NCBI RefSeq assembly: GCF_009650435.1 | Contig: NZ_VVIP01000078.1 | Span: 1-64,000, forward strand | Direction: 5' to 3' | DNA length: 64,000 nt | Origin: Foetidibacter luteolus | GTDB lineage: Bacteria; Bacteroidota; Bacteroidia; Chitinophagales; Chitinophagaceae | Shown here: piece by piece, positions 1 to 64,000 of the stretch | Layout: each line of letters begins with the position of its first letter | How positions within the stretch are numbered: position 1 is the first letter of the stretch | Program-made: the position numbers and the translations under genes | The notes under the pieces: model-generated | What the model was told of the DNA's origin: nothing | The model's database searches: none | Seen by the model: only the letters and a program-made list of their open reading frames with translations

Positions 1-839
1 CAGCTTACCAATACGACCTTTATTCACAAAACAAGAGCTTTTACTATAAGTCAATTCCATTCTACAACTACGACCAGACAAATTTTGGGAAGACGATTGT
101 TTACGATGCTAAGACAAAAAAGAGGTTGTATCAAATTGACAACTATCTGCCTCGTCAAGCTTTTCTGAGTAATAACGGTAAATCGCTTATCACGACAAGA
201 TATTGGATGTGGGGACATGATAACTTTGACGACCAAGAGCTCATTGAATTTTATGTGAATGGGAAAAAATCAAAGAAGTACTTTGTAAAGGACTTAATAA
301 GCGACAGGTCAAAACTTCAATTTACTTCATCACATACTCTATGGTATGATGATATGTTTATTTACAATGACACACTATTTGTGTTGACCTTAGATGATAA
401 GGCAATACTTATTGACGCCAACAAGACTGAAATCATTGGAAGAAAAGACAAATCATTTGTGACGAAGCGGTTCGACTTGAAAAAGCTTCCTCAACTGAAA
501 TCGGTGGTGTACGATAAAATAAAATATCCAGAAGGTTATCAGTTTCCAGATTTGATTACGGGAAGGAAGTTTAGGACTGAGTTAATCAAAGGTTTAAACA
601 AGACCGAAGTAAAAGACTACGATAGCTGCAAATTCTATATTATGGTTTATGGAGCTATTGACAGGAAAGGCCATTGTGATATTTTCTTACTATCTGCAAG
701 TATAAATAAGAGTGACAAAGATGACCCACTATGGAAAAAGCAAGTTGCAGATTGGGTAACAAGGCAAAAGTACAAGACTGACCTCATTCCAATTAACTGC
801 GACAAATGGGTTTTTCAGGAATTCTTTTATCTCAAGTGA
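1..839 (+). CDS. Hypothetical protein, 5' end outside the window
   Basis: The reading frame is open from base 3 and ends at the TGA at 837-839, so the first residues lie upstream; the in-frame TTG at 126 is internal and is not the start. At least 279 residues are visible. The protein is rich in aromatic and charged residues, with strands such as 'DTLFVLTLDDKAILID' that suggest a beta-rich fold. No signal peptide, membrane segment or catalytic motif can be seen. The stop codon lies 7 bases before the attC-like site at 847-1052, the usual packing for the gene of an integron cassette. I do not recognise the family and no function is proposed. Confidence 0.75.
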   Translation, partial: AYQYDLYSQNKSFYYKSIPFYNYDQTNFGKTIVYDAKTKKRLYQIDNYLPRQAFLSNNGKSLITTRYWMWGHDNFDDQELIEFYVNGKKSKKYFVKDLISDRSKLQFTSSHTLWYDDMFIYNDTLFVLTLDDKAILIDANKTEIIGRKDKSFVTKRFDLKKLPQLKSVVYDKIKYPEGYQFPDLITGRKFRTELIKGLNKTEVKDYDSCKFYIMVYGAIDRKGHCDIFLLSASINKSDKDDPLWKKQVADWVTRQKYKTDLIPINCDKWVFQEFFYLK

Positions 840-846
840 CGAATAG

Positions 847-1052
847 CAGCACACAACAGGCAGTTTTGCGTCAGCAGGGGGCGACGACTAAATCCTCATC
901 GGTAGTACTACCATCACCTACATATCCGGCTGATCGAACACAGATGAGCAAGAGAATATATTTTCAGCTTTTGTAACTTACATCGGCTGCAGTTCCGGGC
1001 TGGACGTTTTTCAAATGCCCTGCCGAACGCAAAGCTGTGGGCGTTAGGCGTT
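847..1052 (+). repeat. attC-like site A
   Basis: The opening box is AGCACACAAC (847-856) and the closing box starts with G1043^TTAGGCGTT. The inner arms pair well: CAGTTTTGCGTCAGCAGGG on the left against CCCTGCCGAACGCAAAGCTG on the right, with one extra base on one side. The interior shares the block ATCGGCTGCAGTTCCGGG (about 982-999) with sites B, C and F. It ends the left-most cassette and precedes the Hachiman cassette. The 206-bp length exceeds the roughly 60-140 bp usual for described attC sites. Confidence 0.7.
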
Positions 1053-1092
1053 ATGCAATGACAGCCCCTACAAACCATCAACAGACCGGCAA

Positions 1093-1992
1093 ATGAGACA
1101 GTCTTTACTCAACCTTATTGAAAAAACAATTGTCTACCAATATGACCTGCCTAATTCAAATGTTGGGATATCAAAAACTATCATCTCTGTTGATAATGAC
1201 CAATGCTTTAAATCTCTCGACAAAAACGACTTTACTGAAATTATTTACAATTCTATTTTAGAATATTCATTTAATGAATTTGAAATTGAAAACAAAGACT
1301 TTGACAAATTACATTTTATAGCATTACAAAAGAGGTTAAAATATAATCCCGATTTGGACCTTGACCAAAAGGTGAAATATGGTTTTTTAGGAGAGGTTAT
1401 CTTGTTTGGGGTGCTATACGTACTATTTAAGTCGCAGCCATTAATAGCAAGAGGATACTTTTATAATCCATTAGAGAATTCAGAAACTAAAGGATACGAC
1501 TCTTATCATTTAATTGAAAATAATAATCAGACAGAACTTTGGTTTGGCGAAGTCAAATTTCATAAAAATTTTAAAACTGGAATTGATAGCATTTTTAAAA
1601 ATATTGACAAAGCAATTTCCGATGATTATCTAAAGACAAACGTATTCGCTATTTCAAACCAAATTAATAATCTACATTACCGAGGTTCAAGAATTGAATC
1701 AGTTATTAAAGATTGGGAAGAGAATCCCTACTTGTCTATAATTAACGAACTACGGCAACACAATATGAAATTGGTTTATCCTGTGATGCTGTTGTATGAA
1801 GAAGATGATTCAGGATTTGATGAGAGTATCAAAAATGTACCTCAATATATTCAAGACAATTATACGGCAAAGGCTTTTAACATTACAGTGCCATACTCGA
1901 TTTTTTTTATTTTGGTTCCTATGAAAGACGTTAAAACAATTAAAGAAGAAGTTATAAAATGGATAGAATTAAGGAAACCACTAATGTCTTAA
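1093..1992 (+). CDS. hamA: Hachiman defence nuclease HamA (DUF1837)
   Basis: This 299-residue protein is the nuclease subunit of a Hachiman antiphage system. The DUF1837 fold is recognisable by a GE pair at residues 100-101, 'KGYDSYHLI' with Asp136, and 'WFGEVKFHK' carrying Glu153-x-Lys155. Together these give a PD-(D/E)xK-type active site. HamA is known to act with HamB, degrading DNA once the helicase is triggered. The ATG at 1093 is chosen because it begins the conserved frame and lies 49 bases after the cassette crossover at 1043/1044; no clear ribosome site is seen. The 3' end overlaps hamB by 34 bp, so the two are translationally linked. Its A+T-rich composition differs from the core genes. 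The only doubt is functional activity. Confidence 0.9.
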   Translation: MRQSLLNLIEKTIVYQYDLPNSNVGISKTIISVDNDQCFKSLDKNDFTEIIYNSILEYSFNEFEIENKDFDKLHFIALQKRLKYNPDLDLDQKVKYGFLGEVILFGVLYVLFKSQPLIARGYFYNPLENSETKGYDSYHLIENNNQTELWFGEVKFHKNFKTGIDSIFKNIDKAISDDYLKTNVFAISNQINNLHYRGSRIESVIKDWEENPYLSIINELRQHNMKLVYPVMLLYEEDDSGFDESIKNVPQYIQDNYTAKAFNITVPYSIFFILVPMKDVKTIKEEVIKWIELRKPLMS

Positions 1993-4265
1993 GACAGATA
2001 AACAAATTCAACTCAAAGGAAATATCTGATGATGTCCTTATTAAATCTGTATGCGACTACTTTAACGAAATAAAAAATGATACTTTAAATCAGTCAGACT
2101 TAAAATTTCTGAAATACATATCAAATATCTCAGGCATTCCTCATTACTTCGATTTACTTAACAATTTCAACCAAACTACTGAAATAGAAAATTTCAACTT
2201 AAACACATTTGCATCTTTACTTTACGAAAGCACTTTACATACTAATGACAATTTAAAAGTTCATAAATATCAAATGAAAATTATGGACTTATATGAGGCT
2301 GGAAAGCTGAACAGATATTTTCTATCTGCAAGCACATCCTTTGGCAAAACCCATATAGTTTTTGAAATAATAAAGAAAATGAACTATGGAAATGTGGTTT
2401 TGATATTTCCAACCATTGCGTTACTATCGGAGAATTTAGAAAAAATAATATCAGATAGCAACTATGAATACTTTAGAAATAAATACAAAATCCATACTTT
2501 AAGTGAGGCAAGTCAATTCGGCGAAAATAATTTATTCATATATACTCCAGAAAGATTCTTGTCCTTCAAAGAAAAAAATCCAGAAAAAATTAGTTTTGAT
2601 TTTGCATTTATTGATGAAATATACAAAATCGACAATGAATATATTATGGACGATGAGGTTAAAGAAAATGAAAGAGACGTCGCTTATCGTTTGTCAGTAT
2701 TCTACGCTTTGGAAAATAACGTGGATGTTTTGTTAGCCGGACCATACATTGATTTTTACGATTCCCAAAAGAACGGATATAATAGTTCATTCGACAATTT
2801 CCTAATGCAAAACAAAATTGAGCTCGTCAACTATAATCAGTATGAGATTGTTAGTAAATCTTATGAAGACATTAAGTCCAAAAAGCATATTGAGGTTGAT
2901 AAAGAATTAACATTTGATTTTGAATCCACAAAAAAATCAGATAAGTTTATTGAAGTAGCCAGAAAAATAAATGCAATTGATGAAAATACCATTGTATACT
3001 GTTCAACTAGAAACTCTACAGAGAACTATGCAACGACGCTTTTAGAATCCAATGTATTTAATAACCATTCTGACTCAAGTTATTCTGATTTTATAAACCA
3101 TATATCAAGAAACTTTAACAAGGAATGGACAATTATAAAAGCCCTTCAAAAAGGAATTGGTGTCCATCATGGCTTAATTCCAAAGTACATTCAAAAAGAA
3201 ATTATTTCTTTATTCAATGCTGGTTATTTAAAAGTTTTAATATCAACAACTACAATAACTGAAGGAGTAAACACATCTGCGAAAAATTTAATTGTATTAC
3301 ATAGTAAGAAAGGCGATAAAGACCTTAAAAAATTTGATGCAAAAAACATAGCAGGAAGAGCTGGAAGGTTTGGGCATCATTATGCAGGAAGAGTAATTGT
3401 ACTCGACTCAAAATTTATGAAAGCAATTGAATCAGATGCACAGGGAATAAAGCATAAAAATTACGATTTACAAGCCCCCAAAGACGAAATTGATTTATTT
3501 TACTCTAATGATGAATTTCTTACTCAAGCTGACAAAGCAAGAAAAACGGATATAAAAGCAGAACAAGAAAAGAGAGGCATTCCCGATGAAATTTTCAATT
3601 TATATAAAGTTGTAAGTCGCCTTGATAAGATTGTAATTTATGATGAGATTAAAAAATTGACAGCCTTAGAAATAGAATCTATAAGAAATCTCATTAGAGT
3701 TATTAACTATAAGATGGACATTGACAATGATGGTTTCCAAATAATTTTAAAAGTCATTTTTCCAATCGTCAAAAATGAAAAGCTCAAGTTTTATATTACA
3801 CAAAGAGATAAAAACGAACAATATTCAGTACTAACACACTTAATTCATTTTTATCTAATCGGTGGTTTTATGAGTTCAGTTAGGTTTAAACTAACTCAAA
3901 ATAAAACGATTGATAAAGCTATATCCGAGACAGCCGATTTTGTTTATAATACTTTGAAATATCAGGTCGTCAAATATCTAGGTGTGTTTAATGTTATGTT
4001 CAGGTTTATACAAGCGCAGGAAAATAATAAAACATTTGATGAGACTACTGGTATTGACCGTCTTTTAGTAAAACTTGAATATAATGCCTTAACTGAATTT
4101 GGACGGATAGCAAGTGATTATGGAGTGCCGTCCAACATTATAGACTACTATGAAAATAGCGATAAATCAAATGCGATTAGAGCTAATTTTGACACTTATG
4201 AGATGAGCATATTTAATAGAATTGAAAAAATAATTAACTCGACAGACAGAAGCACAAACGCCTAA
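1959..4265 (+). CDS. hamB: Hachiman defence helicase HamB
   Basis: This 768-residue superfamily 2 helicase is the partner of HamA. Walker A 'SASTSFGKT' is at residues 123-131, motif Ia 'FPTIALLSEN' at 150-159, the DExx box 'FIDEIY' at 217-222, motif V 'STTTITEGVNT' at 429-439 and motif VI 'NIAGRAGRFG' at 463-472. The motif VI form resembles Ski2-like helicases, as expected for HamB. The C-terminal 250 residues have no recognisable catalytic motif. The ATG at 1959 lies inside the end of hamA. All helicase motifs are intact, so the gene looks functional. The reading frame ends at TAA 4263-4265, inside the opening box of the next attC-like site, so the gene fills its cassette exactly. Confidence 0.92.
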   Translation: MDRIKETTNVLRQINKFNSKEISDDVLIKSVCDYFNEIKNDTLNQSDLKFLKYISNISGIPHYFDLLNNFNQTTEIENFNLNTFASLLYESTLHTNDNLKVHKYQMKIMDLYEAGKLNRYFLSASTSFGKTHIVFEIIKKMNYGNVVLIFPTIALLSENLEKIISDSNYEYFRNKYKIHTLSEASQFGENNLFIYTPERFLSFKEKNPEKISFDFAFIDEIYKIDNEYIMDDEVKENERDVAYRLSVFYALENNVDVLLAGPYIDFYDSQKNGYNSSFDNFLMQNKIELVNYNQYEIVSKSYEDIKSKKHIEVDKELTFDFESTKKSDKFIEVARKINAIDENTIVYCSTRNSTENYATTLLESNVFNNHSDSSYSDFINHISRNFNKEWTIIKALQKGIGVHHGLIPKYIQKEIISLFNAGYLKVLISTTTITEGVNTSAKNLIVLHSKKGDKDLKKFDAKNIAGRAGRFGHHYAGRVIVLDSKFMKAIESDAQGIKHKNYDLQAPKDEIDLFYSNDEFLTQADKARKTDIKAEQEKRGIPDEIFNLYKVVSRLDKIVIYDEIKKLTALEIESIRNLIRVINYKMDIDNDGFQIILKVIFPIVKNEKLKFYITQRDKNEQYSVLTHLIHFYLIGGFMSSVRFKLTQNKTIDKAISETADFVYNTLKYQVVKYLGVFNVMFRFIQAQENNKTFDETTGIDRLLVKLEYNALTEFGRIASDYGVPSNIIDYYENSDKSNAIRANFDTYEMSIFNRIEKIINSTDRSTNA

Positions 4266-4459
4266 CAAAAGGTTTGCCGCAAGGCTGGCGGACTGAATAA
4301 CAATTGGCAGTTGTACTATTATCAGCTAATATCGGGCTTGACCGAATTCTATTTGGCTTTTAGTTGTTAACTTCAACATCAGTTTTTCAATCGGCTTCAG
4401 TTGCCGGGCAGACAGTTATAAAATACCAGCCCTGCGGCAAGCCCCGAACGTTGGCAGTA
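4257..4459 (+). repeat. attC-like site B
   Basis: The opening box AACGCCTAAC (4257-4266) is the exact reverse complement of GTTAGGCGTT at 1043-1052, the start of the same cassette. The closing box begins at G4450^TTGGCAGT. The inner arms GGTTTGCCGCAAGGCTGG (4271-4288) and CCAGCCCTGCGGCAAGCC (4427-4444) pair over 18 positions with two mismatches. Bases 4389-4408 hold the block shared with sites A, C and F. Site C is a close homologue over its whole length. Confidence 0.8.
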
Positions 4460-4466
4460 ATGTTAT

Positions 4467-4808
4467 ATGAGCCTTATGCAAACAATAGAGAAGCAAGTAG
4501 CAGATACAATAAGAACAATCGAATCTTTTTTTTCAGAAAGCTTTTTTGAAGTTAGTAGCACTCATGAGACATTAAATAAAGCTGTTGCTAAAACTCAGAG
4601 AAAAGATGAAGGTTTTTTCTTCGAATTTTCAAAGATGAGTTTGCCATCTCAAGATGATAGGCACAAGATTACATATGCCCCGACATTACCAATTAGATTT
4701 TCAAATAATTTTAGGATTATCGAATTTGACTTAATCAAATCAAAATGCAATTTTTCTTTTGGGTTTGCAGGATTCACTTCGGTATCTGGTTTTATAAAAA
4801 GAGTTTAA
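4467..4808 (+). CDS. N-terminal fragment of a frameshifted HEPN-motif protein
   Basis: This 113-codon frame starts at ATG 4467, 16 bases after the crossover at 4450/4451. It ends at TAA 4806-4808, just downstream of the run AAAAA at 4796-4800. Removing one A from the run would read straight on into the frame of the following 348-codon ORF, joining '...SGFIK' to 'EFKTEALPSH...'. The +1 frame is open from 4798. The most economical reading is one gene of about 465 codons with a one-base insertion, either a real mutation or a sequencing error in a homopolymer. The fragment itself has no recognisable domain. Two separate genes are less likely because the second has only a TTG start and no ribosome site. 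Confidence 0.7.
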   Translation: MSLMQTIEKQVADTIRTIESFFSESFFEVSSTHETLNKAVAKTQRKDEGFFFEFSKMSLPSQDDRHKITYAPTLPIRFSNNFRIIEFDLIKSKCNFSFGFAGFTSVSGFIKRV

Positions 4809-4818
4809 GACTGAAGCA

Positions 4819-5865
4819 TTGCCAAGTCACAACCATTCTTATTATCGAGCAGTAATTATAAGAGAGACAGATCATGCCTTAAGCGGTTTTTTTGCACACA
4901 ATAATTGTTTGAAAATCGGGACAAGCACATATGGCTCGGGAGTATTAGAAATTAACATAAAAGGCACTCAACTTAATCTATTTTCCTATAAATCAAAGGA
5001 AACAAAAAATTCATATTTCATAATAGAGACTCAAGACAAGTGCTCTTATTCAAATTTCATTTCACTTCAAGATGAGATAATACTTGCAATTACTTATTTA
5101 ACTGGGACTTTTTTAGGAAAAGAGATTTATATAATTGGTAGCGATACAAATACTTTTGAAAAAAACTCTGTATTGAGCTTAAAACGCTTTTTTGATGATT
5201 TAAAAAATGGTTATGCAGCGATTCCAGATGTCACTCTTCAGCATCAGGTAAATGCACCAGTTATAAGATTTTCAGTTAAATGCCTTGAGAGCCTTATCAC
5301 TGAACTCATTGATTCATTGGTTTACAAAAGAACTCTTTTACTTCTTTGCCAGGCTCACACTGAGCCAGCTTATGTGACATCAACTTTATATTCTGTAGCT
5401 CTCGAAACTATCACAAACAAAATATCAGAAGAAATAAAAGAAAAAATAAAGCCAATAAAAGAAAAGGAAATTTCCAACAACCTTAGATGCGAACTTAAAA
5501 AGGCACTACAAGAATTTAAAGCTAAACTTTCAGACGAAGCATTTACAAAAATCACATCTGACATTGATAGAATTAATTCGCCGACTAATAAACAAAAACT
5601 ATTACAGCCATTTAAACATTTAAATATTACCCTGCCATCAAAAGACATTGAAGCTATAGAGAGACGAAATGATTTTTTACATGGTAGGATACCTGAGCAA
5701 GACGATAAACATTATCTGTCCTTAACTAACGGAAGGCTTCTGTTTTGCATCAATTGTTTAGTTTTAAAGCATATTGGTTTTGAAGGATATGTAGTTTATC
5801 ATCCGAGCATATATCAATTTAATAACAACCTAAAAATTGAAGAGAGTTTAATTCGAAAAGTGTAA
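4819..5865 (+). CDS. HEPN-motif protein (C-terminal part of split gene)
   Basis: These 348 codons begin at a TTG, but the frame is open from 4798 and probably continues the preceding fragment after a one-base shift. The C-terminal third is helical and contains 'ERRNDFLHGRI' with Arg283-x4-His288. This is the R-x4-6-H signature of HEPN ribonucleases, in a setting like ApeA-type antiphage proteins. HEPN proteins of this kind cleave RNA during abortive infection. The remainder is a beta-rich N-terminal region without named motifs. It shares a cassette array with a Hachiman system, which fits a defence role, but the assignment is by motif and context only. The stop codon is 7 bases before site C. 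Confidence 0.65.
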   Translation: MPSHNHSYYRAVIIRETDHALSGFFAHNNCLKIGTSTYGSGVLEINIKGTQLNLFSYKSKETKNSYFIIETQDKCSYSNFISLQDEIILAITYLTGTFLGKEIYIIGSDTNTFEKNSVLSLKRFFDDLKNGYAAIPDVTLQHQVNAPVIRFSVKCLESLITELIDSLVYKRTLLLLCQAHTEPAYVTSTLYSVALETITNKISEEIKEKIKPIKEKEISNNLRCELKKALQEFKAKLSDEAFTKITSDIDRINSPTNKQKLLQPFKHLNITLPSKDIEAIERRNDFLHGRIPEQDDKHYLSLTNGRLLFCINCLVLKHIGFEGYVVYHPSIYQFNNNLKIEESLIRKV

Positions 5866-5871
5866 AAACAC

Positions 5872-6073
5872 TACTGCCAACAAAAGGTTTGCCGCAATGC
5901 TGGCAGACGTAATAACCATCGGTAGTTTTACTACTATCAGCTAATATCGGGCTTGACCGAATTCTATTGGCTTTTAGTTGTTAACTTCATCATCAGTTTT
6001 TCAATCGGCTTCGGTTGCCGGGCGGACAGTTACAAAATACCAGCCCTGCGGCAAGCCTAGAACGTTACCTGCA
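5872..6073 (+). repeat. attC-like site C
   Basis: The opening sequence AACACTACTGCCAAC (5867-5881) is complementary to GTTGGCAGTAATGTT (4450-4464), the start of the same cassette, at 14 of 15 positions. The closing box begins at G6064^TTACCTGCA. The inner arms are GGTTTGCCGCAATGCTGG and CCAGCCCTGCGGCAAGCC. The interior is nearly identical to site B, including TAATATCGGGCTTGACCGAA and AATCGGCTTCGGTTGCCGGG. Confidence 0.8.
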
Positions 6074-6076
6074 ATT

Positions 6077-6799
6077 ATGAGACTACTCACAACCATATTT
6101 CTGCTGAAACTTATTCAGTCATGCAAAGACACAAAACAGCATGACAGACGAACTGCTTTCGATGACAATTTATTAATCGGTGAATGGCGACTTGACTCTT
6201 CAACTAATCGCTTCTTTTCTTATGACAGACTGATTATTTTAGAAGACAGCAGTCTTTATTTATTTTCAGGTTCGGACGGAGGTTCTTTAATGACTACAGG
6301 ACGCAGGTTTGGGAAAGATTCAATTTTGACAGAACTCTATGGCACTTTGAAATTAAATTTAATTGACTCTAACCATTTCCAGTTAGGCGGTGGTTGGACA
6401 AATAATGAAAACTTTTACAAACGATCTAAATATGGAGACTTTCATGACAACTTAAAAGAATACTTAAAGCAAGATTCCTTAAGAAAAAAAGTTATTGGTT
6501 GGTGGAAACTAGTCTCATTTCAAATGCCTGTAAAACTTATTAATTACAGCGGCTATTTTGACAAATTCACATTAAATATTCGAGAAGACGGTAATGCAGT
6601 TTTTTATCTTGAGAATAAACTTGATTCTACAGTTGACTATTCATACAAGGTTAATGTAGACGGCATTGACTTTAATCGTGGTTGTATTGTTGGGTCAGAC
6701 TGTAAGACATCTTTTGATTCTAAAGGGAGAATGAAATTAGTACTTGACAACAGAATGGGCGACACATTACTGTTAGAAAGACTTACCGACCTAAAATAA
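6077..6799 (+). CDS. Lipoprotein with two lipocalin-like halves
   Basis: The 240-residue product starts 'MRLLTTIFLLKLIQSCKD', a lipoprotein signal with lipobox 'LIQS-C' at Cys16, so it should be anchored to a membrane facing the periplasm or surface. The mature part holds two similar stretches, 'LIGEWRLDS' near residue 35 and 'VIGWWKLVS' near residue 139. Each is followed by beta-rich sequence, as in duplicated lipocalin-like domains. The ATG at 6077 is preferred over an upstream in-frame ATG at 5978, which lies inside the attC-like site; the chosen start is 12 bases after the crossover at 6064/6065. The stop codon abuts the next site. Ligand and role are unknown. Confidence 0.75.
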   Translation: MRLLTTIFLLKLIQSCKDTKQHDRRTAFDDNLLIGEWRLDSSTNRFFSYDRLIILEDSSLYLFSGSDGGSLMTTGRRFGKDSILTELYGTLKLNLIDSNHFQLGGGWTNNENFYKRSKYGDFHDNLKEYLKQDSLRKKVIGWWKLVSFQMPVKLINYSGYFDKFTLNIREDGNAVFYLENKLDSTVDYSYKVNVDGIDFNRGCIVGSDCKTSFDSKGRMKLVLDNRMGDTLLLERLTDLK

Positions 6800-6800
6800 C

Positions 6801-7004
6801 TGCAGGTAACATTGGTATTGCCAATAGTGGGGCTTGACATTGGAGCAATCAGTAGTAGTAATTCTGTTGTACTGCGGTTCGGGGCTCGACGAATTAAGCC
6901 CAGCATTAGTTCTTAATATTTATCTTTATCAAAAAGCCAGGCAGCGGTTCCGGCGGACGGAATTCTAATTCCCCACCAGCGGCAATACCTATTCGTTACC
7001 TGCA
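6801..7004 (+). repeat. attC-like site D
   Basis: The opening box TGCAGGTAAC (6801-6810) is the exact reverse complement of GTTACCTGCA (6064-6073), the start of the same cassette. The closing box is G6995^TTACCTGCA. The arms GGTATTGCCAATAGTGGGG and CCCCACCAGCGGCAATACC pair well although their sequence differs from sites B and C. Structure is therefore conserved while sequence is not. The site is followed by the recombinase relic rather than by a normal cassette. Confidence 0.72.
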
Positions 7005-7033
7005 AGCATAGAGCGACACACCCTAACGAATAG
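6989..7033. repeat. Inverted repeat at recombinase/array junction
   Basis: CTATTCGTTA (6989-6998) and TAACGAATAG (7024-7033) are perfect reverse complements separated by 25 bases. The left arm includes the crossover position of site D, and the right arm ends where recombinase homology begins. It may mark the boundary of the insertion, or be a remnant of a further recombination site. Confidence 0.6.
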
Positions 7034-7639
7034 CACTTCCTGCATGTAAAGGGGCAGCTTGCGGGCGATGAATTTGGAGAGGCCTACATACCGGTCTTTT
7101 TTGCCTTTGCCCAGGCGGATATGCACCTGGCTGCGCTGCACATCTACGTCCGTTATCTTGAGCAGCCGCAGTTCATTGATCCGCAGGCCGCCTGCGTAGG
7201 CAAAGGCTAACAGGAAACGGTGCTTTAAGGGGCGGGGGGACTTAAACAGCTCTTTGCATTCCTGTTTGGATAACACCACAGGCAACTTCTTTTCTTTCTT
7301 TACCGGCGGCATCTGTATGGCTTTATCTTCCATATTAAACAGCCGGAACCAGTAACGAAGGGCGAATACGGCATGCTTGAAATAGGTAAGGGAACATTGT
7401 TCATGCACCATCATGCGGTAGAGGTAACTGTTAATCTCTTCCACGCTGACAAGGTGGGGTGGCCGGTTAAAATGAATGGCTATATACGCCAGGCTGCGGC
7501 TGTAGTTTACCAGCAGGCTTTTACTGCTTTGTTCTATTGTTGCCTTTTCGATAAATTTGGCGTATGCATCTGCAAAACCCGGTACGCCTTTCTTTGCTTG
7601 TGATACAACCGCGTTGTACTGTCTTTTGATAGAACTCAT
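6989..7639 (-). pseudogene. Truncated tyrosine recombinase
   Basis: Residues 1-202 resemble a tyrosine recombinase: an N-terminal SAM-like DNA-binding domain (about 20-105), then the start of the catalytic domain with 'AGGLRINELRLL' (catalytic Arg153) and 'GKGKKDRYV' (beta-hairpin lysine near 180). The frame then runs 14 codons into unrelated sequence and stops. The H-x-x-R pair and the nucleophilic tyrosine are missing, so it cannot be active. Homology ends at about 7034, directly beside a 10-bp inverted repeat (6989-6998 / 7024-7033) overlapping the closing box of site D. The N-terminal half is not like integron IntI and looks closer to the stand-alone recombinases of Bacteroidota mobile elements. 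It is read against the array and has probably interrupted a cassette. Confidence 0.75.
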
Positions 7640-7708
7640 AGTAAATGGTTTTGTTGAACCTATAAGTTCCGAATTTTGATATAAGGCAGGAAAGGCTACC
7701 GAAGGTTT

Positions 7709-7843
7709 AGTTCAACAGGCGGTTTGCCACCATACCGGCTGAAGAACAAGTGTTAAACAAGTGAACATTATTCAACTTCGTAATAAATTTAAACCGACGA
7801 ACCACGAATGCCGCTACAGCGGCAAGCCGATGGACATTATGCG
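7709..7843 (+). repeat. Divergent, shorter attC-like site E
   Basis: The opening box AGTTCAAC (7709-7716) is followed by AGGCGGTTTGCC. The right arm GCGGCAAGCCGATGGACATT ends with A^TT near 7836/7837 in place of G^TT. The arms pair through GGCAA and CCG. The conserved interior of sites A-D is missing and the site is only about 135 bp. A short GTTGAAC at 7652-7658 mirrors the opening box, so a tiny non-coding unit may lie between the recombinase relic and this site. Confidence 0.5.
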
Positions 7844-7863
7844 CGACCTCCTGACTCAAAGCC

Positions 7864-8277
7864 ATGAAAACTAATTTTCAAATTGAACACTTTAGAGATA
7901 TATTGTTTGATGGCAGGCACATAGACCTTCACAACAATTTTAAGTTCCAGGATTTTCATTACGACCTGGATAAGGGCCAAGTTACACTTCGGTGGATTAA
8001 AGACGCTGGAGACTGGATTGTTCAGAATGAACTCTCTAGGGTCATGATCACCCATATCGGAGTTACATACTTTAAATTTCTACCAATGCTGGAGCCGGTT
8101 TTACCAGAGGATTCCCAAATCTTATCCGAAGTGACTTTTTTCCCGTCGGCTGACAGACAACAGGACACACATTTTCTCGATCAATCCAAACCGGACCAAG
8201 AGGACGATATAATCTACACATTCATTGGCGGACAGGTATTGAGGATTGGCTGCGATGAAGCGACCCTCTCGATTTGA
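7864..8277 (+). CDS. Small hypothetical protein in cassette
   Basis: This 137-residue acidic protein starts at ATG 7864, 27 bases after the likely crossover of site E, and stops at 8275-8277, 6 bases before the opening box of site F. It is predicted soluble, with no signal peptide or membrane segment. Patterns such as 'FKFQDFHYDLDKGQVTLRWI' suggest a compact beta-rich fold. Small acidic proteins of this kind are often immunity or accessory proteins, but nothing here proves that. Position and orientation are those of a cassette gene. Confidence 0.65.
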   Translation: MKTNFQIEHFRDILFDGRHIDLHNNFKFQDFHYDLDKGQVTLRWIKDAGDWIVQNELSRVMITHIGVTYFKFLPMLEPVLPEDSQILSEVTFFPSADRQQDTHFLDQSKPDQEDDIIYTFIGGQVLRIGCDEATLSI

Positions 8278-8283
8278 CCGAAG

Positions 8284-8481
8284 GCACACAACAAGCGGTT
8301 TGATGTTACTCTGGCTGACCGAGCTCAGCTTAAGCTTCGGTTCGCTTATCAGCAACAGATACGGCTGACGATACGCTAATGGACGAAAGAATATATTTTG
8401 TACTTTGGTTTTTTAATCGGCTGCAGTTACCGGCTGGCCGTTATAATATCAGCGCAGCAGCAAGCCGTAACCGTCGGTGCA
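8284..8481 (+). repeat. attC-like site F
   Basis: The opening box GCACACAACAAGCGGTTTG is followed by an interior sharing TTAATCGGCTGCAGTTACCGG (in part) and GAATATATTTT with site A. The right arm CAGCAGCAAGCCG leads to the closing box G8473^TCGGTGC, where the usual GTT has become GTC. The cassette it ends begins ATTATGCGCG; this resembles the complement of the opening box (GTTGTGTGCC) only with several transitions. The site looks partly decayed. Confidence 0.6.
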
Positions 8482-8602
8482 ATTAAATTTGACGCACCCT
8501 AATATGCAAAGTGGGATAAGACAGCAACAATATAGAAAATGCTTATATACTCCAACTTCGGGCTGTGCAAAATTTCAATGTTTACTATATAACATAGGGA
8601 AA

Positions 8603-8992
8603 ATGAAATTTGAATGCAGAAAAATATCAGTAATTGATGAAGAATTTGGCTGCACCGTTACTCTATCGGAAAATGAAGATAAGTGGTCATCGGTACTGGA
8701 CATAAATGCTGTCAGCGTAATGGCTTCAGTGGAACAGTATCTTTTGCTCCAACGGACTTTTTCAGAAGATGAATTTGAAAGTGATTATTATTACATCGAA
8801 ACAAATGACCCTGAGATATCAGGCGAGCTTACAGTATTTAGTATCTACTTATATCGTAAATATTTATCAATGACTTATGAAAACGAGCTGATTGAAATCA
8901 GTCTTAATGTAAACGACAGGGAATTTGAAAGTTTGAAGCAAGGGTTAAAGAAATTGACTGGTGGCATTGGCCACTTGATTATTCCTGAGTAA
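8603..8992 (+). CDS. Small hypothetical protein, last gene of array
   Basis: The ATG at 8603 is chosen because it follows the purine-rich ATAGGGAAA and begins 'MKFECRKISVID'. The longer frame starting with GTG at 8477 would begin inside the attC-like site. The 129-residue acidic protein has no signal, membrane segment or known motif. Strands around 'SGELTVFSIYLYRKYLSMTY' and a C-terminal helix suggest a small alpha/beta fold. It has no complementary site downstream, so the right end of this cassette has been lost or is unrecognisable. The function is unknown. Confidence 0.6.
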   Translation: MKFECRKISVIDEEFGCTVTLSENEDKWSSVLDINAVSVMASVEQYLLLQRTFSEDEFESDYYYIETNDPEISGELTVFSIYLYRKYLSMTYENELIEISLNVNDREFESLKQGLKKLTGGIGHLIIPE

Positions 8993-9780
8993 CGGAAATT
9001 ACTATCAATTTTTTTTCGGATATATAGACTTAAGCTCAAAGTAAAAAGCGTTTTTATTACCAGTTAATATTGCCACTATACGGCATTAAAACCACATTCG
9101 TGCATTGACAAATACTTTGATCAATCATAGTTGAAATTTCTCATAATCGGATGGTTATTGACGTCAATTAATCTCCCATGGACTGAAAATTTATTATCAG
9201 AAAATATCCCTTTAGCAACTTTTTGCCTCCACAGATGTCTTTGCATTAAGCAAAACGCTGAGAAGATATGCAGGATACCCTCCCTGTATACAACAATGCT
9301 TAGCTGTCGTCATTACTCCTGATATTTCTCCATGCCTTCACTCCAGGCGATTCCTGGGAGTCATGCAAATCGGGCGTTAGAAAAAATAATGTTTAAATCT
9401 CCGGAGCGTCAAGGGTGACTGCTTTTATTTCCAAGATCTTTTCACTAAATGCTGACCTCTTAATGCACTATGCGTATCCGATAAAACAACGCTATTCGGA
9501 GATTTCAATCGTAGGTGCTGTTGTAGATAACTGTAAGGTGGCGGAAAAATAAGCGTACTTTTGTACAGATATGCTATTCTTTGTAAAGGTTTATAAGGAA
9601 CAAGGTGAAAATCAATTTCTGTTCGGCGAAAAATTCGACAAAAAGTATAAGTAATTGATTTGCAATAAGATAGACTCCTCTAAGTAATCCCTCCGGAACA
9701 TAGTAGAACGTAAATGGCTATTCTACCCACGACACGTCCCTCTGGGACATAGTAAGACTATATGTTTATTCAACCTGATC
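8993..9780. other. Gene-poor boundary of the cassette island
   Basis: No convincing gene is present. A 63-codon frame at 9131-9322 has no start context or coding character. CTCCAGG ... CCTGGGAG followed by GGGCGTTAG (about 9349-9379) might be a decayed attC end. Near 9689-9755 the motif TCCCTCYGGRACATAGTA occurs twice, one copy containing the hairpin GTCCCTCTGGGAC (9736-9748), a dispersed hairpin type. The stretch separates the island from core genes. Confidence 0.5.
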
Positions 9781-10437
9781 CTACTGGCAACAATTAATCA
9801 ACCGGTAAATACCTCTTTTTCCCATGTATCCAGGTGTGTAACCCAATACGATATCTATCATCAGTTTTACCCTCGCCAGCTTTTCCCGGCAATAGGTTTC
9901 AGCACCCGTGTATCCATCCACATCTGCGGCATTAAAGCCTATAGCGTTAACACCGGTTTTTTCCGCTGTATAAATGGCCCGCTCGTTATGGAATAACTGG
10001 GAAATAATGGTAACAGAATCCTGGCCGAATATTTCTTTAAGACGAACAACAGAATCAAAGGTCCTGAGGCTGTTGCAGTCTAAAAAGATAACGGCAGAAT
10101 CCACCCCGGCCTTTAGGAGATCTGCACGCATGCTCCAGGGCTCGTTGTATTTTTCTGCGCTGCTGTCGCCGCTAACCAGCAGGTATTTAATCTTATGCAG
10201 CCGCATCAATACTGCGGCAGCTTCAATGCGGTATTGGTAATACTGGTTGGGTTTGCCATATGTAGTATATTTTGGCACCCCTAACAACAATCCTACCCTT
10301 CTATAGGGCAGGTCGGCGGCGTTGGTGTAGGTTTTGCCCTTTGCGGCATTAACAACCATACTATTGCATATCAAAACTATTACTATTAAAACAGCAAGGC
10401 CGCAGGCAATAATTATAATTATTCTCTTTTTAAGCAT
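9781..10437 (-). CDS. sanA: SanA-like DUF218 membrane protein
   Basis: The 218-residue protein belongs to the SanA/YdcF (DUF218) family. It opens with a short basic stretch and a single membrane helix (about residues 5-27), then a periplasmic alpha/beta domain. Visible family features are 'VGLLLGVPKY', 'RIEAAAVLM', 'YLLVSGD' and 'SQLFHNERAIY'. SanA proteins are linked to envelope barrier function and vancomycin tolerance; the biochemical activity is not settled. The ATG at 10435-10437 is preferred to an upstream ATG because the extra residues do not look like protein of this family and because a TAACTTTGC promoter box sits just upstream. It is divergent from the lipoprotein gene at 10633. Confidence 0.85.
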   Translation of the reverse strand: MLKKRIIIIIACGLAVLIVIVLICNSMVVNAAKGKTYTNAADLPYRRVGLLLGVPKYTTYGKPNQYYQYRIEAAAVLMRLHKIKYLLVSGDSSAEKYNEPWSMRADLLKAGVDSAVIFLDCNSLRTFDSVVRLKEIFGQDSVTIISQLFHNERAIYTAEKTGVNAIGFNAADVDGYTGAETYCREKLARVKLMIDIVLGYTPGYMGKRGIYRLINCCQ

Positions 10438-10444
10438 AAGCAAC

Positions 10445-10453
10445 GCAAAGTTA
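10445..10453 (-). promoter_or_regulatory. Bacteroidota -7 box of the sanA-like gene
   Basis: On the minus strand the sequence reads TAACTTTGC, a match to the TAnnTTTG consensus of Bacteroidota promoters. It lies 7 bases before the chosen ATG, so the transcript would have a very short leader. No convincing -33 TTG partner was fixed. Confidence 0.5.
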
Positions 10454-10632
10454 ACCTGCCTGTTGTTACCAGTTGGCCGGGCACACACTATTCTGCAGGG
10501 CCTGGCAGGCTATTTCATTTAACAGGGCCGCAGTATGGCAAACAGTTGTTACCCCGCAAAACCAATTGCATCACATGCCCAAAGAATTTGCCATCTTCAT
10601 GCGGTTTCCCCTATTTTTATCAAAAGAATTTT

Positions 10633-11583
10633 ATGTACAGGTTGTACTGCGTATTATTATTGCTGGCCTTTACCGCAGGTTGTAAAAGCGGAGATAAATC
10701 GCTGGCCGGCAACGAACCCGTTAGTGATGATGACTTCTTTGCAGCCTTTTCCAAACTGGCATTGCCAACGGTGTACGCAGATACCAATATGCTCAGGCGG
10801 GCAGATACCACTACCATCAGTTACGCGGTCTTTAACCAGTTTGTGCCAGACAGTGCCCTTCAGAAAATTACCGGCAAAACGCCAAAAAAATTGTCTATTC
10901 ACCCGGTGGGTATGATAAAAAAAGAAAATGAATTTTACCTGCTTGCCAACTTCACCCAAAACAAGCGCACCAAACTGGCGGTATTCACGTTTGACAAACA
11001 AAAAAAATTCAGGTCTTCTTTAGAACTGCTGCACGATAAATATGATGATGGCTACCGGCATTATGTATCCGTTAATAAAGAACCGACTTTTAGTGTTGCC
11101 AAAGAAAAAATAGCCGATGGCAGCCAACTTTTATATACACGCCAGGGATACGCTTTTAACAATGATGCCGGCATTTTTTTCGTGGTGGTTAACGACTCAA
11201 ACGAAGACATAAAAAAGCTTTCGGAAATACTGAACCCACTGGATACATTGCCCCGCAAAAACAAATTCAGCGGCGACTACGTGAAAGACAAAAAGAATTT
11301 TGTGTCCATACGGGATGGCAAGGCCCCTAACAAATACCTGTTTTTTACCCACTTTGAAAACAAAAGCAATGATTGCACCGGCGAACTTAAGGGCGAATTG
11401 GTTATTGTGGCCGATAACAAAGGCATCTTTAAAGAAACCGGTGACCCTTGTGTAATTGATTTTTCTTTTTCAGGCAATACAGTTAAAGTAAAAGAGCAGG
11501 GCAGTTGCGGCAACCACCGTGGTATTAAATGTTACTTTAACGACAGTTACACCAGGAAAAAAGAGCCGAAAAAGAAAAAATAG
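10633..11583 (+). CDS. Hypothetical lipoprotein
   Basis: The ATG at 10633 gives 'MYRLYCVLLLLAFTAGCKSG', a lipoprotein signal with lipobox 'FTAG-C' at Cys17; the frame extends upstream but the extra residues precede the signal and are not credible. The 316-residue product is otherwise soluble and ends in a lysine-rich tail 'RKKEPKKKK'. Its middle has beta strands typical of a repeated six-strand or propeller-like fold ('GMIKKENEFYLLANFTQNKRT'), but no family is recognised. Two cysteines near residues 261 and 276 and two near 297 and 304 could form disulphides in the periplasm. Confidence 0.75.
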   Translation: MYRLYCVLLLLAFTAGCKSGDKSLAGNEPVSDDDFFAAFSKLALPTVYADTNMLRRADTTTISYAVFNQFVPDSALQKITGKTPKKLSIHPVGMIKKENEFYLLANFTQNKRTKLAVFTFDKQKKFRSSLELLHDKYDDGYRHYVSVNKEPTFSVAKEKIADGSQLLYTRQGYAFNNDAGIFFVVVNDSNEDIKKLSEILNPLDTLPRKNKFSGDYVKDKKNFVSIRDGKAPNKYLFFTHFENKSNDCTGELKGELVIVADNKGIFKETGDPCVIDFSFSGNTVKVKEQGSCGNHRGIKCYFNDSYTRKKEPKKKK

Positions 11584-11955
11584 TCATCGTGATAAATGGC
11601 GGCAACTTTTCAGTGCGGGCTTTCTACCTGGGCCTGAAAAGTTGCCCATTGAACAGAACGATGAAGTGCTTGCGACGCAACGATGATGCCATGAAACAAT
11701 GTGGCTGGTACCATAAATCGTGAATGGTGAATGGTCAATGGTGAGTGGGGCACTCCATCTGCCACTTACATCGTACAACATGCCACATCGTATTCCATTT
11801 ACATCGTACATCCCACATCTTACATCTTACATAGAAAAGGTAACCCGTACTTGCCGGCTGCTCCTTTCCTAATCTATTCTTAAAATCCGTTTTCCACATT
11901 TTAACATTTTGCTGTTTAGCTTATATTAGGTTTTCCTTCCTTCAAATCAAAACCT
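11584..11955. repeat. Repeat-filled gap: GCGTCGCA-core element and microrepeats
   Basis: Bases 11622-11715 hold a copy of the element with the GCGACGCAACGATG core and flanks CTGAAAAG and GGCTGGTACC, found also at 62376-62460 and elsewhere. Bases 11718-11835 hold degenerate tandem words on TGAATGGTGAATGG and ACATCGTACATCCCACATC. No gene is seen. TAGGTTTTCC at about 11927 may be a weak promoter box for the next gene. Confidence 0.6.
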
Positions 11956-14900
11956 ATGCAGTTTAGAACAATCAACAACATTGCCGGCTGGCTGGTATGC
12001 CTGCTTGCATGCTCCGTTTACATTCTTACCGCCGAAGCTGGCGGCAGCTTATGGGATTGTGGCGAATTCATCAGCAGTTGCTTTAAACTGCAGGTACCGC
12101 ATCCCCCCGGCGCACCGTTGTTTGTTTTGATTGGAAGGATATTTATTGTATTCTTTGGCGATAACCCGCTTACGGCTGCTAAAGCTGTTAATATACTCAG
12201 CGCACTGGCCAGCGGCTTTACCATATTATTCCTTTTTTGGACCATTACCCATTTTGCCCGCAAAACAGTACAGCAACAGGCGGAACAGCTTACCAAAGCA
12301 CAGGTAATAAGCATTATTGGCGCCGGTTTGGTTGGCGCCCTGGCATACACCTTCAGCGATTCTTTTTGGTTTAGCGCCGTGGAAGGAGAAGTATATGCGT
12401 TGTCCTCTTTTTTTACCGCCATTGTATTTTGGGCTATCCTGAAGTGGGAATATGCGGCGGACAGGCCCGGCGCTGACAAATGGATCGTTTTTATCTTCTT
12501 CCTCATGGGGCTTTCCATTGGTGTGCACCTGCTAAACCTGCTGACCATACCAGCCATTGTAATGGTATATTACTTTAAGAAAAGAAACCAGTTTAACTAC
12601 AGGCTGTTACGCAAATACTTTTTACGTATTACGCTTACCTGCGGGGCACTGGCCTCGCTTACAGCGTTGGCAAGCGCAGGCAGCCAGGCCAACGAAAGCC
12701 TTGGCATAGCTATGGATAGCACCGTTGCAGGCTTAATGCTGCTGGCAACCCTGCTGTGCGCAGGCTTTCTTTACCTTGTTGAAACCATTGGCAAAAAACA
12801 AAAAGAAATATATGGCGGGGCGTATATTTTTCTTGTACTGGGCTGTGCCATTACCGGCGCTGTACAGGTAGGCGTTATTAAATACTCCGTAAAGCTGGCC
12901 GGTAACTTTGATGTATTTTTTGTTAACCAGCTTGGCCTTCCTTTCTTTTCAGGCTTCGCATTTTTCTTTGTGCTTGTGGCCCTGGCCATTCGCCTTGGGC
13001 TTAAGTATGCTGAACGCAAAGGCATGCCGTACCTGCGCCTGGGGCTTTGGTGCTTCACTTTTATGCTGGTAGGCTACAGCAGCTATATTACCACCATGCT
13101 GCGCAGCAATGCAGACCCCGCACTGGACATTTCCAACGTAGATAACCCCGTAAGCCTTAACGCTTACCTGGGCAGGGAGCAGTATGGCGATTTTCCGCTG
13201 CTGTATGGCCAAAAATTTACCGCCCAGCCTATTGACTATAAAGAAACATCTACCCGTTACGTAAAGGGCGACAAAAATTACGTGGATGCCGGCAAAAACT
13301 TCGAACCTGTTTATGCACCGGAAGATAAAATGATATTCCCACGCATGTGGGATACCAATAACGAGCAAAACCATGCTGATTACTATGCCAACTTTGCCGG
13401 CATTGGCAGGCTTAAAGATGGCAGTTACGAAAGCGCTCCAAATTTTGCCGACAATATCAGTTACTTTATCAGCTACCAGAACTACTACATGTACTTCCGC
13501 TACTTCATGTGGAATTTCAGCGGCAAACAAAACGACCTGCAGGGTATGTTTAACGGCTATGCCCGGGATGGCAACTGGATAACCGGCATAGGTTTTATTG
13601 ACAACCTGCTTTATGGCAACCAGAAGTTACTGCCTGACAGTATTAAAAACAACAAGGCACATAACAAACTGTTCATGTTGCCGTTGATACTTGGCTTAAT
13701 AGGCTTGCTGTTTCATTTTAAAAGAAGGGGCGGCGATGCATTGGCCAATCTGTTACTATTCCTGTGTACAGGCGTAGCCATTGTATTATACATCAACCAG
13801 CCGGGCTTTCAGCCGCGGGAAAGAGATTATGCCTATGTAGGCTCTTTCTTTGCTTTCTCGGTGTGGATAGGCCTCGGCGTACTTAAGGTTAAAGAATGGT
13901 TTGCCAAACTTACTGCACCGGGTTTGGCATCTTCCTTAGCGGTGGCGCTGTGCGTAATTGCTGTACCACTGCTGATGGCGCAGCAGGGATGGGACGACCA
14001 TGACCGCAGCAAAAAACAACTTGCCCGTGACCTTGCCAAAAACTACCTGGAAAGTTGTGCGCCCAATGCCATCCTGTTCAGTACCGCCGATAACGATACG
14101 TACCCGTTGTGGTATGCGCAGGAAGTTGAAGGCATACGTCCTGATGTACGCATCGTTATCACATCGCTGCTTACCGCGGATTGGTATATTAACCAGTTGC
14201 GCTATAAACTTAACAACAGCAATGCCGTTGATGTAATATGGAGCAAAGAGCAAATTACAGGCAGCAAGCGGGATGTAGCCCTATACCGCCCACTGGCCCA
14301 ATACCCGGAAAACAGGTATTACGACCTGTACGACATGATGAAAAACTATATTGGCAGCGATGACCCTGCCAATATGGAACAACGCGGTATAGGCAGCTAC
14401 AATACCTTTCCCGTAAAAAAAGTGGCCGTGCCGGTAGATAAAGAACTGGTACTAAAAAACGGCACGGTAAACGATACCGATGTTGTTTTGCCAGAGATGC
14501 GTTTTGAACTCACGAAAAACATTTTGTACAAACACGATCTTGCCATACTTAATATCATTGCCGCCAACAAATGGCAGCGGCCTGTGTATTTTACCCTGCC
14601 CAATGGCGGCAGCCTGGGCTTTGAAAACTACCTGCGCAAAGATGGTCTTACTTACCGCCTGGTGCCGGTTGCCAACAACACCGGCATCAATACAGATTAT
14701 ATGTATGCCACGGTAATGAATAAATTCAGTTATGGCAATGCAGATTTGCCGGGCGTATATTTTGATGAAGAAAACAGGCGCCATTTAAACATTATACGCC
14801 GTGCGGATACAGAACTTGCCATGAACCTGCTTGACACCAACCACCTTGAAGAAGCCAAAAAAGTGCTGAAGAAAACCGATAAAATGATATTGCAGGAAAA

Positions 14901-15174
14901 CCTGCCTTACGGAATGGTTTCCAAAAACAACGAGCACAACAGAATTTCACTTATGTTCCTGCAGGCCTGTTACCGCGCCAACGAAAAAGAGCTTGCCGGC
15001 AAAGTGGTAGATTCGCTGAAGCGTGACCTTGAACAGCAGCTTAAGTACTACAACTCCATGACTGGCGAAAAGGCTGACCTGCTGGCTTACGATAAAAGCA
15101 CCGCTGTGGCCTTGCTGGATAACCTTAATACCATTCAAAAAGCTTATACAGACAAGCAATCAATATTGCGGTAG
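11956..15174 (+). CDS. DUF2723 polytopic membrane protein (GT117-like)
   Basis: This 1072-residue protein opens with the DUF2723 region, including 'AGGSLWDCGEFISSC' and 'QVPHPPGAPLF' within the first 55 residues, followed by about a dozen membrane helices up to residue 680. The remaining C-terminal part is soluble and contains TPR-like helices near the end. DUF2723 proteins are membrane glycosyltransferase-like enzymes, related to TMEM260-type O-mannosyltransferases, and are common as single genes in Bacteroidota. Acidic residues in the N-terminal loop ('WDCGE') fit the metal/lipid-sugar site of such enzymes. Its substrate here is not known. The ATG at 11956 starts a hydrophobic first helix. 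Confidence 0.85.
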   Translation: MQFRTINNIAGWLVCLLACSVYILTAEAGGSLWDCGEFISSCFKLQVPHPPGAPLFVLIGRIFIVFFGDNPLTAAKAVNILSALASGFTILFLFWTITHFARKTVQQQAEQLTKAQVISIIGAGLVGALAYTFSDSFWFSAVEGEVYALSSFFTAIVFWAILKWEYAADRPGADKWIVFIFFLMGLSIGVHLLNLLTIPAIVMVYYFKKRNQFNYRLLRKYFLRITLTCGALASLTALASAGSQANESLGIAMDSTVAGLMLLATLLCAGFLYLVETIGKKQKEIYGGAYIFLVLGCAITGAVQVGVIKYSVKLAGNFDVFFVNQLGLPFFSGFAFFFVLVALAIRLGLKYAERKGMPYLRLGLWCFTFMLVGYSSYITTMLRSNADPALDISNVDNPVSLNAYLGREQYGDFPLLYGQKFTAQPIDYKETSTRYVKGDKNYVDAGKNFEPVYAPEDKMIFPRMWDTNNEQNHADYYANFAGIGRLKDGSYESAPNFADNISYFISYQNYYMYFRYFMWNFSGKQNDLQGMFNGYARDGNWITGIGFIDNLLYGNQKLLPDSIKNNKAHNKLFMLPLILGLIGLLFHFKRRGGDALANLLLFLCTGVAIVLYINQPGFQPRERDYAYVGSFFAFSVWIGLGVLKVKEWFAKLTAPGLASSLAVALCVIAVPLLMAQQGWDDHDRSKKQLARDLAKNYLESCAPNAILFSTADNDTYPLWYAQEVEGIRPDVRIVITSLLTADWYINQLRYKLNNSNAVDVIWSKEQITGSKRDVALYRPLAQYPENRYYDLYDMMKNYIGSDDPANMEQRGIGSYNTFPVKKVAVPVDKELVLKNGTVNDTDVVLPEMRFELTKNILYKHDLAILNIIAANKWQRPVYFTLPNGGSLGFENYLRKDGLTYRLVPVANNTGINTDYMYATVMNKFSYGNADLPGVYFDEENRRHLNIIRRADTELAMNLLDTNHLEEAKKVLKKTDKMILQENLPYGMVSKNNEHNRISLMFLQACYRANEKELAGKVVDSLKRDLEQQLKYYNSMTGEKADLLAYDKSTAVALLDNLNTIQKAYTDKQSILR

Positions 15175-15206
15175 CATAAAGTACGTTGAGGGTGTTGAGA
15201 TAAAGT

Positions 15207-15335
15207 TCAGGGCGCCCCCGCCAAAATACAGGGCGGGCCGGGCTTTCCGCTGCTACTCCGGCACAAAAGCCCTGCTGCAATGGCCTCACCGGGGTATCCG
15301 CTGCAATCCCTGGCGCGGGGGTGACACAACGTAAG
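15207..15335. repeat. GC-rich dispersed repeat, copy 1
   Basis: The segment contains GGGCCGGGCTTTCCGCTGC, ACTCCGGCACAAAAGCC and GGGGTATCCGCTGCAATCCC. The same element, in either orientation, recurs at 21231, 41004, 45521, 48281, 50860, 55913, 56526 and 59592, always between genes. It has partial internal symmetry but no coding capacity. Confidence 0.75.
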
Positions 15336-15380
15336 TAACTTTACAGCATATTCAGTGTAAATAACCTTAAGGGTTGCGGC

Positions 15381-15656
15381 ATGAAACAACACACGACAAC
15401 TGCTACAGAGGGCCGGCAAAAATTCAGCACGGAGCTTTCCAAAATACTGGAAGCAGAACTGCGTTCTGCCAATAAAATTGCGGAGATATTTTCTGGCTGG
15501 GGCGGCAACTCCTCTACGCTCATTATATTAGAGCGGCCATTCACAGCTACTTATCATCACTTAAAAACCTCCTTTAAAAAATTAAGCGACCCGCATTACT
15601 GGATGGAAGAATACCGGGATGAAAACACCGGCGATGTGCTTGCCTGCAAATGGTAG
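15381..15656 (+). CDS. Small hypothetical protein
   Basis: This 91-residue frame starts with ATG at 15381 and ends at TAG 15654-15656. It has a basic N-terminal helix and a conserved-looking tail 'DPHYWMEEYRDENTGDVLACKW', with no signal peptide or membrane helix. Codon use is like the neighbouring core genes, which supports it being real, but no family is recognised and it stands alone between a repeat and a convergent gene. Confidence 0.55.
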   Translation: MKQHTTTATEGRQKFSTELSKILEAELRSANKIAEIFSGWGGNSSTLIILERPFTATYHHLKTSFKKLSDPHYWMEEYRDENTGDVLACKW

Positions 15657-15679
15657 ATAACATAAGTTCAGTTTAGAAA

Positions 15680-15710
15680 ACAATGTCAGGTTAAGCTTGT
15701 CGAAACTGTT
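15680..15710. repeat. CGACAGGCTCAGGCTGACA-type element, single degenerate copy
   Basis: AATGTCAGGTTAAGCTTGTC at about 15681-15700 matches the dispersed element found as pairs or triplets at 21128-21215 and 50725-50811. Confidence 0.5.
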
Positions 15711-15843
15711 TTATGTTCCTTGCTTTTCATGCATCGCCTTCTACAGAGTCTATACCGCTTATTTCGGGGCCCGGACTGGAAATCCTTGGCTAAACGATAT
15801 AAACGGTAGATAGCTGCTACTATATGATAGCGGGGAATAAAAT

Positions 15844-16599
15844 TTAATTGGTAACGATATAGTCGCCCGTTTTACTGATAGAAATAAGGGGCAGCTTTTT
15901 TTCTTTCTCAAAGTAATCATACACTTCCTTCAGTCGCACCGTAAACTTTTGAATGTCCTGGTCATCTTTGGTAGCCTTGTCAAAAAATTCCATGCTTTTG
16001 GGGTTGCTGAAACGCACGGGAAATATGTGGACGGGAATATAATCCTGGCCGTTGTTTTTAGCGTTGGCGGCAAGCACATAAAGTTCTTCAATCTGCGGGT
16101 CCTGTATAGGTATGCAGCCTACGGTTACACAACTGCCGTGTATGTATATACCACCGCCGGGTTTCTCAGAATCGCTTAAAATTTTGTCTGAAACATTGGG
16201 ATAGTTAAGGCCCAGGCTTAAATGATAGCTGCTCTTGGGGTTAAACTGGTTAATGTAGTAAAAGCCTTCGGGAACCTGGTAATCACCCTCCATACGTTTG
16301 GGGCCCAGGGCGCCCGCCATAGCGCATACCTTGTATGTTTTGAATAGCTTAAAAGGCTCGTTAATGTTATTGCGCACCCAAACTTCCAACTGGCTGTCGT
16401 ACTTAAAAGAGCGTACATACATTTGCTTTGCCGGCCATTGTAACCCGGCTGCGGCAAACTGCTTTTTCAAAGTGTCTTCTTTAATACGTACTGCCTGCGC
16501 CACACGGGGGTAGGTTCGCTGGAAATCTATAAAAGACGACTGGGAAAAACCTGCAATAGAAATACTTAAAATGAGGGTTGTTGCCAATAACTGCTTCAT
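15844..16599 (-). CDS. L,D-transpeptidase (YkuD/YafK type), exported
   Basis: The 251-residue protein starts at ATG 16599, giving signal peptide 'MKQLLATTLILSISIAGFSQ' with cleavage near residue 20. The YkuD catalytic motif is visible as 'IHGSCVTVGCIPI', with the His and nucleophilic Cys in the H-G-x-x-x-x-x-G-C pattern. The arrangement around it, 'GDYQVPEGFYYI' upstream and a short C-terminal region after it, is that of YafK-like murein L,D-transpeptidases, which cut or rearrange peptidoglycan cross-links or tether proteins in the periplasm. An upstream ATG at 16671 is rejected because it precedes the signal peptide. The gene is monocistronic. Confidence 0.9.
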   Translation of the reverse strand: MKQLLATTLILSISIAGFSQSSFIDFQRTYPRVAQAVRIKEDTLKKQFAAAGLQWPAKQMYVRSFKYDSQLEVWVRNNINEPFKLFKTYKVCAMAGALGPKRMEGDYQVPEGFYYINQFNPKSSYHLSLGLNYPNVSDKILSDSEKPGGGIYIHGSCVTVGCIPIQDPQIEELYVLAANAKNNGQDYIPVHIFPVRFSNPKSMEFFDKATKDDQDIQKFTVRLKEVYDYFEKEKKLPLISISKTGDYIVTN

Positions 16600-16687
16600 G
16601 AGCCCGAAAATATTCAATAATTCATAAACTGTAAATACTAGGCAGTTAAAAGTTAATGAAACCATTTCCACAAATGTGCATTACACA

Positions 16688-17821
16688 TTAAAGGTTGCCC
16701 CTTAAACCCTGTTCCCGCTCTATAGCTTCAAACAAAGCCTTGAAATTGCCCTTTCCAAAACTTTTGGCGCCTTTCCGCTGTATGATTTCAAAGAAAAGCG
16801 TAGGCCTGTCTTCCACCGGTTTGGTAAATATCTGCAGCAGGTAACCTTCATCATCCCGGTCAACCAAAATACCGAGTTGCTTTAACGGTTCAATATCCTC
16901 ATCAATCTTACCTATTCGTTCCTGTAACTCATCGTAGTACGAGGTTGGGATGGAAAGAAACTCAACACCCCGGTTTCTTAGTTCAGTAACCGTATGAATA
17001 ATATCGTTCGTGGCCATGGCCACATGCTGCACACCTTCGCCGTTATAAAAGTCAAGATATTCTTCCACCTGGCTTTTCTTTTTGCCTTCGGCCGGCTCGT
17101 TGATGGGGAACTTAACATAGCCATTTCCATTGCTCATTACCTTGCTCATCAAAGCGGAATATTCGGTGGAAATATCATTGTCATCAAATGAAAGGATATT
17201 TCTAAAACCCATCACCTCTTCATAAAATTTAACCCATTTGTTCATCTGGTTCCAGCCAACGTTGCCAACACAATGGTCAACGTACTGTAATCCCGTGGGC
17301 GTTGGGTTGTAATAAGGTGTTTTCCATTCCCTAAAACCTGGCATAAACGCCCCTTTGTAATGATGACGCTCTACAAACACATGCACTGTTTCTCCATAGG
17401 TATGTATGCCGCTTAAAACAACTTCTCCATCTTCATCTTTCAAAGTAAGGGGTTCAAGATAGCTTTGCGCACCACGCAGGGTTGTTTCCTGCCAGGCGCT
17501 GGTGGCATCATCAACACGCAGCGCCAGTATTTTTACCGCGTCGCCATGTTTATAAATGTGGTCCGCAATGACATTGCCACTGCGTAAGGGTGTGGTTAGT
17601 ACTATGGTAAGTTTGTTTTGTCTTACAGCGTAGCTGACTCTATCTTTTATGCCCGTTTCAGGCCCGGCATACGCCAGGCTTTGAAATCCAAACGCCGTCT
17701 TATAATAATGCGCCGCCTGTTTGGCATTGCCTACATAAAACTCAACGTAATCGGTACCCTGCAGGGGTAAAAAATCTGTAGCGGCGTCCATCTTTTTTCT
17801 ATCGGCATGCAATGTTTCCAT
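16688..17821 (-). CDS. hpd: 4-hydroxyphenylpyruvate dioxygenase
   Basis: The 377-residue enzyme converts 4-hydroxyphenylpyruvate to homogentisate in tyrosine catabolism. It has two VOC-fold halves; the C-terminal one carries the Fe(II) ligands His183 ('YVDHCVGNV'), His266 ('VQHVAMATND') and Glu345 ('LFFEIIQRKG'). The C-terminal 'GKGNFKALFEAIEREQ' is also typical. Length matches the bacterial family. The ATG at 17821 gives a short leader before the first VOC domain. No homogentisate dioxygenase gene is adjacent; the next gene downstream is an unrelated transpeptidase with 88 bp between. Confidence 0.95.
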   Translation of the reverse strand: METLHADRKKMDAATDFLPLQGTDYVEFYVGNAKQAAHYYKTAFGFQSLAYAGPETGIKDRVSYAVRQNKLTIVLTTPLRSGNVIADHIYKHGDAVKILALRVDDATSAWQETTLRGAQSYLEPLTLKDEDGEVVLSGIHTYGETVHVFVERHHYKGAFMPGFREWKTPYYNPTPTGLQYVDHCVGNVGWNQMNKWVKFYEEVMGFRNILSFDDNDISTEYSALMSKVMSNGNGYVKFPINEPAEGKKKSQVEEYLDFYNGEGVQHVAMATNDIIHTVTELRNRGVEFLSIPTSYYDELQERIGKIDEDIEPLKQLGILVDRDDEGYLLQIFTKPVEDRPTLFFEIIQRKGAKSFGKGNFKALFEAIEREQGLRGNL

Positions 17822-17875
17822 ACTAATGGTTTTTAATAAGTACTGGGGGCTAATTTACATATGTCTGTGGAATGG

Positions 17876-17945
17876 CTTTTTTGGCTGCCAGCGACAGTGC
17901 ACTGTGGCATCGTCCCTTGCGTCGCAATCCTTTCATCTGAATATC
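17876..17945. repeat. GCGTCGCA-core dispersed element
   Basis: CCCTTGCGTCGCAATCCTTTC and flanking GGCTGCCAG ... CTGTGGCATCG match the element at 11622, 27948 and 62376. The rest of the 266-bp gap to purK shows only a possible weak promoter box TATCTTCG near 18064. Confidence 0.55.
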
Positions 17946-18087
17946 GTTGGGCACCAATCCCGCTCCGTAGCTGGATGGTAATTTTTACTGTCCCTTACGG
18001 TAACTGCCCGCTGATACATCTTCAAAATTAGAAAAATTAGCCAACCGAGTTAGCTATACAATTATCTTCGCCGCATATTTAACTAAT

Positions 18088-19206
18088 ATGAAGGTTGGAA
18101 TTCTTGGAGGCGGACAACTGGGCCGCATGTTACTGCAAGCCGCTGCCAATTATGTTGTTGAAACCTATGTACTGGAAAATGATGAACACTGCCCCGCGGC
18201 ACACCTTTGCCACCATTTCATAAAAGGCGATATAAAAGACTTTGACACCGTTTACAATTTTGGCAAACAGTTAGACGCACTTACTATAGAAATAGAGGCC
18301 GTAAACGTGGAAGCACTGGAAAAACTGGAGCAGGAAGGCGTTAAGGTATACCCAAGACCATCTGCTATACGCATTATTAAAAACAAGGTTACACAAAAGG
18401 AATTTTACAAGAATAACGGAATACCCTCCCCCGAATTTGTGGTAACACATAACCTGGAAGAACTTCGTGAACAGGTTTCTTTTTTGCCGGCCGTGCATAA
18501 GATTGGCCAGGGCGGTTATGATGGCAAAGGGGTGCAGGTTATAAGAAAGGAAGCCGAAATTGATAAGGGTTTTGACGCCCCATCTGTTCTGGAAAAAATG
18601 GTGGACATCAAAAAAGAAATAGCACTGATTGTAGCCATGAACAACAAAGGCGAAACAGCCTTCTTCCCCCCTGTTGAAATGATGTTTGATACCAGGTTAA
18701 ACCTGCTTGACTTCCAGGTTTGCCCGGCGGAAATAACGGACGAAGTATTGTGGAAAGCTGAAGCCATTGCACAAAAGCTGGTAAAGCAACTGCAAAGTCC
18801 AGGCTTGTTTGCCATAGAGCTTTTTGTAGATAACAAAAATGAAGTGCTGGTAAATGAAACAGCCCCCAGGGTGCACAACAGCGGGCACCATACCATTGAA
18901 GCCAGCTATTGCAGCCAATACGATATGCTTTGGCGCATAATACTGGATTACCCGTTGGGCAATACAGACCCCATTTTGCCCTCGTCTATCGTTAATGTGC
19001 TGGGCGCAGAAGGCTACTCCGGTGAAGCTAAATATGAAGGGCTTGACGAGGTTTTGAAAATGGAAAATGTGTTTGTGCATTTATACGGTAAAACACAAAC
19101 AAAACCCGGCAGAAAGATGGGGCATGTAACCATTATGGCCAAAGACCGCAGCGACCTGGTTTACACCGCCAATAAGATAAAACACACGTTGAAGGTTTGC
19201 AGTTAA
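18088..19206 (+). CDS. purK: 5-(carboxyamino)imidazole ribonucleotide synthase
   Basis: PurK (372 residues) is an ATP-grasp enzyme that carboxylates aminoimidazole ribonucleotide in de novo purine synthesis, using ATP and bicarbonate. The N-terminal 'GILGGGQLGRML' (residues 4-15) is the family signature. The ATP-grasp region includes 'KIGQGGYDGKGVQVI', and the metal-binding part 'AIELFVDNKNEVLVNETAPRVHNSGHHTIEA' region is present near residues 250-280. Length is normal. It is convergent with pntB, with only 3 bp between stop codons. No purE is adjacent. Confidence 0.96.
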   Translation: MKVGILGGGQLGRMLLQAAANYVVETYVLENDEHCPAAHLCHHFIKGDIKDFDTVYNFGKQLDALTIEIEAVNVEALEKLEQEGVKVYPRPSAIRIIKNKVTQKEFYKNNGIPSPEFVVTHNLEELREQVSFLPAVHKIGQGGYDGKGVQVIRKEAEIDKGFDAPSVLEKMVDIKKEIALIVAMNNKGETAFFPPVEMMFDTRLNLLDFQVCPAEITDEVLWKAEAIAQKLVKQLQSPGLFAIELFVDNKNEVLVNETAPRVHNSGHHTIEASYCSQYDMLWRIILDYPLGNTDPILPSSIVNVLGAEGYSGEAKYEGLDEVLKMENVFVHLYGKTQTKPGRKMGHVTIMAKDRSDLVYTANKIKHTLKVCS

Positions 19207-19209
19207 CAC

Positions 19210-20649
19210 TTACAGGCTTTTTACTTCAGTTACCAGCTTTTGAAGCACCCCTTTCGCGTCTCCAAAAAGCATAGAGGTTTTGGGCTTGAAGAACAGTTCA
19301 TTTTCTATGCCGGCATAACCCGGCTTCATGCTGCGCTTGTTTACGATAACCAGTTTTGCATCTTCCACTTCCAGGATGGGCATGCCGTAAATGGGTGAAG
19401 TTTTATCATGCTTTGCGGCCGGATTAACCACGTCGTTGGCGCCAAGTACCAGAACCACATCGGCGGATTTGAATTCTTCGTTGGCCTGCTCCATTTCCAA
19501 TAATTTATCATAAGGCACATCCGCTTCAGCCAGCAATACATTCATGTGCCCCGGCATACGCCCTGCCACAGGGTGGATAGCATACTTTACCTCCACCCCT
19601 TTTTCTTCCAGCAGTTCTTCCAGCTCCTGGCATACATGCTGCGCCTGGGCCACTGCCAGGCCATAACCAGGCACTACGATAATCTTATGTGCATAGCCCA
19701 TTACCATGGCAGCATCTGTAATATTGATTTCTTTATAACTGCCCCCCGCCTGCTGCTGGCCACCGGCAGCGGAAGCAGTACCGCCGAACGAACCAATGAG
19801 CACATTGCGCAGGGAACGATTCATGGCGCGGCACATTAAAATGGTAAGCAGCGTACCCGCCGCCCCTACCAGAATGCCGCCGGTAAGCATCACTTTATTG
19901 TTGTACAAAAAGCCACCGCATGCCGCAGCTACCCCGGTAAAGGAATTAAGCAGGGATATGACCACCGGCATATCGGCCCCACCGATGGGCAAAACGAAGA
20001 GAATGCCGTAGATGAGTGCCGCAACAAAAATTAAAAGGAACAGGTATGCATTTAGCGGCATTATGAATACAAACAAAAGCGATGCTACCATAATTATGAG
20101 CAGTACGCCAAGGTTGAGAAAGTGCTGTCCTTTAAAAGAGTAATCTTTTATTTTACTCTTTAATTTACCCCATGCAACCACGCTACCGGCGAATGAGACA
20201 GATCCAATAAAACATCCCAAAATAATAACCAGCAGGGTGGCCCTATGGCTAACTACAACACTCTGCCAAGACTCATCAATCAACGCAAATTGTGCAACAA
20301 GGTGCCAATCTAAATACTCGCTTATCGAAATCAGCGCTGCACAGGCCCCACCCATACCATTGAACAGGCTTACCATTTCGGGCATGGCCGTCATTTTTAC
20401 TTTTTTGGCAGCCAGCACGCCTATGACGCTGCCAATTAACAGGCCTCCGAAAATCCATCCATAATTGTGTAAGGCATTGCCTTCTTCATCGCGGTATAAA
20501 AAGATGGTGCCCGCAATCGCGGTAACCATCCCGCCAGCCGCAATAAGGTTTCCCTTGCGGGCTGTAGCCGGGCTTGACAGCATTTTTAACCCTACAATAA
20601 ATGTTACAGATGCAAGTAGATAAATGATGGCCAGTATTTCCGATTGCAT
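19210..20649 (-). CDS. pntB: NAD(P) transhydrogenase subunit beta
   Basis: The 479-residue protein is the beta subunit of the proton-pumping transhydrogenase, which uses the proton gradient to make NADPH from NADH. About nine membrane helices fill residues 1-265. The C-terminal NADP-binding domain begins near 'VMGYAHKIIVVPGYGLAVAQAQ' and includes 'HPVAGRMPGHMNVLLAEA' and 'LVLGANDVVNPAA', all family signatures. It is the last gene of the pntA1-pntA2-pntB set, 53 bp after pntA2, and meets purK tail to tail. Confidence 0.96.
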   Translation of the reverse strand: MQSEILAIIYLLASVTFIVGLKMLSSPATARKGNLIAAGGMVTAIAGTIFLYRDEEGNALHNYGWIFGGLLIGSVIGVLAAKKVKMTAMPEMVSLFNGMGGACAALISISEYLDWHLVAQFALIDESWQSVVVSHRATLLVIILGCFIGSVSFAGSVVAWGKLKSKIKDYSFKGQHFLNLGVLLIIMVASLLFVFIMPLNAYLFLLIFVAALIYGILFVLPIGGADMPVVISLLNSFTGVAAACGGFLYNNKVMLTGGILVGAAGTLLTILMCRAMNRSLRNVLIGSFGGTASAAGGQQQAGGSYKEINITDAAMVMGYAHKIIVVPGYGLAVAQAQHVCQELEELLEEKGVEVKYAIHPVAGRMPGHMNVLLAEADVPYDKLLEMEQANEEFKSADVVLVLGANDVVNPAAKHDKTSPIYGMPILEVEDAKLVIVNKRSMKPGYAGIENELFFKPKTSMLFGDAKGVLQKLVTEVKSL

Positions 20650-20702
20650 ATTGAATTTTTAAAATCTCATCATTTAATCAGTATAATCATTTCAATCAGT
20701 GG

Positions 20703-21011
20703 TCATTTCTTTTTCTTAAACATTTCCAGCATCCTGTCTGTTACCACAAAACCGCCTACCACGTTTAGAGTGCCGAGAATTACAGCGAGAAAGCCAAGAA
20801 CAATTGCCATGTAGTTATCATGCTCTGCTTTGCCCATTACGATAATAGCGCCGATAATTACCACGCCATGTATTGCATTGGCCCCGCTCATAAGCGGTGT
20901 ATGCAGAACACTGGGCACACGGCCAATAACTTCTATACCCAGAAAGATCATGAGCACAACAATGTAGATGTACTGTTCATGCTGACTTATCCAGTGGAGG
21001 ACGTTTTGCAT
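20703..21011 (-). CDS. pntA2: NAD(P) transhydrogenase subunit alpha, membrane part
   Basis: The 102-residue protein is the separate membrane-spanning C-terminal part of the alpha subunit, as in organisms where PntA is split. Three to four hydrophobic helices are visible, with 'SVLHTPLMSGANAIHGVVIIGA' containing the conserved SGANAIHG stretch. It lies 53 bp upstream of pntB and is probably cotranscribed with it. A 391-bp gap with repeats separates it from pntA1. Confidence 0.93.
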   Translation of the reverse strand: MQNVLHWISQHEQYIYIVVLMIFLGIEVIGRVPSVLHTPLMSGANAIHGVVIIGAIIVMGKAEHDNYMAIVLGFLAVILGTLNVVGGFVVTDRMLEMFKKKK

Positions 21012-21402
21012 AATGAATAGTTTTTACACATATAAGCAACCGGAGACCGATGCCCGCCTTAAGCTGAACGACGCTTTACAAAACCTGCCCGCGACAGCAG
21101 CAGCGCAATGTCATTAAGCTAAGGAAACGAATGTCAGGCTGAGCTTGTCGAAACCGGGTTATGCAAGCCGCTTTTTCACCAATCCGCCTTCGACAGGCTC
21201 AGGCTGACAGCTTAACTTAATGACATTGAGCAGCAGCGTGTTGCACTTTCGGGTGAGGGATTGCAGCGGGTACCCCGGTGAAGCCATTGCAGCCCGGCTT
21301 TTGTGCCGGAGTATGAGCGGAAAGCCCGGCCCGAGGTACGAGGGACACCCCCAACAACATCTTATCACAATATAACGCTACAACCCTGCCGCAAATGTGC
21401 AT
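21012..21402. repeat. Repeat-filled gap inside the pnt set
   Basis: Bases 21128-21215 contain TGTCAGGCTGAGCTTGTCGA and, after about 45 bases, its near-complement TTCGACAGGCTCAGGCTGACA, giving a long hairpin. Bases 21231-21355 hold a copy of the GC-rich dispersed repeat. No gene is seen. The gap may weaken or uncouple expression of pntA2-pntB from pntA1. Confidence 0.7.
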
Positions 21403-22524
21403 TTACAGCAACGCCTTTACACGCTCATGCAACACTTGCCCATTGTGGGCAATACAACAGCCTTTTACAATATCATCCTCAAAATTCAACTGCAATGAAC
21501 CTTCTTTACTAATGATAAGCTGTAAAAAATTGAGGATGTTTTTGCCATACAGTTTGCTTGCATCGGCAGGCATACCGGCGGCAAGATTACTGTTGCCAAC
21601 AATGGTTACCCCTTTGTATGTAACGGTTTCGTTGTTCCTGGTGAGAGCGGTGTTGCCGCCGGATGAAGCAGCGAGATCAATGATAATGGAGCCAGGTTTC
21701 ATGCCATCTAACATGGCCTGGGTAACCAGTAATGGCGCAGGTTTTCCCGGAATTTGGGCAGTGGTAATTACTACATCCGCCTTGGCGATGGACTGCGCAA
21801 TTTTGTTTTGCTGCTTTTGCTTGTAATCATCGGTTTGTTCTACCGCGTAACCACCGGCGGCGGTAGCGTCGGCAGCACCTTCCACCTCGATAAACTTGGC
21901 GCCCAGGCTCATTACTTCTTCTTTAACCGCAGGCCTTGTATCAAATACTTCAACAACAGCACCCAACCTGCGTGCCGTAGCCACCGCCTGCAGCCCGGCC
22001 ACCCCGGCGCCGAGTATCAACACTTTCGCGGGGGCAATACTGCCTGCAGCCGTCATAAACATGGGAAAGTAACGCGGGTACATTGATGCCGCCAACAGCA
22101 CGGCCTTGTAACCCGCAATATTGGCCTGGCTGCTTAACACATCCATGCTTTGGGCACGGGTGGTGCGGGGCGCCATATCAATACTAAATACGGTAACATT
22201 CCGCAACGCCCATTGCTGCATTAACTGAGGATTGAACAATGGCTGGAAAATACCCAGCAATACGGTACCGGAACGAACGAGCTGGATATCATCAGCAGAA
22301 AGCGGGTTGATGGAAAGAAGGATATCCGCTGTTTGTAAAATGGCGTGGCGTGGGTGTATAACAGCGTTCTTAAGCATGTATGCTTCATCAAACGCAAAGG
22401 CACGTATACCGGCTGATTGCTCTACCCCTGTCTGCACATTTAACTTTGCTAACGATTCAACCTGTTCCGGTAACATGGATACCCTGCTGTCTGACCCTGG
22501 TTCTTTGAGTATGCCAGCAATCAT
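21403..22524 (-). CDS. pntA1: NAD(P) transhydrogenase subunit alpha, NAD-binding part
   Basis: The 373-residue soluble protein is the NAD(H)-binding domain of the transhydrogenase alpha subunit. It shows the alanine dehydrogenase/PNT N-terminal fold ('GILKEPGSDSRVSMLPEQV') and the Rossmann motif 'VLILGAGVAGLQAVATARRLGA' with 'EVFDTRP' after it. 'VITTAQIPGKPAPLLV' and 'GSIIIDLAASSGGN' are further PntA signatures. It is the first of the three pnt genes on this strand. The related alanine dehydrogenase is unlikely given the two membrane subunits downstream. Confidence 0.95.
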   Translation of the reverse strand: MIAGILKEPGSDSRVSMLPEQVESLAKLNVQTGVEQSAGIRAFAFDEAYMLKNAVIHPRHAILQTADILLSINPLSADDIQLVRSGTVLLGIFQPLFNPQLMQQWALRNVTVFSIDMAPRTTRAQSMDVLSSQANIAGYKAVLLAASMYPRYFPMFMTAAGSIAPAKVLILGAGVAGLQAVATARRLGAVVEVFDTRPAVKEEVMSLGAKFIEVEGAADATAAGGYAVEQTDDYKQKQQNKIAQSIAKADVVITTAQIPGKPAPLLVTQAMLDGMKPGSIIIDLAASSGGNTALTRNNETVTYKGVTIVGNSNLAAGMPADASKLYGKNILNFLQLIISKEGSLQLNFEDDIVKGCCIAHNGQVLHERVKALL

Positions 22525-22631
22525 ACTTTAAATTAGAACTATTTTTCTGAAAAACAGCAAGTTAACAGGTTAGAATTTTATAAGAACATGACCAGCCTAC
22601 AGCTTGCAGGTATTTGCTTAACTGTGCTACA

Positions 22632-23015
22632 CTATACTACAGAAGTTATCCACCAGGTATTGCCGTGTGGGTCTTTTACACCGCCACTACGACCATAGCC
22701 TTGGTTGCTTACTGGCATAATTTCTTCAGCACCGGCTTCCAGCGCCGCCGCAAAAGTGGCATCAGCGTCGGCCACATAAACAAAAAGGCCGGCGTTCTGG
22801 GGCGGCCACTGGTCGTTACAATCTCCAAACATGATAGCACTGCCGCTGATATTTATTTCCGCATGCATAATGGTTGGGGAGTCATCCCTCAACTTTTTAT
22901 AAATTTCTTTTGCGCCAAAAACTTTTTGTGCAAAGGCGAGAAAGCCTTCTGCATTGTTTAAAATCAGGTAAGGCATAACCGCATTGTGGCCTTGTGGAAT
23001 TTTTACTTCACTCAT
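22632..23015 (-). CDS. VOC family (PhnB-like glyoxalase fold) protein
   Basis: Starting at ATG 23015 the protein is 127 residues. It is a single glyoxalase/bleomycin-resistance (VOC) domain of the PhnB-like kind: 'VMPYLILNNAEGFLAFAQKVFGA' at the start, 'IMHAEINISGSAIMFGD' in the middle and 'GGVKDPHGNTWWITS' at the end, which carries the usual metal-site residues. The longer frame beginning at 23159 overlaps the upstream gene and includes promoter sequence, so it is rejected. The substrate cannot be told. Confidence 0.88.
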   Translation of the reverse strand: MSEVKIPQGHNAVMPYLILNNAEGFLAFAQKVFGAKEIYKKLRDDSPTIMHAEINISGSAIMFGDCNDQWPPQNAGLFVYVADADATFAAALEAGAEEIMPVSNQGYGRSGGVKDPHGNTWWITSVV

Positions 23016-23035
23016 TGTTTTAATTTTTGTTTGCA

Positions 23036-23043
23036 CAAAACTA
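23036..23043 (-). promoter_or_regulatory. -7 promoter box of the VOC gene
   Basis: The minus strand reads TAGTTTTG, matching TAnnTTTG, 20 bases before the chosen ATG at 23015. This supports the shorter start and independent transcription from the DUF6427 gene. Confidence 0.5.
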
Positions 23044-23094
23044 ACTACAGGCCCTTGGGAAAAATTGGAAAAACACGACGGGATGGGGTAATGG

Positions 23095-23140
23095 GGTATG
23101 TTTGATGTAAGATGTAAAATGTACGATGTAAAGATATCAT
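23095..23140. repeat. Microrepeat on GATGTAAGATGTA
   Basis: Degenerate tandem words TTTGATGTAAGATG and AATGTACGATGTAAAG lie between the VOC gene and the end of the DUF6427 gene. The same words occur at 11770-11835 and 62090-62125. Confidence 0.55.
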
Positions 23141-23142
23141 GT

Positions 23143-24165
23143 CTATTTAGCCGCCGCAAACCAGTTATTGTACACTACCAGGCCAATGGTTATCCAAACA
23201 AAAATTGCCGGCACCAGGGCACTGCGGGGGTATAGGAAAAAATTGGAAGTGAATGCAGCGGCAGGCACCAGCGCCATTAGCCACGCGGCGGTGGACATAT
23301 CTTTTACCAAAAAAACCATGGGTACCAGCAACAGCAGCATTACCAGTAACACAGCCCAGGCCTTGCGTGCCTGTATAAGCATGCGGCCATTGTTGTTTTG
23401 CCACACTACAAGCCCTGCAATAACACAAAAACAAAGTACGCCATAGGATGCGTAGAACGATACGGCATTACCCACCTTGATAACATGCGGCTGCCACCGC
23501 GGTATATAATGCAGCAGCACGGTAATGTTATCGTTAACAAACAGCCATGCAGCCAAAAAGTAAAATGGTGTTATTATACCCATGAGCAGCAAAAACCATT
23601 CGTTGGCATGAAATGGCCGCAATATGGCCAGGGAAAAATAAACCACCAGTATAAGCGGTAAGGCTGGGTAGTAACCGGCTATAGCTATACCGGTTATTAA
23701 GCCAATATTATAAATAAGCGTTTTAGGATTAGGGGAGTTGTATAACCGGGCTATCCTGTAAATCAGCCATATCAGGAAACTGTTGGTAATAAGTGCAGGC
23801 GTAAACTGGTTCCATTCTTTAAACAGAGCGGTAAACAATACATAAGCCAGGGCGGCGGTAAAGGCCGGCTTATTTACCATCTTCACTTCGTTTAGTATGT
23901 AGTTAAGCCTTAATGCCTGTATAATGACCGTGGCATGGTAAAATACCGCCAGCGCCAACGGCGGCATGCCCGCAAAATATTTTGCAAGGATATCCGCTAT
24001 AAATCCTTCGCCTGGTACCGCCAATACAACAGGCGGTTCTGTAAAAAAATGGGCATGTAATAAAATACTGAACGCGGTAAGCCAAAATACGTTTGCCGCT
24101 GAATTGTCTCTAAAGATTGATACCACCTGCTTTGCATTAACTATCCAGTTGTCCGGCGCATCCAT
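23143..24165 (-). CDS. DUF6427 polytopic membrane protein
   Basis: The 340-residue protein has about nine hydrophobic helices and is of the DUF6427 type common in Bacteroidota. Recognisable stretches are 'FRDNSAANVFWLTAFSILLHAHFF' at the N-terminus (shown in part), 'FLIWLIYRIARLYNSP' and 'GYYPALPLILVVYFS'. Its function is not known; it has no transporter or enzyme motif I can name. It lies 51 bp downstream of the exported protein gene at 24217 and may be cotranscribed with it. Confidence 0.75.
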   Translation of the reverse strand: MDAPDNWIVNAKQVVSIFRDNSAANVFWLTAFSILLHAHFFTEPPVVLAVPGEGFIADILAKYFAGMPPLALAVFYHATVIIQALRLNYILNEVKMVNKPAFTAALAYVLFTALFKEWNQFTPALITNSFLIWLIYRIARLYNSPNPKTLIYNIGLITGIAIAGYYPALPLILVVYFSLAILRPFHANEWFLLLMGIITPFYFLAAWLFVNDNITVLLHYIPRWQPHVIKVGNAVSFYASYGVLCFCVIAGLVVWQNNNGRMLIQARKAWAVLLVMLLLLVPMVFLVKDMSTAAWLMALVPAAAFTSNFFLYPRSALVPAIFVWITIGLVVYNNWFAAAK

Positions 24166-24216
24166 TTAAACCGGGCACGGCGCCCTGCGGATATTGAACC
24201 AAACAAATGAAGAGGA

Positions 24217-25743
24217 TTAAAACTCGATTTTTGCAAAGCAAATATAATTCCTGTACTGGCACGGAACCAATAAAGTACGGGCGGCCACCTGCTTAGCATA
24301 ACGCGGCATAAAATCGTAGCCCTTATCCAGGTTGCGGAAAGTGGGGTTACGGGTTATTTTGCCTTGCGCATCTATGCTTTGATCGTTGAGCAGCATGGTA
24401 CGTTTGGAAGCCTCGTTATAGATGAAGTGCACTTCGCTGCCGGCGTTATAAGTGGTGTAGCCGATAAAGTTGTCTGTATTATCATCAAACTGGGATTTGC
24501 GGATAACATTGCCCCATTCCAGTTTAGTGGTTGAGTCGAAGGACAGGATGGCGATATTATCAGCGAAGTAACGGTTTATCTGGTTGTTAAAACTGTTCCA
24601 GCGGCCCCAGGGATAGTAATAACTATAGAATGGGCTGTAATAGTAATAAGAACTCATGGGGCTGTAAAATGGTGACCCATACATATAATCCCAGCGGTTG
24701 TACATGCCGCCGCGGGAAGAAGTGTACGCCGCTTCTGAAGCTATGAAAAAACCCCCATCCTTACGCATAACAATGTTTTGCAGAAAGTAATCGTTAAACG
24801 CGGTTTTCAGGTTACCCTCACTCCTGGCTTCTGCACGCAGCTCTTCATTAAAAAAAGCATTGCCGGTAGCTTTTTCTGTACGGCTTACCTTATTCCACAA
24901 TGTAGCATACAGCCCGTCTATATTGCCCCGTTTACCTTTACTGAAGAAAGAAGCGATAAGGTAATTTTTATTAATGTTGTCAATTTTAAGGCGCAGGTCG
25001 TCAAGGAAAATTTTGGACAGTGTTAAATCATACGATGCAAGTGTATCTTCCATCAATGGCTTGTAAAATAGGGTTATCTTGTTGATATTGTCTTTTTGGT
25101 TAGAACCCGCTGGCCTTAAAAAAACAATATCACCATCATTATCCACAGCAAATTCATTCAGGAACATACTTTTTTCGGGCATGGGCACATGCAGGCTGCT
25201 TTTTTTCAGCAGTTGCATTTCCTGATCAAAAACAAAAGTGGTTACCTCGTAGTCTTTCTCTTCCTTGCTGTTTATTTTAAACACGAATATTTTTTTCTTG
25301 TCATCGCTGTTTAAAAAAGTATAGATCTTGTTGTTGGATGAATAGTTGATATTGGTGGTATCCAGCACAACAGGGTCTGCCAACAGCTTGGCTTCACCAT
25401 TCATTTTGGCATAGGCCCCAATAACATTGTTACGGTACTGGTATTGAAAAAAGAGATAGAAGTAATCGCGGTAAGCCAGGAACTCCACCCCCAAAACACG
25501 GTCTGGCAAAAAAGCAAGCTCCTGTTTGCCAATAAGCTTCATGTCATTGTCCAGCATAGAGATGCTGTATTTGTTCCGGGTATTTTTATACACCAGGAAC
25601 CTGTCGTTCATTTTGCCTATTACATCAAAATTCAGTTGGCGGGTATCATCTTTATCGGGTGCGGAGTAGGTAATTTTTTGTGCACCACCCCAGGCGATAA
25701 AACATATGGACAAAGCAGCAGACAGTAACATTCGTTTCATCAT
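24217..25743 (-). CDS. Exported hypothetical protein
   Basis: The 508-residue protein starts at ATG 25743 with 'MMKRMLLSAALSICFIAWGG' as signal peptide, so it is periplasmic or outer-membrane associated. The mature region is beta-rich with repeated strand pairs ('FLVYKNTRNKYSISMLDNDM', 'EFLAYRDYFYLFFQYQYR'), compatible with a propeller. A segment near residues 352-378 is extremely rich in Tyr, Ser and Pro ('SPMSSYYYYSPFYSYYYPW'). I do not recognise a functional family; similar proteins seem restricted to Bacteroidota. Confidence 0.75.
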   Translation of the reverse strand: MMKRMLLSAALSICFIAWGGAQKITYSAPDKDDTRQLNFDVIGKMNDRFLVYKNTRNKYSISMLDNDMKLIGKQELAFLPDRVLGVEFLAYRDYFYLFFQYQYRNNVIGAYAKMNGEAKLLADPVVLDTTNINYSSNNKIYTFLNSDDKKKIFVFKINSKEEKDYEVTTFVFDQEMQLLKKSSLHVPMPEKSMFLNEFAVDNDGDIVFLRPAGSNQKDNINKITLFYKPLMEDTLASYDLTLSKIFLDDLRLKIDNINKNYLIASFFSKGKRGNIDGLYATLWNKVSRTEKATGNAFFNEELRAEARSEGNLKTAFNDYFLQNIVMRKDGGFFIASEAAYTSSRGGMYNRWDYMYGSPFYSPMSSYYYYSPFYSYYYPWGRWNSFNNQINRYFADNIAILSFDSTTKLEWGNVIRKSQFDDNTDNFIGYTTYNAGSEVHFIYNEASKRTMLLNDQSIDAQGKITRNPTFRNLDKGYDFMPRYAKQVAARTLLVPCQYRNYICFAKIEF

Positions 25744-25764
25744 AGTTAACCTTAATTTCGCTAA

Positions 25765-25772
25765 CAAATGTA
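25765..25772 (-). promoter_or_regulatory. -7 promoter box for the exported hypothetical protein
   Basis: The minus strand reads TACATTTG, a match to TAnnTTTG, 21 bases before the ATG at 25743. It probably drives this gene and the DUF6427 gene behind it. Confidence 0.5.
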
Positions 25773-25929
25773 AGTTTAAGCGTATTTATAATTTTGTAAA
25801 GTAAACTTAAAGCTACAGCATATACTACGAAATTAAAACGCAAATAGTTGCGTCCTATTTTTAAACGCTAACATTGTATTAAACTATACATTTGTTAAGA
25901 TTTTTGATTCCGGACTTAATTTTTATTTC

Positions 25930-27906
25930 GTGAGTAAGCAGCTTGACAAAGTTTCCGTTGCAGGGTTAGTTATTGCATTAGGAATTATCTACGGCGACAT
26001 AGGCACCTCCCCGCTCTACGTGTTTAACGCCATTATTTTCGAAAGAACCATTACCGAAACACTTATCATAGGCAGCCTTTCCTGCATTATCTGGACGATA
26101 ACCTTACAAACAACCCTTAAATACGTATGGCTTGTACTAAGGGCTGACAACAAAGGGGAAGGCGGCACGTTTGCCCTGTACGCCCTTGTACGGCGGCACA
26201 AAAAATGGCTGGTAATACCTGCTATGCTGGGTGGGGCTGCCTTGCTGGCAGACGGTATTATTACCCCTCCTATTTCCATTACTTCTGCCATAGAAGGTTT
26301 ACGGGAATTAAAGGCGCTGCACCATCTTCCGCAAAACACAATTGTAGTTATTGTCTTGTGCATATTGGTAGCATTCTTCTTTTTGCAGCAGTTTGGCACT
26401 TCATCCATAGGTAAACTTTTCGGACCCATAATGTTCCTGTGGTTTTCTATGCTGGCAATATTGGGCATAGTGCATATTTCAGATGATTTCTCTATCATTA
26501 AGGCGTTAAGCCCACATTATGCCATACAGTTTTTAATACAGTATCCCGGTGGCTTCTGGTTGCTTGGCGCCGTATTCCTCTGTACAACGGGCGCCGAGGC
26601 GCTTTATTCAGACCTTGGCCATTGTGGCCGCGGTAATATAAGGGTATCGTGGATTTTTGTAAAAGCCTGCCTGCTGCTTAACTATTTTGGCCAGGGTGCT
26701 TACCTGCTGGCCCACCGCACAGGCATGACAATTGATGCAGCCACCAAAGAAGCCGAAGGCATCAATGCTTTTTTTGACCTTATGCCCCAATGGTTTGTAA
26801 TACTGGGTGTAGTAATAGCTACTACCGCCGCCGTTATTGCCAGCCAGGCCATGATATCAGGTTCGTTTACACTGGTTGCCGAGGCGCTGCGGCTTAACCT
26901 GTGGCCTAAGATGAAGCTCAATTACCCATCTGAAGAAAAGGGCCAGATATTTATCCCCTCCATTAACACCATACTCTTTGTGGGTTGCGCCAGCGTAATT
27001 CTTTATTTCAGGGAATCATCAAAAATGGAGGCGGCTTACGGCCTTGCTATCGTCGTCACCATGATAACCACCACCATCCTCTTTGCCAATTATATGGTGC
27101 GAAGGCGCGTTCCCTCGTACTGGATTTACCTTTTCCTTATTATATATATGGTTGTGGAAATCGCCTTCCTGGTAGCAAATATTCAAAAGTTTCCCCATGG
27201 CGGTTTCGCCACCTTTGTTGTGGGCGGCATCATGTTCGTAATTATGTATGTGTGGTTCCGCAGCCGTAGAATAAAAAACCGCTATGTAGAATTTGTGCGG
27301 CTGGAACACTACCTGCCCATGATACAGGAACTAAGCAACGATAAAACCGTGCCCAAGTATGCCACCCACCTGGTGTACATGACCAGCGCCAACAACCCGA
27401 AGGAAATAGAACACAAAATCATTTATTCCATTTTAAACAAAAAACCCAAACGGGCAGATATATACTGGTTTGTACACGTGGATGTGCTGGACGACCCTTA
27501 TACCTGCGAGTTTATTGTTGACCACATTATACCCAACGACATTATACGGGTAGAATTCCGACTGGGCTTTAGGGTAGAACAAAAAATAAACCTCATGTTC
27601 CGAAAAGTGGTGGAAGAACTCGTAAACAATAAAGAAGTAAACATTACCAGCCGCTATGAAAGCCTGGAAAAAAACAATGTAGTGGGCGACTTCCAGTTTA
27701 TTGTTATGGAAAAATACCTTTCCAACGACAATGAGTTACCATTTGTAGAGAAGGTGATTATGAAACTCTATTTCTGGGTGAAAGACATTAGCCTGAGCGA
27801 AGAACGCGGTTTTGGCCTTGACCCCAGTTTTGTTACGGTAGAAAAATTTCCCCTCATCGTATCGCCGGTACCATCAATACCGTTAAAACGGATTTTTACA
27901 GAGTAA
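25930..27906 (+). CDS. kup: Kup-type potassium transporter
   Basis: The 658-residue protein is a KUP/HAK/KT potassium uptake permease. It opens with the signature 'ALGIIYGDIGTSPLYVFNAI' (residues 17-36), has about twelve membrane helices to residue 450, and ends in a cytoplasmic domain of some 200 residues. Family landmarks include 'GEGGTFALYALV' and 'TTGAEALYSDLGHCGRGNI'. The start is GTG at 25930; no in-frame ATG precedes the signature. It is divergent from the exported protein gene, and no other potassium genes are near. Confidence 0.95.
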   Translation: MSKQLDKVSVAGLVIALGIIYGDIGTSPLYVFNAIIFERTITETLIIGSLSCIIWTITLQTTLKYVWLVLRADNKGEGGTFALYALVRRHKKWLVIPAMLGGAALLADGIITPPISITSAIEGLRELKALHHLPQNTIVVIVLCILVAFFFLQQFGTSSIGKLFGPIMFLWFSMLAILGIVHISDDFSIIKALSPHYAIQFLIQYPGGFWLLGAVFLCTTGAEALYSDLGHCGRGNIRVSWIFVKACLLLNYFGQGAYLLAHRTGMTIDAATKEAEGINAFFDLMPQWFVILGVVIATTAAVIASQAMISGSFTLVAEALRLNLWPKMKLNYPSEEKGQIFIPSINTILFVGCASVILYFRESSKMEAAYGLAIVVTMITTTILFANYMVRRRVPSYWIYLFLIIYMVVEIAFLVANIQKFPHGGFATFVVGGIMFVIMYVWFRSRRIKNRYVEFVRLEHYLPMIQELSNDKTVPKYATHLVYMTSANNPKEIEHKIIYSILNKKPKRADIYWFVHVDVLDDPYTCEFIVDHIIPNDIIRVEFRLGFRVEQKINLMFRKVVEELVNNKEVNITSRYESLEKNNVVGDFQFIVMEKYLSNDNELPFVEKVIMKLYFWVKDISLSEERGFGLDPSFVTVEKFPLIVSPVPSIPLKRIFTE

Positions 27907-28300
27907 ACCACTTTTTGTTGCTGCACAACTGTTTAGGTGGCAAACTGAAGTGCCCTGTGGCATCGGCTGTTGCGTCGCACTACGTTCATCGTTCAGTTCA
28001 ATGGGCGGCTTTTCAGCCCCTTATAACCACCCGGTTTAACCAGGTACACCAGTCAAAATTCCGGTTGAGATAATCTACCCGGGTCTGAAAAGCTGCCATG
28101 AAAAACCAGCCGATGAAAGGATTGCGACGCAACTGGGCCGCCATGAAAAACCGGACGCCGGTACCCAAAAGGCTTTGCCGCATTTCTTACTTTTATCTCA
28201 CTATTTTTTACCCTTGTCTCATTTACTTACGCACAGCTTTTTCTGCATATAGTTTTGTGCCACGGTTAACAGATATTGTTGCCGTGTCAAAAAAAGTTTT
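27907..28300. repeat. Gap with paired GCGTCGCA-core elements
   Basis: Two copies of the element face each other: TGTTGCGTCGCACTACGTTC with GGCGGCTTTTCAGCCCC on the left, and TCTGAAAAGCTGCCATGAAA with GGATTGCGACGCAACTGG on the right (27948-28165). They could pair to form a long cruciform. The remaining 130 bp upstream of the receptor gene show no clear promoter. Confidence 0.6.
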
Positions 28301-30892
28301 ATGAAAAAGTTGTTACTCCTTCTTGGCATCATCATTTCTTACGTGCAGTTACAGGCACAGTTTCCCGGCGGCGGTGGCGCTGCCGCCAACATTGGCCATA
28401 TTTATGGCAAAGTGGTTGACAGTGCGGGCAAACCGGTGGCTGAAGCATCTGTAATATTGTTGCAGAACAAGTTAGACACAGCCACAAAAAAGAAAAAAGA
28501 TGTACTGCTGAAAGGCCTTACAACAAAAAGCAATGGCGAATTTAGCCTGGAAGAACTGCCCATGTTTGGGCCATTGAAACTAAAAATATCCGCTGTAGGT
28601 TTTAAAGATGTGGAACAAACGATTTCCTTTATGCCTGCCGGCGGCCCCAAACCAGGTGGTACCGGCGGCGGCATGCCATCGTTTGACAAAGACCTTGGCA
28701 ACATTAAACTTTCCGCGGATGCCAATGTGCTGCAGGGCGTAACCGTTACCGCCAGCCAGCCACTGATGAAAATGGATATTGACAAAAAAGTATTTAATGT
28801 AGAAAAGAATATTACCAGTGCCGGTGGAACAGCGCTGGATGTAATGCGCAACGTACCATCTCTACAGGTGGATATTGACGGCAATGTTAAATTGCGCAAC
28901 GCCGCCCCCCAGCTTTATATAGATGGAAGGCCCACTACCCTTTCTCTTGACCAGATACCCGCCGACGCCATTGAAAGCGTGGAAGTAATTACCAACCCTT
29001 CTGCAAAATATGATGCCTCAGGCGGTAATGCGGGCATACTGAATATTGTATTAAAGAAGAATAAGAAGAGTGGCTATAACGGTAACATTATGGCTGGTGT
29101 TGACAGGCGTGGCGGCATTAACGGCGGTGGCAATTTTAACCTGCGCCAGGACAAGTTCAACTTCTCCGCCGCCTTTATGACAAACCAGATGCGTAACCGT
29201 ACCACCGGCACTACAGACCGTTTGAATTTTGGCGATGTAAATACCCAGGTTTTTCAGCAGAACACCAACAAAACAAACGGTGGCTTTATGTTTGGCAGGC
29301 TGGGGCTTGATTACTTCTTAACCAACAGGACCACCCTTTCTGCCGCTTTTATTAAAGTACATGGCGAGTTTAAACCCGGCGAAACCATTGACCTTACTAC
29401 CGACAGCCTTTATAACACCGGTAAAGTAAGCAGTTACAGTCAACGCCTTTCCAACAGCCAGAGAGAGTTTAATGCCAATGGCCTGCAGTTAGGTTTTAAG
29501 CACAACTTTCCCAAACAGGGCGAGGAGCTTACCGGCGATATCAACTATTTTTCAGGAAAAAACAATAACGAAGCCTTATACACCACCAACTATTATTCCG
29601 CCCCCAACGGTAACGTTACCGGCACACAATACCAGCAGGTAATTGGCGATGGTACCAATAAGTTTGTAACCATTCAAACAGATTACGTAAAACCATTAAA
29701 AGGCAAAACAAAAATTGAAACCGGTGTACGCGTACAACTGCGTAATACCACAAATAACACAGATACTTACCTTAAAGCTGTAGGCGCAGGCGATTACAGC
29801 AAAGTAAATACCGGCACCACCAACTACAAAAACAAAGACAACGTGTATGCTGCTTATGTTTCTGTTACAAGTGGTTTTAAAGATTTTGGTTACCAGCTTG
29901 GCTTAAGGGCGGAAAGCTCTAACTACAACGGCGAGCTTACCAATACAGGCGAAAAGTTCAGCAATAAATACCCGGTTAATTTGTTCCCGTCTGTATTTCT
30001 GAGCCAAAAGTTAAACCACAAGCAGGAGCTTCAGTTAAGCTTTACCCGGCGCATTAACAGGCCTAACTTTTTCCAGTTAATCCCTTATACAGATTATACA
30101 GACAGCCTTAACATTACAAGCGGTAACCCCAACCTGGTACCGGAGTTTACCAACTCCCTGGAGTTTTCTTACGGTAAAACCTTCAGCGGCAACAACAATA
30201 TACTGGCATCGGTGTACTACAAGCATACTACAGGCCTTATTACCCGCTATCTCGATACGGCTATTAACCCCGCAACCGGCAGTAAGGATATCATTAACAC
30301 GTATGAGAACGCCAACTCTTCTTACTCAGTAGGTGCAGAATTTACCTCCGTTAACTACCTTACCAAGTGGTGGGATATTACCAGCAACATTAATATTTAT
30401 AAGTCTAAAATCAATACCGATAATTTAACCGGCACATCGCAGGATGCCATGTGGAGTTGGTTTGGCAAGTTCAACAGCAACTTTAAGCTGCCAAAGAATT
30501 TCTCCCTGCAGCTTTCTGCCGATTACCAGAGCAAAACCAACCTGCCGGTAACCAACAATACCAACCAGGGTGGCGGCCCTCCCATGCAGCAGGCGCAGGC
30601 TTCATCCCAGGGTTTTATCAGGCCGTTCTGGGGTATGGATTTCGCTGTAAAAAAGAGCTTTCTTAAAAACAACGCGGCTACTGTTACTTTAACCGTAAGC
30701 GATATTTTCAGAACACGTAAGTCTGACCAATACTCTACCAGCGATTTCTTTGTGCAGAATTACTACCGCCTTAACAACCCGCAAATGGTACGGCTTACAT
30801 TCTCCTACCGCTTTGGAAAAATGGACATGTCGCTGTTCAAGAGGCAGAATACCAAAGGCCAGGCAAACGCTATGGAAGGTATGAACCAGTAA
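28301..30892 (+). CDS. TonB-dependent receptor-like outer-membrane protein
   Basis: The 863-residue protein has a signal peptide ('MKKLLLLLGIIISYVQLQAQ'), then a carboxypeptidase-regulatory-like domain ('GHIYGKVVDSAGKPVAEASV', about 32-125), a plug domain ('ALDVMRNVPSLQVDIDG ... ') with 'IESVEVITNPSAKYDASGG', and a large beta-barrel ('FTRRINRPNFFQLIP'). This is the OMP_b-brl_3 subgroup of TonB-linked receptors, frequent in Bacteroidota. The C-terminus ends in a hydrophilic tail after the last strand 'RLTFSYRFGK'. The substrate is unknown, and no SusD-like partner is present. It is a single gene. Confidence 0.9.
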   Translation: MKKLLLLLGIIISYVQLQAQFPGGGGAAANIGHIYGKVVDSAGKPVAEASVILLQNKLDTATKKKKDVLLKGLTTKSNGEFSLEELPMFGPLKLKISAVGFKDVEQTISFMPAGGPKPGGTGGGMPSFDKDLGNIKLSADANVLQGVTVTASQPLMKMDIDKKVFNVEKNITSAGGTALDVMRNVPSLQVDIDGNVKLRNAAPQLYIDGRPTTLSLDQIPADAIESVEVITNPSAKYDASGGNAGILNIVLKKNKKSGYNGNIMAGVDRRGGINGGGNFNLRQDKFNFSAAFMTNQMRNRTTGTTDRLNFGDVNTQVFQQNTNKTNGGFMFGRLGLDYFLTNRTTLSAAFIKVHGEFKPGETIDLTTDSLYNTGKVSSYSQRLSNSQREFNANGLQLGFKHNFPKQGEELTGDINYFSGKNNNEALYTTNYYSAPNGNVTGTQYQQVIGDGTNKFVTIQTDYVKPLKGKTKIETGVRVQLRNTTNNTDTYLKAVGAGDYSKVNTGTTNYKNKDNVYAAYVSVTSGFKDFGYQLGLRAESSNYNGELTNTGEKFSNKYPVNLFPSVFLSQKLNHKQELQLSFTRRINRPNFFQLIPYTDYTDSLNITSGNPNLVPEFTNSLEFSYGKTFSGNNNILASVYYKHTTGLITRYLDTAINPATGSKDIINTYENANSSYSVGAEFTSVNYLTKWWDITSNINIYKSKINTDNLTGTSQDAMWSWFGKFNSNFKLPKNFSLQLSADYQSKTNLPVTNNTNQGGGPPMQQAQASSQGFIRPFWGMDFAVKKSFLKNNAATVTLTVSDIFRTRKSDQYSTSDFFVQNYYRLNNPQMVRLTFSYRFGKMDMSLFKRQNTKGQANAMEGMNQ

Positions 30893-30924
30893 TGGTTATT
30901 AAAATACCAGTTCATCAATTAAAC

Positions 30925-30969
30925 ATGCCCAATGCTTTATGTTATGGCACAACATGAAGCATTGGGCAT
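30925..30969 (+). terminator. Long hairpin after the receptor gene
   Basis: ATGCCCAATGCTTTATGTT and AACATGAAGCATTGGGCAT form a 19-bp stem with one mismatch and a short loop, 32 bases after the stop codon. Only a weak T stretch follows (ATGTATTTTAC), so it may be a terminator or an mRNA-stabilising end. Confidence 0.55.
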
Positions 30970-31044
30970 AATGTATTTTACAGTATTGCAAACCCTTTAT
31001 ATACGTTACCTAAAGCAGGAATTTTATGGGCCCGGCAGCACGAA

Positions 31045-31110
31045 CTACTATTGAGCTTTGCTTGCGTCGCACTCTTGTACGTTCAATCCGCTATGCGGCA
31101 CCGTGTAAAT
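31045..31110. repeat. Dispersed element related to the GCGTCGCA family
   Basis: GCTTTGCTTGCGTCGCACTC followed by TTGTACGTTCAATCCGCTATG has close counterparts at 42918-42972 (GCTTTACTTGTGTCACTCAC) and, inverted, at 35518-35577. Confidence 0.55.
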
Positions 31111-31132
31111 GGCTTTAACTATTCAGGTGCTT

Positions 31133-32284
31133 TTATACAATAGGGCTTGGCCTTGTAATATAAACGGCACTGGCTTTTGCAGGCGACTTCTTTTTTCGCC
31201 TGCCCCACCAAACAAGAAAGCCGGTAACAGGCAGGGATGCCGCTACCAGCGAGGCCAGGAAATACACAATTTTACTGCCTATGCCCAAAGCCCTGATGCG
31301 GCCGGTATGAAAATCAAAATTGCTTCTGGCTATCCTGTCGTATCCTGTATAGTTTTTGTACTGCTCCGCTTTTACCAGTTTACCTGTAACCGCATTGTAG
31401 TATAATGTGTTTTGCTTTCGCACAATGCTGTAGGGGTAACGCATAATTACACGGGTAATAGCTTCCTTACCGGAAGCGGGGGTAACAAAAGTTTCCTTTG
31501 CACCTGGAAAAGCGGTTGTAGCTGCCAGGTAAGCATCCTGCACAGAAAGCACTTGTTTTGCTTTGCCCGCCTTTGCCGTTACTTTTTTGTTGTTAACACT
31601 GGCGCTGCCGGTAGTTATAAACGATGCAATGCTTTTAACGGTGTCAAAAGTCCAGAACAGGCCGGTAAGGGAAATAATCAACAGCACCAGCAAGGCGTAA
31701 AAGCCCAGCACGCTATGCATATCCCACACAAGGCGTTTACGGTTGGTTGTTCTAAAATTTAGGCGTATAGCCTGGCGTAAGAACCTTTTTTGTTTAGGCC
31801 ACCACAATATCAATCCACTGATGCACATGATGAAAAATATCAGCACATTCCACTTTACTATTTGAGTACCCACTTCCCCCATGTAAAGCCCGGTGTGAAT
31901 TTTTTGGATGACCGTAAAAAAATCCCTGTTCTTATCCCGCACGCCTGTAACAAAACCGGTAACCGGGTTAATGGTTACCAGGCGCTTATCAGTAAGGAAT
32001 ACAAAAGCCGCATCGCTGGTTTCTTTAAAGCGTATGCTGGTAATCTTTTCGTTAGGGTAATAAGAACGAAAGGTATCAATCATCCTGTCAAGCGGCAAAC
32101 GGGGGGCGTTGCTTTCAGCAATATGGTAATATTGGTGCTGAAAGGCTTCCCGCCCTTCTTCTTCAAAAACATACAAGGCGCCGGTAATGGCTACTATAAA
32201 AACCACCAGCCCGGACACAAGTCCGAGCCAGCGGTGAACAATGCGGAATGTATTTTTTATGGTCTTCTTCTTTTTCTCTGCCAT
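31133..32284 (-). CDS. PepSY-type membrane reductase (iron uptake)
   Basis: The 383-residue protein is a PepSY-associated membrane protein, of the PiuB kind thought to reduce ferric siderophores at the inner membrane. Helix 1 starts 'VHRWLGLVSGLVVFIVAITG'; further helices lie near residues 135-158, 187-212 and 345-365. Histidines that could bind haem are in 'VHRWLG', 'IHTGLYMGEVG', 'DMHSVLGFY' and 'FDFHTGRIRALG'. It begins 5 bp after the siderophore receptor gene on the same strand, which supports a shared role in iron acquisition. Confidence 0.88.
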   Translation of the reverse strand: MAEKKKKTIKNTFRIVHRWLGLVSGLVVFIVAITGALYVFEEEGREAFQHQYYHIAESNAPRLPLDRMIDTFRSYYPNEKITSIRFKETSDAAFVFLTDKRLVTINPVTGFVTGVRDKNRDFFTVIQKIHTGLYMGEVGTQIVKWNVLIFFIMCISGLILWWPKQKRFLRQAIRLNFRTTNRKRLVWDMHSVLGFYALLVLLIISLTGLFWTFDTVKSIASFITTGSASVNNKKVTAKAGKAKQVLSVQDAYLAATTAFPGAKETFVTPASGKEAITRVIMRYPYSIVRKQNTLYYNAVTGKLVKAEQYKNYTGYDRIARSNFDFHTGRIRALGIGSKIVYFLASLVAASLPVTGFLVWWGRRKKKSPAKASAVYITRPSPIV

Positions 32285-32289
32285 ATCAT

Positions 32290-34653
32290 TTAAAATCTGA
32301 AAGTAATGTTAGCGGTTACCCTTGTTGGCATTTGCGGCGCCAGCCTGAACGACCAGTATTTTTCATTGGCAAGGTTGTCAACCTTAACACCTATGCGAAA
32401 AGTTGGCTTGTCGTAAAAAACAGTGGCATCAAGTACAGTATAGGAGGGTATGGAAAAAGCAAACGTTGTTGTATTTGTCTGGAAAGAAGAGCTGCCGTAA
32501 TTGCCGCCTATGCCAAAGCCAAGCCCTTTTGCCGCTCCGCCCATCAGCCTGTAACTTATCCACAGGTTGGCAAGGTGTGCCGGTCCGGCAGTGGCAGGCC
32601 TAAGACCTTCCACATTTTTGTTAGAAAGGGTGTATTTGCTGTTGTTATACGCATAGCCGGCAACTATGTTTAAGCCGCCAAAAGGGTTGGCAATCACTTC
32701 TGCTTCTATGCCTTTGCTTAATTGTGTGCCATCCTGCAGGTTAAAGCCGGGGTGGTCAAGGTCGTCCCTGGTTGTATTGGTTACATCAATATTGTAATAG
32801 CTGATGGTGCTGCTAAGCCTATGTTCAAAGGCGTCCAGTTTCATACCTGCCTCCCACTGGTTGGCCTGCTGGGGTTTAAAGGGCACACCGTTAAAATCGG
32901 TACCGCCGATGTTGTTAAAGCCATTCATGTAATTAGCGAAAAGAGACACTTCATCTTTTACCAGTTCATACACCAAACCCAGCTTTGGGGATAGTGCGTT
33001 TTGCGAAAAAGCGCCATCGGTAGAATCAAGCCCGGGATAATAAGTGCCTTTGTTAATAAACCTGTCAAATCGCAGGCTAAGCATTGCCTTAAAGCGTACC
33101 GTAATGTCAATAACATTCGAAACATAGGCGCTGTAAGTGTACTCATTTGTGCGGTAAATGGAATAAGCGCTGTGTGCCGCGGCCGAGTCAACCTTATCGG
33201 CATTAAAATAGTTGTATGCCTCGCCGGGCCTTTTAAAATTAATGGCGGGCAGGGTAATGGTCGGCGTAGTCCTGTCGCTGCGCTGGTTATAAAAATCAAT
33301 GCCTGCCACCAGCCGGTTCCTCATGCTGCCTATTCTAAAATCGCCCACAATGTTCTGTTGTATTTCGGTACCGTTGTAAGGAAAATTTTCTTTTTGCACG
33401 CTTTGCTGCAGCGTACTGTCTGTACGGCCTATCAACTGTGTAACATAGCCTTTGGTGGCGGAGTAAGTGCGGGTAAAGAATGTTTGCAGTTTCCACTGGC
33501 CTGAAAGGCGGTAGTTGATTTGCCCAAACACATTAAGCTGTTGGGTAACGTAATCCAGGGAATTATTCGTAAACGACCTCTTGTAGTCCATACCCAGGTC
33601 TTTTATATTGGTTACTTTACCTGTACGTGCGGGTGCAAACCTGACAGGTGAGGTTGCATTGAAGTTAGATGCTTCCACATCCAGCAAAAAAGACAGTTTG
33701 TCGCTGGCTTTGTAAACAAAGCTCGGGGCAAACATCATGCTGCGGGTAAAACCGGCATCCTGGAAACTTTGCTCCGTATGCAGTGCCCCGTTAACACGCA
33801 TAAGCACCGTTTTATCGTCGTTTAAGGGACTGTTGATATCAAAACTTAACCTGTTAAGATTGTAACTGCCGGCAGTATAACTAATCTCGCCCCTGCGGTA
33901 TTCATTGGGCTTTTTGGTTACCCGGTTAAAAAGGCCGCCAAAAGAAATCTGGCTACTGTTGAACAGTGTGCCGGAAGGGCCTTTTACCGCTTCCAGTACT
34001 TCAAGGTTGGCAGGGTCTATATTGGTATAAACAAACCCCGAAATGCTGTTGCGTATAAGATTGGCGGTAGTAAACCCGCGGGACAGCATGGCACTCCTGC
34101 CCTGGTTATACACTACAGGCACACCTGCGCCGGGAATATTTTTGAAAATGCTGTTATAGTCTGTTACCTGCTGCTCTTTCATGATTTCCTTGGTAACAAT
34201 GGTATACACCTGCGGGTTTTCAATATTCTTCAGCGGCAGCCGTGCTACATCGTCTGTTTCCTTTTTATTAAAACGGTTATGGCCTGTGGTAATGGTTACC
34301 TCCGTGAGCTGTTGTTGGGTTACTTTAAGCTCTATACTTATAACAGAGGCCTGGCCTTGAATTACGGTAACAGATTGTTCGGCTGAACTATAACCAATGA
34401 AAGAAACATTTAACGTATAAGAACCTGGCTGCAGGTTCTCTATTACAAAGGTGCCGTCTTCTTCAGAAACAGATTCCCGGTTGATATTTTTTACATGAAT
34501 GGAAGCGCCATACACCGGCTTTTTATCGGCTGTAACCACTTTTCCCTTAATGGCGCCGGAACCTGGTACTTCAGCCTGTGCAGTAATAACAGACAACAGC
34601 AATACGAGTACAAAAGAAAATGTTCTATAATAATTACCTGATTGTTTGCCCAT
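32290..34653 (-). CDS. TonB-dependent siderophore receptor
   Basis: From ATG 34653 the protein has 787 residues and the signal peptide 'MGKQSGNYYRTFSFVLVLLL' continuing to an A-Q-A cleavage site. An upstream ATG seven codons earlier is possible. A carboxypeptidase-regulatory-like domain ('GAIKGKVVTADKKPVYGASI') precedes the plug ('SMLSRGF'-like 'AMLSRGFTTANLIRNSISG', 'VLEAVKGPSGTLFN') and a 22-strand-type barrel ending in 'RVTANITFRF', with the C-terminal Phe needed for outer-membrane insertion. The plug signature is that of ferric-siderophore receptors. It is followed after 5 bp by the PepSY reductase. Confidence 0.92.
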   Translation of the reverse strand: MGKQSGNYYRTFSFVLVLLLSVITAQAEVPGSGAIKGKVVTADKKPVYGASIHVKNINRESVSEEDGTFVIENLQPGSYTLNVSFIGYSSAEQSVTVIQGQASVISIELKVTQQQLTEVTITTGHNRFNKKETDDVARLPLKNIENPQVYTIVTKEIMKEQQVTDYNSIFKNIPGAGVPVVYNQGRSAMLSRGFTTANLIRNSISGFVYTNIDPANLEVLEAVKGPSGTLFNSSQISFGGLFNRVTKKPNEYRRGEISYTAGSYNLNRLSFDINSPLNDDKTVLMRVNGALHTEQSFQDAGFTRSMMFAPSFVYKASDKLSFLLDVEASNFNATSPVRFAPARTGKVTNIKDLGMDYKRSFTNNSLDYVTQQLNVFGQINYRLSGQWKLQTFFTRTYSATKGYVTQLIGRTDSTLQQSVQKENFPYNGTEIQQNIVGDFRIGSMRNRLVAGIDFYNQRSDRTTPTITLPAINFKRPGEAYNYFNADKVDSAAAHSAYSIYRTNEYTYSAYVSNVIDITVRFKAMLSLRFDRFINKGTYYPGLDSTDGAFSQNALSPKLGLVYELVKDEVSLFANYMNGFNNIGGTDFNGVPFKPQQANQWEAGMKLDAFEHRLSSTISYYNIDVTNTTRDDLDHPGFNLQDGTQLSKGIEAEVIANPFGGLNIVAGYAYNNSKYTLSNKNVEGLRPATAGPAHLANLWISYRLMGGAAKGLGFGIGGNYGSSSFQTNTTTFAFSIPSYTVLDATVFYDKPTFRIGVKVDNLANEKYWSFRLAPQMPTRVTANITFRF

Positions 34654-34767
34654 AGCATTGTTAATTGCCGGCAAAATTGAAGGTGATAGCGCTTAACCAT
34701 TTACATTATCGGGAGAAAGCAGTTACGAGAAAAGGAATAAGTATAAACTGTTCAGTGTACCATAACC

Positions 34768-35403
34768 TTACACATTATTTTTTTTCAGCACTGCAACCAG
34801 CAGCCGGGGAAGCGTTGTCCTGTCGTTGTCGTCAAAATATTCCTTGACATCATACACATCCAATCCATATTCTTTACCCGCTTCTGTAAAGTCTGAAACA
34901 TGATGATTAAAACAATTTACTATCTGCGTGCCGTTCTCTGTTTCAAACCGGGCTTTGGAGCCTGCGTATTGCTTAAAAGGGTGCAGTTCGCCAATATATA
35001 CATACCCACCCGGACATAATACGGATGACACCTGCTGAAATACCGGGAAAAGGTTTTCAATATGTTCCAGCACCAGGCTAAAGCTAACCAGGTTGTACTG
35101 ATTGTTTTCAGCAAAGTGCCAGGGCTGCATAATATCGGCCTGCACAAACTTTACATGCGCATCATTCACTTTTTGCCTTGCTTTGGCAAGCATTTCTTCC
35201 GACAGATCAACGGATGTTAACTGTTTTGCATGCTCCTTTAACCAAACCGTGTTTTTACCTGTGCCACAGCCAATTTCAAGGGCTGCATCAAAGGGTATGT
35301 TGCCGAGCGTTTCCCGCAAGGCGGTGGCTTCGAGGTCTCTTGTTTTGTTGATGTTGGTGTCATACTGACCGGCCCAAACATTATAAGCCTGTCTTGTATC
35401 CAT
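34768..35403 (-). CDS. Class I SAM-dependent methyltransferase
   Basis: The 211-residue enzyme has the SAM-binding motif I 'AALEIGCGTGKNT' (residues 40-52), motif II 'LTSVDLSEEML', and a later 'YNLVSFSLVLEHIENLFPVF'. It is a ubiquinone/menaquinone-methyltransferase-like small methyltransferase, but the substrate cannot be told from sequence. The ATG at 35403 gives 'MDTRQAYNVWAGQYD', a typical start for this group. It is 182 bp downstream of miaA, with a hairpin in between. Confidence 0.88.
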   Translation of the reverse strand: MDTRQAYNVWAGQYDTNINKTRDLEATALRETLGNIPFDAALEIGCGTGKNTVWLKEHAKQLTSVDLSEEMLAKARQKVNDAHVKFVQADIMQPWHFAENNQYNLVSFSLVLEHIENLFPVFQQVSSVLCPGGYVYIGELHPFKQYAGSKARFETENGTQIVNCFNHHVSDFTEAGKEYGLDVYDVKEYFDDNDRTTLPRLLVAVLKKNNV

Positions 35404-35491
35404 ACTGTTATATTAAGACTGATTAATAAGTTAAAGCGTGCTGCACAATGGCGGGTAGAGGACAAGTCCCTTCGTTTTGCTCAGGGCAGGC

Positions 35492-35526
35492 TACTGAAGC
35501 AATTGGTGAATAGAATTGCTTCAGTA
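35492..35526. repeat. Perfect 13-bp hairpin downstream of miaA
   Basis: TACTGAAGCAATT (35492-35504) and AATTGCTTCAGTA (35514-35526) are exact complements around a 9-base loop. No T-run follows on either strand, so it is not a standard terminator. The bases 35518-35577 next to it match the element at 42905-42975 in reverse orientation. Confidence 0.65.
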
Positions 35527-35585
35527 CAAGTGAGTGACACAACCGCAGCCTCATAGCAGCAACAAAGTTCGTCCCAAAAATGTAT

Positions 35586-36494
35586 TTACAACTGCTGCTC
35601 AACATAGTTTACCAAATGCTCATATTTTTCCGGATTAAACCATTTAATAGCACTGTCTTTTTTAAACCAGGTGATTTGCCGCTTGGCATACTGGCGGGTA
35701 TTGGTTTTAATTTGGTCAACCGCTTTTTCAAGTGTGCAGTGGCCGTCAAAATAATCAAACAATTCCCGGTAGCCAACCGTTTGTAACGCGTTTATATGCT
35801 TTAAGTGCCGCAGGCTTTTTACTTCCGCTTCCAGCCCCGCCTGCATCATCATATCAACACGTTGGTGAATGCGGGCATGCAGGGCTTCCTTGGGCAGTTC
35901 AAGAGCTGTTTTAATGATGTGAAAAGGACGGTTAACCTTATTGCCTTTTCTAAATGTTGTAATGGATTTACCTGTTGCCTGCACCACTTGCAGGGCCCGC
36001 ATTAAACGTTGCGGGTTCTGCTGTTCGGCAACAGCCCAGAAAGCGGGGTCGGCGTTTTTTACTTCATCCTGCAACCATTGCAACCCGTTACTTGTGTAAC
36101 CGGCAATTATGCTGTTACGTAACTGTAGTGGCACGGCAGGCATTTCGTCCATGCCTTCACAAAAGGCTTTTATGTAAAGGCCCGTACCGCCAACCATTAC
36201 TACAACACTGTTGTGCTTAAGGATGTCCTCCGTTTTTTCAAGAGCGTACAACTCAAAAGTACCGGCATTTACCTCTTCCTGAATGCCGTGGCTGTTAATA
36301 AAGTAATGCTTTACCTGTTGTAATTCTGCGGCAGAAGGTTTGGCCACGCCAATATTGAGTTCACGGTAACATTGGCGGGAATCAGCAGAGATAATTTCTG
36401 TGCCAAAATGTTGTGCCAGTTGTATAGCCAGCGCCGTTTTACCAACGGCTGTTGGGCCGGCAACAACAATAACTGTTTGGCGTGGATGGCTCAT
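35586..36494 (-). CDS. miaA: tRNA dimethylallyltransferase
   Basis: MiaA (302 residues) adds a dimethylallyl group to N6 of A37 in tRNAs reading UNN codons. The P-loop 'AGPTAVGKT' is at residues 12-20, followed by 'IISADSRQCYRELNIGVAKP' which holds the catalytic Asp and the tRNA-binding DSRQ-Y stretch. 'MVGGTGLYIKAFCEG' and 'NTRQYAKRQITWFKKD' are further family signatures. Length is normal. It lies 57 bp downstream of the NtrC-type regulator gene on the same strand. Confidence 0.97.
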   Translation of the reverse strand: MSHPRQTVIVVAGPTAVGKTALAIQLAQHFGTEIISADSRQCYRELNIGVAKPSAAELQQVKHYFINSHGIQEEVNAGTFELYALEKTEDILKHNSVVVMVGGTGLYIKAFCEGMDEMPAVPLQLRNSIIAGYTSNGLQWLQDEVKNADPAFWAVAEQQNPQRLMRALQVVQATGKSITTFRKGNKVNRPFHIIKTALELPKEALHARIHQRVDMMMQAGLEAEVKSLRHLKHINALQTVGYRELFDYFDGHCTLEKAVDQIKTNTRQYAKRQITWFKKDSAIKWFNPEKYEHLVNYVEQQL

Positions 36495-36551
36495 GGAAAA
36501 GATAGGGAGAAGTAACGTTATCTACGTTTCTGCCACACTTCTCCCGTTATA

Positions 36552-37712
36552 TCAGTTGGGCAGTACGTAATTGGTAACATCTTCCAGCATAATGGATTTG
36601 CCAGACAAAATAACCAGCCTTTCCACCACGTTGCGCAGTTCGCGGATATTGCCCGTCCAGTCGTGCTTTTGCAAGGCATCCATTGCTTTTTTATCAATCA
36701 GCTTTTTGGCCTGTCCATATTCCTCCGCTATATCGCTCAGGAATTTATCTACCAGCAGCGGGATATCATCCCGGCGCTCATTCAGAGACGGTACATGAAT
36801 CAGTATAACGCTCAGGCGGTGGTAAAGGTCAAGCCGGAAGTTCTTTTCTTCCACTTCCTTCATCAGGTTTTTGTTGGTGGCGGCAATCACCCGCACATCT
36901 ACCGGAATTTCCTTATCGCCCCCTACCCTTGTAATCTTGCCTTCCTGCAATGCCCGCAGCACTTTTGCCTGCGCATTAAGGCTCATATCGCCAATTTCAT
37001 CCAGGAAAAGTGTGCCGCCATTAGCCTGCTCAAACTTGCCGATACGTTGTTTAATGGCCGATGTAAAAGAACCTTTTTCATGGCCGAATAATTCGCTTTC
37101 AATCAGCTCGCTGGGTATGGCCGCGCAGTTAACTTCTATCATCATTCCATCGGCGCGGTTGCTTTTGGCATGTATCCATCTGGCCACCAGTTCCTTGCCA
37201 CTGCCGTTCTCGCCGGTAATAAGGCAACGGGCATCGGTTGGCGCCACTTTTTCAATGGTTTCTTTAATACGGGTAATGCCATCGCTTTCGCCAATCATTT
37301 CCTGCACTTTGGCCACTTTGCGGCGCAACGTACGGGTTTCTTTGCTTAGCACATTACGATCCATGGCATTGCGTATGGTAATAAGCATGCGGTTTAAATC
37401 CGGCGGTTTGGATATGTAATCGAAGGCGCCCTTTTTCACCGCATCAACGGCTGTTTCAATGGTACCGTGGCCGCTTATCATAATAATGGGCACATCCGGG
37501 TTCACTTCACCGGCCTTTGTTAAAAACTCAATGCCGTCCATTTTAGGCATTTTGATATCGCAAAGCACAACGTCGTAGCTGTTAGAAGTAAAGTATTTCC
37601 ATCCTTCTTCACCGTCAGCGGCTTCCGTAACCTTAAAACCTTCGTTGCCAAGTATGTCTTTCAACACATTCCTGATGGCACGCTCGTCATCCACAATCAA
37701 GATATTTGACAT
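36552..37712 (-). CDS. NtrC-type sigma-54 activator without DNA-binding tail
   Basis: The 386-residue protein has an N-terminal receiver domain with phospho-acceptor Asp52 ('VLCDIKMPKMDG') and an AAA+ sigma-54 interaction domain: Walker A 'GENGSGKE' (167-174), the sigma-54 loop 'GSFTSA' (214-219; usually GAFTGA) and Walker B 'GGTLFLDEIGD' (232-242). The chain ends at 'DWTGNIRELRNVVERLVILS' plus about 17 residues, where a Fis-type helix-turn-helix normally follows. It should therefore activate sigma-54 polymerase without its own DNA-binding domain, or bind through a partner. No histidine kinase is adjacent. Confidence 0.92.
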   Translation of the reverse strand: MSNILIVDDERAIRNVLKDILGNEGFKVTEAADGEEGWKYFTSNSYDVVLCDIKMPKMDGIEFLTKAGEVNPDVPIIMISGHGTIETAVDAVKKGAFDYISKPPDLNRMLITIRNAMDRNVLSKETRTLRRKVAKVQEMIGESDGITRIKETIEKVAPTDARCLITGENGSGKELVARWIHAKSNRADGMMIEVNCAAIPSELIESELFGHEKGSFTSAIKQRIGKFEQANGGTLFLDEIGDMSLNAQAKVLRALQEGKITRVGGDKEIPVDVRVIAATNKNLMKEVEEKNFRLDLYHRLSVILIHVPSLNERRDDIPLLVDKFLSDIAEEYGQAKKLIDKKAMDALQKHDWTGNIRELRNVVERLVILSGKSIMLEDVTNYVLPN

Positions 37713-37817
37713 AGGGGTGTTATTTTAGGGCTGCTAAGATAAGGAAGTTGCGGTGACTGAAAACCAGTAATGTACGATGCCGGGCACCGGTATAAGATGT
37801 ACATGTATTCAGGAAGA

Positions 37818-40397
37818 TTATTTAACCACGTTAAGTTTACGCATTCTATAACGGTAGCGGATACTCATAATAAAACCAATAACCATAATGATGATACCAA
37901 TCCAGAGTATGTTAATGAAGGGAAATTCGTACACTTTAAGCGTGATGGCATTGTTCATAATGCTGGCCTCTTTAAGGCCTATTTCCAGTATGCCGTTTTT
38001 CTCATCCTTCACTTTATTGAATTTCAAAACCAGGTTTTGCGCTATTACAGAATCCTGCAGGTTGCGGATGGTATTGCCTGCCAGTGCAATGCCAGGCTTT
38101 ACCGGGTATTGCGCTCCGTTTTTGGCAAACACAGTCATATCCAGCAGCATTACGGTTTCTCCCGGGTTTACAGGCCTGTTTACCTGTGCCGGGTTAATAT
38201 CCACTTTATTTAAAACAATAAAGCCGTTTGAGTAGAAAGTGGTATCTCCGGTTTTCATTTCCCGCGGCTGAAAAGAGCTGGTATCCGCTTTATCTGCATC
38301 CAGCCACGAGCTTACGTACACAAAAATATCCTTGTTGGCGTAATGCTTTTTATCGGGGTTGGCGGCAGGTTCGGCATTGTCTCCTTTGCCTTTGATTACA
38401 TCAGGATAAAGCGTAAAATTTTCACCGGTGGCTTTGTGCTCAAATGCCAGCTTGAAAAAGCGTTTGTTGGCTTCATGCCCAAAGGTATCATTAACATAGG
38501 TAACATGGTATTTACCCATGTCTGTTTTAATACCCTGGAACAAAGTCATATTTTCGGCGGGGTCTTCATTTTTTGTTTTCTCAAACAAAGCAATCCCGCT
38601 GGTATTTTTGCTAAGCACCTCTTTTTTGGCAGATGAAAGCAATACACCTAATAACACCAGCCCAAAACCTACATGCGCCACAGATGCGCCGGCACTTTTC
38701 AGTTTGCCTTTAAGGCCAATCCATATATAGCTGGCATTGGCAACCACAGCGTAAGCGCTGGCAAACAATGCAATATGAATGGCTGCCAGGAATCCAACAC
38801 CATGTTTATCGTACTGAATACCCCCAAATACGCTGATTAAAAGGCTTAACGCAATTGCTGCAACTGTAGGCCACAACACTTTCTTTACAAATAGCTGTTT
38901 AGGCGTATCCTTATACCGCAGGTATTGGGTGGCGGCGGTAAGTATGCCTATAATGATGGCAATAAATATTTGCACCTGGTTATAAGAGAATTCAGGTTCT
39001 TCCGGGTTGGCCATTTTAGTGCCGAGTAGTTTATTGAATACCGGCACCGATGTTTTAAAGGATATGATAATACTGGCCAGGAACAACACCAAAGCCCCTA
39101 TAAACATCCAAAACTCGCGGCTGTAGCTGCTTTCTTCTTTATTAACCGAGGGTACATTTTTTTGCAGGTAATAATATACAATACCGAGCCCGCCAAAAAA
39201 TGAAAGTAACATGGTTGGCGGATAAAAATAACCGGCAACCAATGTGCCTACAAAAAAACCTGTAACAATTAGTTTTTGTTTAATATCTGCCGCACCGGTT
39301 ACGTTAAGCAGCCATATAAACAAAGCCATAAACAGGTACAACTGCACGTTCATATCAGCGCCGGTAAAGGCATGTACAGAAGTATCGCCCAGTATGCCGC
39401 TACGTGTAAGGAAGGTTGAATAAAGTATTAATATAAATGACAGAAAATAAAAAAGATAAGTGGTACGCAGGGAGTAGCCGGTGCTTTTATAGATAAGGTT
39501 GGTATGCAGCCCGCCAACCAGTATAAGCCAGGGCACAAGGGAGGCATTCTCCACAGGGTCCCATGCCCAGTAGCCGGCAAAGCTAAGGCTTTCGTAAGCC
39601 CATGCGGCGCCCATCATTATGCCCGTGCCCAGCACCGCCGCGGAAAAAGAGGCCCAGGGCAATACGGGTTTTATCCATTCGTCATTATTGTTTACAAAAC
39701 CTGCATAAGCAAAAGCGAAGGGTACGATGGTTGAAGCAAAACCAAGGAACAGTACCGGTGGGTGTATCACCATCCAGTAATTCTGCAGCAATATGCTGAT
39801 GCCGTTACCATCCTGTATAAGGGAAAGATAATCCTGCCGCAGTGCGCCGGTGGCTATATCCCTGAAGGCCGGGGCATTGTCAAACATGCCTTCGTTGCGC
39901 ATCAGCACAAAGGGGCTGGTACCTATCTTCAAATCAAACACGTAAACACCCAGCAGCATGGTAGCCAGGCAAAACTGTGCAAAACTCACCACTGTCATTA
40001 CCGGCGCTTCCAGCTTTTTGGTAGTGGCAATCAATATCCAGCCAAGCACACAATGCCAGAAACTCCACAACAGAAAGCTGCCCTCCTGCCCTTCCCAAAA
40101 ACCGCTTAGCAGGTATTGGGTATCCATTATCCTGTCGCTATGCTGCCAGGCATATTTGTATTCAAAATAGTGGTTGGTAATAATATAATACAGGCAGGAG
40201 AAAACACCCAGTACAGAAACAGTTTCTACCAAAAAAGCCCCCCTGGCCAGCTTAAGCCAGCTTTGCTTATCAGCCGGAAGCAGTGCCCTGTTGGCCGAGT
40301 AATACGCTAAGGTGGCTACCAGTGATGCTACTAAAGAAAGTACCGCAAAAAAATGGCCTATTTGGCCTGGGAGTAAATGTTCGCCTGTATAATTCAT
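37818..40397 (-). CDS. ccmF: Cytochrome c haem lyase subunit CcmF/CcsA type
   Basis: The 859-residue membrane protein is the haem-handling and ligation component of cytochrome c maturation. About fifteen membrane helices are visible and the WWD-type haem motif reads 'GYWAWDPVENASLVPW' near residue 277. A periplasmic domain follows before the last helix 'FINILWIGIIIMVIGFI'. The length suggests the full CcmF form with the large C-terminal periplasmic domain. It lies 35 bp downstream of ccmE, which delivers haem to it, so the two form an operon. Confidence 0.93.
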   Translation of the reverse strand: MNYTGEHLLPGQIGHFFAVLSLVASLVATLAYYSANRALLPADKQSWLKLARGAFLVETVSVLGVFSCLYYIITNHYFEYKYAWQHSDRIMDTQYLLSGFWEGQEGSFLLWSFWHCVLGWILIATTKKLEAPVMTVVSFAQFCLATMLLGVYVFDLKIGTSPFVLMRNEGMFDNAPAFRDIATGALRQDYLSLIQDGNGISILLQNYWMVIHPPVLFLGFASTIVPFAFAYAGFVNNNDEWIKPVLPWASFSAAVLGTGIMMGAAWAYESLSFAGYWAWDPVENASLVPWLILVGGLHTNLIYKSTGYSLRTTYLFYFLSFILILYSTFLTRSGILGDTSVHAFTGADMNVQLYLFMALFIWLLNVTGAADIKQKLIVTGFFVGTLVAGYFYPPTMLLSFFGGLGIVYYYLQKNVPSVNKEESSYSREFWMFIGALVLFLASIIISFKTSVPVFNKLLGTKMANPEEPEFSYNQVQIFIAIIIGILTAATQYLRYKDTPKQLFVKKVLWPTVAAIALSLLISVFGGIQYDKHGVGFLAAIHIALFASAYAVVANASYIWIGLKGKLKSAGASVAHVGFGLVLLGVLLSSAKKEVLSKNTSGIALFEKTKNEDPAENMTLFQGIKTDMGKYHVTYVNDTFGHEANKRFFKLAFEHKATGENFTLYPDVIKGKGDNAEPAANPDKKHYANKDIFVYVSSWLDADKADTSSFQPREMKTGDTTFYSNGFIVLNKVDINPAQVNRPVNPGETVMLLDMTVFAKNGAQYPVKPGIALAGNTIRNLQDSVIAQNLVLKFNKVKDEKNGILEIGLKEASIMNNAITLKVYEFPFINILWIGIIIMVIGFIMSIRYRYRMRKLNVVK

Positions 40398-40432
40398 TGC
40401 TTGTTACTTGCTGATCAAAACCCGTGGACTGC

Positions 40433-40849
40433 TTAATAAGTTTCTGTAGAAGCGTTTAGTTCTTTTTGTGCCGCTTTAATATCGTCTTTGTATTTGGAGG
40501 GACATTTTAGCAATATGTCCTTGCATTCAAACCTGCCGTCTTTTACTTTGCCGCCCAGCACCAGCCTTTCGCTTTTTTCCATATCAGTTGGTTTGCTGTT
40601 GCGGTACACTACGTCTATTGAGTTGCCCAGTGTGTCAAGGGCGGTAAAAGCGAGGTAATTGGGGTCTTTTATGGGGTCGTAAACAAAGGGTTTGCTTTTG
40701 TCAATTTTGGCCACCAGGTGTACAAATTTTCCTTCGTTTTTCCTGGCCGAAGCAATGGTGTCATAAGTTGTAACGTTACCCATGTAGCTGATTAATACGG
40801 CAATGGCCACAGCAATCAGCACAAGCGCAATAATATGGGTCTTCTTCAT
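40433..40849 (-). CDS. ccmE: Cytochrome c maturation haem chaperone CcmE, CxxxY type
   Basis: The 138-residue protein has one N-terminal membrane anchor (residues 5-22) and a small periplasmic beta-barrel. In most CcmE proteins haem is bound through a His in an H-x-x-x-Y motif. Here the corresponding stretch is 'LLKCPSKYKDD', with Cys116 in place of His and Tyr120 conserved. A CxxxY form of CcmE is known from some archaea and sulphate reducers. The gene is immediately upstream of ccmF, which supports the assignment. A TACTTTTG promoter box precedes it at 40869-40876. Confidence 0.9.
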   Translation of the reverse strand: MKKTHIIALVLIAVAIAVLISYMGNVTTYDTIASARKNEGKFVHLVAKIDKSKPFVYDPIKDPNYLAFTALDTLGNSIDVVYRNSKPTDMEKSERLVLGGKVKDGRFECKDILLKCPSKYKDDIKAAQKELNASTETY

Positions 40850-41263
40850 TATATGTTAATTTCTGCTGCAAAAGTAGGTTGCAATTATGATAATCAGGTA
40901 AATAAAGAATGGTTGAATTGTGAAAATATGTTAACGTTAAATGGCCTGCCGGTTAGGTGCGCATTCTATCCTGCGGGGAAGCCAAATAGTATTCCAGCCG
41001 CTTCATGGGCTGCGGGATTGAAGCGGATACCCCGGTGAAGGTTTGTGCCAAGGCCCTGTGCCGGAGTATGAGCGAAAAGCCCGGGACCACAGCCGCCACA
41101 ACCACATACAGCCGAAAGCCCCAATGCCCCTGCCTCTTTGGTACTAAACTTGCAACACGCTTTTAAGCGTTTCGTAATGAATACTTAACGGGGCCTTAAG
41201 CACCGGTTATTTTCTTTTATAAAAATTCCGGTGTAAATTGCAGCCCCTTACAATTTTTTTTGC
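40850..41263. repeat. Divergent gap with GC-rich dispersed repeat
   Basis: Bases 41004-41100 hold GCGGATACCCCGGTGAAGG and CCGGAGTATGAGCGAAAAGC, the same repeat as at 21231-21355. The 160 bp next to the agmatinase-family gene are A+T-rich and may hold its promoter (TAAATTGC near 41235), without a clear consensus match. Confidence 0.6.
40869..40876 (-). promoter_or_regulatory. -7 promoter box of ccmE-ccmF
   Basis: The minus strand reads TACTTTTG, matching TAnnTTTG, 19 bases before the ccmE start at 40849. Confidence 0.5.
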
Positions 41264-42307
41264 ATGACAGATTTATCGAAGTTCGACCCCAATGCCGCAG
41301 CTAACCCCCGCAATAATATATTCGGACTTCCATTTTCAGAAGATGATTCAAGAGTGGTTCTCTTACCGGTTCCATGGGAGGTTACGGTAAGCTACAATGC
41401 AGGTACTGCCCGCAGTGCAGAGCATGTTTTTAAAGCTGGCTTGCACGTTGACATATTTGATGCCGACGTACCAGATGGCTGGAAACAAGGCTTTTACATG
41501 CGGGAGATTGACAAAAAAGTTTTACTTAAAAGCGATTACTTGCGCAAAGAAGCCGAACTGTATATTGACTATATCTCCAAGGGTGAAGAAGTAGCCGACA
41601 ATAAATTCATGTGCAAAAGCATGAAAGAAATTAACGAGGGCGGCACACTTTTAAATACCTGGGTGTACCAGCAAACAACAGACCTGCTTAACCAGGATAA
41701 ACTGGTGGGCATTGTTGGCGGAGACCACAGCACATCCTTAGGCTACCTGAAAGCGCTGGGTGAAAAACACGATAACTTTGGCATTTTGCATATTGATGCC
41801 CATTGCGATTTGCGCAAAGCCTATGAGGGCTTTAAATATTCTCACGCCTCGGTAATGTATAATGTGTTAGAGGAAGTACCCTCAGTAACCAAACTGGTGC
41901 AGATAGGTGTGCGTGATTATTGCGAAGAAGAATGGCAATACATCTGCAACAGCAATTACAAAATAGTCACCTATTTTGACCAGCAGATAAAAGAGCGGCA
42001 GTTGGAAGGCGAAACGTGGAAATTGATTGTTGATGAAATTGTAACACACCTGCCCGATAAAGTGTACATAAGTTTTGATGTGGATGGCCTTGACCCCAAG
42101 CTTTGCCCCAATACCGGCACGCCTGTTTTTGGCGGCTTTGAAGCAGAACAGGTACTTTATCTTTTTAAGAAAGTGGTGCTGAGCGGCCGCAGGATAATTG
42201 GTTTTGACTTGGTGGAAATAGGCGTTGGCGAAGGTTGCGAAGATGCCAACGTTGCTGCCAGGCTTTTATGGAAAATGTGTAACCTGCTGGTAAAAAGCAA
42301 CAGCTAA
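41264..42307 (+). CDS. Agmatinase/arginase-family ureohydrolase
   Basis: The 347-residue enzyme has the binuclear manganese site of ureohydrolases: 'GGDHST' (His155), 'IDAHCDL' (Asp178, His180, Asp182) and 'SFDVDGLDP' (Asp272, Asp274). Members hydrolyse arginine, agmatine, formiminoglutamate or related guanidino compounds; which one applies here cannot be read from the sequence. An extension of about 70 residues before the metal region distinguishes it from compact agmatinases. The last base of its stop codon is the first base of the next gene. Confidence 0.9.
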   Translation: MTDLSKFDPNAAANPRNNIFGLPFSEDDSRVVLLPVPWEVTVSYNAGTARSAEHVFKAGLHVDIFDADVPDGWKQGFYMREIDKKVLLKSDYLRKEAELYIDYISKGEEVADNKFMCKSMKEINEGGTLLNTWVYQQTTDLLNQDKLVGIVGGDHSTSLGYLKALGEKHDNFGILHIDAHCDLRKAYEGFKYSHASVMYNVLEEVPSVTKLVQIGVRDYCEEEWQYICNSNYKIVTYFDQQIKERQLEGETWKLIVDEIVTHLPDKVYISFDVDGLDPKLCPNTGTPVFGGFEAEQVLYLFKKVVLSGRRIIGFDLVEIGVGEGCEDANVAARLLWKMCNLLVKSNS

Positions 42308-42882
42308 TGAGCAGCAGGGAATATGATTATATTGTTACGCTGCAAAAAACAGACCCCAGGCTCTTTGACTACCTGGGCAGGCTGATGTTGTTTTTTTCGT
42401 TTGTATCCTTTGCCTACAACGGTATTGTTTCCTCCGGCAAAACGGCCATATTTTACTTTGCACTCTGCACACTTATAGTAATCACTTTTCTTGTTTTCAG
42501 AATTATCCGCAAAGGCCCACCAGCTTTTTCAACGCCATTAATGGTTGCCGCTGTGGGCTGGTTTTACGAGCCCGGCTACTACAAATGGCTGGGTTTGCTG
42601 TTTATAGTAGCGGCCATTATGGAAAAGCAGGTTAAACTGCCCCGCGAAATTGGTGTTGACAATGAAGGCGTTACCATCAACAATTTTCCCATTAAAAGGT
42701 ACGGCTGGCCACAACTGGCCAATGTGGTGCTTAAAGATGGCCTGCTTACCATTGATTATAAAAACAATAAAATTTTTCAAAGAGAGCTGGAGTCGCATGT
42801 TTCGCCCGAATTGGAACAGGAATTTAACGAGTTTTGCAGGGCAAGGCTACAGCAGGCAAAAGCGGTACAGACCGGCAGTTGA
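42307..42882 (+). CDS. Hypothetical membrane protein
   Basis: The ATG shares one base with the stop codon of the ureohydrolase gene (TAATG), which indicates translational coupling. The 191-residue product has two N-terminal helices (about residues 21-65), a third hydrophobic region near 78-100, and a soluble C-terminal half with strands such as 'GVDNEGVTINNFPIKRYGW'. This resembles small Bacteroidota membrane proteins with a PH-like cytoplasmic part. The function is unknown. Confidence 0.75.
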   Translation: MSSREYDYIVTLQKTDPRLFDYLGRLMLFFSFVSFAYNGIVSSGKTAIFYFALCTLIVITFLVFRIIRKGPPAFSTPLMVAAVGWFYEPGYYKWLGLLFIVAAIMEKQVKLPREIGVDNEGVTINNFPIKRYGWPQLANVVLKDGLLTIDYKNNKIFQRELESHVSPELEQEFNEFCRARLQQAKAVQTGS

Positions 42883-42904
42883 TTTTTTTTTGGGGGACAA
42901 ACAG

Positions 42905-43083
42905 TATTACTACTATGAGGCTTTACTTGTGTCACTCACTTGTACGCTTTGTCCGCTACGCAGCATTGTGACGCCGGTTTACATTTTTTTAAACATATAA
43001 TTTAACAGTGGTATTTGTAGAGTAAAACAGGGACGGGATATAACTCATTCCCTACTCACCACTCACCACTCACTACTCACTAC
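42905..43083. repeat. Gap with dispersed element and CACTCACTAC microrepeats
   Basis: Bases 42918-42972 match the element at 31045. Just before the radical SAM start, 43050-43083 consist of ACTCACC and ACTCACTAC words repeated about five times, running directly into the ATG. No ribosome site or promoter box is visible there. Confidence 0.6.
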
Positions 43084-44397
43084 ATGATCTTACAACAATC
43101 GCCATACATACTTTACTCCGACGGAAAAGGAAACATTTTTGAAGACACCAGTCTTTACACAGTAGGCCGTGCCGGCTGGGATGCATTTCCCATACCCACA
43201 GAAGAATGGATTGAACTGCCGGATGGCGGCAACCTGTACGAGTTGCCGGGCCGTAAGGGCATTGGCATAGATGTAAAAACAGGTGAAATGCGCCTTTGTG
43301 AAAAAGGCTGGGCGGTAGCGGCTTTTATACCACCTGCACATACAGGGTTGTATATTGCCGCCTACGAAACAGAAAAAGATGCGCCTACCCTGCCGCTGTT
43401 TTGTTATACTGCCGCAGGCTGGCTGGATGATAAGTTTTATGTGCCCGCTGTACGTATTGAAAAAGACATACGCCAGGAGTGCGCCGGTTACGACGCCGCC
43501 AAAATTGAAACAGGAACACAGCATTTACTACAGGCTTACCCACATAACCGGCTGGTAAAGCACCTGATGGAAAATTGCTGCATGACATATAATTGCCCGG
43601 CTGCCCGTAATTTCTCACTGGGAAGGTGGGAGTGCCCGGTACCCACTTCACCAGCCTGTAATGCCAACTGCATTGGCTGCATATCCTTTCAGCCGGAAGA
43701 AGAAACAATTGTATCTACGCAGGACAGGCTTACTTTTAAGCCAAAGGCGGAAGAAATTGTAGAGTTCACGGTTCCGCACCTGGTAAGCGCACCCTACCCC
43801 ATTGTAAGCTTTGGACAAGGCTGCGAGGGAGAGCCGCTGCTGATGTGGGAAACCATTCGTGAAGCCATTATTGAAATACGTAAGCACACACCCAACGGCA
43901 GCATTAACATAAATACCAACGGCTCCAAACCCAGCGCGGTAAGAGCCCTTTGCGAAGCCGGGCTTGACAGCATAAGGGTAAGCACCAATTCCGCACGTAA
44001 ATCCATATACACACCATATTATCGCCCCAACAACTACCAGTTTGAAGACATTGTGGAAAGCCTTAAAGTTGTACGCAGCTACGGCGGCTGGGCCAGCATT
44101 AACTACTTTGTTTTTCCGGGCATGACTGATACTGTGGAAGAATACGAAGCATTGAGAAAGCTGATACAGGAAACAGACCTGAGCATGATACAGTGGCGCA
44201 ATTTCAACATTGACCCTGACTGGTACCTGGGCCAGATTGGCGTTACCGAAACCGGCGAAATGCTGGGCGTAAAGCAATTGATGGACCTGATTCATGAAGA
44301 GTTTACACAGGTAAAGTTTGGCTACTTTAACCCGCCGATAGAACGCATTAAAGGAAATTACGAATCGGCATTTGCGGGTGCTGAGCTGTATGCATAG
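43084..44397 (+). CDS. Radical SAM protein
   Basis: The 437-residue protein contains the [4Fe-4S] motif 'SPACNANCIGC' (Cys192, Cys196, Cys199), placed after an unusually long N-terminal region of about 185 residues that carries extra cysteines ('MENCCMTYNCPAARN'). The SAM-binding parts include 'SFGQGCEGEPLLMW' and 'INTNGSKPSAVRAL'. Such extra cysteines may bind further Fe-S clusters. The family is found in Bacteroidota and other anaerobe-rich groups, but I cannot name the reaction. The start is immediately preceded by short tandem repeats. Confidence 0.87.
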   Translation: MILQQSPYILYSDGKGNIFEDTSLYTVGRAGWDAFPIPTEEWIELPDGGNLYELPGRKGIGIDVKTGEMRLCEKGWAVAAFIPPAHTGLYIAAYETEKDAPTLPLFCYTAAGWLDDKFYVPAVRIEKDIRQECAGYDAAKIETGTQHLLQAYPHNRLVKHLMENCCMTYNCPAARNFSLGRWECPVPTSPACNANCIGCISFQPEEETIVSTQDRLTFKPKAEEIVEFTVPHLVSAPYPIVSFGQGCEGEPLLMWETIREAIIEIRKHTPNGSININTNGSKPSAVRALCEAGLDSIRVSTNSARKSIYTPYYRPNNYQFEDIVESLKVVRSYGGWASINYFVFPGMTDTVEEYEALRKLIQETDLSMIQWRNFNIDPDWYLGQIGVTETGEMLGVKQLMDLIHEEFTQVKFGYFNPPIERIKGNYESAFAGAELYA

Positions 44398-44438
44398 CCC
44401 ATATCTTTGCAGCCTCTGCGTAGAACGTAGCAAGCTGC

Positions 44439-45347
44439 ATGGGCAAAAGAAAGTTATTCAGCAACGAGTTTAAGGGCATAGCATTGGCCATTACGGCGGT
44501 TATCGTCTGGTCCGGCAACTTCATTGTAGCAAGAGGCGTTATAAAGCATATACCTCCGGTTCGCCTCGCCTTCTTCCGCTGGGCAACGGCAATGGTTATA
44601 CTTACCCCCATCGCGTACAAATCTTTTATGGCAGACAGGCAGGCGGTACTTACCAATGCCCGCTATTTTTTTCTTCCTGCGTTTTTAGGCGTTACACTAT
44701 ATAATACATTCCTGTATGTAGCCGGCCATACCATACCTGCCATTAACCTGGCATTGATAGCCACTACATCTTCCCCGGTATTTGCCATCATACTGGCCGC
44801 CATAATCCTGAAAGAAAAAATTAGCTGGTTAAGAATTGCTGGGCTTGTGCTTTGCATAGCAGGTATTGTACTGCTTATCAGCAAGGGCAGTTGGCAAAAC
44901 CTGGCCAGGTTTCATTTCAGCACCGGGGATGTATGGGCCATAGTGGGCGCATTCACGTTTGCGGCTTACAATGTACTGGTACGCAAAAAGCCGGCAGGCA
45001 TATCGCCGCTAACGTTCCTGTTTGTTGTATTTGGCCTTGGTACTATTATGCTGGTACCAGCTTTTGTGTATGAAAGAATTGTTTCCCCGCCTATTAGCTG
45101 GAACCTTAACCTGGCGCTGGTAATATTATACCTTGGCGCCGGGGCCTGCGTAATATCTTATCTGTGCTGGAACCTGGCCATTGCCAGGCTGGGTGCAGCC
45201 AGAACGGCTTTGTTCGGCAACCTGATCCCTTTGTTCAGCACGGCGGAAGCCATCCTGATTCTCCATGAACGCTTTTTAACTATTCACCTGTTTAGTGGCC
45301 TGCTTGTTATTGCGGGTTTGATAATTGCCAATTACAGGAGAAAATAA
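44439..45347 (+). CDS. EamA/DMT-family transporter
   Basis: The 302-residue protein has ten predicted membrane helices in two EamA repeats, residues about 10-140 and 160-298. Typical features are 'VIVWSGNFIVARGVIKHIPP' with 'VRLAFFRWA' and, in the second half, 'LGAARTALFGNLIPLFSTAEA'. Members export amino acids, metabolites or drugs; the substrate is not evident. It follows the radical SAM gene by 41 bp on the same strand and may be cotranscribed. Confidence 0.9.
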   Translation: MGKRKLFSNEFKGIALAITAVIVWSGNFIVARGVIKHIPPVRLAFFRWATAMVILTPIAYKSFMADRQAVLTNARYFFLPAFLGVTLYNTFLYVAGHTIPAINLALIATTSSPVFAIILAAIILKEKISWLRIAGLVLCIAGIVLLISKGSWQNLARFHFSTGDVWAIVGAFTFAAYNVLVRKKPAGISPLTFLFVVFGLGTIMLVPAFVYERIVSPPISWNLNLALVILYLGAGACVISYLCWNLAIARLGAARTALFGNLIPLFSTAEAILILHERFLTIHLFSGLLVIAGLIIANYRRK

Positions 45348-45632
45348 TAAACAATTAATTAAAAGTGATTTACTCTAAACATTTATTAATTAATGTATTA
45401 AATTGATTAAAACCGGAAAATCGGATTGTAAAATCCGGGATGCAATAATTACTGCATAAAACTATTTTAAGCCCAGGTTCATATCTGCGCAACTATTGAA
45501 AGGGATGGCCGCAATAGCGCCAGGGATTGAAGCGGCTACCCCGCTGAAGGCTTGTGTGCTGGCCCTGCGGCGGAGTAATAGCGAAAAGCCCGGTGCCTTT
45601 GGAAGGCGCCCTATAAAATCTACCTATAACAC
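45348..45632. repeat. Gap with GC-rich dispersed repeat
   Basis: Bases 45521-45615 carry GGGATTGAAGCGGCTACCCC and GGAGTAATAGCGAAAAGCCC, the dispersed repeat. The rest is A+T-rich with no gene. Confidence 0.6.
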
Positions 45633-45661
45633 AAAAAGGTCCCGCATGAAAATGCAGGACC
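45633..45661 (-). terminator. Rho-independent terminator of the Hsp20 gene
   Basis: On the minus strand GGTCCTGCA, a six-base loop, and TGCGGGACC form a 9-bp stem followed by TTTTT, 35 bases after the hsp20 stop codon. Confidence 0.85.
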
Positions 45662-45695
45662 GTCAAATCAAAACCAACTGCTTATGAAAAATCGT

Positions 45696-46121
45696 TTACT
45701 GAATAGTGATTTCTTTTGGTAATACTTTCACTTCTTCTTTTTTGGGAAGCAACAGTTTCAACACACCATTTTCGTATTTAGCCTGTATGCCTTCCACGTT
45801 AATATTATCTTCAACTGTAAAACTGCGCTTAAAGCTGGTTACGTTAAACTCTTTGCGATGGGTTTTATAATCCTTGTTTTCAGTTTCGCTTTTCTTTTCG
45901 TAACTAATGGTTAACAAGCCTTTCTCCAGGTTTACTTTGAAATCTTCTTTACTTAAAGCAGGGGCTACCAACTCTAAATGATAAGCTTCATTTGTTTCAT
46001 GAACGTTTACAGGAGGAGTGCTCCAGCCAGCTTCCTTACCCCAGGCTGTAGTGGGAAAATTGCCAAAGAACTCATCGAACAGGTTGTCAAGATTTCTGTA
46101 GTTGCGTTTTACGAGTGTCAT
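45696..46121 (-). CDS. Hsp20/alpha-crystallin small heat-shock protein
   Basis: The 141-residue chaperone has the alpha-crystallin domain (about residues 30-135), with 'VNVHETNEAYHLELVAPALS' and 'KYENGVLKLLLPKKEE', and ends with 'KEITIQ', the I-x-I type C-terminal anchor. It binds unfolded proteins in the cytoplasm. It is transcribed alone, with a strong terminator, divergent from the bacilliredoxin gene. No HrcA-type inverted repeat was found upstream. Confidence 0.95.
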   Translation of the reverse strand: MTLVKRNYRNLDNLFDEFFGNFPTTAWGKEAGWSTPPVNVHETNEAYHLELVAPALSKEDFKVNLEKGLLTISYEKKSETENKDYKTHRKEFNVTSFKRSFTVEDNINVEGIQAKYENGVLKLLLPKKEEVKVLPKEITIQ

Positions 46122-46313
46122 AACTTATTCAATTTTTAGGTTTGTAAATATTTGCAGAGCATAATTCAAACCCTGTACCATGCCATTTTCCAGGTATAAA
46201 ATCCGAAATTTTGTCTTTGCAGCGTGTCCGCAAAAGACAAAAAGTCATATATTCGCAAAGTTAAATGCCAAAAAGTCAACTTATAAGCGGTTACGTTGAA
46301 TGCTGATTTGACT

Positions 46314-46346
46314 TATTTTTGTAATCTCAAATTTTAAAAAGAGGAG
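46314..46346 (+). promoter_or_regulatory. Promoter box and ribosome site of bacilliredoxin gene
   Basis: TATTTTTG at 46314-46321 matches the TAnnTTTG box, with TTG about 18 bases upstream. GAGGAG at 46341-46346 is a good Shine-Dalgarno sequence, unusual in this window, five bases before ATG 46352. Confidence 0.6.
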
Positions 46347-46351
46347 AAAAG

Positions 46352-46765
46352 ATGTATCCAGCAGAAATAGTGATGCCGATGAAGGCAGAGTTAACAGAAA
46401 ATGGCTTTGATGAATTGCTTACACCTAATGAAGTAGATACGGCACTGGCAAAAGAAGGCACTACACTGGTGGTGGTTAATTCGGTTTGCGGTTGTGCGGC
46501 AGGCGCAGCAAGACCGGGGGTAGTAATGGCGGTTAACAACTCGCCCAAGCGCCCAGACCATTTAACTACCGCATTCGCAGGTTTTGACACAGAGGCTGTA
46601 CAGAAAGTAAGGGAGCACCTGTTGCCTTATCCTCCTTCATCCCCGGCAATTGCATTGTTTAAAGATGGCCAACTGGTGCATATTGTAGAACGCCACCAGA
46701 TAGAAGGCCGTCCGGCACATATAATAGCCAACAACCTTATTGCTGCTTTTGACCAGCATTGCTAA
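46352..46765 (+). CDS. BrxA/BrxB-family bacilliredoxin
   Basis: The 137-residue protein belongs to the YphP/YqiW (BrxA/BrxB) family, thioredoxin-fold proteins that remove bacillithiol or similar thiols from oxidised proteins. The active site is 'NSVCGCAAG' with Cys46-Gly-Cys48; other signatures are 'MYPAEIVMPMKAELTENGF' and 'PPSSPAIALFKDGQLVH'. Both cysteines are present. The ATG is well supported by its ribosome site. A terminator follows 52 bp after the stop. Confidence 0.95.
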   Translation: MYPAEIVMPMKAELTENGFDELLTPNEVDTALAKEGTTLVVVNSVCGCAAGAARPGVVMAVNNSPKRPDHLTTAFAGFDTEAVQKVREHLLPYPPSSPAIALFKDGQLVHIVERHQIEGRPAHIIANNLIAAFDQHC

Positions 46766-46817
46766 GCAGTTAAAATTATCCATGCGGGCAGCTTTGCCAA
46801 TGGATGGGTTAGTAAAT

Positions 46818-46851
46818 ATAACCTCCTTATTCCTGGGGAGGTTATTTTTTT
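46818..46851 (+). terminator. Rho-independent terminator of bacilliredoxin gene
   Basis: ATAACCTCC (46818-46826) and GGAGGTTAT (46837-46845) form a perfect 9-bp stem around a 10-base loop, followed by seven T. Confidence 0.9.
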
Positions 46852-46948
46852 GCGCTTCAACGCCAAAAAACAGGCAAACTAAATAGCCGGTACACCAACT
46901 ATAAACTGTTTTGTATATCATTGCAAACCATAATGCCAAAAACATTTC

Positions 46949-48247
46949 ATGTATCCCAATCTCTACTATTTATTCAAAGATTTATTCGGAATAAGCCTGC
47001 CTGCCTTAAAAATAGTTAACAGCTTTGGCTTTTTTGTGGCTGTATCTTTTCTTATATCCGCATGGGTACTGGTAAAGGAGCTTAGACGCAAACAGGCAGA
47101 AGGGTTATTAACTTATTCCGATTCAGTAGTTACGGTGGGGGAGCCCGCAAGTGCGGGAGAAATGTTGCTGAACTTTATATTAGGGTTTATACTGGGCTAC
47201 AAAATACTGGGGGTTTTTATTATTAAGGGGGCGTTGGATAATCCGCAGGCATTTATCTTTTCCGGCAGGGGCAGCCTGCCTGCAGCCCTGGTGCTGGGCG
47301 GCTTGTTCGCCTGGTTAAAATGGAGAGAAAAAAACAAAGTAAAACTTGCCAAGCCAGAAAAAAGGACCATACGGTTGTGGCCAAGCGACAGGGTTGGAGA
47401 TGTGGTGATTATTGCCGCAGCCTCGGGCTTTATTGGCGCCAAAATTTTTGACAACCTGGAAAACTGGGACAGGTTTATCCAAAACCCCGTTGGCAACCTG
47501 CTATCGCCCAGCGGCCTTACCTACTACGGCGGCTTAATATGCGCCACCATTGCTTTGGGCTATTACTTTAAAAAACATAAGATACCCTATGTACATATCT
47601 GCGATGCGGCAGCACCAGTGCTATTGCTGGCTTATGGACTGGGAAGAATAGGTTGCCAGGTTGCCGGAGATGGCGACTGGGGTATTGTTAACAGTGCCTA
47701 CGTAAGCGATGCTGCGGGTAAAGTATCACCTGCCGCACCCGGGCAGTTCCAGGCTGCTTTGCAGTCAAATACCACATTCTATCTTCAGCAATTCGGGTCT
47801 GTTAATAATGTACACCATAAACCATTTTCCGGTTTTGCAGGCCTGCCAGACTGGTTTTTTGCCTACACTTATCCCAACAATGTAAACGGCGAAGGTGTTG
47901 CCATACCTGGGTGCGATTGGGGCGAATATTGCAACCGCCTTCCGTTACCTGTATACCCAACGCCATTGTATGAAATTATTATGTGCCTGCTGCTTTTCGC
48001 ACTGGTTTGGGCCTTGCGTAAAAAAATAAAAGTGCCAGGCCGCATATTTGCCGTTTACCTTATACTAAACGGGCTGGAAAGGTTTTTTATCGAGAAAATA
48101 AGGGTCAATACTACCTATAACCTTTTTGGCTTTCACCCCACACAGGCTGAAATCATATCTACGCTGCTTGTTGTAGCCGGCATCGCTTTATATGCGTATG
48201 CGCCCAAAATAAAAACCCCGGTTTACGAAAGCCTGGAATCAAAATAG
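46949..48247 (+). CDS. lgt: Prolipoprotein diacylglyceryl transferase
   Basis: The 432-residue membrane enzyme transfers diacylglycerol to the lipobox cysteine of prolipoproteins. The core reads 'LTYYGGLICATIALGYYF' and 'YGLGRIGCQVAGDGDWG', the Lgt signature region, then 'PVYPTPLYEIIMCLLLF' and 'NGLERFFIEKIRVN'. It is about 150 residues longer than E. coli Lgt because of an insert of roughly 80 residues before the PTPLYE stretch and a longer N-terminus. A Tyr stands where E. coli Lgt has His in HGGL; this seems normal for the phylum. Several lipoproteins in this window depend on this enzyme. Confidence 0.92.
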   Translation: MYPNLYYLFKDLFGISLPALKIVNSFGFFVAVSFLISAWVLVKELRRKQAEGLLTYSDSVVTVGEPASAGEMLLNFILGFILGYKILGVFIIKGALDNPQAFIFSGRGSLPAALVLGGLFAWLKWREKNKVKLAKPEKRTIRLWPSDRVGDVVIIAAASGFIGAKIFDNLENWDRFIQNPVGNLLSPSGLTYYGGLICATIALGYYFKKHKIPYVHICDAAAPVLLLAYGLGRIGCQVAGDGDWGIVNSAYVSDAAGKVSPAAPGQFQAALQSNTTFYLQQFGSVNNVHHKPFSGFAGLPDWFFAYTYPNNVNGEGVAIPGCDWGEYCNRLPLPVYPTPLYEIIMCLLLFALVWALRKKIKVPGRIFAVYLILNGLERFFIEKIRVNTTYNLFGFHPTQAEIISTLLVVAGIALYAYAPKIKTPVYESLESK

Positions 48248-48280
48248 TGCGGTTTATTTTTAAGACAGTTTAGACAAAAT

Positions 48281-48380
48281 TTCAGGGCGTGCCCCAGGGG
48301 TCGGGCTTTTCGCTATTACTCCGCCACAGTGCCGGGCTGCGAGGGCTTCAGCGGGGTAGCCGCTTCAATCCCTCACGCAG
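48281..48380. repeat. GC-rich dispersed repeat between convergent genes
   Basis: GGTCGGGCTTTTCGCTATTA and AGCGGGGTAGCCGCTTCAAT match the repeat at 59592-59705 almost word for word. It fills the gap between lgt and the flavoprotein gene. Confidence 0.7.
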
Positions 48381-48395
48381 GCATAGGCTGGCTTA

Positions 48396-49742
48396 TCAGC
48401 TTCCGTAAATGTTTTTGCTCAGGAAGTCGTTTCTAAATTTCCCCGTGGGGTCATACTCTTTCGCCAGTTGAATAAAATCACCATAGCGCTCGTACAAAGA
48501 CTTTAGCCGGGCATTGGGAATGGAGAACAGCTTACCCCAATGCGGTTTTACATTAAACGGCGACAGCTCTTTTTCAATTATGGGCAACAGCTTGCTAACC
48601 GCATCCCACTCCTGCTTCCACGTAAAATGTATGGCCACGCTGTCTTGTTTATAGCAAGGGCTCATCCACAAATCATCAGCGGCAATAGTACGTATTTCCG
48701 ATATGAACAAATGCGGCCCCACCTGTTTGCCCAAGCGGGCTATAGCCTGTATGGCTTCAACCGCATGGCGGCGCGGCACAAAAAATTCAGACTGCAACTC
48801 CTTACCGCTGCTGGGCGTAAAGCCCATTTTAAAATGCGGCATGCGTTCGTACCAGGGGCCCGGTATGCCTAACTGTTCAGTACAATGCTCTGCAGAAAGT
48901 TCAGCAATTGGGTGCAGGTTTTTTGAAGCTGCAATCGCACCAAAAAATTCGGCTTCTTTGTTAAATGGGGCGCCAGGCTCTGCCTTGCTTTTAATCCATA
49001 CCTCGTTAATGCTGTCGCTTTGCCAATCTGTAAAAAGGCTAACACTGTAACCTGCTGATTCAATTTCCTCAAAATGATCCTTAAGCTCGCTCATGGGCAA
49101 CCGCTCATACACTACCTGACGCATGGCAAAGTTGGGCTGCAGGTTAAGGGTAACTTTCGAGATAAAACCCAAAGCGCCCAGCGATACCACCGCACCGGCA
49201 AACTTATCGCCATCTTTTTGTCTTGACAGTTGCACAACATCGCCCGAAGCTGTTACCAATTCCAAAGCAGCCACGGCTGTTGCCAGGTTCCCGTTTTTAT
49301 CCCCTGAACCATGCGTGGCGGTGGCGCAGGCCCCAGCTATGGATATATGCGGCAAAGAAGCAAGGTTATGCAGGGCAAACCCATTACTTTCAAGATACGG
49401 GCATAGCTGCCCGTACTTTATCCCGGCGCCCACTGTTACCGTGGCGGCTTGTTTATCCAGTTCTATTACCTTATCAAATTTTCCAGAAGATACAAGCTGA
49501 TGGGTGCTGTCTGCAATGCCGTTGAAGCAATGCCGGGTGCCCAACGCCTTCATTTTGCTGTACTTCTTTACCAAGGCCTTTAGCTGCTCCAATGTCTCAG
49601 GAGTATCCAGGTTGGTAGTACTGTATTCGTAATTACCGGCCCAGTTTCTTAGTTTTTCTTTTTGGCTGAAACTTATCATAGGCGAAAACATAGCCCCTGT
49701 TACCAGGGCTGAAGATAATTTTACAAAGGTTCGTTTGTGCAT
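48396..49742 (-). CDS. FAD-linked oxidase (alditol/aldonolactone oxidase type), exported
   Basis: The 448-residue protein has an N-terminal export signal ('MHKRTFVKLSSALVTGAMFS'), an FAD-binding PCMH-type domain with 'ALGTRHCFNGIAD' near residue 59, whose His would be the covalent flavin site as in alditol oxidases, and 'GACATATHGSGDKNGN'. The C-terminal part matches the aldonolactone oxidase (ALO) domain ('GKLFSIPNARLKSLYERY'). Substrates in this family are sugar alcohols or lactones; the exact one is not evident. An export signal is unusual against the cytoplasmic actinobacterial enzymes. Confidence 0.87.
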   Translation of the reverse strand: MHKRTFVKLSSALVTGAMFSPMISFSQKEKLRNWAGNYEYSTTNLDTPETLEQLKALVKKYSKMKALGTRHCFNGIADSTHQLVSSGKFDKVIELDKQAATVTVGAGIKYGQLCPYLESNGFALHNLASLPHISIAGACATATHGSGDKNGNLATAVAALELVTASGDVVQLSRQKDGDKFAGAVVSLGALGFISKVTLNLQPNFAMRQVVYERLPMSELKDHFEEIESAGYSVSLFTDWQSDSINEVWIKSKAEPGAPFNKEAEFFGAIAASKNLHPIAELSAEHCTEQLGIPGPWYERMPHFKMGFTPSSGKELQSEFFVPRRHAVEAIQAIARLGKQVGPHLFISEIRTIAADDLWMSPCYKQDSVAIHFTWKQEWDAVSKLLPIIEKELSPFNVKPHWGKLFSIPNARLKSLYERYGDFIQLAKEYDPTGKFRNDFLSKNIYGS

Positions 49743-49829
49743 GTTTCATACGGCTTTGCACTAAAGCTACATGATGGGCCGGAAAATTTCAAAACTAATA
49801 TAATTATGAGTGAGCAGGTGTAAATAGCT

Positions 49830-50696
49830 TTAAGCTTTCAGCAATTCCCTCAAACAAAGCTCCAGGCTTTGCTGCCAGGGTTTGTCTGCAAGGTTATACT
49901 GGCCGTGGATTTTAGTGGTATCCATCGCGGAATAAGCAGGACGCTTTGCCGGTGTAGGATAAGCTGTTGTAGGTATGGGCAGCACATTGCTGTTTAGCTG
50001 CGCCTTATCCCGTATGGCAACGGCAAAGTCGTACCAGGAAATGATACCCGCATTGCTGTAATGATAAACACCAGCAACAAAGCTGCCTGATTTGATGACG
50101 GCCATGATTGCATCAGCGAGATCGAAGGCGTAAGTTGGCGAGCCAAGTTGGTCGCTTACAACGCGTATTTCCGGCCTTTCTTTCATTAACCGCAGCATGG
50201 TTTTTACGAAGTTATTACCATAATAACTGTACACCCAGGAAGTGCGGATGATGACTGTTTGAGGGTTGTTTTCCAAAGCCAGTTTTTCCCCAATCCACTT
50301 GGAGTAACCATAATAGTTTACCGGTTCTGCAGGATGGTTAACCGGGTATGGCGCTGTGCCCTGTCCATTGAACACGTAATCCGTTGAAATATGAATAAGC
50401 TTTGTATTGTACTGTTTGCAAAGCATGGCTATTGCGCCTACCGTTTCGCCATTTACTTTGTACGCATTTTCCTGGTCGCTTTCGGCTTTATCTACAGCAG
50501 TGTAAGCAGCACAGTTAACAAAGTATGCAGGCTGGTATTTTTCAAAAGCAGCAGTTAAAGCATGAGGATTGGAAAGGTCTGCCTCTTCCCTGCCGAGAAA
50601 GACAAAATGATAATCCTCAAAGTTGGGGGTAATGGTTTGCAGCGCATGACCAAGCTGGCCATTTTTACCGGTAACAAGTATGACAGGTTTGCTCAT
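49830..50696 (-). CDS. rfbD: dTDP-4-dehydrorhamnose reductase
   Basis: The 288-residue short-chain dehydrogenase has the Rossmann motif 'VTGKNGQLGHAL' (residues 8-19) and the catalytic 'YYGYSKWIGEKLA' with Tyr-x-x-x-Lys. 'ISTDYVFNGQGTAPYP' is a strong RfbD signature. It makes dTDP-L-rhamnose, the last step of the pathway, for surface polysaccharide. rfbA, rfbB and rfbC are not in the window. It is separated from the other nucleotide-sugar genes by a 280-bp repeat-filled gap. Confidence 0.94.
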   Translation of the reverse strand: MSKPVILVTGKNGQLGHALQTITPNFEDYHFVFLGREEADLSNPHALTAAFEKYQPAYFVNCAAYTAVDKAESDQENAYKVNGETVGAIAMLCKQYNTKLIHISTDYVFNGQGTAPYPVNHPAEPVNYYGYSKWIGEKLALENNPQTVIIRTSWVYSYYGNNFVKTMLRLMKERPEIRVVSDQLGSPTYAFDLADAIMAVIKSGSFVAGVYHYSNAGIISWYDFAVAIRDKAQLNSNVLPIPTTAYPTPAKRPAYSAMDTTKIHGQYNLADKPWQQSLELCLRELLKA

Positions 50697-50976
50697 GTAA
50701 TAAGTTTTAAGTTAACATTCCCCGCCTTCGACAAGCTCAGGCTGACAATGCCTTCGACAGGCTCAGGCTGACAATGCCGACAACAAGCCTTCGACAGGCC
50801 CAGGCTTGACAGCACCAGGCAAATGGAAGAGATAAGGATAGTAAATAATTACGCTGTTGCACTTTGCGCCAGGGATAGAAGCGGAAAGCCCGCAACCACC
50901 GGAGCCTTAGCGGAGGTGGTGAGGACTTGCAGCGGATAGCCCGGCCCGCAGGGGGCGCCATAATAATTTCTTCTCC
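50697..50976. repeat. Triplet of TTCGACAGGCTCAGGCTGACA plus GC-rich repeat
   Basis: Three tandem copies of the element lie at 50725-50811 (CCTTCGACAAGCTCAGGCTG, CCTTCGACAGGCTCAGGCTG, CCTTCGACAGGCCCAGGCTT). A copy of the GC-rich dispersed repeat follows at 50860-50962. No gene is present. The block splits the nucleotide-sugar gene cluster. Confidence 0.75.
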
Positions 50977-52269
50977 TCACAAACTCCAGTAAGCCCTTTT
51001 TGAAATTTTGTTCCTGTATATGCCCTTAAGATCGGCTATTAAGCCATGCTCTTTGGTAATGGCGGCAAAATAAGCATCGCCCAGGTGGCAAAACTCGTCG
51101 TGAGAAACCGCGATGATTACCGCGTCGTAGTTATCACCCGGTTTTTCCACCAGTTCAAAACCGTACTCATGCTTTACATCGGCACTGCAGGCATTGGGGT
51201 CGTACACTTCAACATTAAGATAGTAAGACTCCAGGTTTTCCACCACATCAGCCACTTTTGAGTTGCGTATATCTGTAACGTTTTCTTTAAACGTGGCGCC
51301 GAGTACCAGTATCCTGGCCTCTTTTATGTTGCCGTTGTATTTAATGATGTGCTGCAATACTTTTTTGGCCACATAATTACCCATGGCATCGTTTACATGC
51401 CTGCCCGCAAGTACCACCCTTGATATATAGCCCAACTCAGAAGCCTTGTAGGTAAGGTAATATGGGTCAACACCAATGCAGTGGCCACCAACGAGACCGG
51501 GATAAAATCGGAGAAAGTTCCATTTGGTGCCAGCGGCTTCCAATACTTCGGAAGTGCTGATGTTCATTTTATCGAAAATAATGGACAGCTCATTCATCAG
51601 GGCGATGTTCAAATCACGCTGGGTATTCTCAATTACTTTGGCTGCTTCGGCCACTTTTATGGAGGAAGCTTTGAACACACCGGCCTTTACCACAAGGGAA
51701 TACACTTTTGCTATCTGTTCCGCAGCCTCTTCGTCGCTGCCGGAGACTACTTTTACCACATTTTCAAGCGTGTGTTTTTTATCGCCGGGGTTTATTCTTT
51801 CGGGCGAATACCCTACCTTAAAATCAATACCAGCTTTTAAGCCACTCAGTTTTTCAATAACGGGTACACAATCTTCCTCGGTACAACCGGGGTAAACCGT
51901 GGACTCGAAAACCACATAATCGCCAGGCTTTATTACCTGCCCAACAGTTTTGGATGCCTTTAAAAGCAATGAGATATCGGGAACTTTGTGCTCATCTACC
52001 GGGGTAGGAACAGCAACAATGTAGAAGGAAGCCTCTTTAAGGGCGTTAACGGATGATGTGAAAATGATGTCGGCATTTTCAAAATCGGATGCGGATAGTT
52101 CTCTGGAAGGGTCGGTAGCCTGCTGCATCAGCTTTATCCTTTCTTCGTTGATATCAAAACCAACTACCGGAATTTTTTTGGCGAAAGCCAATGCAACAGG
52201 TAAACCAACATAACCCAGACCCAGCACTGCGAGCCTGGATTGCCTGTTAATTAAAGCAGAAGATATCAT
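50977..52269 (-). CDS. Nucleotide-sugar dehydrogenase (TviB/WbpO type)
   Basis: The 430-residue enzyme belongs to the UDP-sugar 6-dehydrogenase superfamily and resembles TviB/WbpO, which oxidise UDP-N-acetylgalactosamine or -glucosamine to the uronic acid. NAD motif '[19 protein letters not shown]' lies at residues 14-32; the catalytic cysteine is in '[19 protein letters not shown]'. The start overlaps the end of the decarboxylase gene by 4 bp. It is distinct from the UDP-glucose dehydrogenase two genes upstream, so the cluster holds two separate uronic-acid branches. Confidence 0.9.
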
Positions 52270-53249
52270 TTATTACTTTGAAATTCTTTTGGCTGCTTTT
52301 GCAGTTCTTCTTTGGGTAAGGATTTAAAATATTCATAGGTTATGCGAAGACCGTCTGCACGGGAAACTTTAGGTTCCCATCCTAAAATTTCTTTAGCCTT
52401 TGTAATGTTTGGCTGGCGCTGCTTGGGATCATCCACCGGCAGCGGTTTGTAGCTGATTTTTACAGAAGAGCCAGTAAGTTTAAGCACTTCCTCAGCAAAT
52501 TCCTTCAATGTTATTTCCACCGGGTTGCCAACATTTACCGGCTTGGCGTAATCGCTCATCAGCAAACGGTAAATGCCTTCCACCAGGTCGTCAACATAAC
52601 AAAAACTGCGTGTTTGGCTGCCATCTCCAAATACGGTAAGGTCTTCTCCCCTTAAAGCCTGGCCAATGAACGCTGGTAAGGCGCGGCCGTCGTTGAGCCT
52701 CATGCGGGGGCCGTAAGTGTTAAAGATACGCACAATACGCGTTTCAACACCGTGAAAAGTATGATAGGCCATGGTAATGGCTTCCTGGAAGCGTTTTGCT
52801 TCGTCGTACACACCACGTGGACCTACCGGGTTTACATTACCCCAGTATTCTTCTGTCTGCGGGTGTACAAGTGGATCGCCATATACTTCGCTGGTGGATG
52901 CAACCAATATCCTGGCGCCTTTTGCTTTGGCCAGGCCAAGGCAATTGTGGGTACCCAGCGAACCAACCTTAAGCGTTTGGATAGGTATTTTAAGATAGTC
53001 TATCGGGCTTGCAGGGGATGCGAAATGCAGGATATAATCCAGCGGGCCCGGCACATGGATAAACTTGGAAACATCGTGGTGATAAAACTCAAAATCTTCC
53101 AGCTTAAAGAGGTGTTCGATATTCTTAAGATCGCCGGTTATCAGGTTATCCATGCCTATTACGTGGTAACCTTCCTTTATAAAACGGTCGCACAGGTGAG
53201 AGCCAAGAAACCCTGCTGCGCCTGTTATCAATACTCGTTTTTTTGCCAT
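52266..53249 (-). CDS. UDP-glucuronate decarboxylase-like epimerase
   Basis: The 327-residue short-chain dehydrogenase starts '[20 protein letters not shown]' with the NAD-binding G-x-x-G-x-x-G, and has the catalytic '[12 protein letters not shown]' (Tyr-x-x-x-Lys). '[20 protein letters not shown]' and '[20 protein letters not shown]' match UDP-xylose synthases. It would convert UDP-glucuronate, the product of the preceding ugd gene, to UDP-xylose. dTDP-glucose dehydratase is the main alternative but the sequence and context favour the decarboxylase. It overlaps the next gene by 4 bp. Confidence 0.9.
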
Positions 53250-53286
53250 TGGCTTTTCTGATTTGGAAGTTTAGTGTTTATGAAGA

Positions 53287-54588
53287 TTAGGGCCTGCCTA
53301 TGCTTACGTAATGGTAACCCATACCACGAACACGCTCTGCATCAAATACATTACGGCCATCGAAAATAACTTTTGACTTAAGCAGCTTGGATATTTTTTC
53401 AAAATCCGGTGTCCTGAATTCATTCCATTCGGTAGCAATGATCAATGCATCGGCATTTTGAAGCGCCGAATACTGGTCATGCGCATACGCCACTTTATAA
53501 CCCAGCAGTTTCTGCACATTCTTCATTGCTTCGGGGTCAAAAGTGCTGATGCTGGCGCCGGCCTGCGTTAATGCATCAATCATATACAAAGCCGGGGCTT
53601 CGCGTATGTCATCTGTATTAGGCTTGAAAGCAAGTCCCCACAGTGCAAAATGTTTTCCTTTCAAATCGCCACCAAAGAATTCCGCTATTTTCGGAAACAG
53701 GTGCAGCTTTTGAGCTTCATTCACCGCTTCAACAGCATGCAATATTTTAAAGTCGTAGTCGTGCTCAACAGAAGATTTAATGAGGGCCTTTACATCTTTA
53801 GGAAAGCAGCTACCACCATAGCCAATACCAGGGAAAAGAAAACGCCTGCCAATACGCTCATCGCTGCCGATACCACGGCGTACCATATCCACGTCAGCAC
53901 CTACCCTTTCGCAAAGCTGGGCAATCTCGTTCATAAACGAAATTTTGGTAGCCAGGAAAGAATTAGCGGCGTACTTGGTAAGTTCGGCTGACTTCTCATC
54001 CATAAAGATGATGGGGTTACCCTGGCGTACATAAGGCGCGTAAAGGTCGTTCATTACTTTACGGGCCCTTTCAGAGGTAGTACCGATTACCACACGGTCG
54101 GGCTTCATAAAGTCGTCAACGGCAACACCTTCACGCAAAAATTCCGGGTTGCTGATTACATCAAACTCACCGGTATAGTTTTCACGTACTTTGGCAGCTA
54201 CTTTTTCTGCAGTGCCCACCGGAACGGTGCTTTTATCAATCAGGATTTTATAATCAGTAAGCAGTTTGCCTATTTGTTCAGAAACGCCGAGGATATAGCT
54301 TAAATCGGCGCTTCCATCTTCACCCGGAGGGGTTGGAAGGGCAAGAAAAATAACTTCAGCATCTTTAATGCCTTCAGCGAGGTTAGTAGTGAAAGAAAGA
54401 CGCCCTTCTTTCAGGTTCCTGGAAAAGAGTTTTTCGAGGCCGGGTTCAAAAATGGTGATTTCTCCATTTGACAGTTTAGCAACTTTCTCCGCATCAATGT
54501 CCACACACGTTACATAATTGCCTGTTTCAGAAAAACAGGTACCGGTTACCAATCCTACATAACCCGTACCTACTACAGCGATTTTCAT
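53287..54588 (-). CDS. ugd: UDP-glucose 6-dehydrogenase
   Basis: The 433-residue enzyme oxidises UDP-glucose to UDP-glucuronate. It begins 'MKIAVVGTGYVGLVTGTCFS', the NAD-binding N-terminus, and has the catalytic 'GIGYGGSCFPKDVKAL' with the active cysteine. 'NPEFLREGVAVDDFMKPDR' is a further Ugd signature. It is 37 bp upstream of the UDP-glucuronate decarboxylase gene, its pathway partner, and 31 bp downstream of the aminotransferase gene. Confidence 0.96.
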   Translation of the reverse strand: MKIAVVGTGYVGLVTGTCFSETGNYVTCVDIDAEKVAKLSNGEITIFEPGLEKLFSRNLKEGRLSFTTNLAEGIKDAEVIFLALPTPPGEDGSADLSYILGVSEQIGKLLTDYKILIDKSTVPVGTAEKVAAKVRENYTGEFDVISNPEFLREGVAVDDFMKPDRVVIGTTSERARKVMNDLYAPYVRQGNPIIFMDEKSAELTKYAANSFLATKISFMNEIAQLCERVGADVDMVRRGIGSDERIGRRFLFPGIGYGGSCFPKDVKALIKSSVEHDYDFKILHAVEAVNEAQKLHLFPKIAEFFGGDLKGKHFALWGLAFKPNTDDIREAPALYMIDALTQAGASISTFDPEAMKNVQKLLGYKVAYAHDQYSALQNADALIIATEWNEFRTPDFEKISKLLKSKVIFDGRNVFDAERVRGMGYHYVSIGRP

Positions 54589-54619
54589 GTGCTTTTTGTT
54601 TTAGTTTTAGTTTTAGATT

Positions 54620-55750
54620 TTAAGAGTTGATATATTCCAATACAGATGAGGCAATAAACTCTAATTGCTCATCTTCAAGTTCAGTATGCATTGGCAAGGA
54701 AATCACCCTATCTGTAAGCCAGTCTGTAGCCGGCAATTGATAAGCAGAGGCATTATAGGTATGGAACATCTTCTGTTTGTGCCCTGGCACAGGATAATAG
54801 ATCATTGAAGGAATGTTACGGGACGCAAGAAACTGGTTAAGTCCATCCCGGTTAGCGCCGTGCAATATTAAGGTATATTGGTGAAAAACATGCAAAGAAT
54901 TTTGACTACGTACCGGTACCTGTATTTTAGGATTTCCGGCAAAAGCAGCGTCATAATAGTCGGCAGCCTTTCTGCGGGCGGCTATATAACTATCCAGTTC
55001 GGCCAGTTTTATTTGTAAAATGGCGGCCTGCAAAGTATCCAGCCTGGAGTTACAGCCCACCATATCGTGGTAATACCTTTTGCTTTGCCCATGATTGGCA
55101 ATCATGCGCATTTTAGCGGCAAGCTCATCATTATCAGTAAATAACGCCCCGCCATCCCCATAACAGCCCAGGTTTTTAGACGGGAAGAACGAAGTGCTGC
55201 CAATGGTACCGATAGTGCCCGTTTTTTTGGCAATGCCATTGCTGAAAGTATACTCAGCGCCAATGGCCTGTGCATTGTCTTCTATCACAAACAAATCATG
55301 CTCTTCAGCTATCTGCATAATGGCTTCCATATTACACGGCTGCCCATACAAGTGTACCGGAACAATGGCTTTTGTTTTAGGGGTAATGGCTTTTTTAATG
55401 GCTTCGGGATCTATGCAGAAAGTGTCTTTGTCAACCTCAACAAATACCGGGGTAAGATTTAATAAAGCCACCACTTCTGTTGTGGCTATATAGGTAAAAG
55501 AAGGTGTTATTACCTCATCGCCCGGTTTAAGCTCCAGCGCCATCATGGCAATCTGCAGGGCATCGGTACCGTTGGCACAGGGTATTACATGTTTAACCCC
55601 AAGGTAAAAAGAAAGCGCATCAGCAAATTCCTGCACGGGCTTGCCATTAATAAAGGCTGAGCTTTCCAGCACATCCAGCACCGCATTGTCTATTTCCCGC
55701 TTAATCTTATGATACTGGCTCTTTAAATCTACCATCTGGATGGGCTTCAT
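54620..55750 (-). CDS. DegT/DnrJ/EryC1-family sugar aminotransferase
   Basis: The 376-residue PLP enzyme transfers an amino group to a keto-sugar nucleotide. The cofactor lysine is in 'SFFPSKNLGCYGDGGALFT', and 'CANGTDALQIAMMALELKPG' and 'VIEDNAQAIGAEY' are family landmarks. It resembles WbpE-type aminotransferases that act with UDP-N-acetylglucosaminuronate dehydrogenases, consistent with the TviB/WbpO-like enzyme in the same operon. It is the first gene of the cluster; a TAGTTTTG promoter box lies at 55770-55777 and AAAAAAGGAAAT precedes the ATG. Confidence 0.93.
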   Translation of the reverse strand: MKPIQMVDLKSQYHKIKREIDNAVLDVLESSAFINGKPVQEFADALSFYLGVKHVIPCANGTDALQIAMMALELKPGDEVITPSFTYIATTEVVALLNLTPVFVEVDKDTFCIDPEAIKKAITPKTKAIVPVHLYGQPCNMEAIMQIAEEHDLFVIEDNAQAIGAEYTFSNGIAKKTGTIGTIGSTSFFPSKNLGCYGDGGALFTDNDELAAKMRMIANHGQSKRYYHDMVGCNSRLDTLQAAILQIKLAELDSYIAARRKAADYYDAAFAGNPKIQVPVRSQNSLHVFHQYTLILHGANRDGLNQFLASRNIPSMIYYPVPGHKQKMFHTYNASAYQLPATDWLTDRVISLPMHTELEDEQLEFIASSVLEYINS

Positions 55751-56702
55751 ATTTCCTTTTTTAACGGCGCAAAACTAAGGCAAAAAACTGTGCCAGTTTT
55801 AAGTTTGAAAATTGAAGCGGCAGCCTGGCCTCCCCGGATAGCGTATCGTAATACGGTCATTTGTATAAATATGTTTTGGGGCTATCACCGGCAGCAACAT
55901 TTTGCAACAGCAGTACCGGCTTTTCACTGCAACTCCGCCACAAGACCGTCCGCACATCACCCTCAGCGGGGTTTTCGTTTCAATCCGGCAGCCATTAGGC
56001 GATAGGATTGCTATTGGGCTTTGCCTGGTAATCATACATCACGCAGTTTCTCATCACCCCGTTTTACATATCGCACCTACGGCGCTCTTTGCAAACCGGT
56101 TCTTTTCTTATCTACTAACATGACGCTTCTAAGAGGCTTTGGTTGTTCCATGTTCTTTTGTTCAACGTTCAATGGAAGCCTGAAAGGCTTTACTTACAAT
56201 AGCCCCGATTGTAAACCGGGGTTACTTGCAATGTAGCAATCCAACCCTGCAAGGGTTGAACGCTTGTGTATATTCAACCCCTGCGGGGGTTGTTAAACTG
56301 TTACTTTTTTTGACCACGGGTTTCACCCGTGGCTATTGTTATTAATGCCCTTCGGGCAAACGGCAACCGATAATACAACATTACTTCTTCAAGACACCAT
56401 ATCAACAGTATGGCAACCAGCAACTGGTAAACTGTTTATGAGCTTCTGCACTTCATTATTCAAACAAATTATAAGCCTTTTAAACTTCAACAGACCGGCA
56501 ACCTGCAACTGGTAACCGGTATCGGGCTGTCGGGTGAGGGATTGCAGCGGAAAGCCCACAGCCACGAGGAACGAGTGGCGAGGACTTGCAGCGGAAAGCC
56601 CGGCCCCTTGCGTAGCTTGGGGACACCCCCTAAAACTATTGGCATAAAATAAGTACCTGTAGTTCATTTGCCTGCATTTCTATACTTTCACGCACAATCT
56701 GT
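55751..56702. other. Long gene-free gap packed with hairpin repeats
   Basis: No coding frame is convincing in these 952 bp. Bases 55913-56010 and 56526-56635 carry two copies of the GC-rich dispersed repeat. Between them, 56203-56357 hold five small hairpins one after another: CCCCG...CGGGG (56203-56222), CAACCCTGCAAGGGTTG (56242-56258), CAACCCCTGCGGGGGTTG (56275-56292), CCACGGGTTTCACCCGTGG (56314-56332) and GCCCTTCGGGC (56347-56357). These look like REP-type elements. Confidence 0.75.
55770..55777 (-). promoter_or_regulatory. -7 promoter box of the nucleotide-sugar operon
   Basis: The minus strand reads TAGTTTTG, matching TAnnTTTG, 19 bases before the aminotransferase ATG at 55750. Confidence 0.5.
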
Positions 56703-57968
56703 ATGGGAAAAGTTTTATACCACATATTCATTACCCTGTATCCGTTGCTGGCCAGGCTGGCCGCGTTGTTTAACAGCAAAGCCCGCAAATGGGTTACAGG
56801 CCGCAAGGATATTATGAATACAATAGCAGAAGCGGTTAAGCCTTTAGATGCGGGAACTGTATGGGTGCATTGCTCATCCCTGGGTGAATTTGAGCAGGGC
56901 CGCCCGCTGCTGGAGAAAATAAAAACGCTGCACCCCCAGTATAAAATTATACTTACCTTCTTCTCCCCTTCCGGCTACGAGGTGCAGAAAAAATACAGCA
57001 AGGCCGATTATATTTTTTACCTGCCTATGGATTCGCCGGCCAACGCCGCAAGGTTTTACGATATCATACGGCCATCGCTGGTGATATTTGTTAAGTACGA
57101 ATTCTGGAACTACTTTTTAAAAGAAGCCCATAAAAGAAAAATACCCCTGCTGCTGGTGTCGGGCATTTTTAGAAAAAGCCAGCCTTTTTTTGCCTGGTAT
57201 GGAGGTTTCTACAGGCAAATGCTGCAGTACTTCAGTTTTTTGTTTGTACAAAATGAAGCATCCCTGCAGTTGCTTGAAGGCATAGGCATTACGCATGCAT
57301 CCATTAGTGGCGATACCCGTTTTGACCGTGTGCTTGAAATAGCAGCCACGCATAAAAACATAGATGGCATAGAAGATTTTTGCGAGGGCAAAACCGTAAT
57401 TGTTGCCGGCAGTACCTGGACGGAAGACGACGAGGAGCTTGACCACTACGCCAATACGCACCGCGATTACCGCTTCATTATAGCGCCGCACGATATAACC
57501 GAAGAGCGCCTGAAAGAGTGCGATGCCCTGTATAAGTATTCCATACGTTACTCCACCTACCTGCAGTTGCTGAAAAGCGGTATACCTACGCAGGAAGTAA
57601 ATACGTTGATTATAGACAACATTGGCCTGCTTGGCTATTTATACCGTTATGGCAAGGTTTGCTTTGTTGGCGGTGGTTTTGGCGGCGATGGTGTGCACAA
57701 CGTACTTGAACCGGCTGTGTACGGGCGGCCTGTATTATTCGGGCCCGTGTACGATAAATTTTTTGAAGCTGTTGAATTGCTTGACGCTGAAGGCGCTTTT
57801 ACCGTGGAGGGCGCACTGGAACTGGAGAAGCAACTGGACATTTTGCTAAGTGATGCCACTGCTTATAAAAAAGCCTGCGGTAATGCAGGCAATTATGTAA
57901 AAAATAAATCAGGCGCTACCGCCACCATAGTTAATTATATTCAGGAAAAGCGCCTTCTTACCAATTGA
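56703..57968 (+). CDS. waaA: 3-deoxy-D-manno-octulosonic acid (Kdo) transferase
   Basis: The 421-residue family GT30 enzyme attaches Kdo to lipid A precursor at the inner membrane. It has an N-terminal membrane anchor, 'VWVHCSSLGEFEQGRPLLEK' with the catalytic Glu in a G-E-F context, 'FVKYEFWNYFLKEAHKRKIP' and 'GVHNVLEPAVYGRPVLFGP' for nucleotide binding. All are classic WaaA stretches. The ATG at 56703 starts the hydrophobic anchor. Its 3' end overlaps the convergent neighbour by 28 bp. Confidence 0.95.
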   Translation: MGKVLYHIFITLYPLLARLAALFNSKARKWVTGRKDIMNTIAEAVKPLDAGTVWVHCSSLGEFEQGRPLLEKIKTLHPQYKIILTFFSPSGYEVQKKYSKADYIFYLPMDSPANAARFYDIIRPSLVIFVKYEFWNYFLKEAHKRKIPLLLVSGIFRKSQPFFAWYGGFYRQMLQYFSFLFVQNEASLQLLEGIGITHASISGDTRFDRVLEIAATHKNIDGIEDFCEGKTVIVAGSTWTEDDEELDHYANTHRDYRFIIAPHDITEERLKECDALYKYSIRYSTYLQLLKSGIPTQEVNTLIIDNIGLLGYLYRYGKVCFVGGGFGGDGVHNVLEPAVYGRPVLFGPVYDKFFEAVELLDAEGAFTVEGALELEKQLDILLSDATAYKKACGNAGNYVKNKSGATATIVNYIQEKRLLTN

Positions 57969-58669
57969 TCGAATAGCCTTACCGAATCGCTGGAATCGTT
58001 CCAGCCAAGCTTTACTTTCAGTTCACGTTGAATCCAGTATTCCGCCTCGGCCAATATGTTAAACGAATTGATGGTTTTTATGCTGCGTTCATACATGGTT
58101 TCATCGCCGCGAAAGAGGTCGTTTACAAACAGGTACCTGTCATTAATGCCGATGGCTTTTTTAAGGTCGCGGATGGGCGATTCATTTAATACAGAAGCCA
58201 GTTCAATCTTCTCTACCCTAAGCCTTTCATTCAGGCTTTCTTCACGAACGGCCATTACTTCATTCAGTTCAAATACTTCTTTATCCTGGTGGGCCAGTGT
58301 GGGCACTTCTTTTACAGGATCAAACGCCCATGAATAGTAATCTTTTTGTTTAACTTCTTCTTCTTTTGCTGGTATGGCAGGGGCGGTTACTTCTTTTTTT
58401 ACTTCTGCGGCGGCAACGGGCGGTGGTGGCTCTACGCTAATTTCGATAGGTTTAGAAGGCGGCGCTGGTACGGCTGAATCTCCATTAACAGGCTTTTGAA
58501 CGTTTACAGAGGGAAGGATAACAGCCACTTTTCTTGATTGAGATGCAGCCTTATCCTGTTGCTGAAGCTCTGCCAGCAACATTTGAGCTGCAACCAGCAA
58601 TTTGGATGGCTCTGCATGTTGGCCATGCAATTCATTTAACCGTTCTATTAATGCGCCCACTCTTTCCAT
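57941..58669 (-). CDS. Conserved Bacteroidota protein of unknown function
   Basis: The 242-residue protein has a helical N-terminus, a proline- and alanine-rich linker (about residues 60-105) and a conserved-looking C-terminal part, 'SPIRDLKKAIGINDRYLFVN' and 'ELKVKLGWNDSS' to 'FDQLVRRRFS'. Such C-termini occur in many Bacteroidota hypothetical proteins; no function is known to me. No signal peptide or membrane helix is seen. Its stop codon lies inside the end of waaA on the other strand, an overlap of 28 bp. Confidence 0.8.
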   Translation of the reverse strand: MERVGALIERLNELHGQHAEPSKLLVAAQMLLAELQQQDKAASQSRKVAVILPSVNVQKPVNGDSAVPAPPSKPIEISVEPPPPVAAAEVKKEVTAPAIPAKEEEVKQKDYYSWAFDPVKEVPTLAHQDKEVFELNEVMAVREESLNERLRVEKIELASVLNESPIRDLKKAIGINDRYLFVNDLFRGDETMYERSIKTINSFNILAEAEYWIQRELKVKLGWNDSSDSVRLFDQLVRRRFS

Positions 58670-58751
58670 GGGAAATAATACATTTGGGAGTTAGTAAGTA
58701 ATCAGTTAAAGTTACAAAGGTTTTTCTGCACAAATATTAAGATTTAGAAAA

Positions 58752-59321
58752 ATGTTTATTGAGCCTAATATCAGTGGCGAACGCCGGGGATGGATTGAAG
58801 TTATCTGTGGTTCTATGTTCAGCGGTAAAACCGAAGAGCTTATCCGACGCCTTAAAAGGGCCCGCATCGCCAACCTTAAAACTGAGATTTTTAAACCAGC
58901 CATAGATACCCGTTACCACGAAACCAATGTGGTTAGCCACGACGCCAATATTATTCCATCCACGCCGGTTGAAAACTCGCAAACCATTCTTTTGCTGGCC
59001 CAGGAAGTGGAAGTAATCGGCATTGACGAGGCCCAGTTCTTTGACGCTGAAATTATTCATGTTTGTGAAATTTTAGCTTTGAGAGGAATAAGGGTGATCG
59101 TTGCCGGACTTGATATGGATTTTAAAGGCAAACCCTTTGGGCCAATGCCTCAACTGTTGGCAATTGCTGACTTTATTACCAAACTGCATGCCATTTGTGT
59201 AAAGTGTGGCAATATAGCCAGCATTTCTTACCGCAAACAAATGCAGGAAGGGCTGGTGGTTTTAGGCGAAAAAGACATGTATGAACCCCGGTGCAGAAAA
59301 TGTTACCACGATAAAATATAG
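58752..59321 (+). CDS. tdk: Thymidine kinase (type II)
   Basis: The 189-residue enzyme phosphorylates thymidine in the salvage pathway. Walker A '[10 protein letters not shown]' is at residues 20-29, the DExx-like 'GIDEAQFFD' at 90-98, and the lid zinc site is formed by Cys149, Cys152, Cys181 and Cys184 ('CVKC' and 'CRKC'). Length and layout are those of bacterial type II thymidine kinases. It is divergent from the preceding hypothetical gene and followed by a repeat block. Confidence 0.97.
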
Positions 59322-59344
59322 GGGAAGCGGGTGAGGGGTAAAAA

Positions 59345-59585
59345 ATTAAGTACGAGATACGAAGTACGAAGTACTTAATTTAAACAGGTCTTTTCTTTGC
59401 TAACAGTATATTTTCGCATTTTCACATAAAATGGTGCATGCAAATAAAAGTACGAGATACGAAGTACGAAGTACTTGAATTAAACAGCCCTTTTCTTTGC
59501 CGACAGCATCTTTTCACTACTATTCGCACTTTCACATAAAACGGTGCATGCAAATAAAAGTACTTCGTACTTCACCCTTCGTACT
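59345..59585. repeat. Direct repeat of about 100 bp built on TACGAAGTAC words
   Basis: A unit beginning AAGTACGAGATACGAAGTAC and ending GGTGCATGCAAATAA occurs at 59348-59447 and again, with a 10-bp internal insertion and some changes, at 59448-59557. A third start, AAGTACTTCGTACTTC, follows at 59558. The words are themselves palindromic (AAGTACTTCGTACTT). No gene is present. Confidence 0.85.
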
Positions 59586-59591
59586 TTGTTT

Positions 59592-59705
59592 TGGGGGTGC
59601 CCCCAAGCTGCGCAAGGGGTCGGGCTTTCCGCTATTACTCCGCCACAGGAGCTGGGCTGCGACGGCTTCAGCGGGGTAACCGCTTCAATCCCTCACCCGA
59701 AAGTG
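59592..59705. repeat. GC-rich dispersed repeat
   Basis: GTCGGGCTTTCCGCTATTAC, AGCGGGGTAACCGCTTCAAT and the end CCTCACCCGAAAGTG match copies at 48281 and, inverted, 21231 and 56526. It lies between tdk and the DUF5916 gene. Confidence 0.75.
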
Positions 59706-59858
59706 TAACAGGCTGCTTCCTTTGCAGGCAGGTTCTCCTGTTGCTGACACGGAACATTAAACAAAAGAACTTTGAACATAGTTCCCGTGGCTTTATTAAA
59801 AATTAGCCTGTGCCTACCCAACCGGTTTGACTGTTTTCAGTTACCTTGCCTGTTTACA

Positions 59859-62060
59859 ATGGCCCCGGTAAAACCACCTGCTTTGAAACACCTTATTGCC
59901 GTTTGCATCTTTTCGCTTGCTGTAGTTGTATTGCCTGCGCAAAAAAAGAACGCCGCTTTTGAGATGAACATACACCGTTCCACATCGGCCATCAGTATTG
60001 ACGGCAACGCAAACGAACCAGCATGGCAAACAGCATCAACCGTATCAGACTTTTACATGATACTGCCCATGGATACCAGTAAAGCGCAGGTACGTACAGA
60101 TGTAAGCATGACTTACGACAGCACCAACCTGTATATGCTGGTTACCTGCTTTAATGTAGGCAAAGGCCCGCTGATGGTAGAATCTCTGCGCCGCGATTTT
60201 AACTTTGGCAAGAATGATAACTTCCTCGTTTTTATAGACCCTTTTGAAGACCAGACTACGGGCTTTTCCTTTGGCGCCAATGCTTTTGGCGCCCAGTGGG
60301 ATGGCACTATGTACGAAGGCGGCAAGGTTGACCTTAACTGGGACAATAAGTGGGTATCTGCCGTAAAAAATTACAGCGACAGGTGGGTATTTGAGGCAGC
60401 GATACCCTTTAAAACCATCCGCTACAAAAAAAATGCTACCCGCTGGGGCATTAACTTTAGCCGTAACGATTTAAAGACAACCGAAAAATCAAGCTGGGCG
60501 CCTGTGCCAAGGCAGTTTCCTTCGGCAGCGCTTGCTTATACCGGCACCCTTGTTTGGGATGAACCGCCGCCTGCGCCGCGTTCCAACATTTCAGTTATAC
60601 CTTACGTATTGGCCAGCGCCGCCAAAAACTACAACACCGGGGCCAAAACAAATACCAATACAGATGTGGGTGTCGATGCCAAGATATCCCTGGGCTCTGC
60701 GTTGAACTTAGACCTTACGGTTAACCCGGATTTCTCACAGGTGGAAGTTGATAAGCAGGTAACCAACCTCAGCCGCTTTGAGCTGTTCTTCCCCGAACGG
60801 CGGCAGTTCTTTTTAGAAAACGGCGACCTGTTTGCCAATTTTGGCTATGCGGATATACGGCCCTTTTTCTCACGCCGTATCGGCCTTACCGCGCCCATTA
60901 ATGCCGGCGCCAGGCTTAGCGGCAAGCTGGATAAAAACTGGCGCATCGGGCTAATGGACATGCGTACAGGCAGCGTTGGGGAGACGGCGCTGCCGGCACA
61001 AAACTTCGCTGTGCTTTCGCTACAGCGCAAACTGTTTAAACGCTCTAATATTGGGTTTATTTACGTTGATAAATCATCCATCAATTATCATCCTTCCGCA
61101 CAGGACAGTGCCAAGGGCGTTTATTCAGCTTACAACCGTAACCTGGGGCTTGAGTATAACCTTGCCTCATCCAACAACCTTTGGAATGGCAAAGCTTTAT
61201 TCCTGAAATCTTTTAACCCGTTTGCAACAACGGGTACCGTTACACATGCGGCCCACCTGCAATACAGCAGCCGCCGCTGGCTGGTAATGGGCCAATACCA
61301 GTATGTAGGCAAAAACTACAATGCAGAAGCAGGCTATGTGCCGCGCCGTGGATACATTAAACTAAACCCGCAGGTAGCTTATTTTATGTTCCCCAAAGGC
61401 GGCCCCATTCTTAGCCATGGACCGCAATACCTGGCCAACTGGTACTACAACACCAGCTTTCGCTCTACTGATCACCAGAACACACTGTCTTACCTGGTTA
61501 CCTTTCGCCGCAAAAACACACTTAATGTACTGGCCCAGCACGATTTTGTGCAACTGCTTAACCCGTTTGACCCTACCAATTCCGGCAAGGATTCTTTGCT
61601 TACCGGCAGCAGGCATTCCTTCAATACCATCGGCTTTGATTACATAAGCGAACCGCAACAACTGCTTACCTACGCCGCAGGCATGCGCTACGGCGGCTAT
61701 TATGCTGATGGCTGGCTGTTTACCAGTACCGCTGAAGTGGGCTACCGTTTTCAGCCATTTGTAAACATTACCATGAATGCCAGCTACAACCGCCTGGCCT
61801 TACCGCAGCCCTGGAACAAAAGAGAATTCTGGCTGGTTGGCCCCCGCATTGATGTAACTTTTACCAATAAAATTTTCTTTACCACTTACGTGCAGTACAA
61901 CCAGCAGCAGGATAATATCAACATTAACACCCGCTTTCAATGGCGTTACAAACCAGCGTCTGACCTGTTTCTTGTGTACACGGACAACTATTTTCCCGCG
62001 CCTGTCGCGGTTAAAACCCGTGCCTTTGTGCTAAAGTTTAACTACTGGTGGAATATTTGA
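59859..62060 (+). CDS. DUF5916 outer-membrane protein with CBM9-like domain
   Basis: From ATG 59859 the protein has 733 residues. The upstream TTG at 59772 would add a stretch that looks non-coding. A hydrophobic signal segment ('HLIAVCIFSLAVVVLPAQ') is followed by a carbohydrate-binding family 9-like domain, 'SAISIDGNANEPAWQTAS' to about residue 220, and then a DUF5916 region with alternating strands of an outer-membrane beta-barrel ending in 'KFNYWWNI'. 'FFPERRQFFLENGDLF' is a strong family landmark. Members are common in Bacteroidota; ligand and role are not established. Confidence 0.88.
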   Translation: MAPVKPPALKHLIAVCIFSLAVVVLPAQKKNAAFEMNIHRSTSAISIDGNANEPAWQTASTVSDFYMILPMDTSKAQVRTDVSMTYDSTNLYMLVTCFNVGKGPLMVESLRRDFNFGKNDNFLVFIDPFEDQTTGFSFGANAFGAQWDGTMYEGGKVDLNWDNKWVSAVKNYSDRWVFEAAIPFKTIRYKKNATRWGINFSRNDLKTTEKSSWAPVPRQFPSAALAYTGTLVWDEPPPAPRSNISVIPYVLASAAKNYNTGAKTNTNTDVGVDAKISLGSALNLDLTVNPDFSQVEVDKQVTNLSRFELFFPERRQFFLENGDLFANFGYADIRPFFSRRIGLTAPINAGARLSGKLDKNWRIGLMDMRTGSVGETALPAQNFAVLSLQRKLFKRSNIGFIYVDKSSINYHPSAQDSAKGVYSAYNRNLGLEYNLASSNNLWNGKALFLKSFNPFATTGTVTHAAHLQYSSRRWLVMGQYQYVGKNYNAEAGYVPRRGYIKLNPQVAYFMFPKGGPILSHGPQYLANWYYNTSFRSTDHQNTLSYLVTFRRKNTLNVLAQHDFVQLLNPFDPTNSGKDSLLTGSRHSFNTIGFDYISEPQQLLTYAAGMRYGGYYADGWLFTSTAEVGYRFQPFVNITMNASYNRLALPQPWNKREFWLVGPRIDVTFTNKIFFTTYVQYNQQQDNININTRFQWRYKPASDLFLVYTDNYFPAPVAVKTRAFVLKFNYWWNI

Positions 62061-62497
62061 GAAGTGTGTTAAGTACGAAGTACTTGTGATATGTTAGATG
62101 TTTGATGTGGGATGTACGATGTAGTTGAGCAGGTATGCCTGTCTCTGCCGCCTTTGGCGCCAGAGACATTAACCAGGCAACGTACCGGTACTATTCTCTA
62201 TTATTTTCAAACAAACAAATCTTGCACCTACACCTTAAAACAGGTTAGCCTGCTGATGTATGTCTCTGGCACTGCGTGGCAGAGACGGATGCTCCGTAAC
62301 TCGTACTTACGAAATGAGGTTACAACGGCTGCTATCTTTCCCCAGGTGCGTGTCTCCACGCACATGCCTATCCGGGGCTGAAAAGATGCCACGAAAAACC
62401 AGGCGATGAAAGGATTGCGACGCAACGATGCCCGCCATGAAATACTGTAGCTGGTATCTAAAAGAAAAGGATTGTAATGTAAACGGTTGGGGTAAAG
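62061..62497. repeat. Gap with GTCTCTG hairpins and dispersed elements
   Basis: Microrepeats GATGTTTGATGTGGGATGTA lie at 62092-62123. Hairpins follow: GTCTCTG...CAGAGAC at 62141-62167 and again at 62262-62286, and GTGCGTGTCTCCACGCAC at 62346-62363. A copy of the GCGACGCAACGATG element is at 62376-62460. No gene is seen. Confidence 0.7.
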
Positions 62498-63601
62498 TTA
62501 TTTGCTCCACTCAAAGAAAAAAGTGCTGCCTTCGCCATAATTGGATTCTACCCATATTTTGCCGCCCTGCTCTTCTACCAGCATTTTTAGGATATTAAGA
62601 CCAATGCCGGTAGCAGATTCCCTTGTGGGCTGGTTGTTGGTTACATGAAAAAGTTTGAAGATGCTGTCCTGGTCTTTTTCGGGAATGCCGGCGCCATTGT
62701 CTTTTACATAGAACTCGTGAAAGGAAGGCCTGTCGTTATAACCTACCTGTATATGGCCCTGGGCTTTGTTGTTGTATTTAATGGCATTGCCCAGCAGGTT
62801 TTGGAACACCTGCTGCAGTTTTAATTTTCGGGTATATATAACCGGCAGGTCATCGTTAACAGATATGGTAATATGTTTTGGCGGAAATAGCAGGTAAGCC
62901 GTTTGTAATACCAGTTCCTGCACATCCACCTCTTCAATAGTTTGCTGAGACATGCTTTTGCGGGAGTAATCCAGTATAGAACCTATCATGCCGGAAAGAT
63001 GCAGGGACGCCTGGGACAGCATCTCTATTTTTGACTGCAGTTCGTTATCTTTTAAAATGCGGTGGTCTTCTTCCAGCAGCGAGAGCATGGTAATAATGGA
63101 AGACAGGGGCGACTTAATGTCATGCGAAACGATGTAAACAAAACGCTCAAGTTGCTTGTTTACTTTTTCTACTTCATTAACCGTATGTTTTAGCTCGCCC
63201 TGGTAAAAATAGAGGCGCTCAAATACGTTTACTTTGGCTTTGGTAACATTTATATCAAGTGGCTTTTGCAGGTAGTCAACCGCTCCGTATTCAAACCCTT
63301 TAAGCACATACTGTTCTTCTTTATTGATTGCCGTTACGAATATGATGGAGATATCGCGGGTTTTGGAATTTGACTTCAGCAGTTTGGCCACTTCGAAACC
63401 GTCCATATCCGGCATCTGCACATCCAGCATGATAAGGCCGATGTTTTCGTGCTTCAGCACCAGTTTTAAAGCTTCGTTGCCGGAGCGGGCTTTTAAAAAA
63501 ATTCGGTTTTCCTGGTTCAAAATTTCTTCCAGCGATACCAGGTTCTCTTCTCTGTCATCAACCAGCAACACTGTAAACTCTTTATTTGCCGAGGTTAGCA
63601 T
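62498..63601 (-). CDS. Receiver-histidine kinase hybrid
   Basis: The 367-residue protein begins with a receiver domain (residues 10-125, phospho-acceptor Asp60 in 'LIMLDVQMPDMDG') and continues into a dimerisation domain with His160 ('YIVSHDIKSPLSS') and an HATPase domain ('NLLGNAIKYNNKAQG', 'KDNGAGIPEKD', 'ATGIGLNILKMLVEEQGG'). It has no membrane helix, so it works in the cytoplasm as a relay kinase. It lies 12 bp downstream of the CheB-like gene; this pairing is common in Bacteroidota signalling clusters built around CheB/CheR proteins. Confidence 0.93.
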   Translation of the reverse strand: MLTSANKEFTVLLVDDREENLVSLEEILNQENRIFLKARSGNEALKLVLKHENIGLIMLDVQMPDMDGFEVAKLLKSNSKTRDISIIFVTAINKEEQYVLKGFEYGAVDYLQKPLDINVTKAKVNVFERLYFYQGELKHTVNEVEKVNKQLERFVYIVSHDIKSPLSSIITMLSLLEEDHRILKDNELQSKIEMLSQASLHLSGMIGSILDYSRKSMSQQTIEEVDVQELVLQTAYLLFPPKHITISVNDDLPVIYTRKLKLQQVFQNLLGNAIKYNNKAQGHIQVGYNDRPSFHEFYVKDNGAGIPEKDQDSIFKLFHVTNNQPTRESATGIGLNILKMLVEEQGGKIWVESNYGEGSTFFFEWSK

Positions 63602-63613
63602 ATTTATATTGGA

Positions 63614-64000
63614 TTAGATTTTAGCTGAAAGCCCGTTTAAAACTACTGCAATCTTTTCAGGTGATAAAATGAGCGCCTTTGTATTTATGTTAAGCGCCGC
63701 CTGCGGCATTGTGGCATACTCGCAGGTAGCGGGGCTTTGAACAATAGCGGTGCCTCCATGCCTGCTTACCGAAAGCAGCCCCGATGCACCATCGCTGTTA
63801 GCGCCACTTAACAGCACGCCTGTTACATTTTCCTGGTAAACAGAAGCCACGCTTTGCATGGTAATGTTTATGGAGGGCCTGCTGTAGTCCACCAGTTCCG
63901 AATAATCAAGCCCAAAGCAGCCATTTTCTTCCACCAGCAGGTGGTAGTTCCTGGGTGCGAGGTAAATGTAACCGGGTTGTATGTTTTCTTTGTCTTCCGG
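63614..64000 (-). CDS. cheB: CheB-type methylesterase domain protein, truncated by window edge
   Basis: The frame is open to the right edge; 128 codons are visible, starting in mid-protein with 'PEDKENIQPGYIYLAPRNYH'. 'GVLLSGANSDGASGLLSVSR' and 'GGTAIVQSPATCEYATMPQAA' are signatures of the CheB methylesterase catalytic domain, including the conserved Asp. CheB removes methyl groups from chemoreceptors; in Bacteroidota stand-alone CheB domains also occur in signalling clusters without flagella. It is cotranscribed with the hybrid kinase 12 bp downstream. The N-terminal part lies outside the window. Confidence 0.88.
   Translation of the reverse strand, partial: PEDKENIQPGYIYLAPRNYHLLVEENGCFGLDYSELVDYSRPSINITMQSVASVYQENVTGVLLSGANSDGASGLLSVSRHGGTAIVQSPATCEYATMPQAALNINTKALILSPEKIAVVLNGLSAKI

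Follow-up and report, generated by a model that had tools for sequence, protein, structure and literature searches.

An integron-type cassette array in Foetidibacter luteolus, probably run by Bacteroidota tyrosine recombinases other than IntI

The window analysed here, a stretch of 64,000 nucleotides at the left end of an 83,479-base contig (C76) in the draft genome of Foetidibacter luteolus (7.28 Mb, 95 contigs), very likely contains the end of an integron-type array on the chromosome, an array of more than 100 cassettes which, judging from sequence comparisons, would be run by Bacteroidota tyrosine recombinases that are not IntI. The first-pass annotation had already read the repeated sites of the window as an integron-type cassette array, and this reading is borne out by the matching of cassette boundaries, by the recurrence of whole cassettes and by attI junctions lying beside an integrase. 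Its expectation of an intI gene left of base 1, encoding the extra domain particular to IntI, does not hold: no gene in the window genome passes the integron-integrase model of NCBI (TIGR02249), and the array integrases of relatives do not have the domain.

To describe the sites, a covariance model (R1) was built from seven of them, namely sites A, B, C, D and F of the window together with two similar sites on contig C39. All six sites that had been noted for their shared architecture are present, with R1 scores of 48-191 bits (Table 1). As proposed, a lineage-specific model could be derived; R1 recovers site E, which was left out of it, and matches sites throughout the genome and in kin genomes. 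Each site was also said to lie 3' of a plus-strand cassette gene; this is the case except for site E, which follows a truncated minus-strand IS91-associated recombinase. No further site was found by R1 3' of the gene at 8603..8992, and an Rfam search of the sites gave no family match.

Table 1 Features at the left end of the window (sites scored with covariance model R1)
Feature	Position	Strand	Description
Gene fragment	3..839	+	Cassette gene cut by contig start; frame open to contig end; no Pfam or PADLOC match
Site A	848..1055	+	179 bits over 848-1052; crossover G|TT at 1043
hamA	1093..1992	+	First gene of cassette 1043-4450; PADLOC PDLC00167, 427.8 bits, full length; Pfam HamA, 93.7 bits
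hamB helicase	1959..4265	+	PADLOC PDLC00191, 1116.6 bits
Site B	4257..4459	+	190.8 bits; crossover G|TT at 4450
Two open frames	4467-4808, 4819-5865	+	Different frames; no confident Pfam or PADLOC family
Site C	5872..6073	+	187.4 bits; crossover G|TT at 6064
Cassette gene, 240 aa	6077..6799	+	Open frame; no Pfam family assigned
Site D	6801..7004	+	156.1 bits; crossover G|TT at 6995
IS91-type relic	6989..7716	-	Tyrosine recombinase (6989-7639) without C-terminal half; element end GCTACCGAAGGTTTAGTTC at 7695-7713
Site E, degenerate	7707..7845	+	48 bits, E 3e-12; left out of model building
Cassette gene, 137 aa	7864..8277	+	Open frame; no Pfam family assigned
Site F, last of array	8283..8482	+	169.6 bits; 3' box GTCGGTG
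Gene past last site	8603..8992	+	Resembles, by eye, the integrase-neighbour gene of relative G045 (L055)

The 3.4-kb cassette at 1043-4450, in which HamA and the HamB helicase adjoin (427.8 and 1116.6 bits), is by its predicted proteins a complete two-gene Hachiman defence system carried as one unit. The two open frames within 4467..5865 are probably one cassette gene split by a frameshift.

When the whole genome was searched with R1, 128 matches were obtained at E <= 1 and about 117 at E < 1e-5, a number that excludes chance for the site family. More than 20 contigs bear same-strand attC-like arrays, many of them at contig ends (C88, C20, C84, C65, C56, C47, C11 and others), as is expected where repeats broke the assembly. 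Among 101 distinct sites, standard pairing is seen in 93.8% of the cells of the 17 named pairs and 526 cells are changed on both sides, in line with the earlier observation that the arms vary while their pairing is kept; at least five arm families occur within the window genome alone. The stem covariation score of these sites is 0.712, compared with 0.191 for shuffled controls and at most 0.106 with partners slid, a very large gap, although the score profits from an alignment that had been made to fit the structure. The idea that the sites fold better than shuffled sequences holds moderately for site B (z -1.4 to -1.75), and the structure rests on covariation instead. Of 77 stems free of gaps, 75 have A opposite C at position 13, a mismatch flanked by covarying positions; the arms are of equal length, without a bulge, in 77 of 102 stems, and the outer stem is more stable on the bottom strand in 68 of 101 sites and equal in 16. 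With their paired R and L boxes, G|TT crossover and structure conserved over sequence, these elements have the sequence characteristics of attC sites. Matches to the interior of R1 only (model positions 74-169 or 80-169) were also seen inside cassettes, at C39:1933-2027, C88:3912-4006, L131:10936-11025 and L057:14013-14108.

In the cassette logic of integrons, the 5' box of a site shares a cassette with that cassette's start, whereas the 3' box is part of the cassette that follows. Accordingly read, the 3' end of site A (GTTAGGCGTT) and the 5' box of site B agree at all 10 positions, and the 5' boxes of sites C and D each equal their own cassette start (10/10). In a comparison of 64 neighbouring pairs, agreement between the 5' box and the start of the same cassette is 5.55 of the 7 variable positions, and complete in 39 pairs; with the 3' box of the same site it is 2.98 of 7, and with shuffled starts 3.04 of 7. 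The agreement covers 10 bases and goes no further. The main gene lies on the plus strand, the direction of the array, in 65 of 67 cassettes, and the median distance from the cassette start to its start codon is about 31 bases. These comparisons delimit the predicted cassettes as discrete units, each with its first bases at G|TT and a site of its own at the opposite, 3' end. The condition set by the first-pass annotation, a link between the sites and changing gene content, is answered by whole cassettes that reappear in other arrays and are bounded exactly by G|TT. An 811-bp cassette (C39:1034) aligns at 83% identity with relative G058 over its exact full length, identity breaking at the 3' G|TT; in G058 it is the first cassette at attI, in the window genome the second of its array. 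The arrays on C47 and C84 share a 783-bp cassette at 100% identity, the C47 copy lying at a contig end.

The head of an array is found on contig C39, which starts with the C-terminal 68 residues of a recombinase, followed by about 70 bases and then by the cassette start GTTATGTGCC at about position 272, which is matched by the 5' box of site G (CGGCACATAAC). The recombinase fragment is closest to the array integrases (60-70% identical, versus 37-49% for IntI). In relative G007, a 395-aa integrase, the junction and the cassettes follow one another on one strand. R1 sites lie downstream on the plus strand at 44 of 80 named integrase loci, and most of the remaining loci end within 2 kb downstream; over the 80 loci and six relatives, 138 sites are positioned downstream of the integrase end and one upstream (-41). 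In relatives the first cassette starts 40-560 bases past the integrase stop codon. At 37 loci, the 5' box of the first site matches a GTT junction 55-563 bases past that stop codon, and these loci share the conserved junction CGTAtATtnatG|GTT, the putative attI, whose motif TATATTTATG resembles a Bacteroidota -7 element and might belong to a promoter of the first cassettes. A search of attI for an inverted repeat as core binding sites gave arms of at least 6 in 9 of 48 cases versus 3.8 when shuffled (maximum 10), which is not significant. Among 15 further genomes of the class and phylum, a plausible junction was found in 11 and chained cassettes in 7, the shuffled control averaging no more than 0.08 chained pairs.

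Integron surveys identify IntI by its extra domain (PMC9668308). The spacing between the KGxKDR and HxLRH motifs is 64-73 residues in 94 array-type integrases and 106 in four IntI proteins (IntI1 and three from the phylum Bacteroidota). TIGR02249 gives the array integrases a split match (about 2-180 and 240-315) below its cut-off, and Xer models match them in one continuous piece; the additional domain of IntI is missing from them. The catalytic residues R, K, HxxR, H and Y are invariant in their alignment. For the window genome, the missing domain is deduced from relatives, because its own copy is the 68-aa C-terminal fragment at a contig end. The N-terminus of the integrase, about 80 residues, is modelled as strand-strand-helix-strand-strand-helix. 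Its ten best Foldseek matches are XPB and SMARCAL1 HARP, all weak (E 0.07-1.1), and its match to Pfam HARP reaches E 0.0036 at best, below the cut-off, so that the modelled domain weakly resembles HARP/XPB-DRD; that it may serve to hold folded DNA is our guess. Three related integrases (L063, L068 and L070, from G062, G091 and G100) seemingly contain several copies of the HARP-like N-terminal domain. A sister relationship between IntI and such multi-repeat proteins had a tree support of 81% and is not claimed.

Sites of this type were found in 58 of 101 genomes of the window's kin (R1, at most 24 sites scored per genome), and the junction-bearing taxa in Bacteroidota include Chitinophagaceae, Runella, Pedobacter, Flavobacterium and some members of other classes. 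In a tree from a quick search, with long branches present, the array integrases of Chitinophagaceae, Runella, Pedobacter and Flavobacterium form one group of 37 (SH-aLRT 99), apart from the Xer-like proteins of the window genome, and IntI forms a separate group (SH-aLRT 100). Four cassettes with a different, shorter site were delimited by boundary walking in Flavobacterium cellulosilyticum (L180); R1 misses the shorter sites of Flavobacterium loci. No arrays were seen near the related integrases L067 and, in Flavobacterium, L186, L194 and L195, and boundary walking at L186 and L194 gave no cassettes. Chryseobacterium plasmids with a related integrase have at most one plausible cassette and no chained array. 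On one of them, from Chryseobacterium sp. SNU WT5, the related integrase (L223, 8986-10029) is annotated as 'site-specific tyrosine recombinase/integron integrase', and a mobile plasmid version of the system is possible. In the closed genome G004, sites lie at 1.09, 1.15, 1.24, 2.01, 2.42 and 4.79 Mb, with a complete integrase at one of these places only. Canonical IntI passes the cut-off in 107 of 393 genomes of the other classes of the phylum and in one kin genome, G078, of the same order, where the gene (L059, G078:C40:3280-4539) scores 428 bits and has no R1 sites nearby.

The frequency of canonical IntI in the other classes, and its presence in G078, would fit arrays that are CALIN left or maintained by a canonical IntI integron, with the neighbouring integrase a bystander. 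We consider this unlikely, since IntI over the cut-off is absent from the window genome and from all but that one of its 101 kin, yet more than half of the kin carry the sites, and since dozens of genomes have a non-IntI integrase at the array head, together with an attI junction that matches.

The IS91-type relic in the window, whose element end abuts site E, has a near-identical recombinase on C39, followed by IS91-like transposase pieces (element at C39:2707-4860); its family was named from its residues and from an annotated IS91 pair on L224. Its recombinase was considered as intI and rejected, being truncated, IS91-associated and outside the array-integrase clade, on a long branch. The element end (GCTACCGAAGGTTTAGTNC) has nine copies in the genome, of which at least six lie exactly at an attC 5' box, directly before AAC; copies elsewhere are at C84:4369-4390, C84:5813-5834, C55:221563-221584 and C61:42957-42978. 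The precision of these insertions could indicate that the element's own tyrosine recombinase is the motor that spreads the sites, but we regard this as very improbable, because most sites have no adjoining element, the 5' box that would match the cassette is not created by the element end but is displaced by it (as seen on C84), and the recombinase falls outside the clade. The IS91-type element appears, from the positions of its ends, to target attC as a passenger. Insertion sequences that target attC are known from the IS1111-attC group; the element described here shares this target but differs in transposase family. We give the lowest probability to a reading of the sites as plain repeated hairpins, such as terminators, REP-like elements or RNA elements, since, although they are intergenic, hairpin-forming and often near stop codons, a static repeat would explain neither the 10-base match of the 5' box to the start of the upstream unit nor the recurrence of units with exact boundaries and the placing of the first unit at the integrase-side junction, and Rfam has no match for them.

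Under the favoured reading of a cassette array run by a non-IntI recombinase, we infer that the integrase recombines a folded single-stranded attC with a double-stranded attI. The attC strand used would probably be the bottom one, by analogy with classical integrons, and new cassettes would be inserted beside the integrase's own 3' end. Selectivity could be provided by the stem mismatches, perhaps together with the HARP/XPB-DRD-like N-terminal domain, replacing the absent additional domain of IntI. Whether these integrases make up a second, phylum-wide Bacteroidota integron lineage, with an N-terminal fork- or hairpin-binding domain of this kind instead of the IntI additional domain, is to our mind evenly balanced; such a lineage would either preserve the condition that preceded the gain of the domain by IntI or have arrived independently at the same chemistry. 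Gain of the I2 domain has been proposed to have allowed the recombination of folded single strands (PMC4792948), and a working integron without I2 would make that proposal directly testable.

Almost no complete integrons have been reported from Bacteroidetes, earlier only In0 and then one in Salinibacter ruber (PMC9024848). Our literature search, with many journals and all preprints outside its scope, found no earlier report of the present system. Standard searches seem to overlook integrons run phylum-wide in Bacteroidota. If the integrase works as proposed, surveys miss the integrons of a major environmental and host-associated phylum, including cassettes for Hachiman-type defence.

Compared with known systems, the one described here would work like an integron and yet have an integrase without the domain by which IntI is defined. 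It resembles classical IntI integrons and superintegrons (VchIntIA with VCR; IntI1) in an attI beside a tyrosine recombinase, tandem promoterless-looking cassettes, a G|TT crossover and an imperfect attC stem with a more stable bottom strand, and the best structural match of a modelled array integrase is VchIntIA (2a3v). It differs from them in that the array integrase has an N-terminal extra domain and no additional domain, is co-oriented with the cassettes and has attI at its 3' end, and in an R box of 10 bases (GTTRNNNGYA) instead of GTTRRRY. Bulged extrahelical bases are described for the stem of VCR (PMC2727003), whereas the stems here seem to have mismatches instead. With XerA, XerC and XerD the array integrases share a continuous match of the catalytic core (NF040815 XerA, 188-222 bits; 4a8e, 5hxy), but Xer proteins use dif-type double-stranded sites and have no cassette arrays. 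A comparable case would be the integration of CTXphi-type phages by host XerCD, in which a Y-recombinase lacking that domain acts on a folded single-strand phage site (PMC4792948); that system, however, has no integrase of its own, no cassettes and no array.
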